DNA from: Vreelandella andesensis
GTDB taxonomy: Bacteria > Pseudomonadota > Gammaproteobacteria > Pseudomonadales > Halomonadaceae
Assembly (NCBI RefSeq): GCF_003989795.1
Contig: NZ_RZHG01000008.1
Location: 1 to 64,000, forward strand
Direction of reading: 5' to 3'
DNA length: 64,000 nucleotides
The position numbers and the translations under genes are program-made. Below, piece by piece: positions 1-64,000 of the stretch (its first letter is position 1; each line of letters begins with the position of its first letter). The notes below the pieces were generated by a model. The model did no database searches. It was not told where the DNA came from and saw only the letters and a list, made by a program, of their open reading frames with translations.

Positions 1-19
1 GCGAGGATGATGCATCGTT

Positions 20-1551
<1,532 letters not shown>

Positions 1552-1731
1552 TACAATCATTGTGATACTTACTTGCTAACCTAAGGACTGGCCGTAGGCA
1601 GCAAAAGCGCATCAATCTTGGCTCAAGGTTCAAACGAATTCATTTCAATTTACATTGTCATGACCGCTTGCCTTGATATTTGGTGATTTATCACCCTCAT
1701 CGGCAAGCGCCCACATGAATTACCTGATCAA

Positions 1732-1745
1732 ATTGTTAAAGAGCT
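1732..1745 (-). promoter_or_regulatory. rrn boxA antitermination element
   Basis: The minus strand reads AGCTCTTTAACAATT in the leader of the 16S gene, matching the rrn boxA consensus TGCTCTTTAACAA closely. BoxA recruits NusB/NusE so that RNA polymerase resists Rho across the rRNA operon. It lies about 180 nt upstream of mature 16S and about 30 nt downstream of the predicted start site. Confidence 0.8.
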
Positions 1746-1770
1746 ATCGAAGGGCGTCGCCGTTCGATGT

Positions 1771-1805
1771 GGGGCGTATTCTACTCATTTCTGCTTATTC
1801 GTCAA
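1771..1805 (-). promoter_or_regulatory. rRNA operon promoter (P1-like)
   Basis: On the minus strand a -35 TTGACG (1800-1805) is separated by 16 bp from a -10 TAGAAT (1778-1783), followed by a GC-rich discriminator (ACGCCCC). This is the usual architecture of a stringently controlled rrn promoter with a 16-bp spacer. An A/T-rich stretch just upstream could act as an UP element. The start site would fall near 1771. Confidence 0.75.
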
Positions 1806-1819
1806 CACTTTTTTATCTT

Positions 1820-1850
1820 AAAAAGCCACCGCCGACAAAAAGTCGGCGGT
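1820..1850 (-). terminator. intrinsic terminator after the cydDC-adenine deaminase operon
   Basis: A perfect 9-bp inverted repeat ACCGCCGAC/GTCGGCGGT with a 5-nt loop (1828-1850) follows the deaminase stop codon. On the minus strand it is followed by GGCTTTTT. It insulates the cyd operon from the rRNA promoter just beyond. Confidence 0.85.
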
Positions 1851-1854
1851 TCTT

Positions 1855-2847
1855 TCATGCTAGCTCAAGACGCTGCAAAAGTTCTTGGCGGCGGGACTCA
1901 TCAACAAAAGCTTCTTCAATAGCATTACGATTTAGCATACGAAAAATCTCCATATCCCAGCCAAACGCTTCAGCACAAGCAACATGATTTGTCAGCAAAC
2001 CACCACCAAAATAAGCCGGGTCGTCAGAGCTTATAGTCACCTTGAGGTTTTCTTTCAATAGCTGAGGGAGAGGGTGATCTCGAAGATTATCAACCACCTT
2101 TAGACTGACATTAGAGAGCGGGCAAACCGTTAGTACGATTTGACGCTCTCTGAGCCGCTTAACCACTGAGTCACTTTCGAGACAGCGAACCCCATGGTCA
2201 ATTCGCTGAACATCGAGAAGATCCAGCGCTTCAGCAATATATTCCGCAGGGCCCTCTTCTCCCGCATGAGCTACACGCACTAAGCCAAGCTCTTTGGCTC
2301 GCGCAAAAAGCGCCTGGAACTTTAATGGGGGGTTGTCACGCTCTGCACTGTCTAAACCAATCGCATCTAAAAACTTCCAATACGGTGCAGCATTTTCAAG
2401 CACACCAAGTGCTTCTTCAGCCGGACGATCACGTAAGAAAGCCATAATCATTCCGACCGACAAATCAAGCGTTGCCTCTGCCTCTTGTTTGGCACGGAGC
2501 AGGCCAGCCATCACTACCTCAAGTGGAATGCCACGCTGCAGGTGGGCCTGAGGGTCAAAATGCATATCAATATGCACTACCCCTTCTCTTCGAGCACGTT
2601 GAAAGTAATCCATCGCCAGGTCATAAAAATCTTGCTCTGTGCGAAGCACATTCATGCCTTGGAAGTAAAGATTCAAGAATCCCTGAAGGTCATCAAACTC
2701 ATAGGCTGCCTTTGCCTCGTCAACGGTTGCGTAAGGAAGCTCAATGCCATTTCGCTTGGCAAGTTCAAACATTAATTCAGGCTCTAGAGAGCCTTCAATG
2801 TGCAAGTGAAGCTCTACCTTAGGGAGCTGAAGAAGAAAGTCATGCAT
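1855..2847 (-). CDS. adenine deaminase (adenosine deaminase superfamily)
   Basis: This 330-aa metal-dependent amidohydrolase probably converts adenine to hypoxanthine plus ammonia in the cytoplasm. The metal-binding HLHIEG (His14, His16), the HAGEE loop near 195, IDHG near 217 and the SSDDPAYF motif near 273 are all present. The DSAE-containing loop and SSDDPAYFGG resemble the branch of the family shown to act on adenine rather than adenosine (the Pseudomonas PA0148 type). Adenine specificity is therefore an inference, and adenosine deaminase is the alternative. An AGGAG precedes the ATG. The gene is last in an apparent operon, 15 bp after cydC, and is closed by a strong terminator. It links to the apt/hpt/gpt salvage genes elsewhere in the window. 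Confidence 0.85.
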   Translation of the reverse strand: MHDFLLQLPKVELHLHIEGSLEPELMFELAKRNGIELPYATVDEAKAAYEFDDLQGFLNLYFQGMNVLRTEQDFYDLAMDYFQRARREGVVHIDMHFDPQAHLQRGIPLEVVMAGLLRAKQEAEATLDLSVGMIMAFLRDRPAEEALGVLENAAPYWKFLDAIGLDSAERDNPPLKFQALFARAKELGLVRVAHAGEEGPAEYIAEALDLLDVQRIDHGVRCLESDSVVKRLRERQIVLTVCPLSNVSLKVVDNLRDHPLPQLLKENLKVTISSDDPAYFGGGLLTNHVACAEAFGWDMEIFRMLNRNAIEEAFVDESRRQELLQRLELA

Positions 2848-2862
2848 ATGAGACTCCTGACG

Positions 2863-4590
2863 TTAGGATGGATTATTTCCAACATTATCAAAAGTATCCG
2901 TATTTAACTTACCTTCAGCAAGTCGCCAGTGATAGTTAACGTTGGGCAACAACGCTGGCTCTTCCACTTGGTGAACAAAATAGATCACTGTTCGACCGAC
3001 GAGCCAGTGATCAAGGGATTTAGCAATATGCATAGCAGTTAATGCATCCACCCCGGCAAAGGGTTCGTCTAAAAGGACCACGGCGGGATCGCGCAAGAGA
3101 ACGCGAGCCAGAGCCACTCTACGCGCCTGACCTCCTGAAAGTTGCTGTCCTTTTTCACCGACTTGAGTATTGAGCTGTTTTGGCTGCTGCATTACCCAAT
3201 CATCTAGGGCAACCTGAGAGAGAACTTCCATCAGCTGTTGATCGCTTGCCTCGGTGTTCGCAATACGAAGATTTGCAGCCAATGATCCATCAAAAAGATC
3301 AACGTGTTGAGTAAGCAAGGCAAAGTGATCGGCGCGACTCTCCTCAGTAACATGAGAAGGTGTGCAGTTAGCAACGTAAACCTTCCCCTGAGAAGGCGAT
3401 ATTCTCCCCATGATTAGGCTAGCCAACGTTGACTTGCCGGACCCCGAGATACCCGTCATCACCGCTCGCTCTCCGGCAGGCAAGGTAAATGCAATATCAG
3501 ACAATACAGAGTGTGCCGTCTCGGGATAACGAAAGGAAACATGATTGAATGTCACTGGATGCCCGCGGTAAGCATTAGGAAATGTTAACGACGGCGTCTC
3601 GCTCGAGGTATCGGCCAATGTATTTAAACGCTGAGCAGCCCCATAGCTGGCTCCTGTTTTAAGAAAGGCGGCAGGCAGCGTAGTGAATATTTCATTTATA
3701 CCCAGTACCGCAATAACCGCCATTACAACGATAGGCCCGGCCACTTGACCCGCCGCCACCGCAAAGCTGCCTAGCCATAACACGCTTACCAACAACACGC
3801 CGGTTACTGCTAATACAAGCGCGTTACCAATGGATGACTTATAGGCAAGTCGGCGCTGATTGCTGAGCGCTTGGGCTTCATGCCGATTGACCCGTGTACG
3901 ATACCAATGGTTGGTTTGATAGCTCATTAGCTCAGCTGAAGCTTGTACTTGATCAAGCACCAGACGGCGTAACTCTTCTTGATCATCAACTTGCTGATAG
4001 CTATTACTAAAACCAAACCACGCAAAGCCAAGCGTCACCACAAGCCATAACATGCTCAGCACAGCCGCTATCAAACCACCCAAAACAGGCAGCCAGAGTG
4101 CGATAAAGCCAGACACCACCAATATGCTTAAGAGCCCTACAAACGGTGGGATCAACAACCGAAGATACAGGTTATCAAGCGTATCAATATCCGACGTTAA
4201 GCGGCTTAGCCATTCGCTAGCACGGCGACGCTTGAGCGTTGCTTCATCTAACCTGGTTAAATTGCCGAACACGCGATAGCGCAAATCAGCTAACAATGTC
4301 AGTACGGTATTGTGGTTATAAAGACGCTCTGCGTAACGTGCTACTGTTCTCAGCAGTGCAAAAAAACGAATGCCACCACCGGGAACATAAATATCTAGAT
4401 TGGAGGGCAAGCCAGCTGCCAACAAAATGCCGGCCAGCGCGCACGCGGCAATAAACCAACCTGATAGCCCTAACAGAGCAAGGCCTGCCAGAAGCGTTAC
4501 CCACACCAACAACGCTCCCACCAAAAAACGCTGACGACGGCGCAGCAGAATCAGCAGCCAAGGCTTCATAACGCGATAAAACTGCTTCAT
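2863..4590 (-). CDS. cydC: heterodimeric cysteine/glutathione ABC exporter subunit CydC
   Basis: This 575-aa half-transporter has an N-terminal six-helix membrane domain (about residues 1-320) and a C-terminal ATPase domain. The ATPase carries a Walker A GISGSGKS near 380, the signature LSGGQARR near 485 and Walker B LLDEPFAG near 505. CydDC exports thiol reductants to the periplasm and is needed for cytochrome bd assembly and periplasmic redox balance. The ATG overlaps the cydD stop by 4 bp, so translation is probably coupled. No cydAB is visible nearby, so its oxidase partner must be elsewhere. Confidence 0.93.
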   Translation of the reverse strand: MKQFYRVMKPWLLILLRRRQRFLVGALLVWVTLLAGLALLGLSGWFIAACALAGILLAAGLPSNLDIYVPGGGIRFFALLRTVARYAERLYNHNTVLTLLADLRYRVFGNLTRLDEATLKRRRASEWLSRLTSDIDTLDNLYLRLLIPPFVGLLSILVVSGFIALWLPVLGGLIAAVLSMLWLVVTLGFAWFGFSNSYQQVDDQEELRRLVLDQVQASAELMSYQTNHWYRTRVNRHEAQALSNQRRLAYKSSIGNALVLAVTGVLLVSVLWLGSFAVAAGQVAGPIVVMAVIAVLGINEIFTTLPAAFLKTGASYGAAQRLNTLADTSSETPSLTFPNAYRGHPVTFNHVSFRYPETAHSVLSDIAFTLPAGERAVMTGISGSGKSTLASLIMGRISPSQGKVYVANCTPSHVTEESRADHFALLTQHVDLFDGSLAANLRIANTEASDQQLMEVLSQVALDDWVMQQPKQLNTQVGEKGQQLSGGQARRVALARVLLRDPAVVLLDEPFAGVDALTAMHIAKSLDHWLVGRTVIYFVHQVEEPALLPNVNYHWRLAEGKLNTDTFDNVGNNPS

Positions 4591-6266
4591 GAGGCCGCCT
4601 CAATGAGCTGACCTGCTTCACAGGTAAAGTGGCGATTAGCGACGGCTACCACGGCAGGATGATGCGTTGCAATGATCAGCGTACGGCCTTCCTTTGCCCA
4701 ATCTAACAGCGCCTGAATGACAGCCTTCTCAGTAAAAGCGTCTAAGCTTGCCGTTGGCTCGTCTAACAAAACTAGTTTCGCCTCACTAAGGTATACACGC
4801 GCAAGTGTGAGGCGTTGCGCTTGGCCACCAGAAAGGCCTACACCACGCTCGCCTACAACGCTCTCCAGGCCATTAGGCAACTGGGACAACAGCTCACCAA
4901 GCCCCGCACGTTGCAACGCACGAATCATTGACGCTTGACCTGTTTCAGGGGCGGCTAAGCGCAAGTTATCAGCAAGACTTCCCTGAATAATACAAGGCGT
5001 TTGGTCCAGCCAAGCGACTTGACCTCCGTGGCGATAACGACACTCGCCACTTTTGGGCTTCATAAAACCTGCCATCAAAGCTAGAAGAGATGATTTACCG
5101 CTACCCGACTCACCAGTGATGGCAACCACATCACCACTATGGATGGTAGCGTCCACGGCGGCCAATACCGTGGCACGCCCCTCATAACCGACGTCAGCCC
5201 GATGAAGCTCAATGACTGCATTATCAACATGAGGCATTGAAGAGGCTGAAGGGACTAGGTCTGGCTCGTTAAGTATTGCTACAACACTTTCTGCCGCCCC
5301 TAATGCTGCGGCGCGATCATGGTAATGCTGTGATAGCGTTCGTAAAGGTTGAAAAAACTCTGGTGCCAAGAGCAAAACGGCCAACCCACTGAAGAGGGTT
5401 AGTGAAGGCGATGGCCCGTAGTCGATGTAACCCAGTAGACCAAAACCGACGTACATTGCCACAACAGCAATCGCCACTGATGAGAAAAATTCAAGTACTG
5501 CTGATGATAAAAATGCTAATCGCAGCGTGCGCATGCTTAGTCGCCGATATTCGTCAGTAGCATGCCAAACCTCTTTTTGTGCTGACTTAGTATGACCAAA
5601 AAGCTGGAGGGTCGTCATTCCTCTAACCCGATCTACAAAGTGAGCTGACAAACGCGACACAGCCATAAATTGATCACGATTTAAACGCTCAGCGCCCATA
5701 CCAACCAACGCCATAAAAAGCGGAATAAGCGGCGCTGAAAGCAACAAAAAGATGGCGACAAGGTAATCCAACCATCCAACGATACAAAGAATCAATAACG
5801 GTAGTGCGACGACGATCCTCATCTGCGGATAAAAACGCGCGAAATAACCGTCCAGCGCTTCGATATGCTCTACCGCCTGGGTTGCTATCGCACCACTTTG
5901 CTGACGAGTAAGCCAAACTGGCCCAAGTGTGGCTACTTTATTTAGCAACACCTCTCGCGCATGCTGGCGAATACGAAGACTTGCCTCCGCACTACTGGCT
6001 TCTTGCATCGCTTGAAATATTGAGCGAAGCAGCACCACTGCCATCAATCCGAAGAAAAAAACTGTCAGCGATATCGGTGAGCGGCCATGAATTACCAGCT
6101 GATCAATGACCCATGCAAGTCCCACCACTAATAAAACCGTATGCCCCCCTGCAAGCACTCCCCATATTGCTGATAACGTGAGCTTTTTTTGCTCAAGTCG
6201 AGCAAGGGACTTCAGCCATGAGCGTGAGGTCAAGGGCATTACCTGATGTGTTTTAGAGGTGGCCAT
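4587..6266 (-). CDS. cydD: heterodimeric cysteine/glutathione ABC exporter subunit CydD
   Basis: This 559-aa ABC half-transporter is the partner of CydC. Membrane helices occupy roughly residues 30-310. The nucleotide-binding domain has GESGSGKSS near 385, LSGGQAQR near 478 and LLDEPTAS near 500. The order cydD-cydC matches the enterobacterial arrangement. The upstream GGGAG lies about 12 nt from the ATG, a somewhat long spacing. The 586-bp stretch before it should contain the operon promoter, but I could not assign it confidently. Confidence 0.93.
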   Translation of the reverse strand: MATSKTHQVMPLTSRSWLKSLARLEQKKLTLSAIWGVLAGGHTVLLVVGLAWVIDQLVIHGRSPISLTVFFFGLMAVVLLRSIFQAMQEASSAEASLRIRQHAREVLLNKVATLGPVWLTRQQSGAIATQAVEHIEALDGYFARFYPQMRIVVALPLLILCIVGWLDYLVAIFLLLSAPLIPLFMALVGMGAERLNRDQFMAVSRLSAHFVDRVRGMTTLQLFGHTKSAQKEVWHATDEYRRLSMRTLRLAFLSSAVLEFFSSVAIAVVAMYVGFGLLGYIDYGPSPSLTLFSGLAVLLLAPEFFQPLRTLSQHYHDRAAALGAAESVVAILNEPDLVPSASSMPHVDNAVIELHRADVGYEGRATVLAAVDATIHSGDVVAITGESGSGKSSLLALMAGFMKPKSGECRYRHGGQVAWLDQTPCIIQGSLADNLRLAAPETGQASMIRALQRAGLGELLSQLPNGLESVVGERGVGLSGGQAQRLTLARVYLSEAKLVLLDEPTASLDAFTEKAVIQALLDWAKEGRTLIIATHHPAVVAVANRHFTCEAGQLIEAAS

Positions 6267-6818
6267 AAGGTTAGTGATCTCCCTCGCCTACTCGCACATT
6301 CCCGCAAAAAAAAACCGATGAGTCCAAGCCGTGTAGGTCAATGTAATAAGGGTCACAGGCAGCACGCCTATCGATAAAAAAAGCTGAGATCTAGGAGCTA
6401 AAGCAGCATTCCAAAGCGTATGGCTCGGCGGTACTACTACCGGCCGCTTACTAACATAAGCGGACGCAAGCAGGATTTCGATTTTAAAGGGAAAGCACAT
6501 AGAGTAGCGATATGTAAGATGCCAGCTTAATGGTGAAAACTGGAAAACAGCGTGAAGCGATACCACGAAAGCCAACTAAACTTGTGACAGTAACAGAGGG
6601 CTAAGATTCTTCATGCTCTCCCAAAACCTGGAAAAGCATCCCATTAGTGGGCCACACAAGCTCAGTGAAGCCTTACTAGTGCCTGCATTTTAGTTCTAAG
6701 TAAGATATAGCTACGCAACGACTCAGCTTAATCTTCGGAAATTCACAGATTTAAAAATTAACAGAAGTTATACACTACCAGTTATTATTAAGGACTGAGT
6801 CGCATTGACGCAGCTAAA
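6267..6818. other. intergenic region upstream of cydD, no supported gene
   Basis: This is about 550 bp between cydD and the exchanger gene. A 95-codon reading frame on the minus strand (6288-6575) has no recognisable domain, no convincing ribosome site and an unlikely composition, so I do not call it. I see no RNA gene and no clear terminator. A cydDC promoter must lie here but is not obvious by eye. Confidence 0.5.
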
Positions 6819-6870
6819 ACATCACTACTGAGACATCACTACTGAGACATCACTACTGAGACATCACTAC
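6819..6870. repeat. 14-bp tandem repeat, 3.7 copies, spanning a stop codon
   Basis: The unit ACATCACTACTGAG occurs at 6819-6832, 6833-6846 and 6847-6860, with a 10-bp partial copy at 6861-6870. The exchanger gene ends inside the array: its TAG is at 6853-6855, and its last codons are encoded by the partial copy. Extra copies extend the 3' untranslated region rather than the protein. Confidence 0.95.
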
Positions 6871-7830
6871 GATGCTAACCATGTAGCCCGTGTAGGCGAT
6901 GAACATAGAGAACAGTACACCACCCTCTATACGATTTATGCGTCGTGTGCGGCCCCGCCAGGAAAAAGCAAAAAATACCATCATTAGGGTCATAAATGTC
7001 ATGACGCTCCAGTCACGAATTAGCACCTCGCGCCCCACTTCAATCGGGGTAATAACACCTGCAAGGCCTACCACTGCCAAACTGTTAAATAAATTAGAAC
7101 CTACTACATTACCTAACACCATATCATGCTCATTGCGACGCAAAGCACTAATAGAGGAAGCAAGCTCTGGTAAAGACGTGCCTATTGCTACAACGGTCAG
7201 CCCAATAATTAAGTCGCTAACCCCAAAAGCTACCGCTATTTCGACTGCTCCCCACACTAATATACGAGAACTTGCGACCAGCACCACCAGCCCAATGAGT
7301 GTCCACATAAGCGCCTTGCCACGCGACATTGCTTTACTATCAAGTGCTTCTGCTACTTCACCCACTAGCGGGTCGTCTTGCTGTCCTCGTGAACGAACAA
7401 TACTGACCCCGATAAAAAGCGCCAGCGCACCTAACAATACGATTGCCTCCCAGCGAGAAATCCAACCGTCGTAAAGCATGTAACCCGTTAGCAGCATGAC
7501 GACTATTAAGAGAGGCATCTCTTTACGAATCACACCAGAATGGACAGCCAGAGGTGCCAGCAGCGCAACAAAACCTAATACAAGGCCAATATTCGCAATA
7601 TTTGAACCATAAGCATTGCCCAACGCTAAGCCAGGATTTCCTTGTATAGCGGCTAACACCGATACCATCATTTCTGGTGCCGAGGTACCAAAGCCAATAA
7701 CTAGCATGCCGATTAATAATGGCGATAACCCTAACCATCGTGAGGTAGCTGCAGCACCATCGATAAATTTCTCGGCGCTCCATACAAGGAGCACTAACCC
7801 CACTACCACTGCAAATAAAGGGAGCAACAT
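6853..7830 (-). CDS. calcium/sodium exchanger family protein (YrbG-like)
   Basis: This 325-aa inner-membrane antiporter probably exchanges Ca2+ for Na+ (or H+). It has the family's two inverted alpha-repeats. The first is in residues about 40-85, with GFGTSAPE followed by GNAYGSNIAN. The second is in about 195-250, with AIGTSLPE followed by GNVVGSNLFN. The acidic residues in the two GTS-PE motifs are the expected cation ligands. About ten hydrophobic segments are visible. The start has AAGGAAATG upstream at good spacing. The C-terminus is encoded within a 14-bp tandem repeat. Sodium-coupled calcium export would suit a halophile, but the ion specificity is inferred. Confidence 0.88.
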   Translation of the reverse strand: MLLPLFAVVVGLVLLVWSAEKFIDGAAATSRWLGLSPLLIGMLVIGFGTSAPEMMVSVLAAIQGNPGLALGNAYGSNIANIGLVLGFVALLAPLAVHSGVIRKEMPLLIVVMLLTGYMLYDGWISRWEAIVLLGALALFIGVSIVRSRGQQDDPLVGEVAEALDSKAMSRGKALMWTLIGLVVLVASSRILVWGAVEIAVAFGVSDLIIGLTVVAIGTSLPELASSISALRRNEHDMVLGNVVGSNLFNSLAVVGLAGVITPIEVGREVLIRDWSVMTFMTLMMVFFAFSWRGRTRRINRIEGGVLFSMFIAYTGYMVSIVVMSQ

Positions 7831-7986
7831 TATTTCATTTCCTTAATAACGTAATATTAGGCACTATTATTGGGCACCATTGCCGAGGCATCCTTGTCCA
7901 ACTAATTGATCATGTCAAATACTGTTTTAGTGAAGTGAACATACGCCTCGATTTGGCGGTTGTATCTCCCCGCCGTACTAATTTGT

Positions 7987-8007
7987 ATTCCTCAACATAT
8001 TGAGAAT
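7987..8007. promoter_or_regulatory. inverted repeat just upstream of pqiA
   Basis: CTCAACATATTGAG (7991-8004) is a perfect 5-bp inverted repeat around CATA. Its outer flanks ATTC and GAAT extend the symmetry imperfectly. It ends about 10 bp before the TTG start of pqiA, in the divergent region shared with the exchanger gene. It could be an operator or an RNA hairpin at the ribosome site; I do not recognise a known regulator motif. Confidence 0.35.
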
Positions 8008-8013
8008 TAGCTG

Positions 8014-9378
8014 TTGCCTCACTATCAGTTTATCAAACGACCTTCTTTTAGGGTGAACTCACCACAGGTTGACTGCCATCCTCCCGAGTCACGCATTCAG
8101 CGCAGACGCTTACGCGCCTGTCATGAGTGCGACTGGGTTTCTGCGCTACCTCCACTCAGATCTGGAGAGAAAGCATCCTGTCCACGCTGCTCACATGTGC
8201 TGGTAAAGCGTCATCGCTACCCTGCTCAGCGAAGTATGGCGCTCGCTCTATCATCCCTGATAGCGCTGCTTGCAGCAGTTTCATTTCCCTTCGTGAGTTT
8301 TAGTGTCAGTGGCATTGGTAATCGCATAGAGCTTTCTCAGACCGCTACAACCTTGATCGCTTTCCATCAGCCCATTGTCGCCATCGCGGTGATTATGACC
8401 ATTGTTGTGCTACCCGCAATTTATCTGGTGGGTGTTATCTGGCTTCAGTTTGGTTTGCTTCGCGGCCATCCGATGCCGTTTAGTCGAGATATTGCCCGTT
8501 CACTAGCAAGGCTTAATCCATGGATGATGGCCGATGTCTTCATCGTTGGTGCATTGGTGAGTTTGATAAAAATAGCGGGCATGGCACAAATTGAGCTGGG
8601 CATCTCCTTTTGGGCATTCAGTGTGTTCGCCATCCTTTTACTGTTAACAACACAATCGGTTGATTCGGACTGGATGTGGTTCTCATTAGAAAAAGAGCCC
8701 CTTGCCCCTGAAGGCACCCGTACAGGGGTGACAGCTGCTAGCCAAGGGGTAGCCGGGTGCTCAACCTGCGGGTTAATTAACCGGCTTTCTGAGCACGGCA
8801 AGGGACGCTGTTTGCGCTGCCATGAAAAACTCCACCCAAGGCTTCCTCATAGCTTGCAGCGCACCTGGGCACTGCTTTTTGCATCAGCGGTGATGTATAT
8901 ACCCGCGAACATATACCCTATTATGACGACCACCAGCTTAGGGCACTCGTCACCCTCGACAATCATCGGGGGGGTCGTCCAGCTTATGCAAATGGGCTCT
9001 TGGCCAGTCGCTGCGATTATCTTCGTCGCGAGTGTCATTGTTCCCGTTGGCAAGCTGGTCGCATTGATATGGCTCTGCGTCGTTATAAACCATAGTAACG
9101 AGCTTAATGCACAAACCCGCACACGGCTTTACCGGCTCACTGAATTTATAGGCCGATGGTCGATGGTCGACGTATTTGTGGTTGCCATATTGGTCGCTTT
9201 GATTCGCGCTGGTTCTTTAATGTCAATTAACCCAGGGCCCGCAGCATTAGCATTTGCTGCTGTTGTTGTGTTGACGATGTTAGCGGCTATGACATTTGAT
9301 CCACGTTTAATTTGGGATACTCCCCCCCCACGCTCTACTCGCCGTAAAACGGCCACCAAGGAAACTGTTGATGGCTAA
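8014..9378 (+). CDS. pqiA: paraquat-inducible protein A, membrane component
   Basis: This 454-aa inner-membrane protein is the PqiA component of the PqiABC system, which is thought to move lipids between the inner and outer membranes. It has two similar halves. Each starts with a zinc-ribbon-like pair of cysteine motifs (CHEC...CPRC near 36-60 and CSTC...CLRC near 250-272) and continues with four hydrophobic helices. The frame opens with TTG at 8014. No ATG precedes the first cysteine motif, and an alternative GTG lies 12 codons in, so the exact start is uncertain. The gene overlaps pqiB by 8 bp, suggesting coupled translation. Confidence 0.9.
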   Translation: MPHYQFIKRPSFRVNSPQVDCHPPESRIQRRRLRACHECDWVSALPPLRSGEKASCPRCSHVLVKRHRYPAQRSMALALSSLIALLAAVSFPFVSFSVSGIGNRIELSQTATTLIAFHQPIVAIAVIMTIVVLPAIYLVGVIWLQFGLLRGHPMPFSRDIARSLARLNPWMMADVFIVGALVSLIKIAGMAQIELGISFWAFSVFAILLLLTTQSVDSDWMWFSLEKEPLAPEGTRTGVTAASQGVAGCSTCGLINRLSEHGKGRCLRCHEKLHPRLPHSLQRTWALLFASAVMYIPANIYPIMTTTSLGHSSPSTIIGGVVQLMQMGSWPVAAIIFVASVIVPVGKLVALIWLCVVINHSNELNAQTRTRLYRLTEFIGRWSMVDVFVVAILVALIRAGSLMSINPGPAALAFAAVVVLTMLAAMTFDPRLIWDTPPPRSTRRKTATKETVDG

Positions 9379-11053
9379 TGATTCAACACCAAACAAACCC
9401 GATACTAACGACAACAACGATTTACATCGTGCAAAATCCTCACCCCAAACGCGGCTCTCTCCGATTTGGATCGTGCCAATCGTTGCTGTTGTCATTGGGC
9501 TATGGCTTGTCTACGACAACTACACCAGCCGAGGCACGCTTGTGACGTTAACGATGGACAGCGCAGAAGGTATCGAAGCGGGCAGTACACTTATACGTAG
9601 CCGGAATGTAGAAATAGGCAGAGTCCAAAATGTTCGCCTGTCTGATGACCTTTCACATGCTGTTATGACCGCTCGTATTCAGCCAGAAGCGGAAGCTATG
9701 CTGAGAGAAGATAGTCGGTTCTGGGTAGTGAAGCCGCGCATCGGCCGCGAAGGCATCAGTGGATTGGGGACTGTACTTTCTGGGGCCTATATTCAGCTGG
9801 AGGCAGGTCAATCTGATGAGCCTGAACGCGAGTTTACAGTAAGTGATACACCGCCTGTTGCACCGGCTGGACAGGCAGGCTTGCAAATCAGCTTGGTAAG
9901 CCAACTTGGTAACTCACTTCGCATCGGCGACCCTGTTTCCTATCAAGGCTATACCGTAGGACGCGTTGAGGATACTCGGTTTGATGCTGACGCTCGCACA
10001 ATGCACCACCAAGTATTTATTGAAGAACCCTATGGCCAGCTGGTGACAGATAGCACGCGTTTTTGGACATCCAGCGGTATTGATTTCCAGTTAGATGCCG
10101 ACGGTGTACGTGTCAATGTTGAATCCCTTGAAGCGTTGTTAGGGGGCGGCGTTACCTTTGGCGTGCCAGAAGACTTGCCGATGGGGCAACCCGTGGAGCC
10201 TAATGCGCGCTTTAATCTCTATGCAGATGAAAATACTGCTCGAGAGGGTACCTTTAATCGGTATCTAGAATACGTGTTGCTGGTCGATGACACCGTTCGC
10301 GGACTATCAAAAGGCGCACCCGTCGAATTTCGCGGCGTAAGAATCGGTACGGTTGCGTCTGTACCCTGGAACTTTACCGCTCCACAGCCTGATTCACGTT
10401 CTCAGTTTGCTATCCCAGTGCTGATTCGAATTGAGCCACAGCGGCTAGGTATTGAAAATATAAATATCGACGTTGAAGAGTGGGACTCGCGCTTTAAGCG
10501 CCTTTTCGGGCTGGGGCTACGGGCATCGCTCAAAAATGGCAGCTTATTAACGGGCGCACTTTTCGTTGATCTTAACTTTCAACGCGAATTGGCTGATGAG
10601 TATGTCGCGGAAATGTTTTCCGAACGTACCGTATTTCCTACGGTCACTGGTGGTTTTGCACAAATTCAAGCACAAATAACCAGCTTACTTGAGAAATTAA
10701 ACGCATTGGAAGTTGAGCCACTACTCGCCGGTTTAGACCGAAACTTAGAAGCATCTGAACGTGTACTCAACGAGATACGCCAAGTAACCACTTCCATGAA
10801 CCAGTTACTTAACGACCCAGACACTCAAGCAGTCGGTGGAAACGTAAATGCCACTCTTGAAGAACTACGTAACACTTTGCAAGGTGTATCGCCGTCATCC
10901 CCAGCCTATCAAGAATTGACAACAGCTATCCAACGGCTGGATCGACTAATGCGCGACTTACAGCCGCTCACTCGCACATTAAATGAAAACCCAAGGGCAC
11001 TTTTATTCGATAATCTTGACACCCAAGATCCCGTGCCTCGCGCACCACGTTAA
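9371..11053 (+). CDS. pqiB: intermembrane transport protein PqiB (three MCE domains)
   Basis: This 560-aa protein has one N-terminal membrane anchor (about residues 28-48) and three successive MCE/MlaD domains (about 50-130, 160-240 and 295-400). A helical C-terminal region follows, which in the Escherichia coli homologue forms the tip of a periplasm-spanning needle. It is the tunnel component of the PqiABC lipid-transport system. I place the start at the ATG at 9371 rather than the TTG one codon earlier. It overlaps the end of pqiA, and pqiC follows 13 bp after its stop. Length and domain number match the family. Confidence 0.93.
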   Translation: MANDSTPNKPDTNDNNDLHRAKSSPQTRLSPIWIVPIVAVVIGLWLVYDNYTSRGTLVTLTMDSAEGIEAGSTLIRSRNVEIGRVQNVRLSDDLSHAVMTARIQPEAEAMLREDSRFWVVKPRIGREGISGLGTVLSGAYIQLEAGQSDEPEREFTVSDTPPVAPAGQAGLQISLVSQLGNSLRIGDPVSYQGYTVGRVEDTRFDADARTMHHQVFIEEPYGQLVTDSTRFWTSSGIDFQLDADGVRVNVESLEALLGGGVTFGVPEDLPMGQPVEPNARFNLYADENTAREGTFNRYLEYVLLVDDTVRGLSKGAPVEFRGVRIGTVASVPWNFTAPQPDSRSQFAIPVLIRIEPQRLGIENINIDVEEWDSRFKRLFGLGLRASLKNGSLLTGALFVDLNFQRELADEYVAEMFSERTVFPTVTGGFAQIQAQITSLLEKLNALEVEPLLAGLDRNLEASERVLNEIRQVTTSMNQLLNDPDTQAVGGNVNATLEELRNTLQGVSPSSPAYQELTTAIQRLDRLMRDLQPLTRTLNENPRALLFDNLDTQDPVPRAPR

Positions 11054-11066
11054 GAAGGAGCTTACT

Positions 11067-11654
11067 ATGCGCTGTAAGGCCATCCGCTATATGTCACTAT
11101 TTAGCCTTTGCATGCTGCTAAGCGCTTGCGCTAGCAGTGTCACACCACCCTCTCGCTACATGTTACCGAGTGAAAATGCTGTGAGTGCACCAAGCCAGGT
11201 CATTGGCACACTGCAGGTTCGTTCACCACGTTTAGCGCACTATTTGGATGTGGACGGTATTGTCATGCAACTCGATGACATTACCCTCAATGAAGCCCGC
11301 GACCACCAATGGGCCGAAAGTATTGGACGCCAATTAGAACGCGCATTGCGCGCCCAACTATCACAAGAGCTTATGTTCGTTCAGGTTGTTCACGCTGACG
11401 GCAATGCGCCTGAAGCGCTTACGCTACTGCTTGAAGTTGATCAATTCCAAGGACGACACGACGGGCGGGCGGTGACCAGCGGCCAATGGCAGTTACGCAG
11501 TGCCGATAACAAACTGCTTGCGCTAAAAAGCTTTTCTGCTGAAACAGAGCTACAACAGGATGGTTACCCCGCACTGGTTCGCTCGCTTGGCGAAAGCTGG
11601 GATAAGGTAGCTCTGCATATTGCCAACGAGATACGCAAAGGAAATTATTTTTAG
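11067..11654 (+). CDS. pqiC: outer-membrane lipoprotein PqiC (YmbA family)
   Basis: This 195-aa lipoprotein completes the pqiABC operon. The N-terminus has a short charged region, a hydrophobic stretch and a lipobox LSAC with the lipidated cysteine at residue 21. The start at 11067 is preceded by AAGGAG at 11055-11060. A longer in-frame extension into pqiB lacks such a site and would bury the signal. The rest resembles the PqiC/YmbA/ABC-transport auxiliary fold. It probably anchors the PqiB needle to the outer membrane. Confidence 0.88.
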   Translation: MRCKAIRYMSLFSLCMLLSACASSVTPPSRYMLPSENAVSAPSQVIGTLQVRSPRLAHYLDVDGIVMQLDDITLNEARDHQWAESIGRQLERALRAQLSQELMFVQVVHADGNAPEALTLLLEVDQFQGRHDGRAVTSGQWQLRSADNKLLALKSFSAETELQQDGYPALVRSLGESWDKVALHIANEIRKGNYF

Positions 11655-11673
11655 AGGTGACATTGATAAAATG

Positions 11674-11703
11674 CCTCATTTCTATGCGCCTCGTTTCTAT
11701 GCT
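11674..11703. repeat. 15-bp tandem duplication after pqiC
   Basis: CCTCATTTCTATGCG (11674-11688) is followed immediately by CCTCGTTTCTATGCT (11689-11703), with 13 of 15 positions identical. It starts 20 bp downstream of the pqiC stop codon. Confidence 0.85.
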
Positions 11704-11725
11704 GAACGCTGAAATGAAGGATCCG

Positions 11726-11734
11726 TGATATACT
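11726..11734 (+). promoter_or_regulatory. rhlE: extended -10 promoter candidate for rhlE
   Basis: TGATATACT at 11726-11734 fits an extended -10 element (TGnTATAAT). No good -35 is visible at the right spacing, which extended -10 promoters can tolerate. It would give an RNA leader of about 200 nt before the rhlE start. Confidence 0.4.
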
Positions 11735-11946
11735 AAGAGGTTATTCCTTAGCGCTAAAACGTCACCTCCGATTCAGACCAATGTCTATTTCACCGTCTTG
11801 ATCGGCAAAAAAATGACCATCGCGGCATCGCACATTATCTGGCAAACTTCGCTGCCGCGACGGTTTACCATCCTCGCTTTATGAACATTACGCTCAGTAA
11901 CGACGACGCCAATCGACGTCATTTACTAAGCGATTGCGGAGAACGC

Positions 11947-13203
11947 ATGAGCTTTTCTGAACTTGGTCTGCACGACGATTTATTACGCGCGGTTACCGCG
12001 CAGGGCTATACACAGCCTACCCCTATTCAACAAAAAGCTATCCCCATTGTACTTGAAGGTCGCGATATGCTTGCCAGTGCGCAGACGGGCACTGGCAAAA
12101 CCGCTGGCTTTACGTTACCCATGTTGCAGCGGTTGGCGGATGGCAAACGTCCTGGCAAGCGCCAAGTTCGCGCGTTAGTGCTCACCCCTACACGTGAGCT
12201 TGCTGCCCAGGTAGGCGAGAGCGTGACCGCTTACGGAAAGCATCTCTCTTTACGCTCGCATATTATTTTTGGCGGCGTTGGCCAACAGCCACAAGTTGAT
12301 GCGCTCAAAGCGGGGCTTGATGTGTTGGTAGCCACCCCTGGCAGACTGCTAGATTTGCATCAGCAAGGCCACGTAGATCTGTCTGCCGTTGAAATCCTTG
12401 TGCTCGATGAAGCTGACCGCATGCTCGACATGGGATTCATCCATGATATTAAGCGGTTGTTACGTTTAGTACCGAAGCAACGTCAAAATCTACTTTTTTC
12501 TGCAACGTTTTCTAATGAAATTCAAATTCTTGCGCAACAACTTCTCAACAATCCGGCGTTGATTGAAGTTGCGCCTCGCAACACAACAGCAGAAAAAATT
12601 GAGCAAACCATTTATCGCGTTGATCGAGATAAAAAACGCGAGCTACTGGCGCATTTGATTCAACAACATGGCTGGTTTCAAGTACTCGTTTTCACTCGCA
12701 CCAAGCATGGCGCAAATCGCTTAGCAGAGCAGCTTTCTAAGCAAGACATACCCGCCATGGCCATTCATGGTAATAAAAGCCAAGGTGCTAGGACGCGCGC
12801 ATTGGGCGCTTTCAAAAGCGGTGATTTACAAGTACTTGTCGCCACTGACATTGCCGCACGCGGGTTGGATATCAACGAACTCCCCCATGTCGTTAATTTC
12901 GACTTACCGAATGTGGCAGAGGACTATGTTCACCGCATAGGACGAACTGGCCGAGCGGGTAGCGATGGAGAAGCGGTTTCCCTCGTATGTGTCGACGAAC
13001 ACGGCTTGCTGAGCGGGATTGAGCGGCTCATCAAGCAAAATCTGCCTAAACGTATCGAGCCTGGCTTTGAACCGGATCCCAACGCCAAGCCTGAACCTAT
13101 CGAAAACGGCCGCCGCGGCCAGAAACAACCCCGCGCCAAACGTAAACCGGAAGGACAAGCAGCGAACACAGGTGGTGAACGTCGCCGCCGCGCCCGTCGC
13201 TAG
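11947..13203 (+). CDS. rhlE: DEAD-box ATP-dependent RNA helicase RhlE
   Basis: This 418-aa RNA helicase of the RhlE group acts in ribosome assembly and RNA turnover. Motifs appear in order: Q-motif GYTQPTPIQ at 20-28, AQTGTGKT at 45-52, PTRELA, DEAD, SAT, and [10 protein letters not shown] near 340. A basic, low-complexity tail rich in Arg and Lys ends the protein and is typical for RNA binding. The upstream in-frame ATG at 11881 is a possible start, but GGAGA just before 11947 and the family's usual MSFSELGL opening favour 11947. The gene stands alone between the pqi operon and an unrecognised small gene. Confidence 0.93.
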
Positions 13204-13214
13204 CCCTCAGCCCA

Positions 13215-13247
13215 GGAATATGCGAAGGTTGGCGATTCGCGTATTCC
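13215..13247 (+). terminator. hairpin after rhlE
   Basis: GGAATATGCGAA and TTCGCGTATTCC form a 12-bp stem with one wobble pair around an 8-nt loop, starting about 12 bp after the rhlE stop. There is no uridine run directly after it, so it may be a weak or Rho-assisted terminator, or an RNA 3'-end stabiliser. Confidence 0.45.
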
Positions 13248-13280
13248 ACTGGTACAGCTTAATTTTTTCATGGAGTGATT

Positions 13281-13784
13281 ATGGCGTCATCTCAACTTAT
13301 GAACGATTACCGCCAATGGCTTACCTTTCAGCACCAGGAGCAGCTAAGCCGCGAGCATAAAGGTATTTCACAGCGACTAGAAGATGCACGCGCATCGGCT
13401 GGGCAGGTGCTTCAAGCTTATCGCAGCATGGCAGAAAAAGCCTCTACAGAAGGTGCCTGCTATCGCACGCTTTTCCTACGGGAACGGAATGATAACGAAT
13501 CACTACCCTGTGAGGGGTGGTTATTTGTGCGCCGAGTACTCAGCGAAGAGAGCAGCACGCGGGTACGAGTAACCCTACTTGAAACATTTACCCTAGAAGA
13601 TGGCATTATCACACCGGGTGACAAACCTGCGCGTAAATTAACCCTCGAAATCTACGACAAGTTAGATATTAATAAGGGAATGCGTACCGAGGTGCGCGTA
13701 GACTGCCTAGACACGCAGCAAGATTATCATTTCATTACTCTGCTTGATGCAGTTCGCGGCGACTTACGACCCCACCTCAAATAA
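13281..13784 (+). CDS. hypothetical protein of unknown function
   Basis: I do not recognise this 167-aa protein. It has no signal peptide, no membrane segment and no obvious catalytic motif. The N-terminal 60 residues are predicted helical and rich in Gln, Arg and Ala. The middle part alternates charged and hydrophobic residues as in a beta-rich domain. The sequence is acidic with two Cys residues. The ATG at 13281 has GGAG 5 bp upstream; a GTG two codons earlier is less likely. It stands between rhlE and a CynX-type transporter, with only an 8-bp gap to the transporter, so the two may be cotranscribed. Codon use looks like its neighbours. Confidence 0.65.
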   Translation: MASSQLMNDYRQWLTFQHQEQLSREHKGISQRLEDARASAGQVLQAYRSMAEKASTEGACYRTLFLRERNDNESLPCEGWLFVRRVLSEESSTRVRVTLLETFTLEDGIITPGDKPARKLTLEIYDKLDINKGMRTEVRVDCLDTQQDYHFITLLDAVRGDLRPHLK

Positions 13785-13792
13785 GTGTAAGC

Positions 13793-14992
13793 ATGGCATC
13801 TCGTCGCGCATGTACCTTTGTTATTATGATGTTCGTGGTAGGGCTTAATTTACGCCCTGCCATGTCATCAGTTGCGCCGTTACTTGCCCGACTACAAGAA
13901 ATGGCGGGGTTAAGCCCTGCCTCAGCGGGCATTTTAACTACTTTACCCGTACTTTTTTTAGGATTATCTGCTCCACTTGCCCCGCTGTTGGCTAAGCACA
14001 TAGGCAGCGAGCGCGCCCTCAGCACGGCACTGTTTCTACTAACCTGCGGATTACTATTAAGAGGGCTGCCAATTCCTGGCGCGCTTTTCATTGGCTCGGC
14101 AATGGCAGGCAGCGCAATTGGCCTAGGCGGCACCCTTCTTCCAGCGCTAGTTAAACGTGAACTACCTCAAAGCGCCGATCTTATAACCGGCTTATACACC
14201 ATGGCGTTATGTTTCGGCGGTGCACTAGGCGCAGGTCTTAGTGTTCCATTAATGCAATGGCTAGGCAGTTGGCAGCTGAGCCTAATGAGTTGGTCACTGT
14301 TAGCACTTGTTGCGCTGGCACTCTGGTTGATTAACATTCCAGCGACTCAAAGCACACAGCCCAACCCAGGCACGTCGTCTTCGCTTACCCAGTTAATACG
14401 CAAACCATTGACATGGCATGTCATGCTGTTCATGGGCATTCAGTCTTCCATGGCTTACATCGTCTTTGGGTGGCTGCCCACGTTATTAGTCTACAGAGGC
14501 TATGATGAAGCAGCGGCTGGCTGGACAATGGCCATCTCAATTATGTGTCAACTGGGTTCGGCGTTGGGTGCACCTTGGCTGGCCCGGCTAACCCGCGACC
14601 AGCGGCCCGCCTTACTGCTGGTACTTTTCAGCACTGCATTGGGCCTTTGGATGTTGCTTATTGCACCGCTAGCGTGGAAATGGCCAGGTGCCATTTTGCT
14701 TGGCATTGGTCAAGGCGGCAGCTTTAGCCTAGCACTGGGCCTACTGGTGTTACGAACGGCTAACTCGCACCTTGCCGGACAGCTTTCTGGCTTAGTGCAG
14801 GGTGGAGGCTATACGTTGGCCGCCTTAGGGCCATTCGGAGTTGGGCTGATGCTGCAATCCGGAGCAACGTTAACGCATATAGCATGGCTGCTTATTTTAC
14901 TGATTGCACTTTGTTGCGGATTCGCATTATTAGCTGGGCGCAACCGTCGCCTGGACGATAAAAGTGGCGAGTTATTAGTTTATCGCAGTTAG
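13793..14992 (+). CDS. MFS transporter, CynX/NimT family
   Basis: This 399-aa protein has about twelve hydrophobic segments and the NLRPA motif (residues 19-23) in the first helix. That motif marks the CynX/NimT branch of the major facilitator superfamily (cyanate and 2-nitroimidazole transporters). The substrate cannot be read from the sequence. No cyanase or carbonic anhydrase gene is adjacent, so cyanate transport is not supported by context. The ribosome site is weak. It may be translated together with the 167-aa gene 8 bp upstream. Confidence 0.85.
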   Translation: MASRRACTFVIMMFVVGLNLRPAMSSVAPLLARLQEMAGLSPASAGILTTLPVLFLGLSAPLAPLLAKHIGSERALSTALFLLTCGLLLRGLPIPGALFIGSAMAGSAIGLGGTLLPALVKRELPQSADLITGLYTMALCFGGALGAGLSVPLMQWLGSWQLSLMSWSLLALVALALWLINIPATQSTQPNPGTSSSLTQLIRKPLTWHVMLFMGIQSSMAYIVFGWLPTLLVYRGYDEAAAGWTMAISIMCQLGSALGAPWLARLTRDQRPALLLVLFSTALGLWMLLIAPLAWKWPGAILLGIGQGGSFSLALGLLVLRTANSHLAGQLSGLVQGGGYTLAALGPFGVGLMLQSGATLTHIAWLLILLIALCCGFALLAGRNRRLDDKSGELLVYRS

Positions 14993-15080
14993 CAGCCATC
15001 CTTATCAGCACCTGCTTCAGCTTGACGAGCTGCATCGCTACCGTTGTGAAATAAGACCACTTAAACACCATTATGTAAGC

Positions 15081-15119
15081 AAAACATTTAAGTAAAACAT
15101 TTAAATAAAACTATTTAGA
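15081..15119. repeat. 13-bp tandem repeat, three copies, upstream of ansA
   Basis: AAAACATTTAAGT (15081-15093), AAAACATTTAAAT (15094-15106) and AAAACTATTTAGA (15107-15119) form a 13-bp-period A/T-rich array. It ends 23 bp before the asparaginase start, so copy number could affect the 5' leader or promoter spacing. Confidence 0.85.
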
Positions 15120-15142
15120 TTCGCCCAATTCAGGAAATGGCT

Positions 15143-16213
15143 ATGAGCATCACTTCTCCGCTGGTAAACGCCGCTCCCACTCAAGAACGCATCTTGGTCA
15201 TTTATACTGGCGGTACCATTGGCATGCAGCCAAAGGTGAATGGGTTAACCCCAGGGGAAAACTTTCAAGAGCGTATGGCAGACGCATTAAGCCAACTTCC
15301 TTTACTGCATCAGCATGCTCTTCCTGCCTATGACGTTCTAAGCTATGCATCATTGATCGACTCAAGTGCAGCGACGCCTCTAACGTGGCAACAAATAGCC
15401 CAAGATATTGCTACCCGCCTAGCCACCTATCGTGGATTTGTTGTCATCCACGGAACCGATACCCTAAGCTGGACCGCTTCGAGCCTTGCCTACCAGCTAC
15501 AAGGAATTGATCGCCCTGTTGTTTTAACCGGCTCTATGCATCCTCTTGAAACGGTAAACAGCGATGCAATCGACAATCTCCATGGAGCACTACGATTTGC
15601 TGCCAGCACTGAATTGCAGGAAGTGGCGATCTATTTTTCAAATCGTCTTCTGAGGGGTTCGCGCGCCATCAAACAGCACACTGAAGCCTTAGATGCCTTT
15701 ATCTCGCCAAGTTATCCATGCATTGGCGAACGCGTTGGCGACGACTTCATTTATTACCCAAGTAGAGGCTTAGGGCTTCAGCAACGGGGCGCACCCCGCT
15801 TTGAGCTTTCTGACTATCAGGCCGTTTCCAATGGCAACGTTATTAGGCTGGCATTGTGGCCAGGTATATCACCCTGGCAATTGGACGCCCTGCTGGGTGA
15901 CTCACGGGTAAAGGGCGCTCTGCTCCAGCTTTGGGGTGCAGGTAATATACCCAGCAATCCTGCACTGCTTGATGTTATCGCTAACGCCAGTGGAGAAGGA
16001 AAACTACTGGCTGCTGTTAGTCAATGTCCACAGGGCAGTATTCACTTGGGCGCCTATGCAGCGGGCTACGGCTTAGCAGAAGCGGGCCTACTGTCGGGGG
16101 ATGACATGACCCCTGAGGCGGCGTTCACCAAGCTTGTTCATCTGTTAGCTCAACCACTGTCTATGGAAGATCAGCGCCAGCGATTTTTAACATCCCTGGT
16201 CGGCGAGCGTTGA
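15143..16213 (+). CDS. ansA: type I (cytoplasmic) L-asparaginase
   Basis: This 356-aa enzyme hydrolyses L-asparagine to aspartate and ammonia. The first catalytic threonine lies in YTGGTIG (near 22-28) and the second Thr-Asp pair in HGTDTLSWT (near 100). There is no signal peptide, consistent with the AnsA type used for nitrogen assimilation rather than the periplasmic AnsB. AGGA at 15132-15135 fits the ATG at 15143 better than the ATG two codons earlier. The length is slightly above that of E. coli AnsA (338 aa) because of a short N-terminal extension. Confidence 0.92.
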   Translation: MSITSPLVNAAPTQERILVIYTGGTIGMQPKVNGLTPGENFQERMADALSQLPLLHQHALPAYDVLSYASLIDSSAATPLTWQQIAQDIATRLATYRGFVVIHGTDTLSWTASSLAYQLQGIDRPVVLTGSMHPLETVNSDAIDNLHGALRFAASTELQEVAIYFSNRLLRGSRAIKQHTEALDAFISPSYPCIGERVGDDFIYYPSRGLGLQQRGAPRFELSDYQAVSNGNVIRLALWPGISPWQLDALLGDSRVKGALLQLWGAGNIPSNPALLDVIANASGEGKLLAAVSQCPQGSIHLGAYAAGYGLAEAGLLSGDDMTPEAAFTKLVHLLAQPLSMEDQRQRFLTSLVGER

Positions 16214-16303
16214 ACAGTTAACTCCGAGCAATCTGCACTGGCATAGTCGCTTATACACGCTATGTTTAAACATACGTTAATCACCTAAGAGGAAATGCAG
16301 CGT

Positions 16304-16543
16304 ATGGAACAGCCTGTACACCATTTTAGCGAACTATTTGAGCAACTCGGACTACGCTCGGATGCAGAGTCCATTGAGCAATTTATTCAACGCTATTCTC
16401 CCTTGCCAAAAGAAATGCCACTTGCAGAGGCTCCCTGCTGGAACGAAGGCCAAGCAGAATTTCTCCGTGAAGCCGTGGAAGAAGATGCTGATTGGGCCGA
16501 AGTGGTAGACCATCTTGATGCCTCGATGCACAAAGACAACTGA
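16304..16543 (+). CDS. DUF2789 family protein
   Basis: This small acidic 79-aa protein matches the DUF2789 family as I remember it, with a conserved helical core ending in WAEVVDHLDA. No function is known. AAGAGGA at 16287-16293 fits the ATG at 16304 with a 10-bp gap; the ATG at 16295 overlaps the ribosome site. It follows ansA by 90 bp and converges on the TVP38-family gene. Confidence 0.8.
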   Translation: MEQPVHHFSELFEQLGLRSDAESIEQFIQRYSPLPKEMPLAEAPCWNEGQAEFLREAVEEDADWAEVVDHLDASMHKDN

Positions 16544-16589
16544 TAACAGCGTCACTATCAGACGGTAAAAATTAGCCAGGCAACCTGTT

Positions 16590-17255
16590 TTAAAGCTGAC
16601 GCGCCGCTTCAACGCGGCGCCTATACCAGCCACCCGCCAAAAGGAGCACCGTGAGTAAAACAAGTGGCAATATCACATCAAATTGCAGCGCATTTTTCTC
16701 TTCAACCGCTTCAAGTGCACCATAAATAGCACTACTGTAAACCGCCCATTTCGCCGAGAGCCCAATGGCTGCCGCCATCAAGTACCGCGTTAGCGGGATA
16801 CGCCCTAATCCAGCGGCAAAATTAATCACTGAATGCGGGAAACCTGGTAAAACCCGCAACGCACATTGGGTTAATAAGTCGCTTCTCTGCTTAAGTGTTT
16901 CCATAACCTTAAGTGTCAACCCTTTTGGTTGCCAACGCCCCCCAGCACGCGCTGCTAGCAAATAGGCTCCCCAAGCCCCGGCAACGCTACTAAGCGTTAA
17001 CATTAACGTGGCAACTAACGGGGGATAGAATGGCGCAATTAGCCATAACCCGATACTGCCCGGCAAACCAATTGCCAAGGTGATTGTCATGGTGCTCATC
17101 ACAGCGATCACAACAAGAGGATGGTGTGACATGGTAGCCGCCCAGCGTTTTACGGCCATTAAGTCCGGCGAATACCATAACCACACATAGGCAAGCATTG
17201 CCGCAATAGAAAAACCGGCGGCCCAACGCCACGAGTGTTTAAATAAATTATTCAT
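16590..17255 (-). CDS. TVP38/TMEM64 family inner-membrane protein (VTT domain)
   Basis: This 221-aa protein has about six hydrophobic segments and a VTT/SNARE-associated core. That core contains the ALRVLPGFPHSVIN segment with the re-entrant Arg-Pro pattern and the downstream GLGRIPLTRYL motif. Relatives (DedA/TVP38) are proposed lipid scramblases or flippases; the role here is unknown. Its ATG overlaps the last 8 bp of the SRPBCC gene. The C-terminal codons form a GC-rich inverted repeat (GCGCCGC/GCGGCGC). Confidence 0.85.
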   Translation of the reverse strand: MNNLFKHSWRWAAGFSIAAMLAYVWLWYSPDLMAVKRWAATMSHHPLVVIAVMSTMTITLAIGLPGSIGLWLIAPFYPPLVATLMLTLSSVAGAWGAYLLAARAGGRWQPKGLTLKVMETLKQRSDLLTQCALRVLPGFPHSVINFAAGLGRIPLTRYLMAAAIGLSAKWAVYSSAIYGALEAVEEKNALQFDVILPLVLLTVLLLAGGWYRRRVEAARQL

Positions 17256-17664
17256 TTAGCCGCGCTTCAACACGCTCAAGAATTTGCCTGCTGACTTTTC
17301 CTACTAATGGTTTTGCAGCACGATTTACTGCTTTTTCCATTAATCGGTTACGAATTTCATAACTTAGCGTTAGCGATACCTCTGTACCCTCCGGCACTTC
17401 ACGCAATTGATAACGACCTTGGTTCTTCACGCCTTCTAATGATTCCCACGCCAGCTCATAAGGTGGCTTTATCTCTGTTACAACCACATCAAATGACCAA
17501 TCCATACCCACCGCGCGAACGTGCCAGCGATAACGGTTATCGCCTAAGGTATCGATTGATCTGATGAGATCAGAATAGTCAGCAAAATCTTCAACTCGAC
17601 GTAGCAATTCAAACACTCTTGCAGGTTCAGCGTTGATAATTTCGCTATGTTCTATGGTGGCCAT
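17248..17664 (-). CDS. SRPBCC family protein (polyketide cyclase/COQ10-like)
   Basis: This 138-aa protein has the START-like lipid-binding fold pattern: an EHSEIINAEPARVFEL opening, a central beta-sheet and a long C-terminal helix ending in VEARLNE. Relatives bind hydrophobic ligands such as quinones. The start at 17664 is chosen because AAGGGATG precedes it; an 18-codon longer frame lacks a site. It is in an overlapping pair with the TVP38 gene, suggesting a shared envelope or lipid role, which is an inference only. Confidence 0.8.
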   Translation of the reverse strand: MATIEHSEIINAEPARVFELLRRVEDFADYSDLIRSIDTLGDNRYRWHVRAVGMDWSFDVVVTEIKPPYELAWESLEGVKNQGRYQLREVPEGTEVSLTLSYEIRNRLMEKAVNRAAKPLVGKVSRQILERVEARLNE

Positions 17665-17789
17665 GGATTCATCCCTTACGACTGGAAGGATCAGCTTAGC
17701 ATGTTGGTCTATGCACATACCGAACAGAAAATAGTACCAATTGACGCTATCACTGGCCAGATAACCCCGTATTGCGTAAACTTCCGCCC

Positions 17790-17832
17790 TTCCGGACCGG
17801 ATCCCGGAATCTCATTTAGCGCGTCGCTAAAT
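17790..17832 (+). promoter_or_regulatory. two hairpins in the queC leader
   Basis: Two inverted repeats precede queC: TTCCGG...CCGGAA (17790-17809) and ATTTAGCG-CGT-CGCTAAAT (17814-17832, perfect 8-bp arms). They do not match the preQ1 riboswitch classes as I know them, and no uridine tract follows. They could be an operator, an unrelated structured leader or a weak terminator of upstream transcription. Confidence 0.4.
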
Positions 17833-17867
17833 CTCTCAATAAATTCTCCGGCCAATGAGTAATTGTT

Positions 17868-18578
17868 ATGTCGTCATCTCCTATACTTGGCGCAAATGCG
17901 TCGTCCACCGTTGTGATTTATTCCGGCGGCATGGACTCCTATACCGTTCTTCACCGCGCAATTAAAGAAGGACTCGTCGTTCACGCGCTTTCATTCGATT
18001 ATGGCCAGCGACACGCAAAAGAACTGGACGTAGCTAAGGCGGTTTGTAAGCTGCACAACATTCCTCATCAAGTCATTGATATACGCGCTATTCACAGCTT
18101 AATAGATAACTCAGCGCTGACCAATCCAGATGTATCAATGCCTGAAGGCAACTACGCTGCTGATAATCTTCACACCACCGTTGTTCCTAATCGCAACATG
18201 ATTTTGCTTTCGTTAGCCATTGCCAAAGCGGTAAATAGTGGTGCGGCGCGCGTTGATTATGGCGCCCACGGCGGTGATCATATTCTCTACCCAGACTGCC
18301 GTCCTGAATTTGTTCACGCAATGAACCAGGTCGCGGGTATCGCTAATTTTCAACCTGTGATGCTACATGCACCTTATCTAACATCGAGCAAAGCCGATAT
18401 CTTGCGCGATGGTTTAGCGATGGGCCTAGACTACCGTGATACCTGGACCTGCTACGAGGGACGCGAACTGGCTTGCGGTAAATGTGGTAGCTGCCATGAG
18501 CGTTTGGCGGCATTTGCAGCTAACAATGTCGAAGACCCATTGGCGTACGAATTTGTTCCGGCAAAGGTTACCGACTGA
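17868..18578 (+). CDS. queC: 7-cyano-7-deazaguanine synthase QueC
   Basis: This 236-aa enzyme makes preQ0 from 7-carboxy-7-deazaguanine with ATP and ammonia, in the queuosine pathway. The PP-loop SGGMDS is at residues 19-24. The zinc site is formed by cysteines of [16 protein letters not shown] near the C-terminus. It opens the cluster queC-queE-queD-like and overlaps queE by one base, so the genes are translated in tandem. The ribosome site is weak. Confidence 0.95.
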
Positions 18579-19222
18579 TGTATCACGTCAAAGAAGCCTT
18601 TTATACATTGCAAGGCGAAGGTGCTCAGGCAGGCCGTGCCAGCGTTTTTTGCCGTTTTAGCGGCTGCAATCTTTGGTCCGGGCGTGAGGCTGATCGCGCT
18701 AGTGCAAAATGTTCCTTTTGCGACACCGACTTTATCGGCACGGATGGCATTAACGGTGGACGCTTTAATACACCAAGTGAACTCGCTGAGCACATTAAAG
18801 CCCTTTGGCCAACGCCTGCAGAAAAAGCCACTCCTTACGTTGTGTTTACTGGCGGCGAGCCATTACTCCAACTGGATACCCCGCTGATCGCATTGTTACA
18901 TAGCGATGGATTTGAAGTGGCCGTTGAAACGAATGGCACGGTGGTACCACCGCCAGGAATTGACTGGCTATGTGTCAGTCCCAAGAGCACAAACCCATTA
19001 GTGGTCACCTGCGGCGATGAGTTAAAGCTGGTTTTCCCACAATCTTCGGCGCCGCCCACTCAATTCGCCAATCTAGACTTCAAACACTTTTTTTTGCAAC
19101 CCATGGACCATGGCATAGCACAGAAGAATCACGAAACTGTGCAGGCAACTACCGCTTATTGCATGGCTAATCCCCAGTGGCGACTATCGCTTCAAACGCA
19201 CAAAATTGCAGGATTTGAGTAA
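18578..19222 (+). CDS. queE: 7-carboxy-7-deazaguanine synthase QueE
   Basis: This 214-aa radical-SAM enzyme converts 6-carboxytetrahydropterin to 7-carboxy-7-deazaguanine. Its cluster motif is the unusual C-x14-C-x2-C form (Cys30, Cys45, Cys48), as in the gammaproteobacterial QueE proteins, with a glycine-rich TGGEPL SAM motif near 90. It sits between queC and a QueD-like gene and touches both by one base. Confidence 0.94.
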   Translation: MYHVKEAFYTLQGEGAQAGRASVFCRFSGCNLWSGREADRASAKCSFCDTDFIGTDGINGGRFNTPSELAEHIKALWPTPAEKATPYVVFTGGEPLLQLDTPLIALLHSDGFEVAVETNGTVVPPPGIDWLCVSPKSTNPLVVTCGDELKLVFPQSSAPPTQFANLDFKHFFLQPMDHGIAQKNHETVQATTAYCMANPQWRLSLQTHKIAGFE

Positions 19223-20055
19223 TGGCGTTATTTGTAAACCGTCTCAGTCATATTGATGTTTCACTGTGGTGCCCTACAAAAGGGTTGGTGGGCTGTAGCT
19301 GGCAAGTAGATGCTCAGTTGGATGGGGAGTTAGGCGAAGATGGCATGCTTTTTGACTTCGGAGAAGTAAAGCCCTGGATCAAACGCACCCTCGATAGTGG
19401 CTTAGACCATACGCTGCTCGTCCCTATCAATGCGCCCGGCATTGAAGTGACTGACTGCAATGAAGGCATCTGCATTAGGACAGCGTCTCCCTTCGAAATG
19501 GAAGTTCGCGGCCCGGCCCAAGCATTTACCTTACTCCCCTGGGGCGCCATCACTCTTGAATGTATTACCAACTATTTAAGTGCACAGCTAACAGAACAAC
19601 GTCCTGCCAACGTGCACAGCGTTACATTAACGCTCAGTGACGAGCCTATAGTGGGTGCCGCCTACGGTTATACCCATGGTTTAAAGCGACATCTCGGTAA
19701 CTGTCAACGTATTGCTCACGGCCACCGCTCGCGCTTATTCATATGGCAACAGCAAGCACGTCAACCAGCACTTGAAGAACACTGGGCAGCATGGCTGGAC
19801 AATCGATACTTGCTTGAAAAAGATGACATTGAAAGCCAGATTGACGGAAAGCTGACGTGCCGATATCAGTCTGCACAAGGTGCTTTTTCGATCACATTGC
19901 CGCAAGAGCGCTGCTGTGTATTGCCTAAGCCGACGACTGTCGAGAATATTGCTTTATGGCTTGCCAAAAGCATTGCAGAGCACAGTGGTCATAAAACGCT
20001 GGTTCAGGCGTTTGAAGGGATTGACAAAGGTGCAACGGCTGAAGCCATGCCATGA
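19222..20055 (+). CDS. tandem 6-pyruvoyl-tetrahydropterin synthase/QueD-like protein
   Basis: This 277-aa protein appears to be two tunnelling-fold (PTPS) units joined together, compared with about 120 aa for ordinary QueD. The first half has the DFGEVK...LDH pattern (residues 45-63) and the helix after the sheet, but no histidine triad. The second half carries a plausible metal site (His157, Cys161, His166 and His168 in GNCQRIAHGH) and the PTTVENIALW helix (237-246). Position after queC-queE implies it supplies 6-carboxytetrahydropterin as a QueD. Whether both halves are active cannot be seen. The ATG overlaps the queE stop and its own stop overlaps ykgJ. Confidence 0.65.
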   Translation: MALFVNRLSHIDVSLWCPTKGLVGCSWQVDAQLDGELGEDGMLFDFGEVKPWIKRTLDSGLDHTLLVPINAPGIEVTDCNEGICIRTASPFEMEVRGPAQAFTLLPWGAITLECITNYLSAQLTEQRPANVHSVTLTLSDEPIVGAAYGYTHGLKRHLGNCQRIAHGHRSRLFIWQQQARQPALEEHWAAWLDNRYLLEKDDIESQIDGKLTCRYQSAQGAFSITLPQERCCVLPKPTTVENIALWLAKSIAEHSGHKTLVQAFEGIDKGATAEAMP

Positions 20056-20333
20056 GTAATCACGTATTTGCAACAGACACTGCCGCCTGCAGGGCAGGCT
20101 GCGGTGCTTGCTGTATTGCACCGTCTATCACCTCTTATATACCCGACATGCCCAATGGCAAGCCGGCGGGGATTCGATGCGTGCAGTTGAGCGATGACAA
20201 TTTATGCAGGTTATTTGGTGACCCAAGTCGCCCTGCCGTGTGTGAGCAATTCGATTATGATTCAGAGATATGCGGCGAGCACCGGGATGAGGCACTCGCC
20301 ACTCTTAACTGGCTGGAATCAACAACGGGTTAA
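20052..20333 (+). CDS. YkgJ-family cysteine cluster protein
   Basis: This 93-aa protein has the YkgJ zinc/iron cluster pattern: CRAGCGACC near the N-terminus, then C, C and C spaced through RCVQL, NLCRLF and AVCEQF. Eight cysteines in all are conserved in the family. Its biochemical role is not established. It overlaps the QueD-like gene by 4 bp and so belongs to the que transcript. It converges on the large regulator gene with only 9 bp between stops. Confidence 0.85.
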   Translation: MSNHVFATDTAACRAGCGACCIAPSITSYIPDMPNGKPAGIRCVQLSDDNLCRLFGDPSRPAVCEQFDYDSEICGEHRDEALATLNWLESTTG

Positions 20334-20342
20334 CAGACGGCC

Positions 20343-23300
20343 TCAGGTTTCGTTTTCAACACTCACCGCGTGGGGCAACCGCCTATCGAGCAGGCTGACC
20401 CAACGTACTAACACGGGTGCATCGCTATGGCTCACTTCACTCAATAAGTGCCTAAATGCTTCTTTAGCCTGAAGGTCGTTTGGTGAAATACGGGTCAGCC
20501 AAAGCTCAAGCGCTGCAAGCTCCTGATGGCGGTTTCCATGCTCCCGAGCCTGATTTATTGCCATTTCAGCAAGGGCTTTCACTTCATTCGCAGGGTGCCC
20601 GAGCAAATTGCGCACTTTAGCTAGCTGGGTTGCCAGCTCAGGCAAAAAGAGCGTTGTACGTTCTTTCGCAATGACAAGACATTGATCCAGGTAGTCTTCA
20701 GCCGCTTTCAGCTCTCCAAGCTCAATACACGCATCTGAATACCACAGTACCGGACGCTGATAGCGATCGCGCCCATTCAGCTCTGCCATCTGGTCTAGAC
20801 TGTTCCTCACCTGCACTAAGCCCCCCTGATCGCCTGCTAGAGCGCGCTGCCAGCCAAGAATACCCTGTGCAGAAATTTGCCAAAGCTGCAAATCGGGCGT
20901 TCCCGTCATTGCAGCAGCACGCTCAGCATGTCGTGTGGCTAAATGCACATGACCAAGCTGCCGATATAGAGCAGCGGCAAACATCAACGCCATGGCAAGC
21001 GTACCTGGATGGCCAATTTTTTCAGCTAACCGAATGGCGGAAGATATATGCCGCTCAGCGCGCTGGTAATCACCACGTAAGCACAGCGCCCAGCCTTGGA
21101 AAGAAGCAGCGGTTACTTGTGGGTGATCAGAGAAAGGCAGCCATTCAATCATCATTTGCGCATTGAGAGGATCAATTTCATCTAGGTGATCATGCGCCTG
21201 CTGAATTCGGCCAGCCCAATATTCGCAATGCGCTCGCGCGTAGTCGGCCAATCGTTGATAGCGCGGATCTTCTAAACGCCCGGCGATGTCGGCAAGCGTC
21301 GAGGCTAGCGCGAAGGCATCCGCGTGAGCATAACGCTGGCTGCGGCCAACCCATAAGCCCCACTTGACCAAGAATATTTGTTCAAGGTCTTCAGGGTCTT
21401 CCGTGGCAGCGCTCCTTGATGTGCGAAGCAACTCTCTTGCACGCACGAAGCTTTCATGCGCAGTTGGAGAACCATGTCCCTCTAGGGCGAAAGCGGCTTG
21501 ACCCCGCACGGTGAGCAAACTCACTTCGCGCTCAACTTCATGATCAACATGACGCAGACTAGCAAGGCCAAAGCCTGCCATGCGAAGTGCCGTACGGTTG
21601 GCGCTAACCTTAAGGGCTTCTCGGGCAGCCAGTTCAAAGTAACGAGCCCCCCTGGCGTAGTGGCCACTGCGGCGTAGGTGGGTTGCAAAATCACCTGGGT
21701 GACGGCTAATCCATACCGGGAAGCGCTCCTCAATCAGCGTGACTACCTGCTGATGAAGCTTAACGCGCACATCCCTCGGGCATGAAAGATAAGCGGCTTC
21801 TTGAAGCAACTGGTGGCTAAACTGATACTCAGGCTCACCTCCTTCTTTATCCACTGGCTCAATAATTTCCAACTGGCGCATGTGCTCAATCGCCTGAGAT
21901 AAGCGCGGCTTTTCCCAACCACTGCACTCTTGAAGAAAATCAAGACGGAAACGCTTGCCCAGCACCGCCGCTATATGAGCAATTTCCCGATCACCTTCCA
22001 GCTGGTCAATACGACTGGCCAACAGCCCCAGCAACCCTTTCGGTAACTCATCAAACTGCACAGTACGGCCTTCGCGGCGATCCATATCCAAACGCCGACA
22101 AATCTCTTGCAGATACAACGGCACTCCATCGCAACGCTCAATAATTTGGTTACGTAGCCGTGGGCTTAAATGAATGCGATACCGACGGGATAGCTGAGAA
22201 AGTAAACGAGAAGACTGCAGTGCATCCAGTTTTCCAAGCGTAATTTGCTGATCCCAGTGCAGCTTCACCGGAAGTGACTCGCGTCCATGGTGGCTGGCCA
22301 CCAGCATGAAGGCGGTATTGATCGGCAACCGCGCTTGTAGTCCTCCCAACACCTTGAACGAGGGTTCATCAAGCCATTGCAGATCATCAATCATCAGTAC
22401 CAGCGTGCGAGAACTGGCTTGATGCTCAATTAAGCGGTGTAAGAGTTTTACGACTAACTCATTGGCCTCGCCATTCTGGGTCAACTGGGCAACTTCTTGA
22501 ACATCACGAACACCGAGCGCTTCCTCAAGCAACTGCTGACGCTCATCATCGAGAGGTTCCAATGAAAGGGTCTCTTGTAGCAGACGAACAGTTTCACAGG
22601 TTGGTGTTGCTTCTAAATACCAAGCAAGCAGAGTACGTGCTACTCCGTAGGGTTCTAGCACCGATAACCGCGTCGTTGGCTGCCAACAAATGGCAGCATC
22701 ACGGCTAAGTTCTAACTGACGAAAACCTACCATCAAAGCAGATTTCCCCATTCCTGAGGCCCCGCGTACTAAAACGCTTTGGCGCAAACCGATGCCGGCC
22801 CTTGCCAACGCGTCTCTTAGCGTGCGCAGTGATGTTTCTCGACCCACTAAACTGGGAGGTAATGCATCCCTACCGCCTTCATTTACTCCTAGCACTAACG
22901 CTCTCAAACGCACACGGCCATCGCTGGCCACCAAGCGAGATACAAGCCGCGGCTGCAAATCAAGCGCAGGAGGCATGTGCTGACTGGCTTCTTGAGAGAT
23001 CACCAGTTCGCTACCCTCTGCCGCGCTCATTAATTCCAGTGACACTTGAGTTACTTGGCCGAGCGGGTCAGCTAACTGACGCTCAGGAAGATAAACCACC
23101 CGTCCACTATTAAGCCCAGCGGCGAGCTCAAATTTGGGGGGTTCACCATCACCTATCCAGTGACGCTGAGACTCTAGAGGCAACGCCAGACGGCAGTGTT
23201 CGTAAAGCGCAACCAACTCTGCCAACTGATGGGCTGGACCATGAGTACCAAAGCAGGCCAAGCCGAGCCCACCCGTCGCACCAGGCAGCCAGAAGCCACC

Positions 23301-24248
23301 TAAATGATGACACTGCTGTTCTAACCAGCGCAGTAACTCTAATTGAAGCGCCAAACAATTTCGGGTAGCCGCACGATCTTGCCAATCGCCTTGCAACTTA
23401 AGCCGAATAGCCATCACCGATAGCTGACGAAGCTCAATCTCATCTTCACGAAGGGGTTTACTATCTGCCGCCAGCACGCGAGAAAAAGCACCTTGCGGGC
23501 TCATTACGCGCGGGTCATGGTGGCCATCTGACCAATAGTTAGCTAACTGTAGAAAGCTAGGCTCAGGCTGCTGGCCTGAAAGCGCTAACAGCTGTAGGTA
23601 GCTGTTATACTGCTCGTGAGCAGCTGCCATCTGATTTTTCTCGGCCAACTGACGTACCAATCGTTCATGAAATGGGCCGTAACCAGAAAAGCGGCTGACT
23701 AATCCTTCCAGTAAATTGTCAGGTACATCCGCGTGGGCATCCAGCACCTGCTCCGCGAAACGAATAACTCGTTGGCGCCACTCATTTCGCACCTGAACCA
23801 ACCACCGTTGAAATTCACTACAGCTAGCAAGTTGAAGTTCTTCTATCAAATCACCCTGGTAACACGACATCACATCTTCAAGATTTGCTAAATCTCGAGG
23901 TCCTTCCAGCAATTGCTGTAATTCGTGCAAGTCCACTCGCCAGTGGGCGGGCAATTGAAAAGCGATAGTTTGACGGGATACGTTCAACACTTGATCGGCA
24001 TTGTCCCCCATCGACTGACGCAGACAGTGAAGCGCATGACGTAGGTTGGTTCTGCCCGATGACAGCCCCTGGTCTGGCCAAAGTAACTCTGCAAGGGAAG
24101 CTCGATTGACGGGCTGTCGATGCAGCAGCAAATAAACAAGCAGCGCTTTTACTTTGTCATAACTGAAGTGCGTCAGCACATCTTCTCCTAGTGATAAAGA
24201 GAAATGGCCAAACAGGGTCAGTTGGTCTGTCTCACGAGCATCGCGCAT
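20343..24248 (-). CDS. large SARP/BTAD-AAA ATPase-TPR transcriptional regulator
   Basis: This 1301-aa multidomain signalling protein has several recognisable regions. Residues 8-100 resemble an OmpR/SARP winged helix, and 105-240 a bacterial transcriptional-activation (BTAD) helical domain. Residues about 272-450 resemble a class III nucleotidyl cyclase fold (GLACFG at 329-334, AAGLNSGRVV at 376-385) but lack the metal-binding aspartates, so it is probably not catalytic. An AAA/STAND ATPase follows, with Walker A GASGMGKS (496-503) and Walker B LVLMIDDLQWLDE (616-628). The rest, from about 850, is helical and TPR-like. This architecture is common for ATP-dependent activators in actinobacteria and occurs in scattered proteobacteria. 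The gene lies 30 bp downstream of miaE on the same strand. Target genes are unknown. Confidence 0.8.
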   Translation of the reverse strand: MRDARETDQLTLFGHFSLSLGEDVLTHFSYDKVKALLVYLLLHRQPVNRASLAELLWPDQGLSSGRTNLRHALHCLRQSMGDNADQVLNVSRQTIAFQLPAHWRVDLHELQQLLEGPRDLANLEDVMSCYQGDLIEELQLASCSEFQRWLVQVRNEWRQRVIRFAEQVLDAHADVPDNLLEGLVSRFSGYGPFHERLVRQLAEKNQMAAAHEQYNSYLQLLALSGQQPEPSFLQLANYWSDGHHDPRVMSPQGAFSRVLAADSKPLREDEIELRQLSVMAIRLKLQGDWQDRAATRNCLALQLELLRWLEQQCHHLGGFWLPGATGGLGLACFGTHGPAHQLAELVALYEHCRLALPLESQRHWIGDGEPPKFELAAGLNSGRVVYLPERQLADPLGQVTQVSLELMSAAEGSELVISQEASQHMPPALDLQPRLVSRLVASDGRVRLRALVLGVNEGGRDALPPSLVGRETSLRTLRDALARAGIGLRQSVLVRGASGMGKSALMVGFRQLELSRDAAICWQPTTRLSVLEPYGVARTLLAWYLEATPTCETVRLLQETLSLEPLDDERQQLLEEALGVRDVQEVAQLTQNGEANELVVKLLHRLIEHQASSRTLVLMIDDLQWLDEPSFKVLGGLQARLPINTAFMLVASHHGRESLPVKLHWDQQITLGKLDALQSSRLLSQLSRRYRIHLSPRLRNQIIERCDGVPLYLQEICRRLDMDRREGRTVQFDELPKGLLGLLASRIDQLEGDREIAHIAAVLGKRFRLDFLQECSGWEKPRLSQAIEHMRQLEIIEPVDKEGGEPEYQFSHQLLQEAAYLSCPRDVRVKLHQQVVTLIEERFPVWISRHPGDFATHLRRSGHYARGARYFELAAREALKVSANRTALRMAGFGLASLRHVDHEVEREVSLLTVRGQAAFALEGHGSPTAHESFVRARELLRTSRSAATEDPEDLEQIFLVKWGLWVGRSQRYAHADAFALASTLADIAGRLEDPRYQRLADYARAHCEYWAGRIQQAHDHLDEIDPLNAQMMIEWLPFSDHPQVTAASFQGWALCLRGDYQRAERHISSAIRLAEKIGHPGTLAMALMFAAALYRQLGHVHLATRHAERAAAMTGTPDLQLWQISAQGILGWQRALAGDQGGLVQVRNSLDQMAELNGRDRYQRPVLWYSDACIELGELKAAEDYLDQCLVIAKERTTLFLPELATQLAKVRNLLGHPANEVKALAEMAINQAREHGNRHQELAALELWLTRISPNDLQAKEAFRHLLSEVSHSDAPVLVRWVSLLDRRLPHAVSVENET

Positions 24249-24278
24249 GATACATATCCTACTTAGACTAGCGGTGAC

Positions 24279-24935
24279 TTAAGAAGGCACACCGCTATGA
24301 AAACGAAAAGTCGTATCTGGCGACGTAATCAACTCCGCTTCACGCGCCACAAAAAAGGCGATTCTGTCATCAATCGATGCCGCTGTTTGCTGCTTGGCAA
24401 GCAGCAGATAGTCTTCAAAGTGACGACCTTCTGACTTCACTAACGTGCGATAGAACTTTGCAAGCTCTTCATCTAAATAAGGTATTAGTCGCGCAAAGCG
24501 TTCGCAGCTGCGTGCTTCGATGAGCGCACCAATAATTAACACATCAATCAGGCGGTCAGGATCGTTACTACGTAGATGCTTACGTAAACCTTCGGCATAG
24601 CGTGAAGCAGTAAGGTGAGCATATGCCACACCACGCTTTTCCATTAAGCCAACTACCTGCTCGAAATGCAGCAATTCTTCTCGAGCCAATTGCGACATTT
24701 TGCTTAACAATAACGGCTGGTCAACGTAACGGTAGAGCAAGCTCATTGCCGTTGAAGCAGCCTTTTTTTCACACTGAGCGTGGTCAATAAGAAGTATCTC
24801 AGGATTATCAAGTGCCCATTGCAGCCAAGCATCCGGGGTTGGACAAGCAAGAAACTGATGAAGACACTCCGGTAACAAGTCATCTGCTTGAAGCGAATGA
24901 CCTTCGGGTTGCAGTATATTTAATTGTATCGACAT
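24279..24935 (-). CDS. miaE: tRNA-(ms2io6A)-hydroxylase MiaE
   Basis: This 218-aa non-heme di-iron monooxygenase hydroxylates the isopentenyl group of ms2i6A37 in tRNAs reading UNN codons. The ferritin-like helices carry the two iron-binding patterns, including an E-E-L-L-H segment near 85 and E-x-R-S-C-E-R near 140, with a further ExxH near the C-terminal third. It begins the transcript that continues into the large regulator. The ribosome site is weak. Confidence 0.93.
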   Translation of the reverse strand: MSIQLNILQPEGHSLQADDLLPECLHQFLACPTPDAWLQWALDNPEILLIDHAQCEKKAASTAMSLLYRYVDQPLLLSKMSQLAREELLHFEQVVGLMEKRGVAYAHLTASRYAEGLRKHLRSNDPDRLIDVLIIGALIEARSCERFARLIPYLDEELAKFYRTLVKSEGRHFEDYLLLAKQQTAASIDDRIAFFVAREAELITSPDTTFRFHSGVPS

Positions 24936-25313
24936 AACACCATTACCAAGCGCTTATCTCACTATTGTACAACATATAAACGCCCTTGGCGTTTGTTCCC
25001 TACCATTACGCTTGTCATTAAAAGCGCCGTAACAGCATTTTCATATAGCACATTACTAATATAAAAACGCAAATATTGAAGCTCCACACCTCAATGTCCG
25101 CGATTTTACTGTCGTATGATAATAATACGACGAGGTAATCAAACAGTATGGTAACGCGGCATCACAATAATCACACGTACCCTCACCCTCGATTACGCCT
25201 GTTTGGTAAAAAACTGCCACCTAAGCAGAGCAAATAAGAAAAAAATCTCTCTATTAAGAAACCCTTTGCCACCTCCTCAACATAAAGTACAAGACCCTCA
25301 AGAGCCTGCCGTC
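24936..25313. other. intergenic region between miaE and acnB; a 29-codon frame present
   Basis: This A/T-rich spacer divides two divergent genes. It holds a 29-codon plus-strand frame at 25148-25237, with GAGG 12 bp upstream, whose product is rich in His, Pro, Arg and Lys. I do not have enough support to call it a gene. No terminator or RNA gene is visible. The acnB promoter candidate follows it. Confidence 0.4.
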
Positions 25314-25342
25314 TTAACATTGTCGACAGTTTCCCGTAGAAT
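25314..25342 (+). promoter_or_regulatory. acnB: sigma70 promoter candidate for acnB
   Basis: TTAACA (25314-25319) and TAGAAT (25337-25342) are separated by 17 bp, and the spacer contains the palindrome TGTCGACA (25321-25328). It would start RNA near 25349, giving a leader of about 106 nt. That leader holds an inverted repeat GTATGT...ACATAC (25375-25399). Confidence 0.5.
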
Positions 25343-25454
25343 CTAATTCATCCACCAGACGCTGTTTGTCAAGCGTATGTCACGTGTCCGGGCACATACT
25401 CAATACCGTGTAAGTATGCGCTCGTCACCATTAAGAAGATGAGAGGGCCCCAAC

Positions 25455-28058
25455 GTGCTTGAAGCTTACCGCCAACATGTCGAGGAACGCGCTGCAGAGG
25501 GCGTACCGCCCAAGCCCCTGAACGCTGAACAAGTTGCTGCTTTACTTGAGCTACTTAAAAATCCGCCGGCAGGTGAAGAAGAGTTTGTCCTTGATCTAAT
25601 CACCAACCGAGTCCCACCAGGCGTTGATGAAGCTGCTTATGTGAAAGCAGGTTTCTTGACCGCGATTGCTAAAGGTGAGGCCACCTCTCCGCTAATCGAT
25701 AAGATTCATGCCGTCAAACTCTTGGGCACCATGCAAGGCGGATATAATATCGTCTCCATGGTTGAATTATTAGATAATGAAGAGCTTGCTCGTGAGGCTG
25801 GTGAACAGCTTAAGCACACTCTTCTGATGTTTGATGCGTTCCATGACGTTGAAGAGCGCGCCAAAAATGGTAATGCCGTTGCTAAGGACGTTATCCAGTC
25901 TTGGGCTGAAGCAGAATGGTTCCTCTCAAAACCCGCGTTGGAAGAGAAAATCACATTAACGGTTTTCAAGGTGCCTGGTGAAACCAATACTGATGACCTA
26001 TCGCCTGCACCTGACGCATGGTCGCGCCCCGATATCCCGCTACATGCCAACGCCATGCTCAAAAATGAGCGCGAAGGCATTGAGCCTGAAGTGCAAGGCA
26101 CAACTGGACCACTGAAACAAATTGAAGATGTGAAATCGAAAGGTTTCCCCGTTGCCTATGTGGGTGACGTTGTCGGCACCGGCTCTTCACGCAAGTCTGC
26201 CACTAACTCTGTCCTGTGGTACTTTGGTGACGACATTCCTTACGTGCCTAACAAGCGCGCTGGTGGCTTCTGTTTCGGTGCTAAAATCGCGCCTATCTTC
26301 TTCAATACGATGGAAGATTCTGGAGCTCTGCCGGTTGAAATGGATGTTTCCAAACTGGAAATGGGCGACGTCATTGATGTTTACCCTTACGAAGGTAAAG
26401 TGTGCAAACACGATACTGACGAGGTATTGACAACCTTCGAATTAAAAACCCAACTGATTCTCGATGAAGTGCGCGCCGGTGGACGTATTCCGTTGATTAT
26501 CGGTCGCGGCCTAACAGGTAAAGCACGTGAATCGCTGGGCCTTGAGCCTTCTAATGTGTTCCGCTTACCAGACCAGCCGGTTGACACTGGCAAAGGTTTT
26601 ACCCTTGCTCAAAAAATGGTGGGCAAAGCCTGCGGCATGAATGGCGTGCGTCCCGGCATGTACTGCGAGCCAAGGATGACGACCGTTGGTTCCCAGGACA
26701 CAACCGGCCCGATGACCCGCGACGAGTTAAAGGACCTAGCTTGTCTTGGCTTCCAGGCCGACTTAGTCATGCAGTCATTCTGTCACACGGCAGCCTATCC
26801 AAAACCTGTCGATGTTGATACGCATCATACACTGCCTGATTTCATCATGAACCGTGGTGGCGTTTCTCTTCGCCCCGGCGACGGTATCATTCACAGCTGG
26901 CTGAACCGCATGCTGCTGCCCGATACAGTGGGTACCGGCGGTGACTCTCACACTCGTTTTCCGCTGGGTATCTCGTTCCCAGCAGGTTCTGGCCTAGTAG
27001 CGTTCGCTGCCGCGACGGGTGTTATGCCACTGGACATGCCTGAATCCGTCTTGGTTCGCTTTAAAGGCGAGCGCCAGCCGGGCGTAACACTGCGCGACCT
27101 GGTACACGCTATTCCGCTCTACGCCATCAAGAAAGGCCTGCTAACTGTTGAGAAATCAGGTAAGAAGAACGCTTTCTCTGGTCGCGTGTTGGAAATTGAA
27201 GGCCTTGAAGAACTGACCGTCGAGCAAGCTTTCGAGCTTTCCGACGCCTCAGCAGAGCGCAGTGCAGCCGGCTGTACAATCACCCTGTCAGAAGAAAGCG
27301 TCACCGAATACCTTAAATCCAACATCACGCTGTTAAAGTGGATGATGGCGAATGGGTATGGTGACGAGCGCACTATTAGCCGTCGTATCGAAGGTATGGA
27401 AGCATGGCTTGATAACCCAAGCTTAATGCGTGCTGACAAAGACGCAGAATATGCCGAAATTATCGAAATCGATCTTAGCGAAATTAAAGAGCCCGTTCTC
27501 TGCGCGCCTAACGACCCAGATGATGCTCGCCTGCTGTCTGACGTTGCTGGCCAGAAAATTGACGAAGTATTTATCGGCTCATGCATGACCAATATTGGTC
27601 ATTTCCGTGCAGCGGGTAAATTACTTGAAAAACAGCCTGCGGGTAGTCTGAAAACGCGTCTTTGGCTCGCACCGCCGACCAAGATGGATCAGCACCAGCT
27701 TACCGAAGAAGGCTATTACGGCATTTATGGCCGTGCTGGTGCCCGCATGGAAATGCCGGGGTGTTCTCTGTGTATGGGTAACCAGGCACGCGTTGCTGCA
27801 AAAAGCACGGTCGTGTCTACGTCTACACGTAACTTCCCGAACCGTTTGGGTGATGGTGCAAATGTATACCTCGCCTCAGCGGAGCTCGCAGCGGTTGCCG
27901 CCGTGGAAGGCCGCCTTCCAACCGTTGAAGAATACCAGCGTTACATGAGTGAATTTGACGCACTCGCTGGAGAAATATATCGTTACATGAACTTCCACGA
28001 AATCGAGGAGTATCAAAAAATCGCCTCGAACGTGATTCCGATTGCTCAAGAAGCTTAA
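25455..28058 (+). CDS. acnB: bifunctional aconitate hydratase 2/2-methylisocitrate dehydratase
   Basis: This 867-aa aconitase B isomerises citrate and isocitrate in the TCA cycle and can also act on 2-methylisocitrate. The [4Fe-4S] ligands are Cys710, Cys770 and Cys773 (GSCMTN and PGCSLC), matching E. coli positions. The N-terminal HEAT-like domain, swivel domain and catalytic domains are all present at normal length. The start is GTG at 25455 with GAGAGG 8 bp upstream, and the protein opens [13 protein letters not shown] as in the family. It stands alone and ends in a strong terminator. Confidence 0.97.
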
Positions 28059-28143
28059 CGCTCTTGCAGTACCGGACCTATCGCCGATGCTCGCAACATC
28101 GCAAGAAAGGTGACACTGTTGCTTTCTTGAGCCGATGACCGAA

Positions 28144-28178
28144 CGCCCCAATCTGTTTACAGGTTGGGGCGTTTTTTT
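28144..28178 (+). terminator. intrinsic terminator after acnB
   Basis: CGCCCCAA and TTGGGGCG pair around a 12-nt loop that itself contains a CTGT/ACAG mini-stem. The hairpin is followed by seven uridines. Confidence 0.9.
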
Positions 28179-28189
28179 ATAGTGTCTCG

Positions 28190-28233
28190 TTTTTATAAAC
28201 TGGTTTTTTATAAACTGGCCTTAATAGACTGAT
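28190..28233. repeat. 15-bp tandem repeat between acnB and rraA
   Basis: TTTTTATAAACTGG occurs at 28190-28203 and 28205-28218 (period 15), with a third degenerate copy (TTAATAGACTGAT) at 28221-28233. It lies just after the acnB terminator. Confidence 0.85.
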
Positions 28234-28264
28234 TTCTAATAACAATGCTGAACAGGAGCGTGAA

Positions 28265-28759
28265 ATGACAAACGCAACCCCCGTTGTCACCCCGGATTTA
28301 TGTGATGCATATCCTGACGTGACAGTGCTTGAGCCGATGTTTGCTAACTATGGCGGCGTCGACAGCTTTTTCGGCCCTATTCGTACCGTAAAATGTTTCG
28401 AAGACAACTCAATGGTTAAGCAGGCCGTTGCTGAACCAGGTGATGGCGCAGTACTGGTTGTGGATGCTGGCGGCTCACACCGCTGCGCTATGCTGGGCGA
28501 CATGCTCGCCGAACAAGCCGCTAAAAATGGTTGGGCGGGTGTGGTGATGTACGGTTGCGTAAGGGATGTCGACATCCTCGTCACACTGCCGCTTGGCGTT
28601 CAAGCATTAGGCAGCCATCCGCGCAAAAGCGAAAAGCGCGGTGAAGGGCAGCGCGATATTCCAATTACATTTGCAGGCGCTACGATAAGCGCTGGACAAT
28701 GGCTTTACGCAGATAACAACGGCATTATCATTGCTGATAAACCCCTTGAGCTTAACTAA
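28265..28759 (+). CDS. rraA: ribonuclease E activity regulator RraA
   Basis: This 164-aa protein of the RraA fold matches E. coli RraA in length and in key segments: [25 protein letters not shown] and GCVRD. RraA binds RNase E and inhibits its cleavage activity. Relatives include 4-hydroxy-4-methyl-2-oxoglutarate aldolases, which keep the same fold, so a metabolic role is the alternative. AGGAG precedes the ATG at proper spacing. It is flanked by terminator-like hairpins on both sides and so is probably monocistronic. Confidence 0.9.
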
Positions 28760-28768
28760 ATCAAGTGC

Positions 28769-28803
28769 TTGCCAGGGGCGGTTGCTTAATGCCACCCTGG
28801 CAA
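28769..28803 (+). terminator. hairpin after rraA
   Basis: TTGCCAGGG (28769-28777) pairs with CCCTGGCAA (28795-28803) over nine bases. There is only a short T-rich run afterwards, so it may terminate weakly. Confidence 0.5.
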
Positions 28804-28858
28804 TTCATCTCTGGCAGCAACCCTGGCAACATTCCTGACAACAACTCTGAAAAACTTT
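28797..28858. repeat. 12-14 bp degenerate tandem repeat after rraA
   Basis: Units beginning CTGGCA/CTGACA recur at 28797, 28811, 28823, 28835 and 28847, with 12-14 bp periods (for example CTGGCAGCAACC, CTGGCAACATTC, CTGACAACAACT). The first unit is the 3' arm of the rraA hairpin, and the array runs up to the start of the GDPD gene. Confidence 0.6.
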
Positions 28859-28862
28859 GACT

Positions 28863-30749
28863 ATGCAGCCGCTAAACCAATTGGGCTACTCGCTACTTCG
28901 CACCCTGCGCGATCATCTTCGTCCTCTCATTGCCTATCACCTACTCTTTACACTGTTGGCCTCTGCCCTTCTAGTGCCGATGATCGCGTGGATCTATCGC
29001 GCCTTGCTAGCGCAGCTCAACCGAACAGTGGTAACCAACGATGCACTGATCTCATTGCTATTTAGCCCACTTGGCTTAATGGCAATGCTGGTGGGCCTCG
29101 GTTTTGCATTTTTACTTATTTATTGGCAACAAGCAGGCATGCTGCTGGTTGCTGTTAGACCAAAAGACAACCACTACCGGCTCGCTTTTGAAGCACTCTG
29201 GTTGAGCACCCGTCGCCTACCAGCACTCGCAGGTCTGGTGATCCTTCAGGTAGGCTCCCACTTGCTGCTTCTAGCCCCTTTTATGATGGGTTTAGCGTGG
29301 CTTTATGATGTGTGGTTAAGCAGTATAGATCCTTACTATTTACAACGAACCCGCCCTGCTTCGCTTTGGTATTTTATTGCTTGCGCCCTGCCTTTATTGG
29401 TGGCTTGGCTTTGGCTAGCCGCACGGCTCTACCTTCGCTGGCTACTGGCGCTGCCCTTAGTAGCGTTAGACAACTACTCCCCATTCCAAGCCCTCAAGCG
29501 TAGCGTGCATTTAACTCGTGGCTGGCATCGCTCGATTGGCGTGGCGGTTTTGACACTGCTGATCGTAATTATTAGCCTGCCGATTATCTCTACATGGATA
29601 TTTGATAGTCTCGTAACGCCTCTTTTATGGGGGCTACCCGAACATAATGCTGTGCTGATTCCAGCGATGCTGGCGTATTTAACCAGCTACGTACTTGTCA
29701 CGTTAACCATTACGTTTTTAGGTATTGCTACCAACGCCCTACTATCCGCCTGCCTTTATTTGCAGTTAGCGTATCGCGAAGCGCGCCCTTCTCCTCGTTC
29801 AGAAAACGTTCACCCGGGGCGCCTTGCTTGGGCTATTGAGCTAAGCGTGCTGCTACTAGCCGGGCTACAGGCCTGGTGGATACTTAACAGCTTTGAAATA
29901 CGCGATAACGTAACGGTCATCGCCCATCGTGGAAGCTCAATGAGAGCGCCAGAGAACACCTTATCCGCGATAAGGCAAGCGCTTGAGGACGGTGCTGATG
30001 CCGTAGAATTGGACGTACGGCTCAGTGCTGACAATCAAGTGCTTCTTTATCATGATCGCAGCTTGACGCGCCTGACCGGCGATCGTCGAGAATTTGACAC
30101 GCTTACCCGGGCAGAATTGAGCGAAGTTGATGTAGGTAGCTGGTTTGGCGATGCCTTTCAAAATGAAAGAATTGCTGGATTGGATGATGCACTGGCGTTA
30201 GTGCGAGGACGTGCGGGCCTGATGATTGACATGAAGCCGTCACCGGGCGGCGAAGAAAAGCTCGCCCGCGCCGTATTAGCAACTCTTGAGGCAGAAAGTG
30301 ACATACGATACCGCTGCTGGGCAACTCAGGATAATGCGCTTAATGCTAACGCAACTTGCGGTTTTCCGAATGTGTTCTTAGAAATGCGAATGGCAACGAT
30401 GTCACCCAGTATGGTTTCCTATTTAAAACAGCAAGCGCCTGAATTGCGCGTTACCCTACTTGCCCAACTCATCTTGGCAGGCACATTAGATCGACACCAA
30501 TTCGATGCTTTAGGCCTTCGCCATAATCGCATCACGCCTCAGGAAATTCGTTTGGCTGCGCTTTATAATTATGAAATACATGCCTGGACAGTTAATGATC
30601 GAACGCGCATGTCGACGCTTATCGACCTTGGAGTAGACGCGATAATCACCGACTATCCAGACCGCTTGAGTGAGCTAATAGAAGACCGCCGTGCGCTGAG
30701 CGACGGCGGCCTAATGTTGGTAAAATTGCGCAACTGGTTACGCCAGTAA
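28863..30749 (+). CDS. membrane-anchored glycerophosphodiester phosphodiesterase
   Basis: This 628-aa protein has an N-terminal membrane domain (about residues 1-340, six or more helices, the GDPD-associated membrane domain) and a C-terminal GDPD catalytic TIM barrel. The catalytic part begins at IAHRGSSMRAPENT near 353-366, with the ELDVRLS metal site and YHD following. It would cleave glycerophosphodiesters to glycerol-3-phosphate and an alcohol, probably from membrane lipid turnover. The ATG at 28863 is preferred over a TTG two codons before it; neither has a strong ribosome site. The gene stands alone. Confidence 0.88.
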   Translation: MQPLNQLGYSLLRTLRDHLRPLIAYHLLFTLLASALLVPMIAWIYRALLAQLNRTVVTNDALISLLFSPLGLMAMLVGLGFAFLLIYWQQAGMLLVAVRPKDNHYRLAFEALWLSTRRLPALAGLVILQVGSHLLLLAPFMMGLAWLYDVWLSSIDPYYLQRTRPASLWYFIACALPLLVAWLWLAARLYLRWLLALPLVALDNYSPFQALKRSVHLTRGWHRSIGVAVLTLLIVIISLPIISTWIFDSLVTPLLWGLPEHNAVLIPAMLAYLTSYVLVTLTITFLGIATNALLSACLYLQLAYREARPSPRSENVHPGRLAWAIELSVLLLAGLQAWWILNSFEIRDNVTVIAHRGSSMRAPENTLSAIRQALEDGADAVELDVRLSADNQVLLYHDRSLTRLTGDRREFDTLTRAELSEVDVGSWFGDAFQNERIAGLDDALALVRGRAGLMIDMKPSPGGEEKLARAVLATLEAESDIRYRCWATQDNALNANATCGFPNVFLEMRMATMSPSMVSYLKQQAPELRVTLLAQLILAGTLDRHQFDALGLRHNRITPQEIRLAALYNYEIHAWTVNDRTRMSTLIDLGVDAIITDYPDRLSELIEDRRALSDGGLMLVKLRNWLRQ

Positions 30750-30768
30750 AAAGCTATTTTTATATGAC

Positions 30769-32556
30769 TTAGTCGCCCATCACAATTCCTTCACGACGCG
30801 GGTCGGCACCACCATATAAGCTGCCGTCATCCAGACGCATAATAGCCTGCAGCCCGCTGGTAAGCTCACGTTCGCTGACGCTGTGCCCCCGCTCGCGGAG
30901 CGCCTCAATGGTGTCATCTGGGAAGCGCCCTTCCTCAACAAACACATCGCCCCCCAGTGTAATAGCGTGAGGTAGGCTCAGGGCTTCTTGTGCATTTAAC
31001 CCCCAATCGCGCATGGCCAGCAGTGTACGGGCAGTGTAATGGATAATGGCGGCTCCACCTGGGGAGCCTAAACTCGCCACTAGCTCGCCACTTTCCTGAT
31101 CAAATACCAAGGTTGGGCTCATACTTGAACGGGGACGCTTGCCAGGTTCAACGCGGTTGGCGACGGGCTCGCCATCAATTTCTGGAACAAACGAGAAATC
31201 GGTCAGCTCATTATTCAGCAAGTAACCACCCGCCAACCCGGTTCCACCATCAGCCAAAATACGTGAACCAAAGGCTTGCTCAATGGTTGTTGTCATCGCA
31301 ACTGCATTGCCCTCTTCATCCACAATACTAATGTGGCTAGTACCATATTCAGGCTGTTCAGGTTGGCTTGCTAAGCTAACGGATAGTTCGCCGGGGTTAC
31401 CTGGTTTAGCGTTACCCCCCATACTTTTATCACCGATCAATGCACTTCGCTTCGCTAAATATTCTGGCGCCAGCATGAGTGTCCAATCTCCCCCCGGTGC
31501 CTCAACAAAGTCGGGATCGCCAATATAGCGGCCGCGGTCAGCAAACGCCAAGCGAGAAGCCTCTAAGAACTGGTGTAACCAACCACTACTGCTCACGCCA
31601 TTCTCTAACGGCGCTTCAAGCAAAGGCTGCTGATCCAACATGCCCAAAATTTGCATCACCGTTAGGTGGCCCGAAGAAGGGGGTGGAAAGCCGCAAACTT
31701 CCCATTGCTGCCACGGTGTACATAGCGGATCTCTTTCTAAGGCAGCATAGCCACTCAGGTCGTCAACCGATAACTCACCTGGCCGCACGGGATGCGATTG
31801 CACGCGCTCCACAAGATCCAGCGCAATATCACCCTCATACAGCGCTAAACTGCCCTCTTCGGCAATTCGACGCAAAATAACAGCCAATGCAGGATTTTTG
31901 AGTGTGTCACCTACCGCTAGCGGGTTCCCATCATCAGTGTAGTAAAAGTCACTCGCTAGGGCATTTTCACGCAGGGCCGTGTCATTGGCTAAGCTTGTGT
32001 GCAAGCGTTGACTAACGGCAAAGCCTTCTTCAGCGAGTGTAATGGCAGGCATTAACAATGATTTCCAAGACAACAGACCGTGCTCTGCATGAGCCATTTC
32101 AAGCATACGCACCGTGCCCGGCACCCCAACGGATAAACCACTTGCTACGGCATCCGCAAAATCAAGCGGCTCACCGTTCTCAGTAAATAACTCACCCGTT
32201 GCCGCGGCTGGTGCCGTCTCGCGGCCATCGTATGCCTGGACATCACGACCATCGTAATGCATTAAAAAGGCACCACCGCCAATACCACTTGATTGTGGCT
32301 CCACAAGTGCCAGCACCATTTGCACAGCGACGGCAGCATCAATAGCATTGCCACCTGCTTTTAACACCTGATAACCCGCATCGGTTGCCAACGGATTTGC
32401 CGCCGCTACCGCAAATGTTGAAGCTTCCCAGCCAGGTTTTTCTTCAAAGCCTGACCCCACCTCAGGAGTAATAGAGGGCACTTCATAACTAAATCCCCAG
32501 CTATACAGAGGCACTAACATTAAGCCTGTTAGCATTAAAAACCGTTTTGGCAGCAT
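30769..32556 (-). CDS. ggt: gamma-glutamyltransferase
   Basis: This 595-aa periplasmic enzyme hydrolyses or transpeptidates glutathione and other gamma-glutamyl compounds. It is made as a precursor that cleaves itself before a conserved threonine, here Thr406 in the YGTSHISIVD motif. A signal peptide (MLPKRFLMLTGLML...) opens the protein. The start at 32556 is chosen because GGAG lies 7 bp upstream; 14 extra upstream codons lack a site and would precede the signal. SSGIGGG near 90 and SPGGAA near 500 are further family motifs. Glutathione exported by CydDC could be a source of substrate, which is an inference. Confidence 0.92.
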   Translation of the reverse strand: MLPKRFLMLTGLMLVPLYSWGFSYEVPSITPEVGSGFEEKPGWEASTFAVAAANPLATDAGYQVLKAGGNAIDAAVAVQMVLALVEPQSSGIGGGAFLMHYDGRDVQAYDGRETAPAAATGELFTENGEPLDFADAVASGLSVGVPGTVRMLEMAHAEHGLLSWKSLLMPAITLAEEGFAVSQRLHTSLANDTALRENALASDFYYTDDGNPLAVGDTLKNPALAVILRRIAEEGSLALYEGDIALDLVERVQSHPVRPGELSVDDLSGYAALERDPLCTPWQQWEVCGFPPPSSGHLTVMQILGMLDQQPLLEAPLENGVSSSGWLHQFLEASRLAFADRGRYIGDPDFVEAPGGDWTLMLAPEYLAKRSALIGDKSMGGNAKPGNPGELSVSLASQPEQPEYGTSHISIVDEEGNAVAMTTTIEQAFGSRILADGGTGLAGGYLLNNELTDFSFVPEIDGEPVANRVEPGKRPRSSMSPTLVFDQESGELVASLGSPGGAAIIHYTARTLLAMRDWGLNAQEALSLPHAITLGGDVFVEEGRFPDDTIEALRERGHSVSERELTSGLQAIMRLDDGSLYGGADPRREGIVMGD

Positions 32557-32694
32557 GCTTTCTCTCCAACGACGATGACTAGCGCACGTGTTTTTCACGG
32601 CGCTTCAACATTCATTAACTCAACCAAAGCGTAGCCTATAAAACGCAGTCGCCCGACACAATGGCCGGGCGAGATCAGAAAAGCAGCCGATTAT

Positions 32695-35079
32695 TTATTC
32701 GATGGTTTCACCCGCCAACATAAACCAGGTTTCCAACACTGCATCTGGGTTTAAAGAGACCGAGTCAATTCCCTGTTCCATTAACCATTTTGCCAGGTCC
32801 GGATGATCGGAAGGGCCTTGTCCACAAATGCCAACATACTTCCCTTTAGCTTTACATGCTTTGATGGCCATGGCCAAGAGTTTTTTCACCGCTGGATTTC
32901 GCTCATCAAACAAGTGCGCAACGATACCTGAGTCCCGATCGAGACCAAGCGTAAGCTGTGTCAGATCGTTGGAGCCAATAGAGAAACCATCAAAGTATTC
33001 AAGGAACTCATCGGCCAATAGCGCATTGGCAGGCAGCTCACACATCATGATGACTTTTAAGCCATCAGGATTAGACTCGCCACCTCGCGGCAAGCCGTTA
33101 GCCGCAAGCAACTTTACTACCTCACGTGCTTCATCGGTAGTGCGAACGAAGGGCACCATGATTTCAACATTATCAAAGCCCATTTCTTCACGAACGCGCT
33201 TAAGTGCTCGACACTCAAGCTCAAAACAAGGCCTAAAAGCATCCGAGATATAACGCGAAGCTCCCCTGAAACCAAGCATTGGGTTCTCTTCACCGGGTTC
33301 ATAAAGCTTGCCACCGATAAGGTTCTCGTACTCATTCGATTTAAAATCAGAGAGCCGCACAATCACTCGCTCAGGATGGAAAGCAGCAGCTAGTGTTGAG
33401 ATACCTTCGACCAACTTATCAACATAAAAACTAACGGGATCATCATAACCGGCAGTACGCAAATCAATGACCTGCCGAAGATCAGCGGGGAGCGTATCAT
33501 AATCCAACAGCGCCTTGGGATGCACACCGATCATACGGTTAATGATGAATTCCAACCTCGCAAGGCCAACCCCAGCATGAGGTAAGCCCGCAAAGCCAAA
33601 CGCGCGATCCGGGTTACCCACGTTCATCATTATCTTAAAAGGAATCTCAGGCATCGCGTCGACGCTTGATACCTTGCAATCAAATGCCAGAAGACCTTCA
33701 TATACGTGACCCGTATCACCTTCAGCACAGGACACTGTGACATCAATGCCTTCTTTAAGTTGGGTGGTAGCATCCCCACAACCCACTACCGCCGGAATAC
33801 CAAGTTCCCTGGCAATAATGGCTGCGTGGCAGGTTCGGCCGCCACGGTTAGTAACAATCGCGGAGGCACGCTTCATGATCGGCTCCCAATCCGGGTCGGT
33901 CATGTCGGTCACCAGGATGTCACCCTCTTGAACCTTGTCCATTTCTTCAGGGCTGAACACTGTTTTTACCGTGCCACTACCAATCCGCTGACCAATCGCT
34001 CGCCCAGTAATCAACGTGCGTCCTTTCTCACGCAGGTGGAAGCGTTCCAACTTGCCTCCTTCCTGTTGTGAAACAACGGTTTCAGGTCGCGCTTGAACGA
34101 TGTAAAGCTTGCCATCATCACCATCCAGTGCCCATTCAATATCCATCGGACGCTGATAGTGGTTTTCAATGGTCATGGCTTGCCGTGCAAGATCCATGAT
34201 CTGCTCATCGTTAATACAGAACCGACCACGGTCTTTAAGAGGCACATCAACGGTTTCAACTGACTTACCGGCGCTGGTATCTTTCCCGTAAACCATTTTG
34301 ATCAGCTTAGAGCCCAGTGTCCGGCGTAGGACGGCAGGACGGCCCGCTGCAAGCGTGGGCTTATGAACATAAAACTCATCAGGATTGACAGCCCCTTGGA
34401 CAACGGTTTCACCAAGCCCCCACGAAGCAGTAACGAACACGGCGTCACGGTAACCAGACTCAGTATCCAGAGTAAACATAACCCCGGAAGCGCCTGTCTC
34501 AGAACGAACCATCTTTTGCACGCCAGCAGACAGCGCGACGTTTTCATGAGCGTAACCACGATGTACTCGGTAAGAAATAGCGCGGTCGTTAAATAGCGAT
34601 GCAAACACTTCATGCACCGCCTGCTTAATATTGTCGAAACCTTCAATATTAAGAAACGTTTCCTGCTGACCTGCAAAAGACGCATCGGGCAGATCTTCTG
34701 CCGTTGCCGAGCTACGTACAGCAACTTTTAAACTGGGATGCTTGACCTGAAGCTGCTTGTAGGCATCGCGTAAAGCATTTTCAAATGCGGGGGGAAGTGG
34801 CGTGTCGATAATCCACTGGCGGATAGTCTTGCCTGCCTCAGCCAGCGCTTTAACATCATCAACATCAAGGCGAGCGAGGGTGGCATTAATACGATCGTTT
34901 AATCCTTCGTGAGAGAGAAACTCTCGATAGGCAAGGGCCGTCGTGGCAAATCCACCTGGCACGGTCACGCCTACACCTGACAAGTTTGAGATCATTTCGC
35001 CAAGCGAAGCGTTTTTACCACCCACGCGTTCGACATCTGCCATTCCTAGCTGATCGAACCATAGAATGTACTCTTCCAC
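32695..35079 (-). CDS. ppsA: phosphoenolpyruvate synthase
   Basis: This 794-aa enzyme converts pyruvate, ATP and water to PEP, AMP and phosphate in gluconeogenesis. The N-terminal ATP-grasp domain, the swivelling phosphohistidine domain with catalytic His418 in GGRTCHAAI, and the C-terminal PEP-binding barrel with GSNDLTQL are in order. It is divergent from ppsR, its own kinase/pyrophosphorylase, with a 264-bp shared control region. A GC-rich hairpin (TCGCCCG...CGGGCGA, 32649-32672) follows the stop but lacks a U tract. Confidence 0.97.
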
Positions 35080-35343
35080 GCAACCCCCTCGCTTTTAAAC
35101 TGCTTTGCGACCCAAAAGGCCGACGCTAATTGACTTTGTACACTAGCATCGACGCGCCTCATTCGCCATTGGTCTAATAGCGAACGAAGTGGAGGATTTT
35201 TACAACAAACCTTAGTAAATAGCTTTTTATGTAGTTTTTATTATGTAACTTTCTGCCTATCGCCATGTGAATTGCTTGACAACGATTGTGCTAATCCATG
35301 GCTCAACCCACAATAGCTGCTTTACTTATTGACGGATTTTGAG

Positions 35344-36177
35344 ATGAAGCGAACAGCCTTTTTTATTTCTGATGGTACTGGCATTACAGCAGAAAGCCTT
35401 GGGCGTAGTCTGCTAGCTCAATTTAGTGATGTTGAAATTGACATGCTGACAAAGCCCTACATTGATACCGTGGAGAAAGCCCAAGCATTAGCCGAAATAA
35501 TCGAGTCTACCGCCAACCGAGACGGCCAGCGCCCAATTATCATTGACACCATCGTGGATGAGGATATTCGCAACGTCATTCGGCAGGCCTCCGGCTTTAA
35601 GGTGGATATATTCTCGACCTTTTTAGAGCCTTTAGAGCAAGAATTAGAAACGCACTCTTCTTACAGCGTCGGTAGGACACACTCGATTGGTAGCGATGAC
35701 GTCTATATGGATCGTATTCACTCCGTCCATTTTGCACTGGATAATGATGACGGCGCACGGACTCACCAATACGACAAAGCCGATATTATTCTAGTGGGCG
35801 TTTCACGCTGTGGAAAAACCCCGACCTCGCTTTATCTAGCCCTTCAATTCGGCATTCGAGCAGCTAACTATCCGCTGACTGAAGATGACTTGGATGAAGA
35901 TGGCAGTTTAAAACTGCCTAAAGCCTTAGCACCCCATAGGCAAAAGCTGTTTGGTTTAACGATTGATGCTCGCAGGCTGGCGGCCATACGCAATGAACGC
36001 CGCCCAAACAGCCGCTACAGTTCAATGGATCAGTGTTTGCAAGAAGTTGAACAGGCTGAATCACTTTATCGCTCAATGCACATTCCGTTTATCGATACGA
36101 CGCGTTTTTCAGTAGAAGAAATATCAACCCGAATGATCGCAGAGACAGGCTTAGCGAGACGCTTTTCTCCCCGCTAA
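35344..36177 (+). CDS. ppsR: PEP synthase regulatory kinase/pyrophosphorylase
   Basis: This 277-aa bifunctional regulator phosphorylates and dephosphorylates a threonine of PpsA using ADP and phosphate. It has the [11 protein letters not shown] opening and the P-loop-like [11 protein letters not shown] near 152-162. The ATG at 35344 is preferred over a TTG five codons earlier. It is divergently paired with its target ppsA, a typical arrangement. TTGACA at 35276-35281 could be a -35 element, but no good -10 is visible at the right distance. Confidence 0.95.
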
Positions 36178-36186
36178 GCTAAACCA

Positions 36187-36765
36187 TTACATTCCCTTGG
36201 GGGCAAATATTCCTGGAGCGTTTCGCCAATAGCCTTTGTAATCCATACCAAAGCCGAAAACGTAACGATCTGCGACTTCTAGACTGCAGTAATCGGCTTT
36301 TAAGCCAGGCACCGCTTTACGGTCGTGTTGCTTGTCCACTAGCACGGCCGTTGTAACGCTCGCTGCCTGAGCTTCCTTGCAGTAGGCAAGAATGGCCGCC
36401 AATGTAGACCCCTCATCAAGAATGTCATCGACGATGACTACGTGGCGACCCGCCATGGGAATTTCCGGGGATACGCGCCAAAAAAGTTCGCCACCGCGCA
36501 ACTCGTTTCGGTAACGGGTCGCATGCAGATAATCAACTTCGAGAGGGAAACCTAACCGAGTTAGCAGATGTCCTGTGGTAATTAAACCGCCATTCATAAC
36601 GCAGTAAAAAACCGGTAACTTATCCCCTAGATCTTTGCTAATCGCGGCAGCCATGCGGTCTAACGCCCGCTCAACCTGTTCTTGAGAAATTAAGCAGTCA
36701 GCGTTATCCATGAGCTCACGCATTGAGTCAAGCGACTCAAGCGCCTCTTTATCCAGTTTGGACAT
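36187..36765 (-). CDS. hpt: hypoxanthine-guanine phosphoribosyltransferase
   Basis: This 192-aa type I phosphoribosyltransferase salvages hypoxanthine (and guanine) to nucleotides. The PRPP motif VVIVDDILDEGST is near 109-121, and the C-terminal hood has a VFGFGMDY motif near 167-174. GGAG precedes the ATG by 8 bp. It is the last gene of the psrA-ldt-nagZ-hpt run and converges with ppsR with only 9 bp between stops. It would use the product of the adenine deaminase. Confidence 0.9.
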   Translation of the reverse strand: MSKLDKEALESLDSMRELMDNADCLISQEQVERALDRMAAAISKDLGDKLPVFYCVMNGGLITTGHLLTRLGFPLEVDYLHATRYRNELRGGELFWRVSPEIPMAGRHVVIVDDILDEGSTLAAILAYCKEAQAASVTTAVLVDKQHDRKAVPGLKADYCSLEVADRYVFGFGMDYKGYWRNAPGIFAPKGM

Positions 36766-36835
36766 TGGGTTACTCCAAGAAGGGGTTAACTCGTCAATGA
36801 CTTAAAAACGAGAAATAACTTAAGAAAGGAAGGGC

Positions 36836-37846
36836 TTAATTCGCCAACGCTTCTAATTTGGCGTGGGTGCGCCGCCAGCGGCCTAGCGCCGTTAGCGCAT
36901 CGACATCAGGGCGGGCCCGCCCATAGCGAAGTTTGGCTGGTCGTTTACTTTGCAGCCCTTGGCATGCTTCCACGATTTCTAATGCTGCAGCACGATCATT
37001 ACAAACCAGCAGCATGTCGCATCCGGCTGCAAGAGCAGCGCTGGCGCGCGCTTTTGGGTCGCCCGCTTCATGAGCACCCGTCATGCTTAAATCGTCTGAA
37101 AAAATACAGCCTTTAAAGCCCAGGGACTCTCTTAACATTCCCAACCAATTAGGAGAAAAACCGGCAGGACGCGAGTCAAATGCGCTGTAGATAACGTGGG
37201 CAGGCATAACACCATCAAGCTGGGTTGCAAGTTGGGTAAACGGAACTAGATCACGCTGCTTAATAAGTGCCAAGGGGCGATCATCCACGGGTAACGCCAC
37301 ATGGGAGTCAGCGGCAACGCCACCGTGACCAGGAAAATGCTTGCCTACCGCCGCCATACCCGCCTCATGCAAACCGTTGATAAAGCTTTGTCCCAGCGCA
37401 GCAACGCTTGCTGGATCAGTGCTAAAGCTACGATCACCGATAACGCTGGATATACCACTTTCAACATCTAATACAGGAGCAAAGCTGATATCGAGACCAC
37501 AAGCGGCCATTTCCATGCCCAATAACCAACCCGCGTCTTTTGCTAATGTAAGGCCGGATGATGGGTCCCCAGCAAATTGATCGCCAATGCGTGCCATGGC
37601 AGGCATGCGAGTAACACCTTCTTTGATTCGCTGAACCCGACCACCTTCTTGATCGATACCAAGTAAAAGATCGCTGCGCACACGACGAATATCAGTGCAA
37701 AGCTTTCGAACCTGGTAAGCATTTTCGACGTTTCTAGCAAATAAAATGACACCACCCACCGCGGGGTCCATCAAAAGATGTTTTTCAGCTTTGGTTAATC
37801 GCTGCCCTTCAAGGTCGAGCATGACCGGGCCTAAAAATTGAGTCAT
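36836..37846 (-). CDS. nagZ: beta-N-acetylhexosaminidase NagZ
   Basis: This 336-aa cytoplasmic family-3 glycosidase removes GlcNAc from anhydromuropeptides during cell-wall recycling. The [19 protein letters not shown] (near 170-176, with the catalytic His) and FSDDLSM (catalytic Asp) motifs are present. Its products can act as inducers of AmpC-type beta-lactamases in related bacteria. It lies 81 bp after the L,D-transpeptidase gene and downstream of psrA, as in Pseudomonas, where psrA and nagZ are neighbours. Confidence 0.95.
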
Positions 37847-37927
37847 TGTGATGGATCCAACAAAAAGGCCGTCAATTTTAGTTGATCAGTCTCGGGTGTC
37901 AAAAAATCATTAATACGCTGCCTAGGG

Positions 37928-38449
37928 CTAACCATCGTGAAGCCAAACAGGCGTGCCGGGCTGCGCATGATCAAAAAGGTAAAGCAAATCACTATTTCGT
38001 AACCGAATACAGCCGTGTGAAGCAGCAATGCCCATCGGTTGATCAGGCGGTGTGCCGTGAAGATAGATGTAACGACGCTGCGAATCGACACACCCGCCTC
38101 GGTTCACGCCTTTCTCTAACCCACAAAGCCATAAAATGCGCGTTAATATCCAGTCACGGTGGGGAAAATCTGCTGCAAGCATCGACGAAAACACCTCCCC
38201 CGTCCATCGACGCCCCCGAAAAACGGCGTTATCAGGCAAGTCGCGACCTATCGATGCGCGAATATAATGCCACCCTAGCGGGGTCTGACCACTCCCCTCT
38301 TGCTGCCCTACGCCTTTCTCGCCGGTTGACACTGCGCACGTATACTGCAGCGTGCGACCCTGCCACCAGCATAGCTGCTGGTGCTTTGTATTGATTTCTA
38401 TCCACCCTTCGTTTTCTGGGGGCAACTTAGCTAGCGCAGGCGTTCGCAT
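37928..38449 (-). CDS. L,D-transpeptidase (YkuD domain)
   Basis: This 173-aa protein carries the YkuD catalytic motif HGTPPDQPMGIAASHGCIRL, with the nucleophile cysteine in SHGC near 147. The domain crosslinks peptidoglycan or attaches lipoproteins to it. No clear signal peptide is visible, so it may act after export by another route, or it is a short YafK/ErfK relative. The start at 38449 has AAGGA nearby; two earlier ATGs in frame are less well placed. It overlaps the end of psrA by 23 bp, and it sits next to nagZ, so the run groups cell-wall genes. Confidence 0.85.
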   Translation of the reverse strand: MRTPALAKLPPENEGWIEINTKHQQLCWWQGRTLQYTCAVSTGEKGVGQQEGSGQTPLGWHYIRASIGRDLPDNAVFRGRRWTGEVFSSMLAADFPHRDWILTRILWLCGLEKGVNRGGCVDSQRRYIYLHGTPPDQPMGIAASHGCIRLRNSDLLYLFDHAQPGTPVWLHDG

Positions 38450-39104
38450 AATGTCCTTCATCAACAGCAGACGGCAAAGGCGCATTCATGCCTGCAACTA
38501 CCACCGGGCGTAATCGTTTTACTAAATCTCTTACTGTTACTTGTTCATTATAGTCTTTCGCGGCTATGTCTCGAAGCGCATCTAAGCCAGACAGCGTAAA
38601 AATCACGGTGCCAAGCATAAAATGAAGTCGCCAGAAACGCTCAGCATCAGGTAATTCTGGTGTTGCTTGGCGCACCAGCTCAGTAAAGCGGGTAAAGACA
38701 TCACCATACTGCTGTTGGATATAACGACGCAGATGCCCTTGTGCTTGGCTATACGCCAACCCTAGTAGGCGCATAAACACCTTAAGGCTATTACGCTCAG
38801 CAGGGACTGCCAGCACCGTACCAGCCATTGTTTCCAACAGCACTTCTAGGGGAATCACATCACCTTTGTACTTTACTTCAAGCTCATCAAGCGCCGTATG
38901 AAAGCGTTGCGAAAATGGATCTAAGTAACGCGCAAATACTGCTTGGATAAGCGCCTTTTTAGAGCCAAAGTGGTAATTGACAGCAGCCAAGTTAACCCGC
39001 GCTTTACTGGTGATATTTCGCAGCGATGTTTCAGCAAAACCACGCTCGGCAAACAACACCTCAGCGGTATCGAGGATACGCGTTACCGTATCAGATTGCG
39101 CCAT
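38427..39104 (-). CDS. psrA: TetR-family regulator PsrA
   Basis: This 225-aa protein is strikingly like Pseudomonas PsrA at its N-terminus (MAQSDTVTRILDTAEVLFAE, then NLAAVNYHFGSKKALI), which forms the helix-turn-helix. The C-terminal ligand domain contains FMRLLGLAYSQAQGHLRRY. PsrA senses long-chain fatty acids, controls beta-oxidation genes and affects rpoS in Pseudomonas. The gene is divergent from lexA and heads the ldt-nagZ-hpt run. GGAGGG precedes the ATG, and a candidate self-operator overlaps this region. Confidence 0.92.
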   Translation of the reverse strand: MAQSDTVTRILDTAEVLFAERGFAETSLRNITSKARVNLAAVNYHFGSKKALIQAVFARYLDPFSQRFHTALDELEVKYKGDVIPLEVLLETMAGTVLAVPAERNSLKVFMRLLGLAYSQAQGHLRRYIQQQYGDVFTRFTELVRQATPELPDAERFWRLHFMLGTVIFTLSGLDALRDIAAKDYNEQVTVRDLVKRLRPVVVAGMNAPLPSAVDEGHYANACAS

Positions 39105-39117
39105 AGCGCCCTCCAGA

Positions 39118-39129
39118 AAACGAGTGTTT
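39118..39129. promoter_or_regulatory. psrA: candidate PsrA operator in front of psrA
   Basis: AAAC-GAGT-GTTT is a perfect inverted repeat matching the core of the PsrA consensus (AAAC, 2-4 bp, GTTT). It lies 14 bp before the psrA start codon, close to the ribosome site. Pseudomonas PsrA represses its own promoter, so autoregulation is likely here. The flanking bases are A and A rather than the preferred G/C. Confidence 0.5.
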
Positions 39130-39372
39130 AAAACATCATTAAATACTATGCCATAACGCTATTTGGCTCAATCACTTATCTCTTGCATTTCAATCATCGC
39201 TTAAATGCACCTGGGTTGCATATTCAATCACTTGCTGCAAAACGCTATCGAATTTGCCCTCTAGCTAGATAGCAACGCTCCAACGTTCATAACCCTTCTT
39301 TCTATTTTGCTCTCATCACTAAAGCGACTGGTGCCACAAGACGCTCTTGCATGTACTGGACAGAGCAACATA

Positions 39373-39407
39373 CTGTATACTTAACCACATACTGTTTAAA
39401 CCGACAT
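39373..39407 (+). promoter_or_regulatory. lexA: two degenerate LexA (SOS) boxes upstream of lexA
   Basis: CTGTATACTTAACCAC (39373-39388) and CTGTTTAAACCGACAT (39392-39407) both begin CTGT and have the 16-bp length of an SOS box, but end CAC and CAT instead of CAG. E. coli lexA also has two boxes in tandem. The start-to-start spacing here is 19 bp. Confidence 0.55.
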
Positions 39408-39443
39408 GTAGCTACTGTCTTGTTCAATTTTTTGGAGTTTGTT

Positions 39444-40121
39444 ATGTCGCGCCCACTCACTGCCCGTCAGCAGCATGTTTTTGATTTTATTGTTAAAACC
39501 ATGGGTGATTTTGGCTATCCGCCAACCCGCGCAGAAATCGCCAAAGCACTGGGGTTTCGTTCCCCTAACGCCGCCGAAGAGCATTTACGAGCGCTTGAGC
39601 GCAAAGGTGCTATCCGTATTATTCGTAATACTTCGCGTGGAATCCGACTGCCGAATCAGGAACCGCAGGACGTGAGTGACGTCTCAGCAACAACACCTGC
39701 CGCCAACGTAGAACCACTTCCAAATGGCTTGCCGGTCATTGGAGAAGTAGCGGCAGGAAGCCCAATTCTAGCAGCGGAACATATTGATCGTTATTGCCCG
39801 CTACCCGCTGAATACTTTACCCCCAAAGCGGATTACCTACTTCGAGTGCGCGGTCTATCAATGAAAGATGTAGGCATACTGGAAGGTGATCTGCTTGCCG
39901 TGCATCGCACCGACCGAGTTCGTGATGGCCAGATTGTGGTAGCAAGGCTAGAAGATGAAGTGACGGTCAAACGCTTTAAACGACAAGGCCATACGGTGAC
40001 GCTAATTGCTGAAAACAGCGAGTTCGCGCCGATAGAAATTGATCTGCGCACGCAGCATCTGGATATCGAAGGGGTGGGTGTTGGTGTGATACGAGGCGGT
40101 AACGGCCAAGCGCTGGGCTAA
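39444..40121 (+). CDS. lexA: SOS-response repressor LexA
   Basis: This 225-aa repressor has an N-terminal winged helix (residues 1-70) that binds SOS boxes and a C-terminal serine peptidase domain. The self-cleavage bond is Ala104-Gly105 (EVAAGSP), and the catalytic pair is Ser139 (RGLSMKD) and Lys176 (VTVKRFK). RecA filaments trigger cleavage after DNA damage. TTGGAG precedes the ATG at 39444; a 31-codon in-frame extension covers the operator region and is rejected. In Pseudomonas a sulA-like gene follows lexA; here a CbiM-like gene converges on it. Confidence 0.97.
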
Positions 40122-40137
40122 ACAAGCCAGTAAGAAT

Positions 40138-40170
40138 GCCGGTGAGGTAACTGTTCAATGCCCCACCGGC
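40138..40170. terminator. hairpin between lexA and the CbiM-like gene
   Basis: GCCGGTGAGG (40138-40147) and CCCCACCGGC (40161-40170) pair with one mismatch. The hairpin lies between two convergent genes, so it may serve both, although the U tracts are poor. Confidence 0.45.
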
Positions 40171-40180
40171 TATTACAGTA

Positions 40181-40210
40181 TTACTGAGAGTCTAGTTACT
40201 GAGAATCTAT
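40181..40210. repeat. 15-bp tandem duplication spanning a stop codon
   Basis: TTACTGAGAGTCTAG (40181-40195) is followed by TTACTGAGAATCTAT (40196-40210), 13 of 15 identical. The second copy contains the stop codon and last codons of the CbiM-like gene. Confidence 0.85.
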
Positions 40211-40867
40211 GTAGCGATGATCATTAAACGTGGCCACCCAGCTTGGGTGGTACACCAGCAAAATGCTTAATAGCATGCCTGTGATAAAGGCCTCTGATGG
40301 CATTAGCAGGGGTAAAAAGCGCGCATATTCCTGAGCTAAGTAGATGGCCTCAGGGTCAGTACCCGCCACGATTATTAACAAAACCGCCGACAACCCCCCT
40401 CCTAATGTTGCCAGCGCAGCGCCAAAAAAGCCGCATGCGAATAGAAAAACCATCAAGTTATCTGGTAAACGGCGATCTACCCATCGCCATACCAGCCCGG
40501 TAATAACCGCAGGTACAATGCCAGTTACTAGTACATTAGCACCTAATAGCACCCATTCATTGCGACCAATCGCTGACATTGCGATGTTAATTAACACATT
40601 GCTGATTAACGCGAGAGGTACTTTAAATACCAAAACCATCAGGACAGTGAACACCAAGTGCAGAGTTAACCAATCAACTGCCTGAGCCCGTAGCTGCCAC
40701 ATCAATACTACGGCAAGCGTCGCGGCTAGCCACCGATGCTGAAGAGCCACATCATCCATAAGCGCCTGCCAAGGGCGTAACCAAAGCACCCACGCAATTA
40801 CGCTCAACGATACCAGCCACGTCAGCACCAATGCCCAGGAAGCTAAAATACTTTGTGCGAAAGACAT
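40196..40867 (-). CDS. energy-coupling factor permease, CbiM-like
   Basis: This 223-aa membrane protein has about six hydrophobic segments and resembles the CbiM family, whose members import cobalt or nickel with ECF partners. The LMPSEAFITGMLLS and HPSWVATFNDHRYI segments near the C-terminus match orphan CbiM-like proteins of gammaproteobacteria as I remember them. No CbiQ/CbiO or CbiN partners are adjacent, and the metal-binding N-terminal Met-His-Ile-x-(E/D) segment of true CbiM is absent. Its substrate is therefore uncertain. The stop codon lies in a 15-bp duplication. Confidence 0.65.
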   Translation of the reverse strand: MSFAQSILASWALVLTWLVSLSVIAWVLWLRPWQALMDDVALQHRWLAATLAVVLMWQLRAQAVDWLTLHLVFTVLMVLVFKVPLALISNVLINIAMSAIGRNEWVLLGANVLVTGIVPAVITGLVWRWVDRRLPDNLMVFLFACGFFGAALATLGGGLSAVLLIIVAGTDPEAIYLAQEYARFLPLLMPSEAFITGMLLSILLVYHPSWVATFNDHRYIDSQ

Positions 40868-40926
40868 GGCAGCCTCAATTTACAAGTCACAAGTCAGCTA
40901 TTTTACTGGTCAGCTAAACATCCTCT

Positions 40927-41781
40927 TTAACTGAACACTACGGTCTTATTACCATGAATTAGCACCCGATCTTCTAAATGCCATCGCAATCCACGTGCCA
41001 ACACTGCTTTTTCAACATCGCGTCCAAAACGCACCAGATCTGTCGGCGTATGACAATGGCTTACACGATGGATATCTTGTTCAATAATAGGCCCAGCATC
41101 GAGTTCTTCAGTAACATAGTGGCACGTTGCACCAATAAGCTTAACCCCACGCTGGTAAGCTTGATGATAGGGCTTAGCACCGGCAAAAGAGGGCAGGAAA
41201 CTGTGGTGAATATTAATCACTCGCCCCGCGTAACGTTCACAGAGTGAAGGCGGTAAAATTTGCATATAACGTGCCAGCACAACGCAATCAGCCCGTACAC
41301 TATCGATTTGTGTTTGAACCTGCTCAAAAGAAGCTTGCTTGTTATTGGGGTCTACAGGCACATGATAGTAAGAAATGCCATACCACTCAGTAAGTGCCCG
41401 CATATCTTCATGGTTTGAAATAACCCCGACAATATCGCAGTCAAGCTCGCCTGCTTGCCAACGATAAAGCAGATCAACCAAACAGTGAGACTCTCGCGAC
41501 ACCATTAGCACGACACGCCGGCGCTTCTGTGTATCGACGAGCGACCACTGCATATTGAACGCCTCTGCGACTGGCTCAAACGCACTACGTAATGCCTCTG
41601 CCGACATGCCCAGAGAATCCGCCAAAATTTCGTATCGCATAAAGAATCGGCCAGTCTCAAGATCAGAATGCTGGCTTGCTTCAGTGATAGAACCACCTTG
41701 CTGGGCAATAAAACTTGAGACACGCGCCACAATGCCCACCTGATCAGGGCAAGAAACCACCAAACGGTAATAATGAGACAT
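40927..41781 (-). CDS. purU: formyltetrahydrofolate deformylase
   Basis: This 284-aa enzyme hydrolyses 10-formyl-THF to THF and formate, balancing the one-carbon pool and supplying formate for PurT. An N-terminal ACT domain (about residues 1-75) senses methionine/glycine in E. coli. The formyltransferase domain (88-284) has the catalytic Asn-His-Asp pattern, with NIHHSFLPSF near 191 and the EELDAGPII segment. AAGAG precedes the ATG. Confidence 0.95.
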   Translation of the reverse strand: MSHYYRLVVSCPDQVGIVARVSSFIAQQGGSITEASQHSDLETGRFFMRYEILADSLGMSAEALRSAFEPVAEAFNMQWSLVDTQKRRRVVLMVSRESHCLVDLLYRWQAGELDCDIVGVISNHEDMRALTEWYGISYYHVPVDPNNKQASFEQVQTQIDSVRADCVVLARYMQILPPSLCERYAGRVINIHHSFLPSFAGAKPYHQAYQRGVKLIGATCHYVTEELDAGPIIEQDIHRVSHCHTPTDLVRFGRDVEKAVLARGLRWHLEDRVLIHGNKTVVFS

Positions 41782-41911
41782 AAATAAACACTCTTGACAT
41801 AATTTAACAGCACGTTCAACAACTACCTACCATCGGTAGGAAAACAGTATTTTGGTAGAACAGTGTACCTTATGCACAGTAAGGAAGCACCGCAGCCGAA
41901 TGCCACGATGA

Positions 41912-41941
41912 TTGTTACCCGCCCCCGCCTTCCCGTATAGT
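41912..41941 (+). promoter_or_regulatory. promoter candidate for the RNase J-like gene
   Basis: TTGTTA (41912-41917), an 18-bp spacer and TATAGT (41936-41941) precede the gene, giving a leader of about 26 nt. A small palindrome CCTACC-ATC-GGTAGG lies further up at 41826-41840. Confidence 0.45.
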
Positions 41942-41973
41942 TAAGGTCTTACTTTCTAGGCTTTTCATTACTG

Positions 41974-43659
41974 ATGCATCCACCACGCGTTCAACTTCGT
42001 CCCCGCCGTCGTCCACCCCTGCGCCTGCTGCCGCTAGGTGGATGTGGTGAAATTGGAATGAATCTTACGCTGTATGGATACGACGATGAGTGGATCGCCG
42101 TCGACTGCGGCATGATGATTCGCCAAGATTTACCTAACTCCCCGCTGCAGGTGCCCAATACGGACACGTTAACAGCGCTAGGTATTACCCCCAAGGCAAT
42201 CTATATCACCCACGGCCATGAAGACCACATCGGCGCGGTGGCGTGGCTCTGGCCCAGGTGGGGTTGCCCTATTTATGCAACGCCGTTAGCAGCGGGATTA
42301 CTGCGCCATAAGTTTGCTGAGCACCAGCTTAGTAGCGCCGCAATAATCGTCGTGAAACCGGGCGATGCAATGGAGATAGGCCCTTTCACGCTGCGCTACC
42401 TTCAGGTCACCCACTCGATACCTGAAAGTTGCTCTATCTTAATGCAGGCAGGCGGCTATCGCGTACTGCACACAGGGGACTGGAAACTTGATCCTAATCC
42501 GTTAATTGGCTCGCCCATCAACGCTGCTCAATTTCGCGCTATTGCCCCCATTGATTTAGTCGTAGGCGACTCCACAAACGCCCCGATGCCCGGCCATTCG
42601 GGCAGCGAAGGAGACGTCGCAAAAGCACTCGCCTACACGTTAAAACAGTGCACTGGCCGCGTGGTTGTATCGTGTTTTGCCAGTAATCTTGCACGCGTTT
42701 TAGCGATTGGGTTTGCGGCCCAACAGTGTGGTCGACGCGTTAGCCTCATGGGTCGCTCAATGGAGCGCATGGTGAGTGTGGCGAAGGGTCTAGGGTATTT
42801 AGACGATTTTCCACCGCTAGTACCGCCCCACGATTTAGGCTACTTGCCACCAGAAGAAGTGGTGATTATTGCCACTGGCAGCCAAGGCGAACCACGTGCC
42901 GCCTTACAACGCTTAGCACAGCGCAGACATCCGTTTGTGGATCTGGAGCCAGGTGACAGCATTATTTTTTCTGCCAAAGCTATACCAGGTAACGAGCGCC
43001 CCATTGAACAGCTTAAAAAACGCTTAGCACAACTCGGCGTATCAATTTTCGACGAAATGAACCATCCAGAACTACATGCCACCGGTCATCCCGCTGAAGA
43101 TGAGCTAAGAAAGCTGTATCAATGGATTCGTCCAAAAACATTGCTGCCCGTGCACGGGGAGGCGCGCCACCAAGCGGCCCATCAGGAAATTGCCACAAGC
43201 CTCGATATTAACGCCCCACTCGCTCCAGTAAATGGCGACATGTTGATATTCGATAATCTAGGGCTGCGCTGTGAAGCCCGTTATCCCCAGCCGCCCTGTA
43301 TTGTCAATCAAAACAGCGTTGTGCCTCACCCAGGACTTGATACTGGCTCTCACTCAACGCGGCGCGGAAGTCTGTTCTTAGCGCTTCCCGTTACGGCTAC
43401 CGAAACAGGCTGGTGCCGCATTGGCCGCTTAATGCTAGATGCCGGTGGCACGAGCCCATTAGACGAAGACAGTTTCAGTGAATGGTTGGATGACCAACTA
43501 GAGGAAATAGCTGCAGAGACCTTGGCTGATTTGCGCCAAGCGCTACAACCAAGACTCATTCATTGGTTAGCCAACCATCTTCAACATATGCCAGACGTAC
43601 ATCTGCAAATAATGGCAACCGAAATGCCTTCCTCAGAAGCGATTGGCAGCGATTTTTAA
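41974..43659 (+). CDS. ribonuclease J-type metallo-beta-lactamase-fold hydrolase
   Basis: This 561-aa protein has the beta-CASP RNase J layout: LPLGGCGEIGMNL near the start, the metal-binding HGHEDHIG near 80-87, then further histidines (THSIPES, TGDWK, GDSTNAP) and the C-terminal HGEARH motif. RNase J is an endo/5'-exonuclease in many bacteria. In gammaproteobacteria that rely on RNase E, such proteins are less studied and their substrates are uncertain. The N-terminus is basic and proline-rich. The ribosome site is weak. It diverges from purU and converges on moaE. Confidence 0.82.
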   Translation: MHPPRVQLRPRRRPPLRLLPLGGCGEIGMNLTLYGYDDEWIAVDCGMMIRQDLPNSPLQVPNTDTLTALGITPKAIYITHGHEDHIGAVAWLWPRWGCPIYATPLAAGLLRHKFAEHQLSSAAIIVVKPGDAMEIGPFTLRYLQVTHSIPESCSILMQAGGYRVLHTGDWKLDPNPLIGSPINAAQFRAIAPIDLVVGDSTNAPMPGHSGSEGDVAKALAYTLKQCTGRVVVSCFASNLARVLAIGFAAQQCGRRVSLMGRSMERMVSVAKGLGYLDDFPPLVPPHDLGYLPPEEVVIIATGSQGEPRAALQRLAQRRHPFVDLEPGDSIIFSAKAIPGNERPIEQLKKRLAQLGVSIFDEMNHPELHATGHPAEDELRKLYQWIRPKTLLPVHGEARHQAAHQEIATSLDINAPLAPVNGDMLIFDNLGLRCEARYPQPPCIVNQNSVVPHPGLDTGSHSTRRGSLFLALPVTATETGWCRIGRLMLDAGGTSPLDEDSFSEWLDDQLEEIAAETLADLRQALQPRLIHWLANHLQHMPDVHLQIMATEMPSSEAIGSDF

Positions 43660-43679
43660 GCCATTAGCGGTCTTATTGC

Positions 43680-44156
43680 CTACCAACGTTCTGCAGCTTG
43701 CTGGTCAGTATGACGTTCTTTCACCCAGTAAGCGCCCTGACGGGAGTGCTCCTTCTTCCAAAATGGCGCCTGGGTTTTTAAAAAATCCATAATAAAGTCA
43801 CAGGCCTGAAAAGCATCGCGACGATGCGCACTGGCCACCAGAACGCGCACGATAGGATCTCCCGGCGTCAAATCACCAATGCGATGAATAATACGTACGG
43901 CTTGTAACGCCCACCGCTGACAAGCCTGCTCACCAATCTGCGTTAATGTCCGCTCGGTCATCCCAGGGTAGTGCTCAAGAGTAAGCCCGATGACGTCTGG
44001 GGTTTCATTAAAGTCACGCACAAACCCCGTAAAAGTGACAATAGCGCCGATATCCGTACGTTTGCGAAGCGTACTTTCATAGCCGTCATCCATTTTAAAC
44101 GGCTCTTCTTGAACCTTGACAGCAATGTCTAATTCAGTCTCCGTGATGTCAGTCAT
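43680..44156 (-). CDS. moaE: molybdopterin synthase catalytic subunit MoaE
   Basis: This 158-aa large subunit of molybdopterin synthase adds two sulfurs to precursor Z using thiocarboxylated MoaD. It has FTGFVRD, HRIGDLTPGD, SAHRRDAF and the catalytic Lys region APFWKKE. The start at 44156 follows the moaCD stop by only 4 bp, with GGGGG in the preceding coding sequence serving as ribosome site. It completes the transcript mobB-moaCD-moaE. Its partner MoaD is the fused domain just upstream. Confidence 0.94.
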   Translation of the reverse strand: MTDITETELDIAVKVQEEPFKMDDGYESTLRKRTDIGAIVTFTGFVRDFNETPDVIGLTLEHYPGMTERTLTQIGEQACQRWALQAVRIIHRIGDLTPGDPIVRVLVASAHRRDAFQACDFIMDFLKTQAPFWKKEHSRQGAYWVKERHTDQQAAERW

Positions 44157-44160
44157 CAAA

Positions 44161-44955
44161 TTAGCCCCCGGTTACTGGCGGAAAGAAAGCCACTTCATCC
44201 TCATCGGTAAGACGCGCATTATCGTTTGCCATCACTTGGTTAATGGCACACATCGTGCGCTGCTCAGACAGCACATTAAAGCGTGCATCCCTTGCGCTTA
44301 ATGCCGCTTTCAACCCAGCGACATCCCGGCTTGGCAGCTGATCAAGCTCAATAGAAAGATCGCTTTCTTCAACTCGTTCACGTAGTTCAGCAAGAAACTT
44401 AACTCGAACACAAGGGGATGCGCAGCGCTCACCTAAGCTAACTTCTCCAGTAACGCCACCGCCTGTCACAATCGGTTCAGGAACACCCCGTTGGTAATCG
44501 CCACGGACACCGCCCCTTTTACTGTCAAGCTGAACGGCTTCAATGCACATGTCTTTGTCGACCGCTTTACACATATCATAGAGCGTTAGACAAGCCACTG
44601 ACACAGCCGTCAAGGCTTCCATCTCCACCCCTGTGCGTCCGTTCAAACGGCACAGCGCAGAAACATGAACACAACTGTTAGCATGGTCAACATCAAAGTC
44701 AACGGAAACCTTTGAAAGCGCTAATGAATGGCACAAAGGGATCAGCTCATGCGTTCGCTTAGCCGCCTGAATACCAGCAATGCGAGCGGTCGCCAGCACA
44801 TCGCCTTTAGGTAACTCGCCATCACTGAGCAGTTGCAGCGTTTTAGGCTGCATAACGATACGTCCAGACGCTACCGCCTCGCGGCGGGTCTCTCGCTTAT
44901 CGCCGACATCAACCATGTTGGCTTCGCCGTGTGTATTGAGGTGAGTTAGCTGCAT
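44161..44955 (-). CDS. MoaC-MoaD fusion, molybdenum cofactor biosynthesis
   Basis: This 264-aa protein joins two normally separate enzymes. Residues 1 to about 157 are MoaC (cyclic pyranopterin monophosphate synthase), with the catalytic [11 protein letters not shown] segment (Asp127, Lys130) and KRGG. Residues about 182-264 are MoaD, a ubiquitin-like sulfur carrier, ending in the free PPVTGG tail that must be adenylated by MoeB and thiocarboxylated. A linker of about 24 residues rich in Gly and Val connects them. The C-terminal Gly-Gly is intact, so both activities are plausible. It sits between mobB and moaE. No separate moaD is seen in the window. Confidence 0.88.
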
Positions 44956-44989
44956 ATCGTTACCTTTTTAATCAAGCCACGGTGTTATA

Positions 44990-45023
44990 AAGCCGCTGAT
45001 TTATGGAAGCTGCTAATTTATAG
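44990..45023. repeat. 17-bp imperfect tandem duplication at the end of mobB
   Basis: AAGCCGCTGATTTATGG (44990-45006) and AAGCTGCTAATTTATAG (45007-45023) are 14 of 17 identical. The second copy includes the mobB stop codon. Confidence 0.7.
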
Positions 45024-45569
45024 AGCGGCAGCGCTAGGTTGAGCATTCATCCATTCGATTATCCAATCGGTGATCGCGTCAATATCATTAAGGTCAAGGC
45101 GCTTGACTTTCGGGGGAATTGACACGGGGGCCGAGCCACTTAACGCCACTGCTTGCACCCAATCGCCACTGACAATGGAATCATCTCCAATACCCGCACG
45201 GTACAGGACTAGCTTAGGAATTGGCCACGCTTTAAAGCCCTCAACAATGACTAGGTTTGGTGCCTGGATGGTCATCAGTGACAACAGGTAAGCCAAATCT
45301 GGCTCTTCTTGGTTCGGTGTTTCTTGCATCATGGCAAAACGCTCTCGAGATGCAATCAACATCGGTGCAGCGCCAGCTTGACGAAGTTTATAGCTATCTT
45401 TTCCTGGCTGATCGACATCAAAGCTGTGGTGGGCATGCTTTATTACCCCCACCTTCAGCCCCGCTTCACGCAAACGAGGCAAAAGTTGTGCTAACAGCGT
45501 CGTCTTACCGGTACCGCTCCACGCGGCAATGCCCAACACAGGAAACGGACTATCAATTGCCTCTTCCAT
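45018..45569 (-). CDS. mobB: molybdopterin-guanine dinucleotide biosynthesis protein MobB
   Basis: This 183-aa GTP-binding protein assists MobA in making the bis-MGD form of molybdenum cofactor. The Walker A is AAWSGTGKTTL, the same variant as in E. coli MobB, followed by IKHAHH and the GKDSYKLRQAGA motif. It begins the mobB-moaCD-moaE run, 62 bp upstream of the fusion gene. GGAG is 7 bp before the ATG. Confidence 0.93.
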   Translation of the reverse strand: MEEAIDSPFPVLGIAAWSGTGKTTLLAQLLPRLREAGLKVGVIKHAHHSFDVDQPGKDSYKLRQAGAAPMLIASRERFAMMQETPNQEEPDLAYLLSLMTIQAPNLVIVEGFKAWPIPKLVLYRAGIGDDSIVSGDWVQAVALSGSAPVSIPPKVKRLDLNDIDAITDWIIEWMNAQPSAAAL

Positions 45570-45604
45570 TAACGACTCCTAATGACGTACCGGTGATCAA
45601 GTCG

Positions 45605-46834
45605 CTACTCACCTTCTTTCTCAACAGGTAAGAGCCAGTTTAGCGCAATGCCGACTAACGCCGCTAAGCTCACGCCTTGGAGAGTAAACTGGCCGCCACC
45701 AAACTGCATTCCACCGATCCCAAACACTAAAATTAACGAGACAACCACAAGATTACGCGCCGCCGTTAATGACTGACCAGCACGCACCAGGGTATTCATA
45801 CCAATCACCGCAATTGACCCGAATAGCAGGGTCATAATCCCCCCCATGACAGGGCCTGGAATGGTTTGCAGTAGCGCACCTAGCTTCCCGACAAAAGCCA
45901 GTACAATTGCAATCACCGCAGCGATAACCATGTACATGGGGTTGAATGCCTTGGTCAACGTCACCGCCCCCGTTACTTCTGAATAAGTCGTATTGGGAGG
46001 GCCGCCAAACAGAGCTGCCGCCATTGTTGCCACCCCATCGCCTAGCAAAGTGCGATGAAGGCCTGGTTTCTCTAAATAGTTTTTGCGTGTCACTGAGCCT
46101 ATCGCCACCATGTCGCCGATATGCTCAACGGCGGGCGCAATCGCAACGGGAATCATGAATAAAATAGCCGCCCAGTGAAAGCTAGGCGCGGTAAAGCTGG
46201 GCACAGACAGCCAAGCAGCGTCACGCACAGCACTGAAATCGACAACGCCCATCACCAGCGCTAAGCCATACCCCACTGCAATGCCCCCCATGATTGGCAC
46301 CAGGCGTAAAATTCCACGCCCGAAAACGGCCAATATAAGCGTCACTAGCAAACTTGCCATAGAAAGAAAGATAGCTCGACCATACCCAATATTATCGCTT
46401 GTCTCTCCTGTTGCCATACTGACAGCTACTGGCGCCAACGCTAAACCAATCACCATAATCACTGGCCCAACCACGACAGGCGGTAACAGTCTGTGCAGCC
46501 ATGCAGTGCCTTTGAGACGCACTGCTTGTGAAATGGCAACATACACAACCCCTGCTGCCATTAAGCCACCAAGCGTAGCCGACACGCCAAAGCTTGCAAT
46601 TGAGCCTTGAATAGGTGCAATGAAGGCAAACGACGACGCCAAGAAAACCGGCACCGTCAATTTGGTAATTCCGTGGAACACCAGTGTACCAATACCTGCG
46701 GTAAACAGTGCGACACTGGGGTCTAGCCCAGTTAACAACGGAACCAATACCAGTGCACCAAAGGCTACAAATAGCATTTGTGCACCTGTCAGCAGCATTT
46801 TGGGCCACGACTCATGACTTGCTGAATGTCTCAT
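45605..46834 (-). CDS. uraA: uracil permease
   Basis: This 409-aa nucleobase-cation symporter 2 family protein has about twelve to fourteen hydrophobic segments. The substrate-site motifs include VEHIGDMVAIG and GGPPNTTYSE, as in UraA. It imports uracil with protons. It lies behind upp on the same strand, with an intrinsic terminator between them, so readthrough would set its level. A weak GGAAG precedes the ATG. Confidence 0.93.
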   Translation of the reverse strand: MRHSASHESWPKMLLTGAQMLFVAFGALVLVPLLTGLDPSVALFTAGIGTLVFHGITKLTVPVFLASSFAFIAPIQGSIASFGVSATLGGLMAAGVVYVAISQAVRLKGTAWLHRLLPPVVVGPVIMVIGLALAPVAVSMATGETSDNIGYGRAIFLSMASLLVTLILAVFGRGILRLVPIMGGIAVGYGLALVMGVVDFSAVRDAAWLSVPSFTAPSFHWAAILFMIPVAIAPAVEHIGDMVAIGSVTRKNYLEKPGLHRTLLGDGVATMAAALFGGPPNTTYSEVTGAVTLTKAFNPMYMVIAAVIAIVLAFVGKLGALLQTIPGPVMGGIMTLLFGSIAVIGMNTLVRAGQSLTAARNLVVVSLILVFGIGGMQFGGGQFTLQGVSLAALVGIALNWLLPVEKEGE

Positions 46835-46871
46835 CTAAACGCTTCCAGTATTTTCGTTGTCGGTGGATAGC

Positions 46872-46911
46872 CAAAAAAATGCCCCCAACGCAAAGCGTAA
46901 GGGGCATTGTT
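46872..46911 (-). terminator. intrinsic terminator between upp and uraA
   Basis: On the minus strand AATGCCCC...GGGGGCATT is followed by a run of T residues. It lies about 12 bp after the upp stop and before the uraA start, so it could tune uraA expression relative to upp. Confidence 0.8.
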
Positions 46912-46922
46912 TGTCGGAATAC

Positions 46923-47552
46923 TTAGCGCGTCCCGAAGATCTTATCGCCAGCATCTCCCAAGCCAGGCACGATGTAACCGTGTTCATCTAGCCGGTCATC
47001 TACTGATGCTGTGTAAATCTCAACATCGGGGTATGCGTCTTGAACCCGCTTGATACCCTCAGGGGCAGCGACAAGCACAATGACTTTCATATTTTCACAA
47101 CCGCGTTCGCGCAACATATCTAGCGTCGCGACCATAGAACCACCCGTCGCAAGCATCGGGTCGATGACAATCGCCATGCGCTCTTCGATATCATTGGCAA
47201 ACTTGGCGAAATAAGGCACTGGCTGAAGTGTTTCTTCATCACGATAAAGACCCACTACGCTGACGCGGGCGCTGGGAATCAGGTCAGTTACGCCTTCTAG
47301 CATCCCTAATCCAGCTCGCAGAATGGGCACAACCGTTACCTTTTTGCCTTTCAGACGACGTGTCGCGATAGGCTCGTTGTTCCAGCCTTGAATCTCATGA
47401 TCCTCAAGCTCTAACCCCTTTGTTGCTTCATAGGTCAAAAGCTTAGCCACTTCACCTGCTAGCTCGCGGAAGCTCTTAGTGCTCAAGTCAGCTTCGCGCA
47501 TTAGTCCCAGCTTATGTTGAACAAGCGGATGGTTAATGGCGTAAACACTCAT
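46923..47552 (-). CDS. upp: uracil phosphoribosyltransferase
   Basis: This 209-aa enzyme makes UMP from uracil and PRPP. The PRPP-binding [12 protein letters not shown] is near 128-139, and the uracil-binding [12 protein letters not shown] is near the C-terminus. GAGGAAG precedes the ATG. It is immediately upstream of uraA, pairing uptake with salvage as in many proteobacteria. Confidence 0.96.
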
Positions 47553-47649
47553 GGGACTTCCTCACTGCAGGGGATTCAAGATGGCGACCTAAGCCGCATC
47601 GACTAGCTTACAAAATTGCGCGCCATTCTACCCGCAACTGACCATTAGG

Positions 47650-48333
47650 TTAAGGGGTTTCCGGTAATTGCCACTCAATAGGTGAGCGCCCATGTTCGGT
47701 TAAAAACTGATTTGCCCGGGAAAAATGGTGATTACCAAAAAAGCCACGATGCGCGGATAGCGGCGAAGGATGCGGAGACTCCAGCACCATGTGGCGCGAT
47801 TGATCAATCAGGGCTTTCTTCTGACGTGCATGACTGCCCCATAACAAGAAAACACATGGCTCCACATGTTGACTAACGGCTTCAATCGCACAATCGGTAA
47901 AGTGCTCCCACCCCTTACCACGGTGAGAAGCGGCATTACCCTGCTCAACTGTTAATGCGGTGTTCAGCAGCAGCACACCCTGCGTTGCCCACGATTCCAA
48001 AAAACCGTGACGCACGGGCGTAAACCCCACATCTGTCGCTAACTCTTTATAAATATTGACCAAAGAGGGTGGCACCTGGATACCCGGCTGCACCGAGAAG
48101 CACAACCCGTGAGCCTGATTAGGACCGTGATAAGGGTCTTGCCCTAAAATAACCACCTTCACAGAAGTGAGAGGTGTCAACTCAAAAGCGCGAAACCAGT
48201 GAGATGAGTGCGGGTAAATCACTTTTTTAGCTGATTTTTCTTGGGCCAAAAAAGCTTTCAGGGCTGACATATAGTCAGCCTGAAATTCTTGCCCAAGCCA
48301 TTGATTCCAATCGTCGGGGAGTGGGTTAGCCAT
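47650..48333 (-). CDS. ung: uracil-DNA glycosylase
   Basis: This 227-aa base-excision repair enzyme removes uracil from DNA. The water-activating loop is GQDPYHG (Asp near 66), and the DNA-intercalating loop is [11 protein letters not shown]. The ATG comes one base after the gpt stop, so gpt and ung are cotranscribed. Confidence 0.97.
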
Positions 48334-48334
48334 A

Positions 48335-48814
48335 TTACTTCTTCAGTTGATCCGCCAACGGCTCAACATAAGCAATGCCCATATCCCACGGAAACTGGAT
48401 CCAACACTGCTGAGCCACTTCGGTAAGGTATTGGTCAACCAGGGGGCGCCCTTCTGGCTTAGCATACATCGTCACAAAGTGCGCCTTAGGCAGCATTTCA
48501 CGAACGGCACGCGCTGTTTTACCGGTATCCACCAAGTCGTCTACCAGCAGCCAGCCATCACCATCGTGATCAACGCCTTTCATGATGTCTAAGCCGCCTT
48601 GATCCATATGATCATAACTTTTGATACAAACGGTATCGATCAGGCGGATATTCAGTTCACGGGCGATAAGCGCAGCAGGTATCAGTCCACCGCGGGTAAT
48701 GGCCACGATGCCTTTAAAATCCCGTTCGATTAGCTGATGGCACAGCTGACGCGCATCGCGGTGCAATTGATCCCAGGAAATAGTGAAGTGCTGATGATAG
48801 CGTTCGCTGCTCAT
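48335..48814 (-). CDS. gpt: xanthine-guanine phosphoribosyltransferase
   Basis: This 159-aa enzyme salvages guanine and xanthine to nucleotides. The [17 protein letters not shown] helix and PRPP motif [13 protein letters not shown] resemble E. coli Gpt. The start at 48814 gives the family's normal N-terminus and lies 8 bp after the apt stop; an 11-codon longer frame would overlap apt. There is no good ribosome site, so translation is probably coupled to apt. Confidence 0.92.
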
Positions 48815-48822
48815 AAGAGGCG

Positions 48823-49368
48823 TTACTCGTTTTCGGTGAATGAACATACCGCGAATACGCTATAGCCAGCATCGCGAATTTTCTGGGAGCCGCCCAGCTC
48901 AGGCAGGTCAATAATAGTCGCAGTTTCCACCACGCGCCCACCAGAGCGTTGAATCAAATTTGCTGCGGCAAGCATAGTGCCACCCGTAGCAATCAAGTCA
49001 TCCATCAACAGGATACGATCGTCTTTCTGAAAAGCATCAGAGTGAAGCTCAACTTCAGAATGACCGTATTCAAGCGTGTAGGTCTCACTGATCGTCTTGA
49101 AGGGCAATTTGCCTTTCTTACGAACAGGAACAAAGCTGCAGCCTAACTCGTAGGCCAACGGCGCACCAATGATGAAGCCACGCGCGTCGATAGCCGCGAT
49201 GGCATCTAAGTTCATTTCCTGGTAGCGGTGCACGAAGCTGTCAATCAGCTTACGAAAGGCAGCACTATTTTGCAGTAGTGGGGTGATATCACGAAAATTC
49301 ACGCCCTTCTCTGGCCAGTCAGGAACCGTGCGAATAACGGACTTAATATAGTCGCCGTAGATGCTCAT
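48823..49368 (-). CDS. apt: adenine phosphoribosyltransferase
   Basis: This 181-aa enzyme makes AMP from adenine and PRPP. It shows [10 protein letters not shown], the ARGF substrate loop and the PRPP motif [18 protein letters not shown] about 6 bp upstream favours the start at 49368 over the ATG four codons earlier. It is followed tightly by gpt and ung. It competes with adenine deaminase for the same base. Confidence 0.95.
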
Positions 49369-49403
49369 CGCGTCTCTCATTGATTAAAAAATAAAGCGGG
49401 TAA

Positions 49404-50702
49404 TTAACCCAGGAAAAGAAACTTTGCTGCAAATAACAGTGCCAGCGTTATGACAGCAGGGTTCAAATCGCCGAACCGTCCTGAAAGTGCCTTGATCGCC
49501 ACATAGCTAATAAAACCAAGCGCAATTCCCTCAGCAATTGAGAAAGTTAGCGGCATAGCCAAAGCAGCGATCAGCACTGGTGCCGCGTCGGTTGGGTCAT
49601 CCCAATTCGCGTGAGCCAAGCTACCTGCCATCAAAACAGCCACGTACAGCAGCGCCCCTGCTGTTGCGTAAGCAGGAATAGACCCCGCTAACGGCGCAAA
49701 GAAAAGGCTAATCAAAAACAACAAACCGACCACAACAGCTGTTAAACCGGTACGACCGCCTGCAGCGATACCTGCGGTTGATTCGATATAGCTGGTTGTT
49801 GTCGAAGTACCCAATGCGGCACCCGCCATGGAAGCGGTACTATCGGCCATCATGGCGCGACCAATGCGTGGCAGCTTGCCATTTTCATCCAGCAGTTTGC
49901 CACGATGCGCTACACCTACCAACGTGCCTGAGGTATCAAACAGGTCCACAAACAAGAAGGCAAAAATAACGCTTAGCATCGCCACATCCAGCGCCCCCAT
50001 CAGATCCATCGCCATGAAGGTAGGCGCAATAGAAGGAGGCATCGACATAATACCGCCATACTGATTATGACCGAACAGCATCGCTAGGATAGTGACACCC
50101 AAAATGCCAATCATTACTGCGCCGGTCACGCGCAGGTAAGAAAGCGCTGTAATAACGAAAAAGCCCAGCAACGCGTAAAGTGCGGGAGGCTGAGACAAAT
50201 CACCAAGCGCTACATAAGTAGCTGGATTTGCGACAACAATACCGGCATTTTTAAGTGCAATCATCGCAAGAAACAAGCCAATACCCGCAGCAATGCCCAA
50301 GCGCAGCGACAGCGGTATTGAGTTGATAATCCACTCACGGATTTTAAAAATACTTAACAAAAAAAACGTCAAGCCAGAAAAGAAGACGGCACCCAATGCC
50401 GCTTCCCAGGTATAGCCCATCCCCAGTACAACACCGTAAGTAAAGAAGGCATTCAGCCCCATGCCTGGTGCTTGCGCGATCGGATAATTTGCCCAAAGCC
50501 CCATAACAAAACAGCCGATGGCAGCTGCGAGACAGGTAGCAACGAACACCGCGCCGTAATCCATTCCCGCTTCCGAGAGGATGCTCGGGTTAACGAAAAT
50601 AATATAAGCCATCGTAAGGAACGTGGTGAATCCAGCGATCACCTCGGTCTTTACATTGGTCTTCTGCTCAGTGAGCTTGAAGTAATTGTCCAGAAGTTTC
50701 AT
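49404..50702 (-). CDS. NCS2 purine permease (adenine/guanine/hypoxanthine type)
   Basis: This 432-aa transporter belongs to the AzgA-like branch of the NCS2 superfamily (AdeP/AdeQ/GhxP/PbuG). The opening YFKLTEQKTNVKTEVIAG and the motifs APGMGLNAFF, FVDLFDTSGTL and TSTTTSYIES identify the branch. It imports purine bases with protons; the exact base cannot be told. It lies upstream of apt-gpt-ung on the same strand. Its 5' leader contains a small hairpin GGTGA-CTTC-TCACC (50813-50826 complement). Confidence 0.9.
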   Translation of the reverse strand: MKLLDNYFKLTEQKTNVKTEVIAGFTTFLTMAYIIFVNPSILSEAGMDYGAVFVATCLAAAIGCFVMGLWANYPIAQAPGMGLNAFFTYGVVLGMGYTWEAALGAVFFSGLTFFLLSIFKIREWIINSIPLSLRLGIAAGIGLFLAMIALKNAGIVVANPATYVALGDLSQPPALYALLGFFVITALSYLRVTGAVMIGILGVTILAMLFGHNQYGGIMSMPPSIAPTFMAMDLMGALDVAMLSVIFAFLFVDLFDTSGTLVGVAHRGKLLDENGKLPRIGRAMMADSTASMAGAALGTSTTTSYIESTAGIAAGGRTGLTAVVVGLLFLISLFFAPLAGSIPAYATAGALLYVAVLMAGSLAHANWDDPTDAAPVLIAALAMPLTFSIAEGIALGFISYVAIKALSGRFGDLNPAVITLALLFAAKFLFLG

Positions 50703-50899
50703 GTCGTTTTTTATCCTTCGCGCTTACGCTGAATGCGTCCCTTGATGCGAGAAAAGCCGCACATACTACCGAAAGGCTCTACGCGTTGCGAGTGCCCCTG
50801 TGCTGCTAGCGTTGGTGAGAAGTCACCCACCTATCTATTATCAATAGCAAACTTCAGGCCATAAGCTAACCGATCGGTCAACGATAAGACCAATCACAC

Positions 50900-51526
50900 C
50901 TAAAGACGACTCTCTAATACCCTTTCGACTGTTTCAACAATTACCTGAGTTTGTGGGTCAATCTCGATATTAACCCAGTCGCCTAGTGGCCGATCTTTTA
51001 AAACCGTGCGCGCCAGTGTCTCTGGTATTAGATTGACACTAAACTCAACACCTGCCCCATCCCCCGCAGAACGCACGCTGCCTACCGTTAAGCTAATACC
51101 ATCAACGCCAATGTAACCCTTCTCGAATACAAACTTAGCGACTTTCTCTGGCAGTGAAAACCACAGCCGACGATTGTTGGGTGCTTCTTCTATCGCCACC
51201 ACTTTGGCCATACAAATAATGTGGCCTGACATGGAGTGCCCGCCAATTTCGTCACCAAAGCGCGCCGCACGCTCTATATTGACGCACTGCCCTGTCGCAA
51301 TTGCACCAAGATTCGTCAAACGCAACGTTTCACGCATCAGGTCAAAGCTGACATTTTCACCCTCGATCGCCGTTACCGTTAGGCAAACACCGTTATGGGC
51401 TACCGACGCGCCAATAGTAAGCCCTTGGCGCAACCCCTCCGGCAATGCGACTACATGGGTGCGAAACTCTTCCAATTCTCTAACAGCGACGACTTTAGCG
51501 ACGCCTTGCACGATGCCTGTAAACAT
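50900..51526 (-). CDS. ribC: riboflavin synthase alpha subunit
   Basis: This 208-aa enzyme makes riboflavin from two lumazine molecules. It contains two similar beta-barrel halves, with MFTGIVQG and SVAHNGVCLTV in the first and GYIGVDGISLTVG in the second. The start at 51526 has GAGGG 9 bp upstream; 20 extra codons before it are not needed. It is an isolated copy, not in a rib operon. The symbol follows E. coli naming (ribE in Bacillus). I see no FMN riboswitch in its leader. Confidence 0.95.
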   Translation of the reverse strand: MFTGIVQGVAKVVAVRELEEFRTHVVALPEGLRQGLTIGASVAHNGVCLTVTAIEGENVSFDLMRETLRLTNLGAIATGQCVNIERAARFGDEIGGHSMSGHIICMAKVVAIEEAPNNRRLWFSLPEKVAKFVFEKGYIGVDGISLTVGSVRSAGDGAGVEFSVNLIPETLARTVLKDRPLGDWVNIEIDPQTQVIVETVERVLESRL

Positions 51527-51766
51527 ATTGCTACGCCCTCTTTCTTTACGTATTAAAGCCAAAACAGGATCTAAAATTTTGTGCAAGCTTACTACTAATG
51601 CCCAGGCCTTGTGCAGCCAAACGGCTTGATATAAGCGTTGAAACGGTTTTTTTCTAATATTGATCGGTTGAAATTTAACTCATTAGAATTAATCACCGCC
51701 AAACATTACTAAATCAGCAAATAACCCTAATTCTTTGCATTAAAACATGAAATAGAGTGGTTCTAA

Positions 51767-51795
51767 TTGACATAGCACTCGCCACTCTTTAGACT
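51767..51795 (+). promoter_or_regulatory. metN: sigma70 promoter of the metNIQ leader
   Basis: TTGACA (51767-51772), a 17-bp spacer and TAGACT (51790-51795) form a near-consensus promoter. Transcription would start near 51802, placing the riboswitch-like structure right at the 5' end of the RNA. Confidence 0.8.
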
Positions 51796-51801
51796 TTCGC
51801 C

Positions 51802-51883
51802 GCAAATGTAATGACGCCGATTTGTACCCAGATTGCGGGCGTCCACCAAGCTGATTGTTTGGTGAAGTGCAGCTAAAAGGGTG
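51802..51883 (+). promoter_or_regulatory. SAM-II-class riboswitch aptamer candidate, metN leader
   Basis: A P1 stem pairs GACGCC (51813-51818) with GGCGTC (51838-51843) and encloses a 19-nt loop. That loop begins GATTT and ends ATTGC(G), like the L1 loop of known SAM-II RNAs. The 3' strand AGCTAAAAGGG (51871-51881) matches the SAM-II core AGCUAAAAAGGG with one A fewer. The pseudoknot P2 can form between ACCC (51826-51829, in L1) and GGGT (51879-51882). Between P1 and the 3' strand is an additional 6-bp hairpin CACCAA/TTGGTG (51844-51864), longer than the minimal aptamer. The location before methionine transport genes fits S-adenosylmethionine sensing. Family membership is by pattern recognition, not by a covariance-model search. 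Confidence 0.7.
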
Positions 51884-51897
51884 TGTCCAGCGTTGAT

Positions 51898-51925
51898 GGC
51901 CACCCGCGAGGGTGGCCTTTTTTTA
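51898..51925 (+). terminator. intrinsic terminator in the metN leader (expression platform)
   Basis: GGCCACCC-GCGA-GGGTGGCC is a perfect 8-bp hairpin with a GNRA tetraloop, followed by seven T residues, 63 bp before the metN start. The 5' arm CACCC (51901-51905) can instead pair with GGGTG at 51879-51883, which is the same segment used by the aptamer pseudoknot. The terminator and antiterminator are therefore mutually exclusive. Confidence 0.9.
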
Positions 51926-51987
51926 TTTCGCGCCCTACGCTTGCTCCCCCCGCACTCCGTCTTCGGCCTACCATTAAGGCAGACGCT

Positions 51988-53031
51988 ATGATTGAAATTA
52001 GCAACGTTAGTAAAACCTATGGCACCGGCAGTAATGCTGTTCATGCCCTAAAAGACGTTAATTTAACGATCCCCAAAGGCACTATCCACGGCGTTATTGG
52101 TCTTTCAGGCGCAGGTAAATCGACCCTTATACGGTGTGTCAACCTATTAGAACGGCCAAGCACTGGCAGCGTATCGGTTGATGGCCAGGAAATGACCCGC
52201 CTTAGTCGCGGGGAGTTAAACCGCGCCAGACACCGCATTGGAATGATTTTCCAGCATTTTAATCTGCTCACCACCCGCACAGTATTTGATAACGTGGCGC
52301 TCCCCCTTGAGTTAATGGGCGAAGATCGCCGTGCTATAAAGGATCGCGTAATACCGCTGCTGGAGCTGGTGGGTTTATCTGATAAAGCCAAACAATACCC
52401 AGCTCAGCTTTCTGGCGGTCAAAAACAACGTGTCGCCATCGCCCGGGCATTGGCCAGCAAACCCAACGTTTTGCTTTGCGATGAAGCCACTTCAGCGCTG
52501 GACCCACAGACTACTAGCTCCATCCTTGAGCTGCTGAGAGAAATTAATCATCAGCTTGGTATCACCATTTTATTGATTACTCACGAAATGGAAGTCGTGA
52601 AATCTATTTGCCACCGAGTCAGCCTCATTTCCGATGGAGAGCTGGTTGAAGACGCTGAGGTCGGTGATTTTTTCACCGCGCCTAACACGCAACTTGGCAG
52701 AGAATTTCTGAATGACTTTTTGCAACTAACGCCGCCTAAAGAGCTGATAGAGCGCTTGAGCGAAACGCCGAGCGAGCATACTCATCCCGTTGTTCGGTTA
52801 ACCTTCTCTGGCGATGCCGTCTCCACACCCCTTATTTCCCGACTAGCGCGGAAATGCAGCGTTGACGTCAGCATACTTCAGGCAAAGGTAGAGTCGATTC
52901 AAGACCGCACACTTGGATTAATGATTGCCGAGTTGCTCGGCAGCCCTGCTCAAACCCAGGAAGCAATGGCTTATTTAGAAGCACATCAACTACAGGTAGA
53001 GGTACTTGGTCATGTCCAGCGCAATGTTTGA
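51988..53031 (+). CDS. metN: methionine ABC transporter ATP-binding protein MetN
   Basis: This 347-aa ATPase powers import of D- and L-methionine. It has GLSGAGKST (Walker A near 40), LSGGQKQRVAIARAL and DEATSALDP, plus a C-terminal NIL regulatory domain (about residues 265-345) where methionine binds and inhibits transport. The start at 51988 has AAGG 8 bp upstream; a longer frame beginning inside the riboswitch is rejected. It overlaps metI by 20 bp. Confidence 0.96.
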   Translation: MIEISNVSKTYGTGSNAVHALKDVNLTIPKGTIHGVIGLSGAGKSTLIRCVNLLERPSTGSVSVDGQEMTRLSRGELNRARHRIGMIFQHFNLLTTRTVFDNVALPLELMGEDRRAIKDRVIPLLELVGLSDKAKQYPAQLSGGQKQRVAIARALASKPNVLLCDEATSALDPQTTSSILELLREINHQLGITILLITHEMEVVKSICHRVSLISDGELVEDAEVGDFFTAPNTQLGREFLNDFLQLTPPKELIERLSETPSEHTHPVVRLTFSGDAVSTPLISRLARKCSVDVSILQAKVESIQDRTLGLMIAELLGSPAQTQEAMAYLEAHQLQVEVLGHVQRNV

Positions 53032-53665
53032 TCTTGTTTTACAAGCCACGCTGGATACGCTTTACATGGTGGCGGTTTCAGGTGTAATTGCCACCCTGCT
53101 TGGCTTGCCACTTGGCGTAATGCTTTACGTGACACGCCCTCGCCAAATATTAGCGATGCCCGTACTCAACCAAGTGCTCGGCATTGTTACCAATGTTGGC
53201 CGTTCAATCCCCTTTATCATCTTAATGGTGGCAATCATTCCGTTCACGCGCATGCTAGTGGGTACTTCTATTGGCATTAATGCCGCTTCAGTGCCGTTAA
53301 CCATTGCCGCTATTCCATTTGTAGCCCGTTTGATCGAAGGTGCGCTCAACGAGATTTCACCTGGACTAATTGAATCCGCGCAATCCATGGGCGCCACGCC
53401 CTGGCAAGTCATTACCAAAGTACTGATTCCTGAAGCCAGGGGCGGCATCATCACAGGGCTAACGATTACATTAGTGACGCTGGTAAGTTACTCAGCCATG
53501 GCGGGAGCCGTAGGCGGCGGTGGTCTGGGAGATTTAGGAATTCGCTATGGTTATAACCGCTTTAACCCCACCATTATGCTGATTACTGTCGTTATTCTGG
53601 TGGTGATGGTTCAAGGCTTCCAGAGCCTGGGTGACTATTTGGTGCGTAAAAGTGATCGCAAGTGA
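53012..53665 (+). CDS. metI: methionine ABC transporter permease MetI
   Basis: This 217-aa inner-membrane permease has about five helices and the coupling loop SAQSMGATPWQVITKVLIPEA that contacts MetN. The ATG at 53012 is preceded by AGAGG; another ATG four codons later is possible. It overlaps the end of metN. metQ follows after 113 bp. Confidence 0.95.
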   Translation: MSSAMFDLVLQATLDTLYMVAVSGVIATLLGLPLGVMLYVTRPRQILAMPVLNQVLGIVTNVGRSIPFIILMVAIIPFTRMLVGTSIGINAASVPLTIAAIPFVARLIEGALNEISPGLIESAQSMGATPWQVITKVLIPEARGGIITGLTITLVTLVSYSAMAGAVGGGGLGDLGIRYGYNRFNPTIMLITVVILVVMVQGFQSLGDYLVRKSDRK

Positions 53666-53778
53666 TGATAGTTGCGCCTGTTATCGGCATATCTTAATAT
53701 AACTAAAACGCATTATAATTTTGTTTTTTATTGCTTCATAATTACATCCAATCGTTACTGTGCCACAGGAGTGACACC

Positions 53779-54570
53779 ATGCAAAAACTACTAATCGGCA
53801 GCCTGACTGCCCTAGCACTGGCCGTTAATGTTGCCAACGCAGAAACACGCACCATCAAAATGGGCACCGTAGCAGGCCCGGAAACCGAAGTCATGGAAGT
53901 GGCGGCTCGAATTGCCAAAGATGAGTACGATCTAATCGTCGAGATTATTGAGTTCACTGACTACGTCACCCCGAACGCTGCCCTCGCCGATGGCAGCTTA
54001 GATGCTAACGCTTACCAGCATGAACCCTACCTACAAGCCATGGTTAACGATCGTGGCTATGATCTTGCCATTGCCGGTTACACCTTTGTTTACCCGATTG
54101 GCGCCTACTCTGAGAAATACGACAGCATCGACGAGCTGCCCGAAGACGCTCTAATCGCACTGCCCAACGACCCATCCAATGAAGGGCGTGCGCTCATTCT
54201 GATGCACAACCAGGGCCTCATTACACTTAATGACCCGAGCAACCTAGAAGCCACCCCCATCGACATTGCTGAAAATCCGCGCAACTTCCGTTTTCGCGAA
54301 ATTGAAGCAGCACAGCTACCCCGCGTGCTACCCGACGTTGATATGGCGTTCATTAACAACACGTTCGCCCAACCGGCTGGTTTGAGCCTGAATGACGCAC
54401 TAATTAAAGAAGGCCCTGAATCTCCTTACGTCAATTTAATTGCAGTGCGCGGCGGCGATGAAGATCGCGAAGAAATTCGCCAACTGGTTGACGCTTACCA
54501 GCGTGACGAAGTCATCGAAAAAGCAGAAGAACTGTTTAAGGGTGCAGCAGTACCCGGCTGGATTGAATAA
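53779..54570 (+). CDS. metQ: methionine-binding protein MetQ (NlpA family)
   Basis: This 263-aa periplasmic substrate-binding protein delivers methionine to MetNI. The signal peptide (residues 1-21) ends NVANA-ET and has no lipobox cysteine, so it is probably soluble rather than a lipoprotein as in E. coli. The mature protein begins with the KMGTVAGPE strand. CAGGAG precedes the ATG at 53779. Confidence 0.94.
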   Translation: MQKLLIGSLTALALAVNVANAETRTIKMGTVAGPETEVMEVAARIAKDEYDLIVEIIEFTDYVTPNAALADGSLDANAYQHEPYLQAMVNDRGYDLAIAGYTFVYPIGAYSEKYDSIDELPEDALIALPNDPSNEGRALILMHNQGLITLNDPSNLEATPIDIAENPRNFRFREIEAAQLPRVLPDVDMAFINNTFAQPAGLSLNDALIKEGPESPYVNLIAVRGGDEDREEIRQLVDAYQRDEVIEKAEELFKGAAVPGWIE

Positions 54571-54597
54571 GCAGAACGGCTTTCTATCAATTCAATC

Positions 54598-54627
54598 AGG
54601 CCAGCCTTAGGGCTGGCCTGTTGTGTT
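54598..54627 (+). terminator. hairpin terminator after metQ
   Basis: AGGCCAGCC pairs with GGCTGGCCT around a short TTAG loop and is followed by a T-rich run (TGTTGTGTTT). It separates metNIQ from msrC. Confidence 0.7.
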
Positions 54628-54647
54628 TAACCCCATGAGGAATTCGT

Positions 54648-55124
54648 ATGCATAGCGTTGATTATGCGCTACTAAACCGCCAGCTAGAGGCACTGCTAGA
54701 CACACGTGACTGGCTAACTAACAGCGCACAAACCTGTGCCTTTATTCAGCACGCACTGTACGACATCAACTGGGTGGGGTTCTATTTGCAGCGCCAGCTC
54801 AATCAGCTCTGCCTTGGACCATTTCAGGGCAAGCCTGCCTGCCATCCAATCCCCTTCAACAAAGGTGTTTGCGGGGCTGCTGCTCGCCAACAAGCAACCC
54901 AACGCGTTGATGACGTTCACACTATTGCTGACCATATCGCCTGTGATACTGACTCGCGCTCAGAGCTCGTCGCTCCCATTGTTATCGACGGCCACCTCTG
55001 GGGAGTACTCGACTTGGACAGCCCACAGCATGCACGCTTTAGCCAAGAAGATCAGAATGGCATTGAGACACTCGTCGCAACGTTTATTCGCCAAACAGAT
55101 CTCCCCCACCTAATCGACCAATAA
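54648..55124 (+). CDS. msrC: free methionine-(R)-sulfoxide reductase
   Basis: This 158-aa GAF-domain reductase repairs free L-methionine-R-sulfoxide. The three conserved cysteines are Cys65, Cys75 and Cys99, with the same 10- and 24-residue spacing as in E. coli MsrC. The motif GPFQGKPACHPIPF surrounds the first. It lies downstream of metNIQ, so imported oxidised methionine could be repaired; readthrough of the intervening terminator would link their control. Confidence 0.93.
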   Translation: MHSVDYALLNRQLEALLDTRDWLTNSAQTCAFIQHALYDINWVGFYLQRQLNQLCLGPFQGKPACHPIPFNKGVCGAAARQQATQRVDDVHTIADHIACDTDSRSELVAPIVIDGHLWGVLDLDSPQHARFSQEDQNGIETLVATFIRQTDLPHLIDQ

Positions 55125-55125
55125 T

Positions 55126-55155
55126 AAAAAAGCCCCATGCAAGCATGGGGCTTTT
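55126..55155. terminator. bidirectional terminator between msrC and tRNA-Val
   Basis: AAAAGCCCCATGC-AA-GCATGGGGCTTTT is a perfect palindrome with A and T runs on either side. It can therefore stop both msrC transcripts and the tRNA transcripts arriving from the opposite strand. Confidence 0.9.
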
Positions 55156-55162
55156 AAGTATC

Positions 55163-55239
55163 TGGTAGGACCAGGCGGATTTGAACCGCCGACCTCCACG
55201 ATGTCAACGTGGCGCTCTAACCAACTGAGCTATGGTCCT
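55163..55239 (-). tRNA. tRNA-Val (GAC)
   Basis: This 77-nt tRNA has acceptor stem AGGACCA/TGGTCCT and an encoded CCA. The anticodon loop TTGACAT places GAC at 55203-55205. The T-arm GGTTCAAATC is intact. It is identical to the copy at 55280-55356. Confidence 0.97.
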
Positions 55240-55279
55240 AAATAGAAGTATATAAATAACTAGCTGCACACAAATGAGA

Positions 55280-55356
55280 TGGTAGGACCAGGCGGATTTG
55301 AACCGCCGACCTCCACGATGTCAACGTGGCGCTCTAACCAACTGAGCTATGGTCCT
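55280..55356 (-). tRNA. tRNA-Val (GAC), second copy
   Basis: It is identical over 77 nt to the neighbouring copy, 40 bp away on the same strand, so the two are probably one transcript processed into two tRNAs. The anticodon is GAC, reading GUC and GUU. Confidence 0.97.
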
Positions 55357-55374
55357 ACTGTGCAACGGATGCGT

Positions 55375-55402
55375 ATTTTACGTTTTCATAGCTGAATTGC
55401 AA
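55375..55402 (-). promoter_or_regulatory. promoter of the tRNA-Val pair
   Basis: On the minus strand TTGCAA (55397-55402), a 16-bp spacer and TAAAAT (55375-55380) lie upstream of the first tRNA, giving a leader of about 12 nt. Confidence 0.6.
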
Positions 55403-55538
55403 GCAGTTTTTAGCTCGTTGAAATAGAGCAAATGAACCAACTCATCTCAATTGCAAAGTGAGATCGACACTTATCCCTCCTTGCCGCTAAGCTGATCACA
55501 GATTAATACCTATTGACGGTTAGACCAGGAGGTAAACC

Positions 55539-56609
55539 TTGCTTGGGCCTTTGCTAGGATGCATCGCCATCTCATTGTTACTCGCCACATTCATTGCCCG
55601 CGTGCCTTTACGCTGGTGGTGGGTGCGAAGTTTTGAATTTCCCCGCCTGCAAATTGCCGTATTGGCGTTAGCGTGTGGCTCAGTAAGCCTGTGGTTATTA
55701 GCCCCGGGGCCTTGGCGCGTTACAGCGGTACTTATCTCACTCGTCACGCTAGCGCTTCAACTCCGCTACATCTTGCCGTGGACAAAACTATGGCCTGTAC
55801 AGGTAAAAACCGCACATAACGCACCTGAAGACCAAATGATTACGCTGTTAATCGCCAACGTTTTGACACCAAACCGTCAATCAAACAAGCTCCTAAGGTT
55901 AATAACGCGCCACCAGCCCGATATGGTTCTCACGTTGGAATCCGATCAATGGTGGCAAGATCAACTTGACCCTGCACTGGACGAACAGTGGCCCCATAGC
56001 GTTAAGATCCCTCTCGATAACCTTTATGGTATGCACCTCTATTCTCGCCTAGCACTGAAAAACACAGAGGTTAAGTGGCTTATTCAGGACGACATACCTT
56101 CGATTCACACCCAGGTAGAACTTAAAAGCGGTCAGCACATCCGCTTATTTGCTGTTCATCCAAGACCGCCAGCACCCAGTGAAAGTGAAAAATCTCTATG
56201 GCGAGACGCAGAACTTTTATGGATTGGAAAAGAAATTCACCGAAACCCCAAGGCCACTCTCGTTGCCGGAGATCTAAATGATGTCGCTTGGTCACGTACA
56301 ACGCGACGTTTTTGTCACATAGGGGGGATGCTCGACCCACGACGGGGTCGCGGCCTGTTCAGTACCTTTCATGCTAACTACCCCATCCTACGCTGGCCTC
56401 TCGATCACGTGTTTGTAAGCGAGCATTTCACGCTCGTAAACATGCAGCGCTTAGGCGCATTCGGGTCGGATCACTTTCCTATATTAGCAACGTTCTGCTA
56501 TCGGCCTTCTCGCCAAGATGAACACGAAACGCCCGACGCCAGTGCGGAAGAACGCCAAGAGGCGAGCGAAACCATTCAGAAAGGCAAAACGGAAAAGCAA
56601 GAAACGTAA
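55539..56609 (+). CDS. membrane-anchored endonuclease/exonuclease/phosphatase family protein
   Basis: This 356-aa protein has two or three N-terminal hydrophobic segments (about residues 1-85) and an EEP-fold catalytic domain. That domain shows LIANVL, the acidic TLESD, AVHPRPPAP, GDLNDVAWS and the C-terminal GSDHFPIL motif (catalytic Asp-His). Family members act on nucleic acids, phospholipids or inositol phosphates; membrane anchoring suggests a lipid or periplasmic role. The start is TTG at 55539, strongly supported by AGGAGGT 5 bp upstream. The C-terminal tail is highly charged (many Glu and Lys). Confidence 0.85.
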   Translation: MLGPLLGCIAISLLLATFIARVPLRWWWVRSFEFPRLQIAVLALACGSVSLWLLAPGPWRVTAVLISLVTLALQLRYILPWTKLWPVQVKTAHNAPEDQMITLLIANVLTPNRQSNKLLRLITRHQPDMVLTLESDQWWQDQLDPALDEQWPHSVKIPLDNLYGMHLYSRLALKNTEVKWLIQDDIPSIHTQVELKSGQHIRLFAVHPRPPAPSESEKSLWRDAELLWIGKEIHRNPKATLVAGDLNDVAWSRTTRRFCHIGGMLDPRRGRGLFSTFHANYPILRWPLDHVFVSEHFTLVNMQRLGAFGSDHFPILATFCYRPSRQDEHETPDASAEERQEASETIQKGKTEKQET

Positions 56610-56622
56610 CTGCCTGCCTTTC

Positions 56623-56670
56623 TTAACAACCCTTTTTTTAGCAACCTCTTTTTTAGCAACCCTATTTTAA
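56623..56670. repeat. 15-bp tandem repeat, three copies, after the EEP gene
   Basis: TTAACAACC, TTAGCAACC and TTAGCAACC each head a unit at 56623, 56638 and 56653, followed by T-rich tails; a fourth weak copy begins near 56667. The array starts 13 bp after the EEP stop codon. Confidence 0.8.
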
Positions 56671-56750
56671 CAGTCGCGCTTATTAACAACCGCTAATTGT
56701 TAAAAGTCACACATCGCTAGGAAGCGCTGATCGTCATAAACCTATCGAGG

Positions 56751-58127
56751 CTACTCTGGTATCCCTCCTTGTGTTAGCACAACAGGGTCTAGCAATCGCT
56801 CAAGCGTTGAGCGATCTAGATTCGTTTCTTCTTCTGCGACTTCGATGATGGGGCGCCCAGTTTGATAAGCCTTTTTAGCCACCGCAGCAGCGGCGTTATA
56901 GCCAATCACACTATTGAGGGCAGTGACTAAGATAGGATTGCGAGCGAGAGGTCCCTGCAAATTATCATCACGCACTTTAAAGGTGGCGATAGCGCGCTCA
57001 CCCAGCAAAACAGCAGTGTTGCTCATTAATGTAATAGAGGTGAGAAGGTTCGAGGCCACCAACGGCAACATCACATTGAGCTGGAAATTACCACTCTGTC
57101 CAGCCACCGTTACTGCGGTATCCAGGCCGATGACTTGAGCAGCCGCTTGAGCGGCCGACTCAGGAATCACTGGATTTACCTTACCCGGCATAATGGAACT
57201 ACCAGGTTGTAGCGCCTCAAGCTCTATCTCACCCAACCCTGCCAACGGCCCTGAATTCATCCAACGCAAATCGTTAGCGATCTTCATAACAACACATGCC
57301 AACCCCTTTAACTGACCCGATAACTCTACGGCCGCATCCTGGGATGCCAAACTGGCAAAAAAGCTATCGTTTGGTACAAAAGGAAGACCCGTTTGGTGAC
57401 TTAAGTCACGGGCAATTAGCTCAGCAAACCCCTCGGGCGCGTTAATGCCGGTTCCCACCGCCGTGCCACCTTGCGCCAATCGACAAAGTCGTGACATAGC
57501 ACTATCGAAACGCTCAATAGCTTGCCCTACTTGGCTTGACCACGCCCCTAGCTCTTGATCCATACGCAGCGGCATGGCATCCATCAGGTGTGTACGGCCA
57601 GTTTTAACTACGTGGGCCAACTCACTAGCCCTGTGGTCAATGGTTGCCTGCAGCGCAACCAATGCAGGACGAAGCATTTCATTAACAGCAATCGCCGCCG
57701 ACAGATGAATGGCCGTGGGGATAACGTCATTACTCGACTGCCCCATATTGACGTGGTCGTTTGGCGCCACTTCAACGCCTTCACGACTCGCAAGTGTCGC
57801 CAGCACTTCATTGACGTTCATATTTGTCGACGTACCCGACCCTGTTTGAAAGACATCGATTGGAAAATGCCCATCATGGTGGCCATCAATTACCGCCTGA
57901 GCCGCATTTTCAATCGCCTCTGCACGGGGCTTATCTAGCAAACCTAACGCATGATTACTTCGCGCGGCGGCAAGCTTTATTCGCGCGACAGCATGAATAA
58001 ATGCCACAGGCATTGGTGTGTGCGAAACAGGAAAGTTGTTGATAGCTCGTTGGGTTTGAGCGCCATAGAGCGCACTTGCAGGCACCTCAAGCTCACCCAT
58101 GCTATCCCGCTCAATACGTGTGTCCAT
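56751..58127 (-). CDS. fumC: class II fumarate hydratase
   Basis: This 458-aa enzyme interconverts fumarate and malate without an iron-sulfur cluster. The family signature GSSIMPGKVNP lies near 306-317, and the TGSGTSTNMNVNEV and HVNMGQSSND segments form the rest of the active site. AGGAG precedes the ATG. Together with AcnB it supplies TCA activity. It converges with the EEP gene. Confidence 0.95.
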   Translation of the reverse strand: MDTRIERDSMGELEVPASALYGAQTQRAINNFPVSHTPMPVAFIHAVARIKLAAARSNHALGLLDKPRAEAIENAAQAVIDGHHDGHFPIDVFQTGSGTSTNMNVNEVLATLASREGVEVAPNDHVNMGQSSNDVIPTAIHLSAAIAVNEMLRPALVALQATIDHRASELAHVVKTGRTHLMDAMPLRMDQELGAWSSQVGQAIERFDSAMSRLCRLAQGGTAVGTGINAPEGFAELIARDLSHQTGLPFVPNDSFFASLASQDAAVELSGQLKGLACVVMKIANDLRWMNSGPLAGLGEIELEALQPGSSIMPGKVNPVIPESAAQAAAQVIGLDTAVTVAGQSGNFQLNVMLPLVASNLLTSITLMSNTAVLLGERAIATFKVRDDNLQGPLARNPILVTALNSVIGYNAAAAVAKKAYQTGRPIIEVAEEETNLDRSTLERLLDPVVLTQGGIPE

Positions 58128-58348
58128 TCTTACTCTCCTTTTTAAAACGACTTAGCTAACGCCGCTAACACCTCTAACGTCACGTTTCCCACTCGTTACT
58201 TTAGTGATGAACGTTATCTATACGTTTAAGCCTAGCCCCGCCGACGCATTAGGTAAATCTGCGCATATCATCTATCTCTTCGATTATCTTTGCGCCACCT
58301 ATCCCTTCATCCAACAAACACGGACGTTAAATTCATTCAACTTTGATG
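58128..58348. other. spacer between fumC and the phasin promoter
   Basis: About 220 bp between divergent genes. A 63-codon frame at 58204-58395 has no recognisable features and overlaps the phasin promoter, so I do not call it. It presumably holds the fumC promoter on the minus strand. Confidence 0.4.
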
Positions 58349-58377
58349 TTGCACTGCACAAAAAGCCCTGTTATGCT
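58349..58377 (+). promoter_or_regulatory. promoter candidate for the phasin gene
   Basis: TTGCAC (58349-58354), a 17-bp spacer and an extended -10 TG-T-TATGCT (58369-58377) form a good sigma70 promoter. The RNA leader would be about 126 nt. Confidence 0.65.
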
Positions 58378-58509
58378 GCAACGCAAGATAACTAGATATC
58401 AGATATCAGCCGCGGTGAATGCTTAACGAAACCGTTGCTGATCAACCAACACTGACGGCACCGCCAATTGATGGGCCGATCAGTGGGCAATGGAACAGGA
58501 GTTTTTACC

Positions 58510-58884
58510 ATGCAAACATTTAACACCAACGAAATGACTCAGCAATTTGACAACATGTTTGTTGCGCCTATGCGTGCATACATGACATTAAGCATCGACT
58601 ATTCTGAGAAGATGCTTAATGCACAGCTTGATGCCAACAAATCTTACGTAGACACTGGCATTGCCCAAATGCGTGAGCTGATGAGCGTTAAAGACGCTAC
58701 TGGCCTTCGCAGCTACATGGAAGACCAGCAGAAAGTTGCTAAAGAATTTGCTGAGCGTGTAAAAGGCGATGCTGATAAAGTCGTTGCTCTTCAGCAGGAC
58801 TTTCTTCAGAAAGGCCAAAAGCTAACTGAAGATAATGTTAAGCAAGCACAAACTGCTGCTAGCAAAATGAGCAAAACTGCTTAA
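58510..58884 (+). CDS. phasin family protein
   Basis: This 124-aa helical, amphipathic protein resembles phasins, which coat polyhydroxyalkanoate granules. The central KSYVDTGIAQMRELMSVKD and the long helical Gln/Lys/Ala-rich tail fit the family. AGGAG lies 8 bp before the ATG at 58510; a longer frame before it is not needed. It suggests the organism stores PHA, common in Halomonas, although no pha synthase is in the window. It is monocistronic and ends in a strong terminator. Confidence 0.85.
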   Translation: MQTFNTNEMTQQFDNMFVAPMRAYMTLSIDYSEKMLNAQLDANKSYVDTGIAQMRELMSVKDATGLRSYMEDQQKVAKEFAERVKGDADKVVALQQDFLQKGQKLTEDNVKQAQTAASKMSKTA

Positions 58885-58914
58885 TTTGTAACAGTTATTG
58901 ATTTGCTTACGTTA

Positions 58915-58957
58915 AAACGCCCCTGCCGGTTAAACACTGGCAGGGGCGTTTTTTTGC
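58915..58957. terminator. intrinsic terminator between the phasin gene and hda
   Basis: AACGCCCCTGCC pairs with GGCAGGGGCGTT around an 11-nt loop and is followed by seven T residues. A runs on the left allow it to work for hda on the other strand too. Confidence 0.9.
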
Positions 58958-58963
58958 TGTGTC

Positions 58964-59668
58964 TTACCAGTTGAGCGCAGACTTGACGAAAGGAATCGTT
59001 AGTTTTCGCTTAGCAGATAGTGACGCTTGATCAAGCGTCTCAATTGCACGACACAAATCCCCCAACTCCCGCGGCCCGCGATGCAATATGTAGCGCCCTA
59101 CGTCATCAGGCAGCTGCATTCCTCTTACATTGGCGCGAAGCTTTAACGCCGCTAGTCGCTCATCATCATCTAACGGGTGCAGATGAAACGTCACCCCCCA
59201 GGATAATCGTGATGCTAAGTCGGGTAATGCAACGCCTAATTGGCGCGGAGATGTGTTGGCGGCGATTACCAATGCTTTACCCGCATCACGCAGCCGATTA
59301 AAAGCGTGAAACAGCGCTTCTTCCCAACGCTTACGCCCTATTACATATTCAAGATCATCAATAGCAACGAGATCCAGGCGTTCAACGTCCTCCAGCATCA
59401 GCGGCGGAAAATGACCTAGATCTGCCAGAGGAAGATAAAGTGCCCGCTTGTCTGCATCTGAAGCAGCGTGACACGCCGCCTGTAAAAGGTGGCTACGACC
59501 ACTGCCCGGCGCGCCCCATAAATATAAGAACGGCTCAGCATCAGACTTGAGCTGTCGGCTTAATGACTCTGTCAGTGGCGCATTTGCTTGTGTGGCATAG
59601 TAATTATTAAACGTCGCGTCGTCTCGCAACCCTACCCCAAGCGGTAGCTGTGCCGGTAATCGGCTCAT
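58964..59668 (-). CDS. hda: DnaA regulatory inactivator Hda
   Basis: This 234-aa AAA+ protein stimulates ATP hydrolysis by DnaA after initiation (RIDA). The N-terminal QLPLGV is the sliding-clamp binding motif. The Walker A is GAPGSGRSHLL, with the usual Arg variant of the Hda family. The sensor and lid follow with the SRLSWG arginine-finger region near 155. It overlaps the perM stop by 4 bp. Confidence 0.92.
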   Translation of the reverse strand: MSRLPAQLPLGVGLRDDATFNNYYATQANAPLTESLSRQLKSDAEPFLYLWGAPGSGRSHLLQAACHAASDADKRALYLPLADLGHFPPLMLEDVERLDLVAIDDLEYVIGRKRWEEALFHAFNRLRDAGKALVIAANTSPRQLGVALPDLASRLSWGVTFHLHPLDDDERLAALKLRANVRGMQLPDDVGRYILHRGPRELGDLCRAIETLDQASLSAKRKLTIPFVKSALNW

Positions 59669-60777
59669 GGTGACTCCCTTTCGTCGTGACGACCCTGCCC
59701 TTCACTGTGATGTTGCTGTTCTGTTGGACGTTGCTCATCATCATAGAGAGCACTGTCTTTATAACGGTCTTTAATTTCCCTTAAAAGCACCATAATAACC
59801 GCTGCGGCCGGCAGTGCTAATAATACGCCCGTTAAGCCGAAAAGATTGCCCCCGGCAAGTACCGCAAAAATAACGGCAACGGGATGTAGACCGATCTTAT
59901 CGCCTAATAATTTAGGCTGGAGTATGACACTTTCTGCCGCTTGGCCGATACCGAATACCGCGACCACACCCAGCACCGCCCACCACGTATCAAATTGGAA
60001 TAACGCCACGATGAGCGCTATTACTAATCCCACAATAAACCCAAGAAACGGCACAATACTGACAAACCCAGATACAACACCAATCAGTAAGCCAAAATTT
60101 AACCCCATTATTGTTAAGCCAGCTGCATAAATAATGCCCAAACACAACATGACCAGTAGCTGCCCACGTAAGAAAGCTGAAAGAACCTCATCACAGCGCG
60201 CAGCCAATCGGGAAACATCGTTTGTCCATTGGCGAGGAACCAAGTCAGCAAGGCTAGAAATCAGCCTGTCCCAATCAAGTAATAAATAAAACGTCACCAC
60301 AGGAATCAGTGCAACGTAGGTAACCCAAGAAACAAATGCCATCCCAGAACGGCCAATTTGACTTAGCGCCTGAGCTGCATAGCTACCAGCATCCCGCCAA
60401 TTTTCAATCAATGTTTCTCTAACGTTCGTTAACTCCGCCCCTAGGTCGTAACCCGTCCACTCTTGGACTTGCGGTGCCAATATGTTTTCAACCCAGTTAA
60501 AAACACTCGGCAACGCCTCTCCCAGCTGTTTTGTCTGCTGAACAACCAGCGGGATTAAAATAAGCAGGCTTAAGATAAGTATCAGCAACAGGACTAAAAA
60601 TACGCTGCTGACTGCCCAGGTTCGTTTCATGCCCAAACGCTGGAAATAATTGGTAAGCGGGTCAGCCAAATAAGCCAAAATTAAACCAGCAATAAATGGC
60701 ATCAATACCGCATCTAATAAGTAGAGGCAGCCCACCAGCAATACCAAAAACACAACGCCCCACCATGAATGTCGCAT
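59665..60777 (-). CDS. AI-2E family transporter/putative permease (PerM)
   Basis: This 370-aa membrane protein has about eight hydrophobic segments and the PerM/YdiK layout, with PFLGFIVG near 245 and the LLGDKIGLHPVAVIFAVLAGG motif near 290-310. Substrate is unknown; members are linked to Na+/H+ antiport, AI-2 export or peptide transport. It forms an overlapping pair with hda, a conserved arrangement in gammaproteobacteria. The C-terminus is charged and His/Gln-rich. AGGAGG lies 11 bp before the ATG. Confidence 0.88.
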   Translation of the reverse strand: MRHSWWGVVFLVLLVGCLYLLDAVLMPFIAGLILAYLADPLTNYFQRLGMKRTWAVSSVFLVLLLILILSLLILIPLVVQQTKQLGEALPSVFNWVENILAPQVQEWTGYDLGAELTNVRETLIENWRDAGSYAAQALSQIGRSGMAFVSWVTYVALIPVVTFYLLLDWDRLISSLADLVPRQWTNDVSRLAARCDEVLSAFLRGQLLVMLCLGIIYAAGLTIMGLNFGLLIGVVSGFVSIVPFLGFIVGLVIALIVALFQFDTWWAVLGVVAVFGIGQAAESVILQPKLLGDKIGLHPVAVIFAVLAGGNLFGLTGVLLALPAAAVIMVLLREIKDRYKDSALYDDEQRPTEQQHHSEGQGRHDERESP

Positions 60778-60976
60778 GCTTTCTATATCCCTCCTGGAAA
60801 GATGGTTAGCGCATTAGCGTACTGAATAGTAACAAAAGTAGCGTAATGAACATCGGTTAACGCCGCACATCGATGCGACTTACGTCTCTGGGTGTTACAA
60901 TCCATCCCGTTATTGCCCCAGCACTGGCCAATTCGCCAGCACTACCCGTACTGCTATAGGCTTCACAGGATCTGTC

Positions 60977-62044
60977 ATGACCGATACCTCCACTTCTCAG
61001 GCCACTCCTTCACTCAGCTATAAAGACGCAGGTGTCGACATTGATGCCGGCAACGCGCTGGTTAACCGCATCAAACACGTTGCCAAACGCACGACACGCC
61101 CTGAAGTCCTGGGTGGCCTTGGCGGATTTGGCGCACTGTGTGAGCTTCCCGCAGGTTATAAACAGCCTGTCCTGGTATCCGGCACGGATGGTGTCGGCAC
61201 GAAACTACGGCTTGCCATGGACCTTGGTAAGCATGACACCATTGGCATTGACCTTGTCGCTATGTGTGTCAACGATTTGATCGTTGCAGGCGCCGAGCCA
61301 CTGTTATTCCTGGACTACTATGCCACGGGTAAGCTAGATGTGGATATCGCTACTGATGTTGTAACAGGCATTGGTGCTGGTTGCGAGCAGGCAGGTTGCG
61401 CACTAGTAGGCGGCGAAACAGCAGAAATGCCTGGCATGTATGAAGGCAATGATTACGATTTGGCAGGCTTCTGCGTTGGCATTGTTGAAAAAGCCGAGAT
61501 TTTAGACGGCAGCAAAGTAGCCGAGGGCGACGTACTGCTAGGTCTGGCTTCTTCTGGTCCACATTCCAATGGCTACTCGCTGATTCGCAAAATCCTAGAA
61601 GTCAGCAACGCATCCCTCAACGATAGCGTGGATGGCCAGCCGCTTGGCGACGCATTAATGGCGCCAACGCGTATTTACGTAAAATCACTGCTATCGATGA
61701 TGCGCGGTACTGATATTCCTGTGCATGCGCTTTCTCATATCACAGGTGGCGGTTTACTGGAAAATATTCCCCGTGTGCTACCCGACACGCTTGCTGCCCA
61801 CGTTGACCTTTCTACTTGGCAGCGCCCAGAGGTATTTAACTGGCTACAAGCCCAGGGCAACGTCAGTGAAACTGAAATGCACCGCGTGTTGAATTGCGGT
61901 ATCGGCATGGTTGTCGTAGTACCTCAGGCCCATGCCGATAGGGCCATGACGCATCTAAAAGCTCAGGGAGAGACCGTTTATCAAATTGGTCAGATTATTC
62001 AGCGCCAGGAGGAAGCGGTCGTTTTGGAGAACCTTCGCGCATGA
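60977..62044 (+). CDS. purM: phosphoribosylformylglycinamidine cyclo-ligase
   Basis: This 355-aa enzyme makes aminoimidazole ribonucleotide in purine synthesis. It has the GTDGVGTKL and [11 protein letters not shown] motifs and a C-terminal [13 protein letters not shown] segment. CAGGA precedes the ATG. It overlaps purN by 4 bp (ATGA), the standard gammaproteobacterial pair, and diverges from perM-hda. Confidence 0.97.
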
Positions 62045-62814
62045 GCAGCACTGACTTCAATAGCGGCCCTTTTAACGACACCATAAACGACATGGCGCCA
62101 GAACCAGCAGCGGCACGGCGGATTGTGGTGTTGATATCTGGCAGTGGCAGTAATTTACAGGCGCTGATTGATGCACAACGCCATGATCGACTTTGCGGGG
62201 AAATCGTCGCTGTTATTTCCAATGAGCCAGATGCTTATGGTTTGAAGCGCGCTTTAGAAGCAGACATTGAAGCCGTCGCGCTACCTCATCGCGAATACGA
62301 TAGCCGCGATGCCTACGACGGAGCGCTCATCAAAGTCATCGATCGTCATGAGCCTGATTTGATTGTCTTAGCAGGGTTTATGCGCATTCTTACGCCGCGC
62401 TTTGTGCAGCGCTTTTTAGGCAAAATGCTCAATATTCATCCCTCACTACTACCGGCTTACCAAGGTTTAAATACTCACGCTCGGGCGCTAGCAGATGGTG
62501 TCAAACAACATGGCTGTAGCGTGCACTTTGTGACTGAAGAGCTAGATGGCGGCCCCGTTGTGCTACAGGCCGAGCTGAACGTCTCCAGCGACGATACCGT
62601 TGATACGCTTAAAGAAAAAGTTCACGCTCGCGAACACCTCATCTACCCCATCGCCGTTCAGTGGTTCTTACAAGGCCGTCTAAAATATAGCACTGAAAGC
62701 GCCACCATGGATGGCCATCCTCTGCCTCCCCATGGTATGCGGCTCTCTCACACTGATGCTGCGGAAGAATTAGACGAAGAGATCGACGAAAACCCACAAA
62801 CACCATCGTTTTGA
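62041..62814 (+). CDS. purN: phosphoribosylglycinamide formyltransferase (extended)
   Basis: This 257-aa enzyme formylates GAR with 10-formyl-THF. The catalytic segments [14 protein letters not shown] (near 29-42), GFMRILTP and [10 protein letters not shown] are intact. It is about 45 residues longer than E. coli PurN. A 25-residue leader precedes the first strand, and an acidic tail ([13 protein letters not shown]) ends the protein. An in-frame ATG at 62092 could be the true start, but the ATGA overlap with purM favours 62041. PurU, also in the window, works on the same cofactor. Confidence 0.95.
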
Positions 62815-62829
62815 CTAAAATGATCTGAT

Positions 62830-62887
62830 CAAAAAAAACGCCCTACCGCCATTAATGTTTAGGGCGTTTGATGTGTAGGGCGTTTTT
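62830..62887 (+). terminator. double-armed terminator after purN
   Basis: AAACGCCCTA (about 62836-62845) can pair with either of two downstream copies of TAGGGCGTTT (62860-62869 and 62876-62885, 16 bp apart). The second is followed by more T residues. A runs on the left may also serve dcd from the other strand. Confidence 0.8.
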
Positions 62888-62903
62888 TCTTAGCTTGCAG
62901 ATA

Positions 62904-63470
62904 TTAAGTGCGAGGCAGCGTGACTCCTCGCTGCCCCATATATTTGCCACCGCGATCTTTATAAGATGTTTCACACACCTCATCAGATTCAAGGAACAAC
63001 ATCTGAGCTACCCCTTCGTGAGCATAAATCTTGGCCGGCAGATTCGTGGTATTCGAGAACTCGAGAGTCACGTGCCCTTCCCACTCTGGCTCAAGGGGCG
63101 TTACGTTGACAATAATACCGCAGCGCGCGTAGGTGGATTTACCAAGACAAATCGTCAGAACACTGCGCGGAATACGAAAATACTCAACCGTACGAGCTAA
63201 TGCGAAGGAATTTGGCGGAATAATACACACATCGCCCTTAATATCGACAAAGCTTTTGTCGTCAAACGCTTTAGGATCGACAATAGCGGAATGTATGTTG
63301 GTAAACACTTTAAATTCATCGGCACAACGAACATCGTAACCGTAGCTCGACGTGCCATAAGAAATCACGCGCTGGTCATTCACATAGCGCACCTGCTCAG
63401 CTTCAAACGGTTCAATCATGGCATCGCTTTGTGCCATGCGACGAATCCACTTGTCAGATTTAATGCTCAT
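62904..63470 (-). CDS. dcd: dCTP deaminase
   Basis: This 188-aa trimeric enzyme converts dCTP to dUTP for thymidylate synthesis. The [11 protein letters not shown] opening, the GKSTYARCG loop (near 109-117) and the catalytic Glu region [16 protein letters not shown] match the family. It lies 11 bp downstream of mrp on the same strand. The ribosome site is weak. Confidence 0.96.
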
Positions 63471-63481
63471 TTGTTACGTCA

Positions 63482-64000
63482 TCACTCGCTAAAAGAAATA
63501 GTTGGGCCGTCGCTTTGGCTAGCATTTACCGATTGCGCCACTTGGCTGGCAATCTCTGCAAACGTGCGGCTTACTGAGCTATCTGGCTCGGAAATTACGC
63601 TGGGACGACCAGAATCAGCTAGCTCACGAATAGATAGCGTTAACGGTAACCTCCCGAGAACTGTCGTATCGTACTCCTCTGCGATGCGGTCACCGCCGCC
63701 GGTACCAAAAATTGACGCTTCATGGCCGCAGTTTTCACAATGGTAAAGGCTCATGTTTTCTACCACACCCAGCACTGGAACATTAACCTTACGGAACATC
63801 TCTATGCCTTTGCGGGCATCTAGTAACGCAATATCCTGGGGGGTAGTGACAATCACGGCACCTGAGACGGGCACTTTTTGCGCCAGCGTCAGTTGGATAT
63901 CACCAGTACCTGGCGGCATATCAATCAACAGAAAATCCAAATTATCCCATTGAGTTTGTGTCAACATTTGCTGAAACGCACCCACCACCATCGGGCCACG
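63482..64000 (-). CDS. apbC: iron-sulfur cluster carrier protein Mrp/ApbC (partial)
   Basis: The window cuts this gene, so only the C-terminal 172 or so residues are seen. The MPPGTGDIQLTL switch, the GVVENMS strand and the CENCGH CxxC cluster site identify a P-loop NTPase of the Mrp/NBP35 type that delivers Fe-S clusters. The Walker A and start lie to the right of the window. It is upstream of dcd on the same strand. Confidence 0.93.
   Translation of the reverse strand, partial: RGPMVVGAFQQMLTQTQWDNLDFLLIDMPPGTGDIQLTLAQKVPVSGAVIVTTPQDIALLDARKGIEMFRKVNVPVLGVVENMSLYHCENCGHEASIFGTGGGDRIAEEYDTTVLGRLPLTLSIRELADSGRPSVISEPDSSVSRTFAEIASQVAQSVNASQSDGPTISFSE

Follow-up and report, generated by a model that had tools for sequence, protein, structure and literature searches.

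In the window, a 64,000-nucleotide stretch of the Vreelandella andesensis genome, one gene appears to encode two proteins of the Moco pathway, MoaC and MoaD, which raises the questions of whether the fusion is genuine, whether the joined protein could work as one chain, and why it has been kept. A first-pass annotation had proposed a MoaC-MoaD fusion between mobB and moaE, and the ORF reading together with the Pfam search agreed with it: moaCD (44161 to 44955, minus strand) is a single unbroken ORF of 264 aa plus a TAA stop (44161 to 44163), with MoaC first and MoaD second. The annotation had given exact coordinates and left the strand unstated. The MoaC part spans residues 1 to 156 (44488 to 44955), the linker residues 157 to 182 (26 aa; 44410 to 44487), and the MoaD part residues 183 to 264 (44164 to 44409), all on the minus strand; the chain ends in [12 protein letters not shown] with a free C-terminal Gly-Gly. 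Upstream lies mobB (183 aa; 45018 to 45569, minus strand), whose stop is separated from the start of moaCD by 62 bp. Downstream, moaE (158 aa; 43680 to 44156, minus strand) begins with an ATG at 44156, 4 bp past the moaCD stop as the annotation had it, and has an alternative TTG start at 44159.

Both halves were recognized by their domain profiles, in line with the domain search that the annotation had suggested. Pfam MoaC scored 195.2 bits (cut-off, 27) over residues 14 to 149 and covered its whole profile (1 to 136 of 136), and TIGR00581 scored 210.9 bits (cut-off, 141.5). Pfam ThiS, the family that includes MoaD, scored 47 bits over residues 185 to 264 (cut-off, 22.5). The closest solved sequence relatives of residues 2 to 155 were MoaC chains such as 4pyd and 1ekr, and the best fold match of the MoaC part was 4pyd_C, MoaC in complex with cPMP. 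The MoaD part matched the beta-grasp fold of E. coli MoaD (1fm0_D; E value, 1.7e-7), and its final 12 residues were identical to those of solved E. coli MoaD in an alignment over the last 82 residues. The NCBIfam moaD equivalog, TIGR01682, gave 52.4 bits, under its cut-off of 66.15. Although this label is not reached, the fold, the tail, and the gene context suggest that the C-terminal half would work like MoaD. In the AlphaFold2 model, a monomer built from 62 sequences with a pTM of 0.56, residues ~21 to 150 and 181 to 260 scored mostly >90 and both chain ends scored low, and linker residues 160 to 176, with a pLDDT of <50, are predicted to be disordered.

The claim that the MoaC active site and the MoaD Gly-Gly are both intact was borne out by comparison across the 135 unique fusions that we collected. 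K50, C75, H76, E111, E113, D127, K130, and K146 of the MoaC part were invariant in all 135; we take K50, D127, and K130 to be the equivalents of the E. coli MoaC catalytic residues K51, D128, and K131, and PDB titles among the fold matches name K51A and D128A variants of MoaC. The terminal Gly-Gly was likewise present in 135 of 135, the last eight residues reading FFPPVTGG in 134 and FFPPVMGG in one. The pooled dN/dS of eight close sequences, the window's among them, was 0.027 for MoaC, 0.059 for the linker, and 0.036 for MoaD, ratios that are rough given the high synonymous distances; they indicate strong purifying selection on both domains and purifying selection on the linker as well.

That the junction is an artefact of sequencing or assembly can practically be dismissed. 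The set of relatives comprised 196 genomes, 183 with a match, and 121 of the genomes belonged to Halomonadaceae, the window genome included. MoaC and MoaD shared a single frame in 116 of the 117 MoaC-bearing Halomonadaceae genomes, our own included (112 taken from match rows and four, G087, G099, G110, and G117, which first showed as two matches, from locus reading), and the fusion is therefore genuine and no sequencing error. The sole exception was a genome of the window's genus that was 74% complete and 6% contaminated (G053, locus L073), in which mobB, moaC, moaD, and moaE were split or shortened, as expected from frameshift errors. Both domains lay in one frame at 148 of 159 loci, a count that includes the window locus and some repeat genomes; the other 11 were this fragmented locus and ten outside Halomonadaceae. 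The junction frameshift or sequencing error that the annotation had named as a refuting outcome was not found among the 159 loci. In 80 of 569 relatives, which were named assemblies and included complete chromosomes, all 80 loci were fused.

The survey of Halomonadaceae that the annotation had called for thus found the fusion in Vreelandella, Halomonas, Billgrantia, Bisbaumannia, Modicisalibacter, Chromohalobacter, Salinicola, Aidingimonas, Onishia, and Litchfieldella, among others. Four of the 121 family genomes had no MoaC match (G041, G098, G104, and G106); the last three are near-complete and had one ThiS-family hit only, an apparent loss of the pathway. A third ThiS-family match, besides the fusion and what is presumably thiS, occurred in G013, G037, G047, and G089. 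We also sampled the class (369 genomes, 273 with a match), the phylum (398, 329), and the order (390, 362), and among the bacteria sampled the annotation's view that moaC and moaD are mostly separate elsewhere held. An uninterrupted full-length fusion outside Halomonadaceae was seen only in one genus (g81) of another family (f37; 116 genomes, 109 with a match), among the matches listed, where a long-linker fusion can appear as two matches and further cases may have escaped notice; other families do have long open frames surrounding MoaC (e.g., in G350 and G318). Ten of the 11 g81 genomes had a match, and all 10 were uninterrupted, as was no other row of f37 among the matches listed. One g81 genome (G1275; 87% complete, 3% contaminated) carried two full fused copies, on contigs C11 and C63. 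Plasmid records matched in 66 cases; the best 25 of these consisted of 13 with separate moaC and moaD, 2 with moaD only, 1 with moaC only, and 9 without annotation under the match.

The fused gene is the only source of MoaC and MoaD that we found in the window genome. A profile search returned one MoaC match, the fusion, and two ThiS-family matches, the fusion and a second one that is thiS (TIGR01683, 75 bits; cut-off, 37.45), and did not find the full separate moaC/moaD set that the annotation had asked to be sought; the assembly consists of 34 contigs with a completeness of 99.99, and a gene could still lie in a gap. The ORF adjoining thiS is presumably thiG, and its NCBIfam matches included no thiG model. 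The single MoaE match lies beside moaCD; it aligned with solved E. coli MoaE over residues 13 to 158 and kept lysines at the positions aligned to K119 and K126, which we take to be the catalytic ones of the E. coli protein. There was one MoaA C-terminal domain, and there were three ThiF-family matches, one of them below the cut-off. Of these, the ORF on contig C23 resembles MoeB, with 308 bits for PRK05690 against a threshold of 266, and the same ORF scored 262.5 for TIGR02355, under the cut-off of 376.55; we take its neighbors to be an Lrp-type regulator and prmC. Five Molybdopterin-family matches are possible users of the cofactor, and presumably may include respiratory complex I besides molybdoenzymes. 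Judged from these matches, the Moco pathway looks complete.

We consider it likely that this gene makes a bifunctional chain that arose by the joining of adjacent genes, was kept, and should work uncut. Known MoaC structures are hexameric. From the sequence we infer that the MoaC half of the fusion would most likely form this usual hexamer and make cPMP (precursor Z) from the product of MoaA, and, because of the hexamer, six MoaD arms would be expected per particle, one on a flexible linker from each MoaC subunit. The C-terminal Gly-Gly would be adenylated by MoeB, converted to the thiocarboxylate, and inserted into MoaE, consistent with the need of MoaD for a free Gly-Gly for adenylation by MoeB, for sulfur uptake, and for entry into MoaE that is described in the accessible part of PMC5372717. 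The order MoaC-MoaD is observed, and with MoaD last in the chain and its Gly-Gly free, cleavage should be unnecessary. The fusion would also equalize the amounts of MoaC and MoaD and place both together. The hexamer, the uncut function, and the activity of the fusion are thus predictions.

How the fusion arose is suggested by the loci of its unfused relatives. Of 32 loci read in bacteria other than the fused groups, 25 have a MoaD ORF downstream of moaC or overlapping it, in the same orientation, and the loss of a single stop or a minor frameshift would therefore be enough to join the two; six of the remaining seven had no nearby MoaD match, and one had MoaD on the other strand. In the best MoaC plus MoaD tree (59 rows) the fused state changes twice. 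One clade of all fusions was not rejected by the data (p-AU, 0.424), nor was a clade of the Halomonadaceae fusions without g81 at the 0.05 level (p-AU, 0.071), and a single origin is therefore unproven. The MoaC tree groups g81 with two Halomonadaceae genera (99/96, bootstrap not fully settled), a placement that would fit gene transfer and shared descent alike. Probably the fusion arose in or near the ancestor of Halomonadaceae by the joining of adjacent moaC and moaD.

The same gene order would also serve another reading, that the adjacent genes lost a stop and the harmless join was kept with no catalytic gain, a neutral operon fusion to which we give somewhat less than an even chance. It agrees with the linker, whose length at the 148 fused loci lies anywhere between 19 and 84 aa and which contains a repeat expansion in L061 and L141, and with the existence of chains that join non-consecutive steps. 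MobB, a last-step protein of the Moco pathway, precedes MoaC-MoaD in one open frame at L066 (G111; ORF of 455 aa), L163 (G066), and L164 (G035; ORF of 463 aa), and L163 and L101 (Halomonas sp. S3-1-1) represent one genome with the triple fusion. These chains fall in two Halomonadaceae genera (L066 in one, L163 and L164 in the other); L059, from the same genus as L066, is not a triple fusion, and therefore the event most likely occurred at least twice. A further candidate, L195, was rejected, its best MobB match being a different ORF. What speaks against pure neutrality is that, bar the one fragmented locus, none of the 117 MoaC-bearing family genomes has reverted to separate genes, that the linker core is kept in most fusions (104 of 135), and that the linker dN/dS among close relatives is as low as given above.

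The annotation had offered a functional reason instead, the channelling of precursor Z by the tether. Such channelling is possible, because docking of MoaD on MoaE would keep the MoaC site nearby and could allow local transfer of precursor Z, and the intactness of both halves, the predicted disorder and probable flexibility of the linker, and the cytosolic complexes of later Moco enzymes in plants, for which channelling of fragile intermediates has been suggested in a 2022 review (PMC9370521, accessible part), are all compatible with it. The wide variation in linker length and the triple fusions, which tie non-consecutive steps, make channelling a less convincing reason for the fusion, and MoaD must also pair with MoeB for recharging (PMC5372717, in the part available). 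An operon fusion that was simply kept explains the linker variation and the triple fusions at least as well as a channel does, and we regard proximity channelling as rather doubtful.

The linker itself combines a spacer of variable length with a more regular segment immediately before MoaD, whose usual form is PIVTG(E/D)GxxGEVSLGxRC..SPC. In the window protein this segment, P161 to C182 (44410 to 44475, minus strand), opens PIVTGGG and reads [22 protein letters not shown]. Counted by the short core pattern [IVLM][VI]T[GASD] rather than as a whole, the segment was found within the linker in the 104 unique fusions mentioned above; the core was absent in 31 of 135, including Chromohalobacter and Salinicola rows and one locus of the window's genus (L034, G067). 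In L061 and L141 (Halomonas sp. EAR18) the linker has grown to 84 aa by PSAAQ/PNAVQ repeats ahead of the PIVTG segment. Within an equal-length subset (n = 64), the residues of the segment were conserved while its codons varied, and the constraint therefore acts at the protein level; an RNA-level cause was disfavored on the same ground. The pN/pS of the segment in this set was 0.385, against 0.175 for MoaC and 0.274 for MoaD, and the segment is therefore less constrained than the domains.

Two functions could be imagined for this segment, and we think neither probable. It could serve as a protease site in a linker predicted to be disordered, by which the chain would be cut into free MoaC and MoaD in the manner of MoaX; MoaX (PMC4326299) and a Deinococcus MoaD-MoaE fusion (PMC8832034) are both cut, according to the accessible parts of these papers. 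Cleavage of moaCD seems unlikely, with the Gly-Gly end already free, no evident need for a cut, and the segment core missing in the 31 fusions. Alternatively, PIVTGEGxxGEVSLGxRC...PC might act in docking: together with the six MoaD arms of a MoaC hexamer it would bring MoaE, and perhaps also MoeB, into a single particle that builds Moco. This idea is speculative, with a low chance of being right; if true, the docking segment and the hexamer would make a bacterial scaffold for the first two Moco steps.

Free MoaD could in principle also come from a start codon inside the linker. In some linkers (e.g., in L119, L039, and L044) an in-frame GTG or TTG is preceded by a strong Shine-Dalgarno-like stretch, the mean energy of the best internal site (-4.30) is near that of the gene's own start (-4.61), and -6 was reached by 47 of 135 internal sites versus 30 of 135 own starts. 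However, synonymous-codon shuffles gave a mean best energy of -4.54, and the internal sites thus show no excess; p was ≤0.05 in only 3 of 135 fusions, and none was scored in the window linker. With internal sites no stronger than synonymous shuffles, we rejected this source of MoaD, which appears very improbable. The uncut bifunctional chain remains our preferred reading.

The surroundings of the operon varied among relatives. The gap between mobB and moaCD was <150 bp in 83 of 162 loci, with the four triple-fusion loci counted in, and 600 to 1600 bp in 77 (e.g., L037, L042, and L069; repeat genomes included), and an extra gene may sit in these longer gaps. In the window, a Moco riboswitch at the operon was not among the three Rfam hits at the gathering threshold, and a scan of 43500 to 45800 gave one promoter and one terminator, fewer than the shuffle means of 2.0 and 2.7. 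An RNase J-like beta-CASP protein, well below the NCBIfam RNase J cut-offs, is encoded at 41974 to 43659, convergent with moaE. A full-length 16S rRNA gene (20 to 1552, minus strand) stands at the window start, and two tRNA genes (55166 to 55356, minus strand) lie far from it.

If the preferred reading is right, this family of culturable, salt-loving bacteria contains a natural, probably uncut tether between the maker of precursor Z and the sulfurating carrier, which would give a simple means of asking whether intermediates of Moco synthesis pass locally. It would also suggest a rule: fusions in which MoaD comes last can do without cleavage. For annotation, a search by single gene names could miss moaD in the fused genomes, because there is no separate moaD gene there, and public protein databases may well hold such chains already.

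Compared with known systems, the fusion has in common with E. coli MoaC and MoaD their sequence, fold, catalytic positions, and last 12 MoaD residues; the E. coli proteins are separate, whereas here they form one chain with a 26-aa linker. No description of a MoaC-MoaD fusion was found in the literature covered, which included accessible parts of PMC1779556, PMC11237513, and PMC6147048 and left full text in subscription journals mostly outside; the fusions named there are MoaD-MoaE, MoaD-MoeB, MoaC-MoaB, MoaC-MoaE, and MoaC-MoaC (PMC1779556 and PMC11237513, as far as available). MoaX of Mycobacterium tuberculosis and other MoaD-MoaE fusions likewise include the sulfur carrier MoaD (PMC4326299, PMC1779556, and PMC11237513, in their accessible parts), but their MoaD is N-terminal and its partner is MoaE, whereas here MoaD is C-terminal and its partner is MoaC. 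MoaX, with its N-terminal MoaD, requires cleavage after Gly82 (PMC4326299, same part), and the layout of the window operon differs, moaE being a separate ORF. Fusions of MoaC with another Moco-pathway domain are known from NCBIfam (MoaC/MoaB, MoaC/MOSC, and MoaC/MobA) and from Archaea (MoaC-MoaC, MoaC-MoaE, and MoaC-MoaB; PMC11237513, accessible part); here the second domain is MoaD. The fused protein scored below the NCBIfam cut-offs for MoaC/MoaB (194 versus 285 bits), MoaC/MOSC (183.6 versus 457), and MoaC/MobA (123.7 versus 606), and its NCBIfam matches included no MoaC/MoaD model. Gephyrin and Cnx1, which are MogA-MoeA fusions, resemble it as Moco-pathway fusions for which channelling has been suggested (PMC9370521, accessible part), but their enzymes and steps differ from those of MoaC-MoaD. 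Set beside these, the MoaC-MoaD fusion is a modest new variation on known Moco gene fusions and not a new system.
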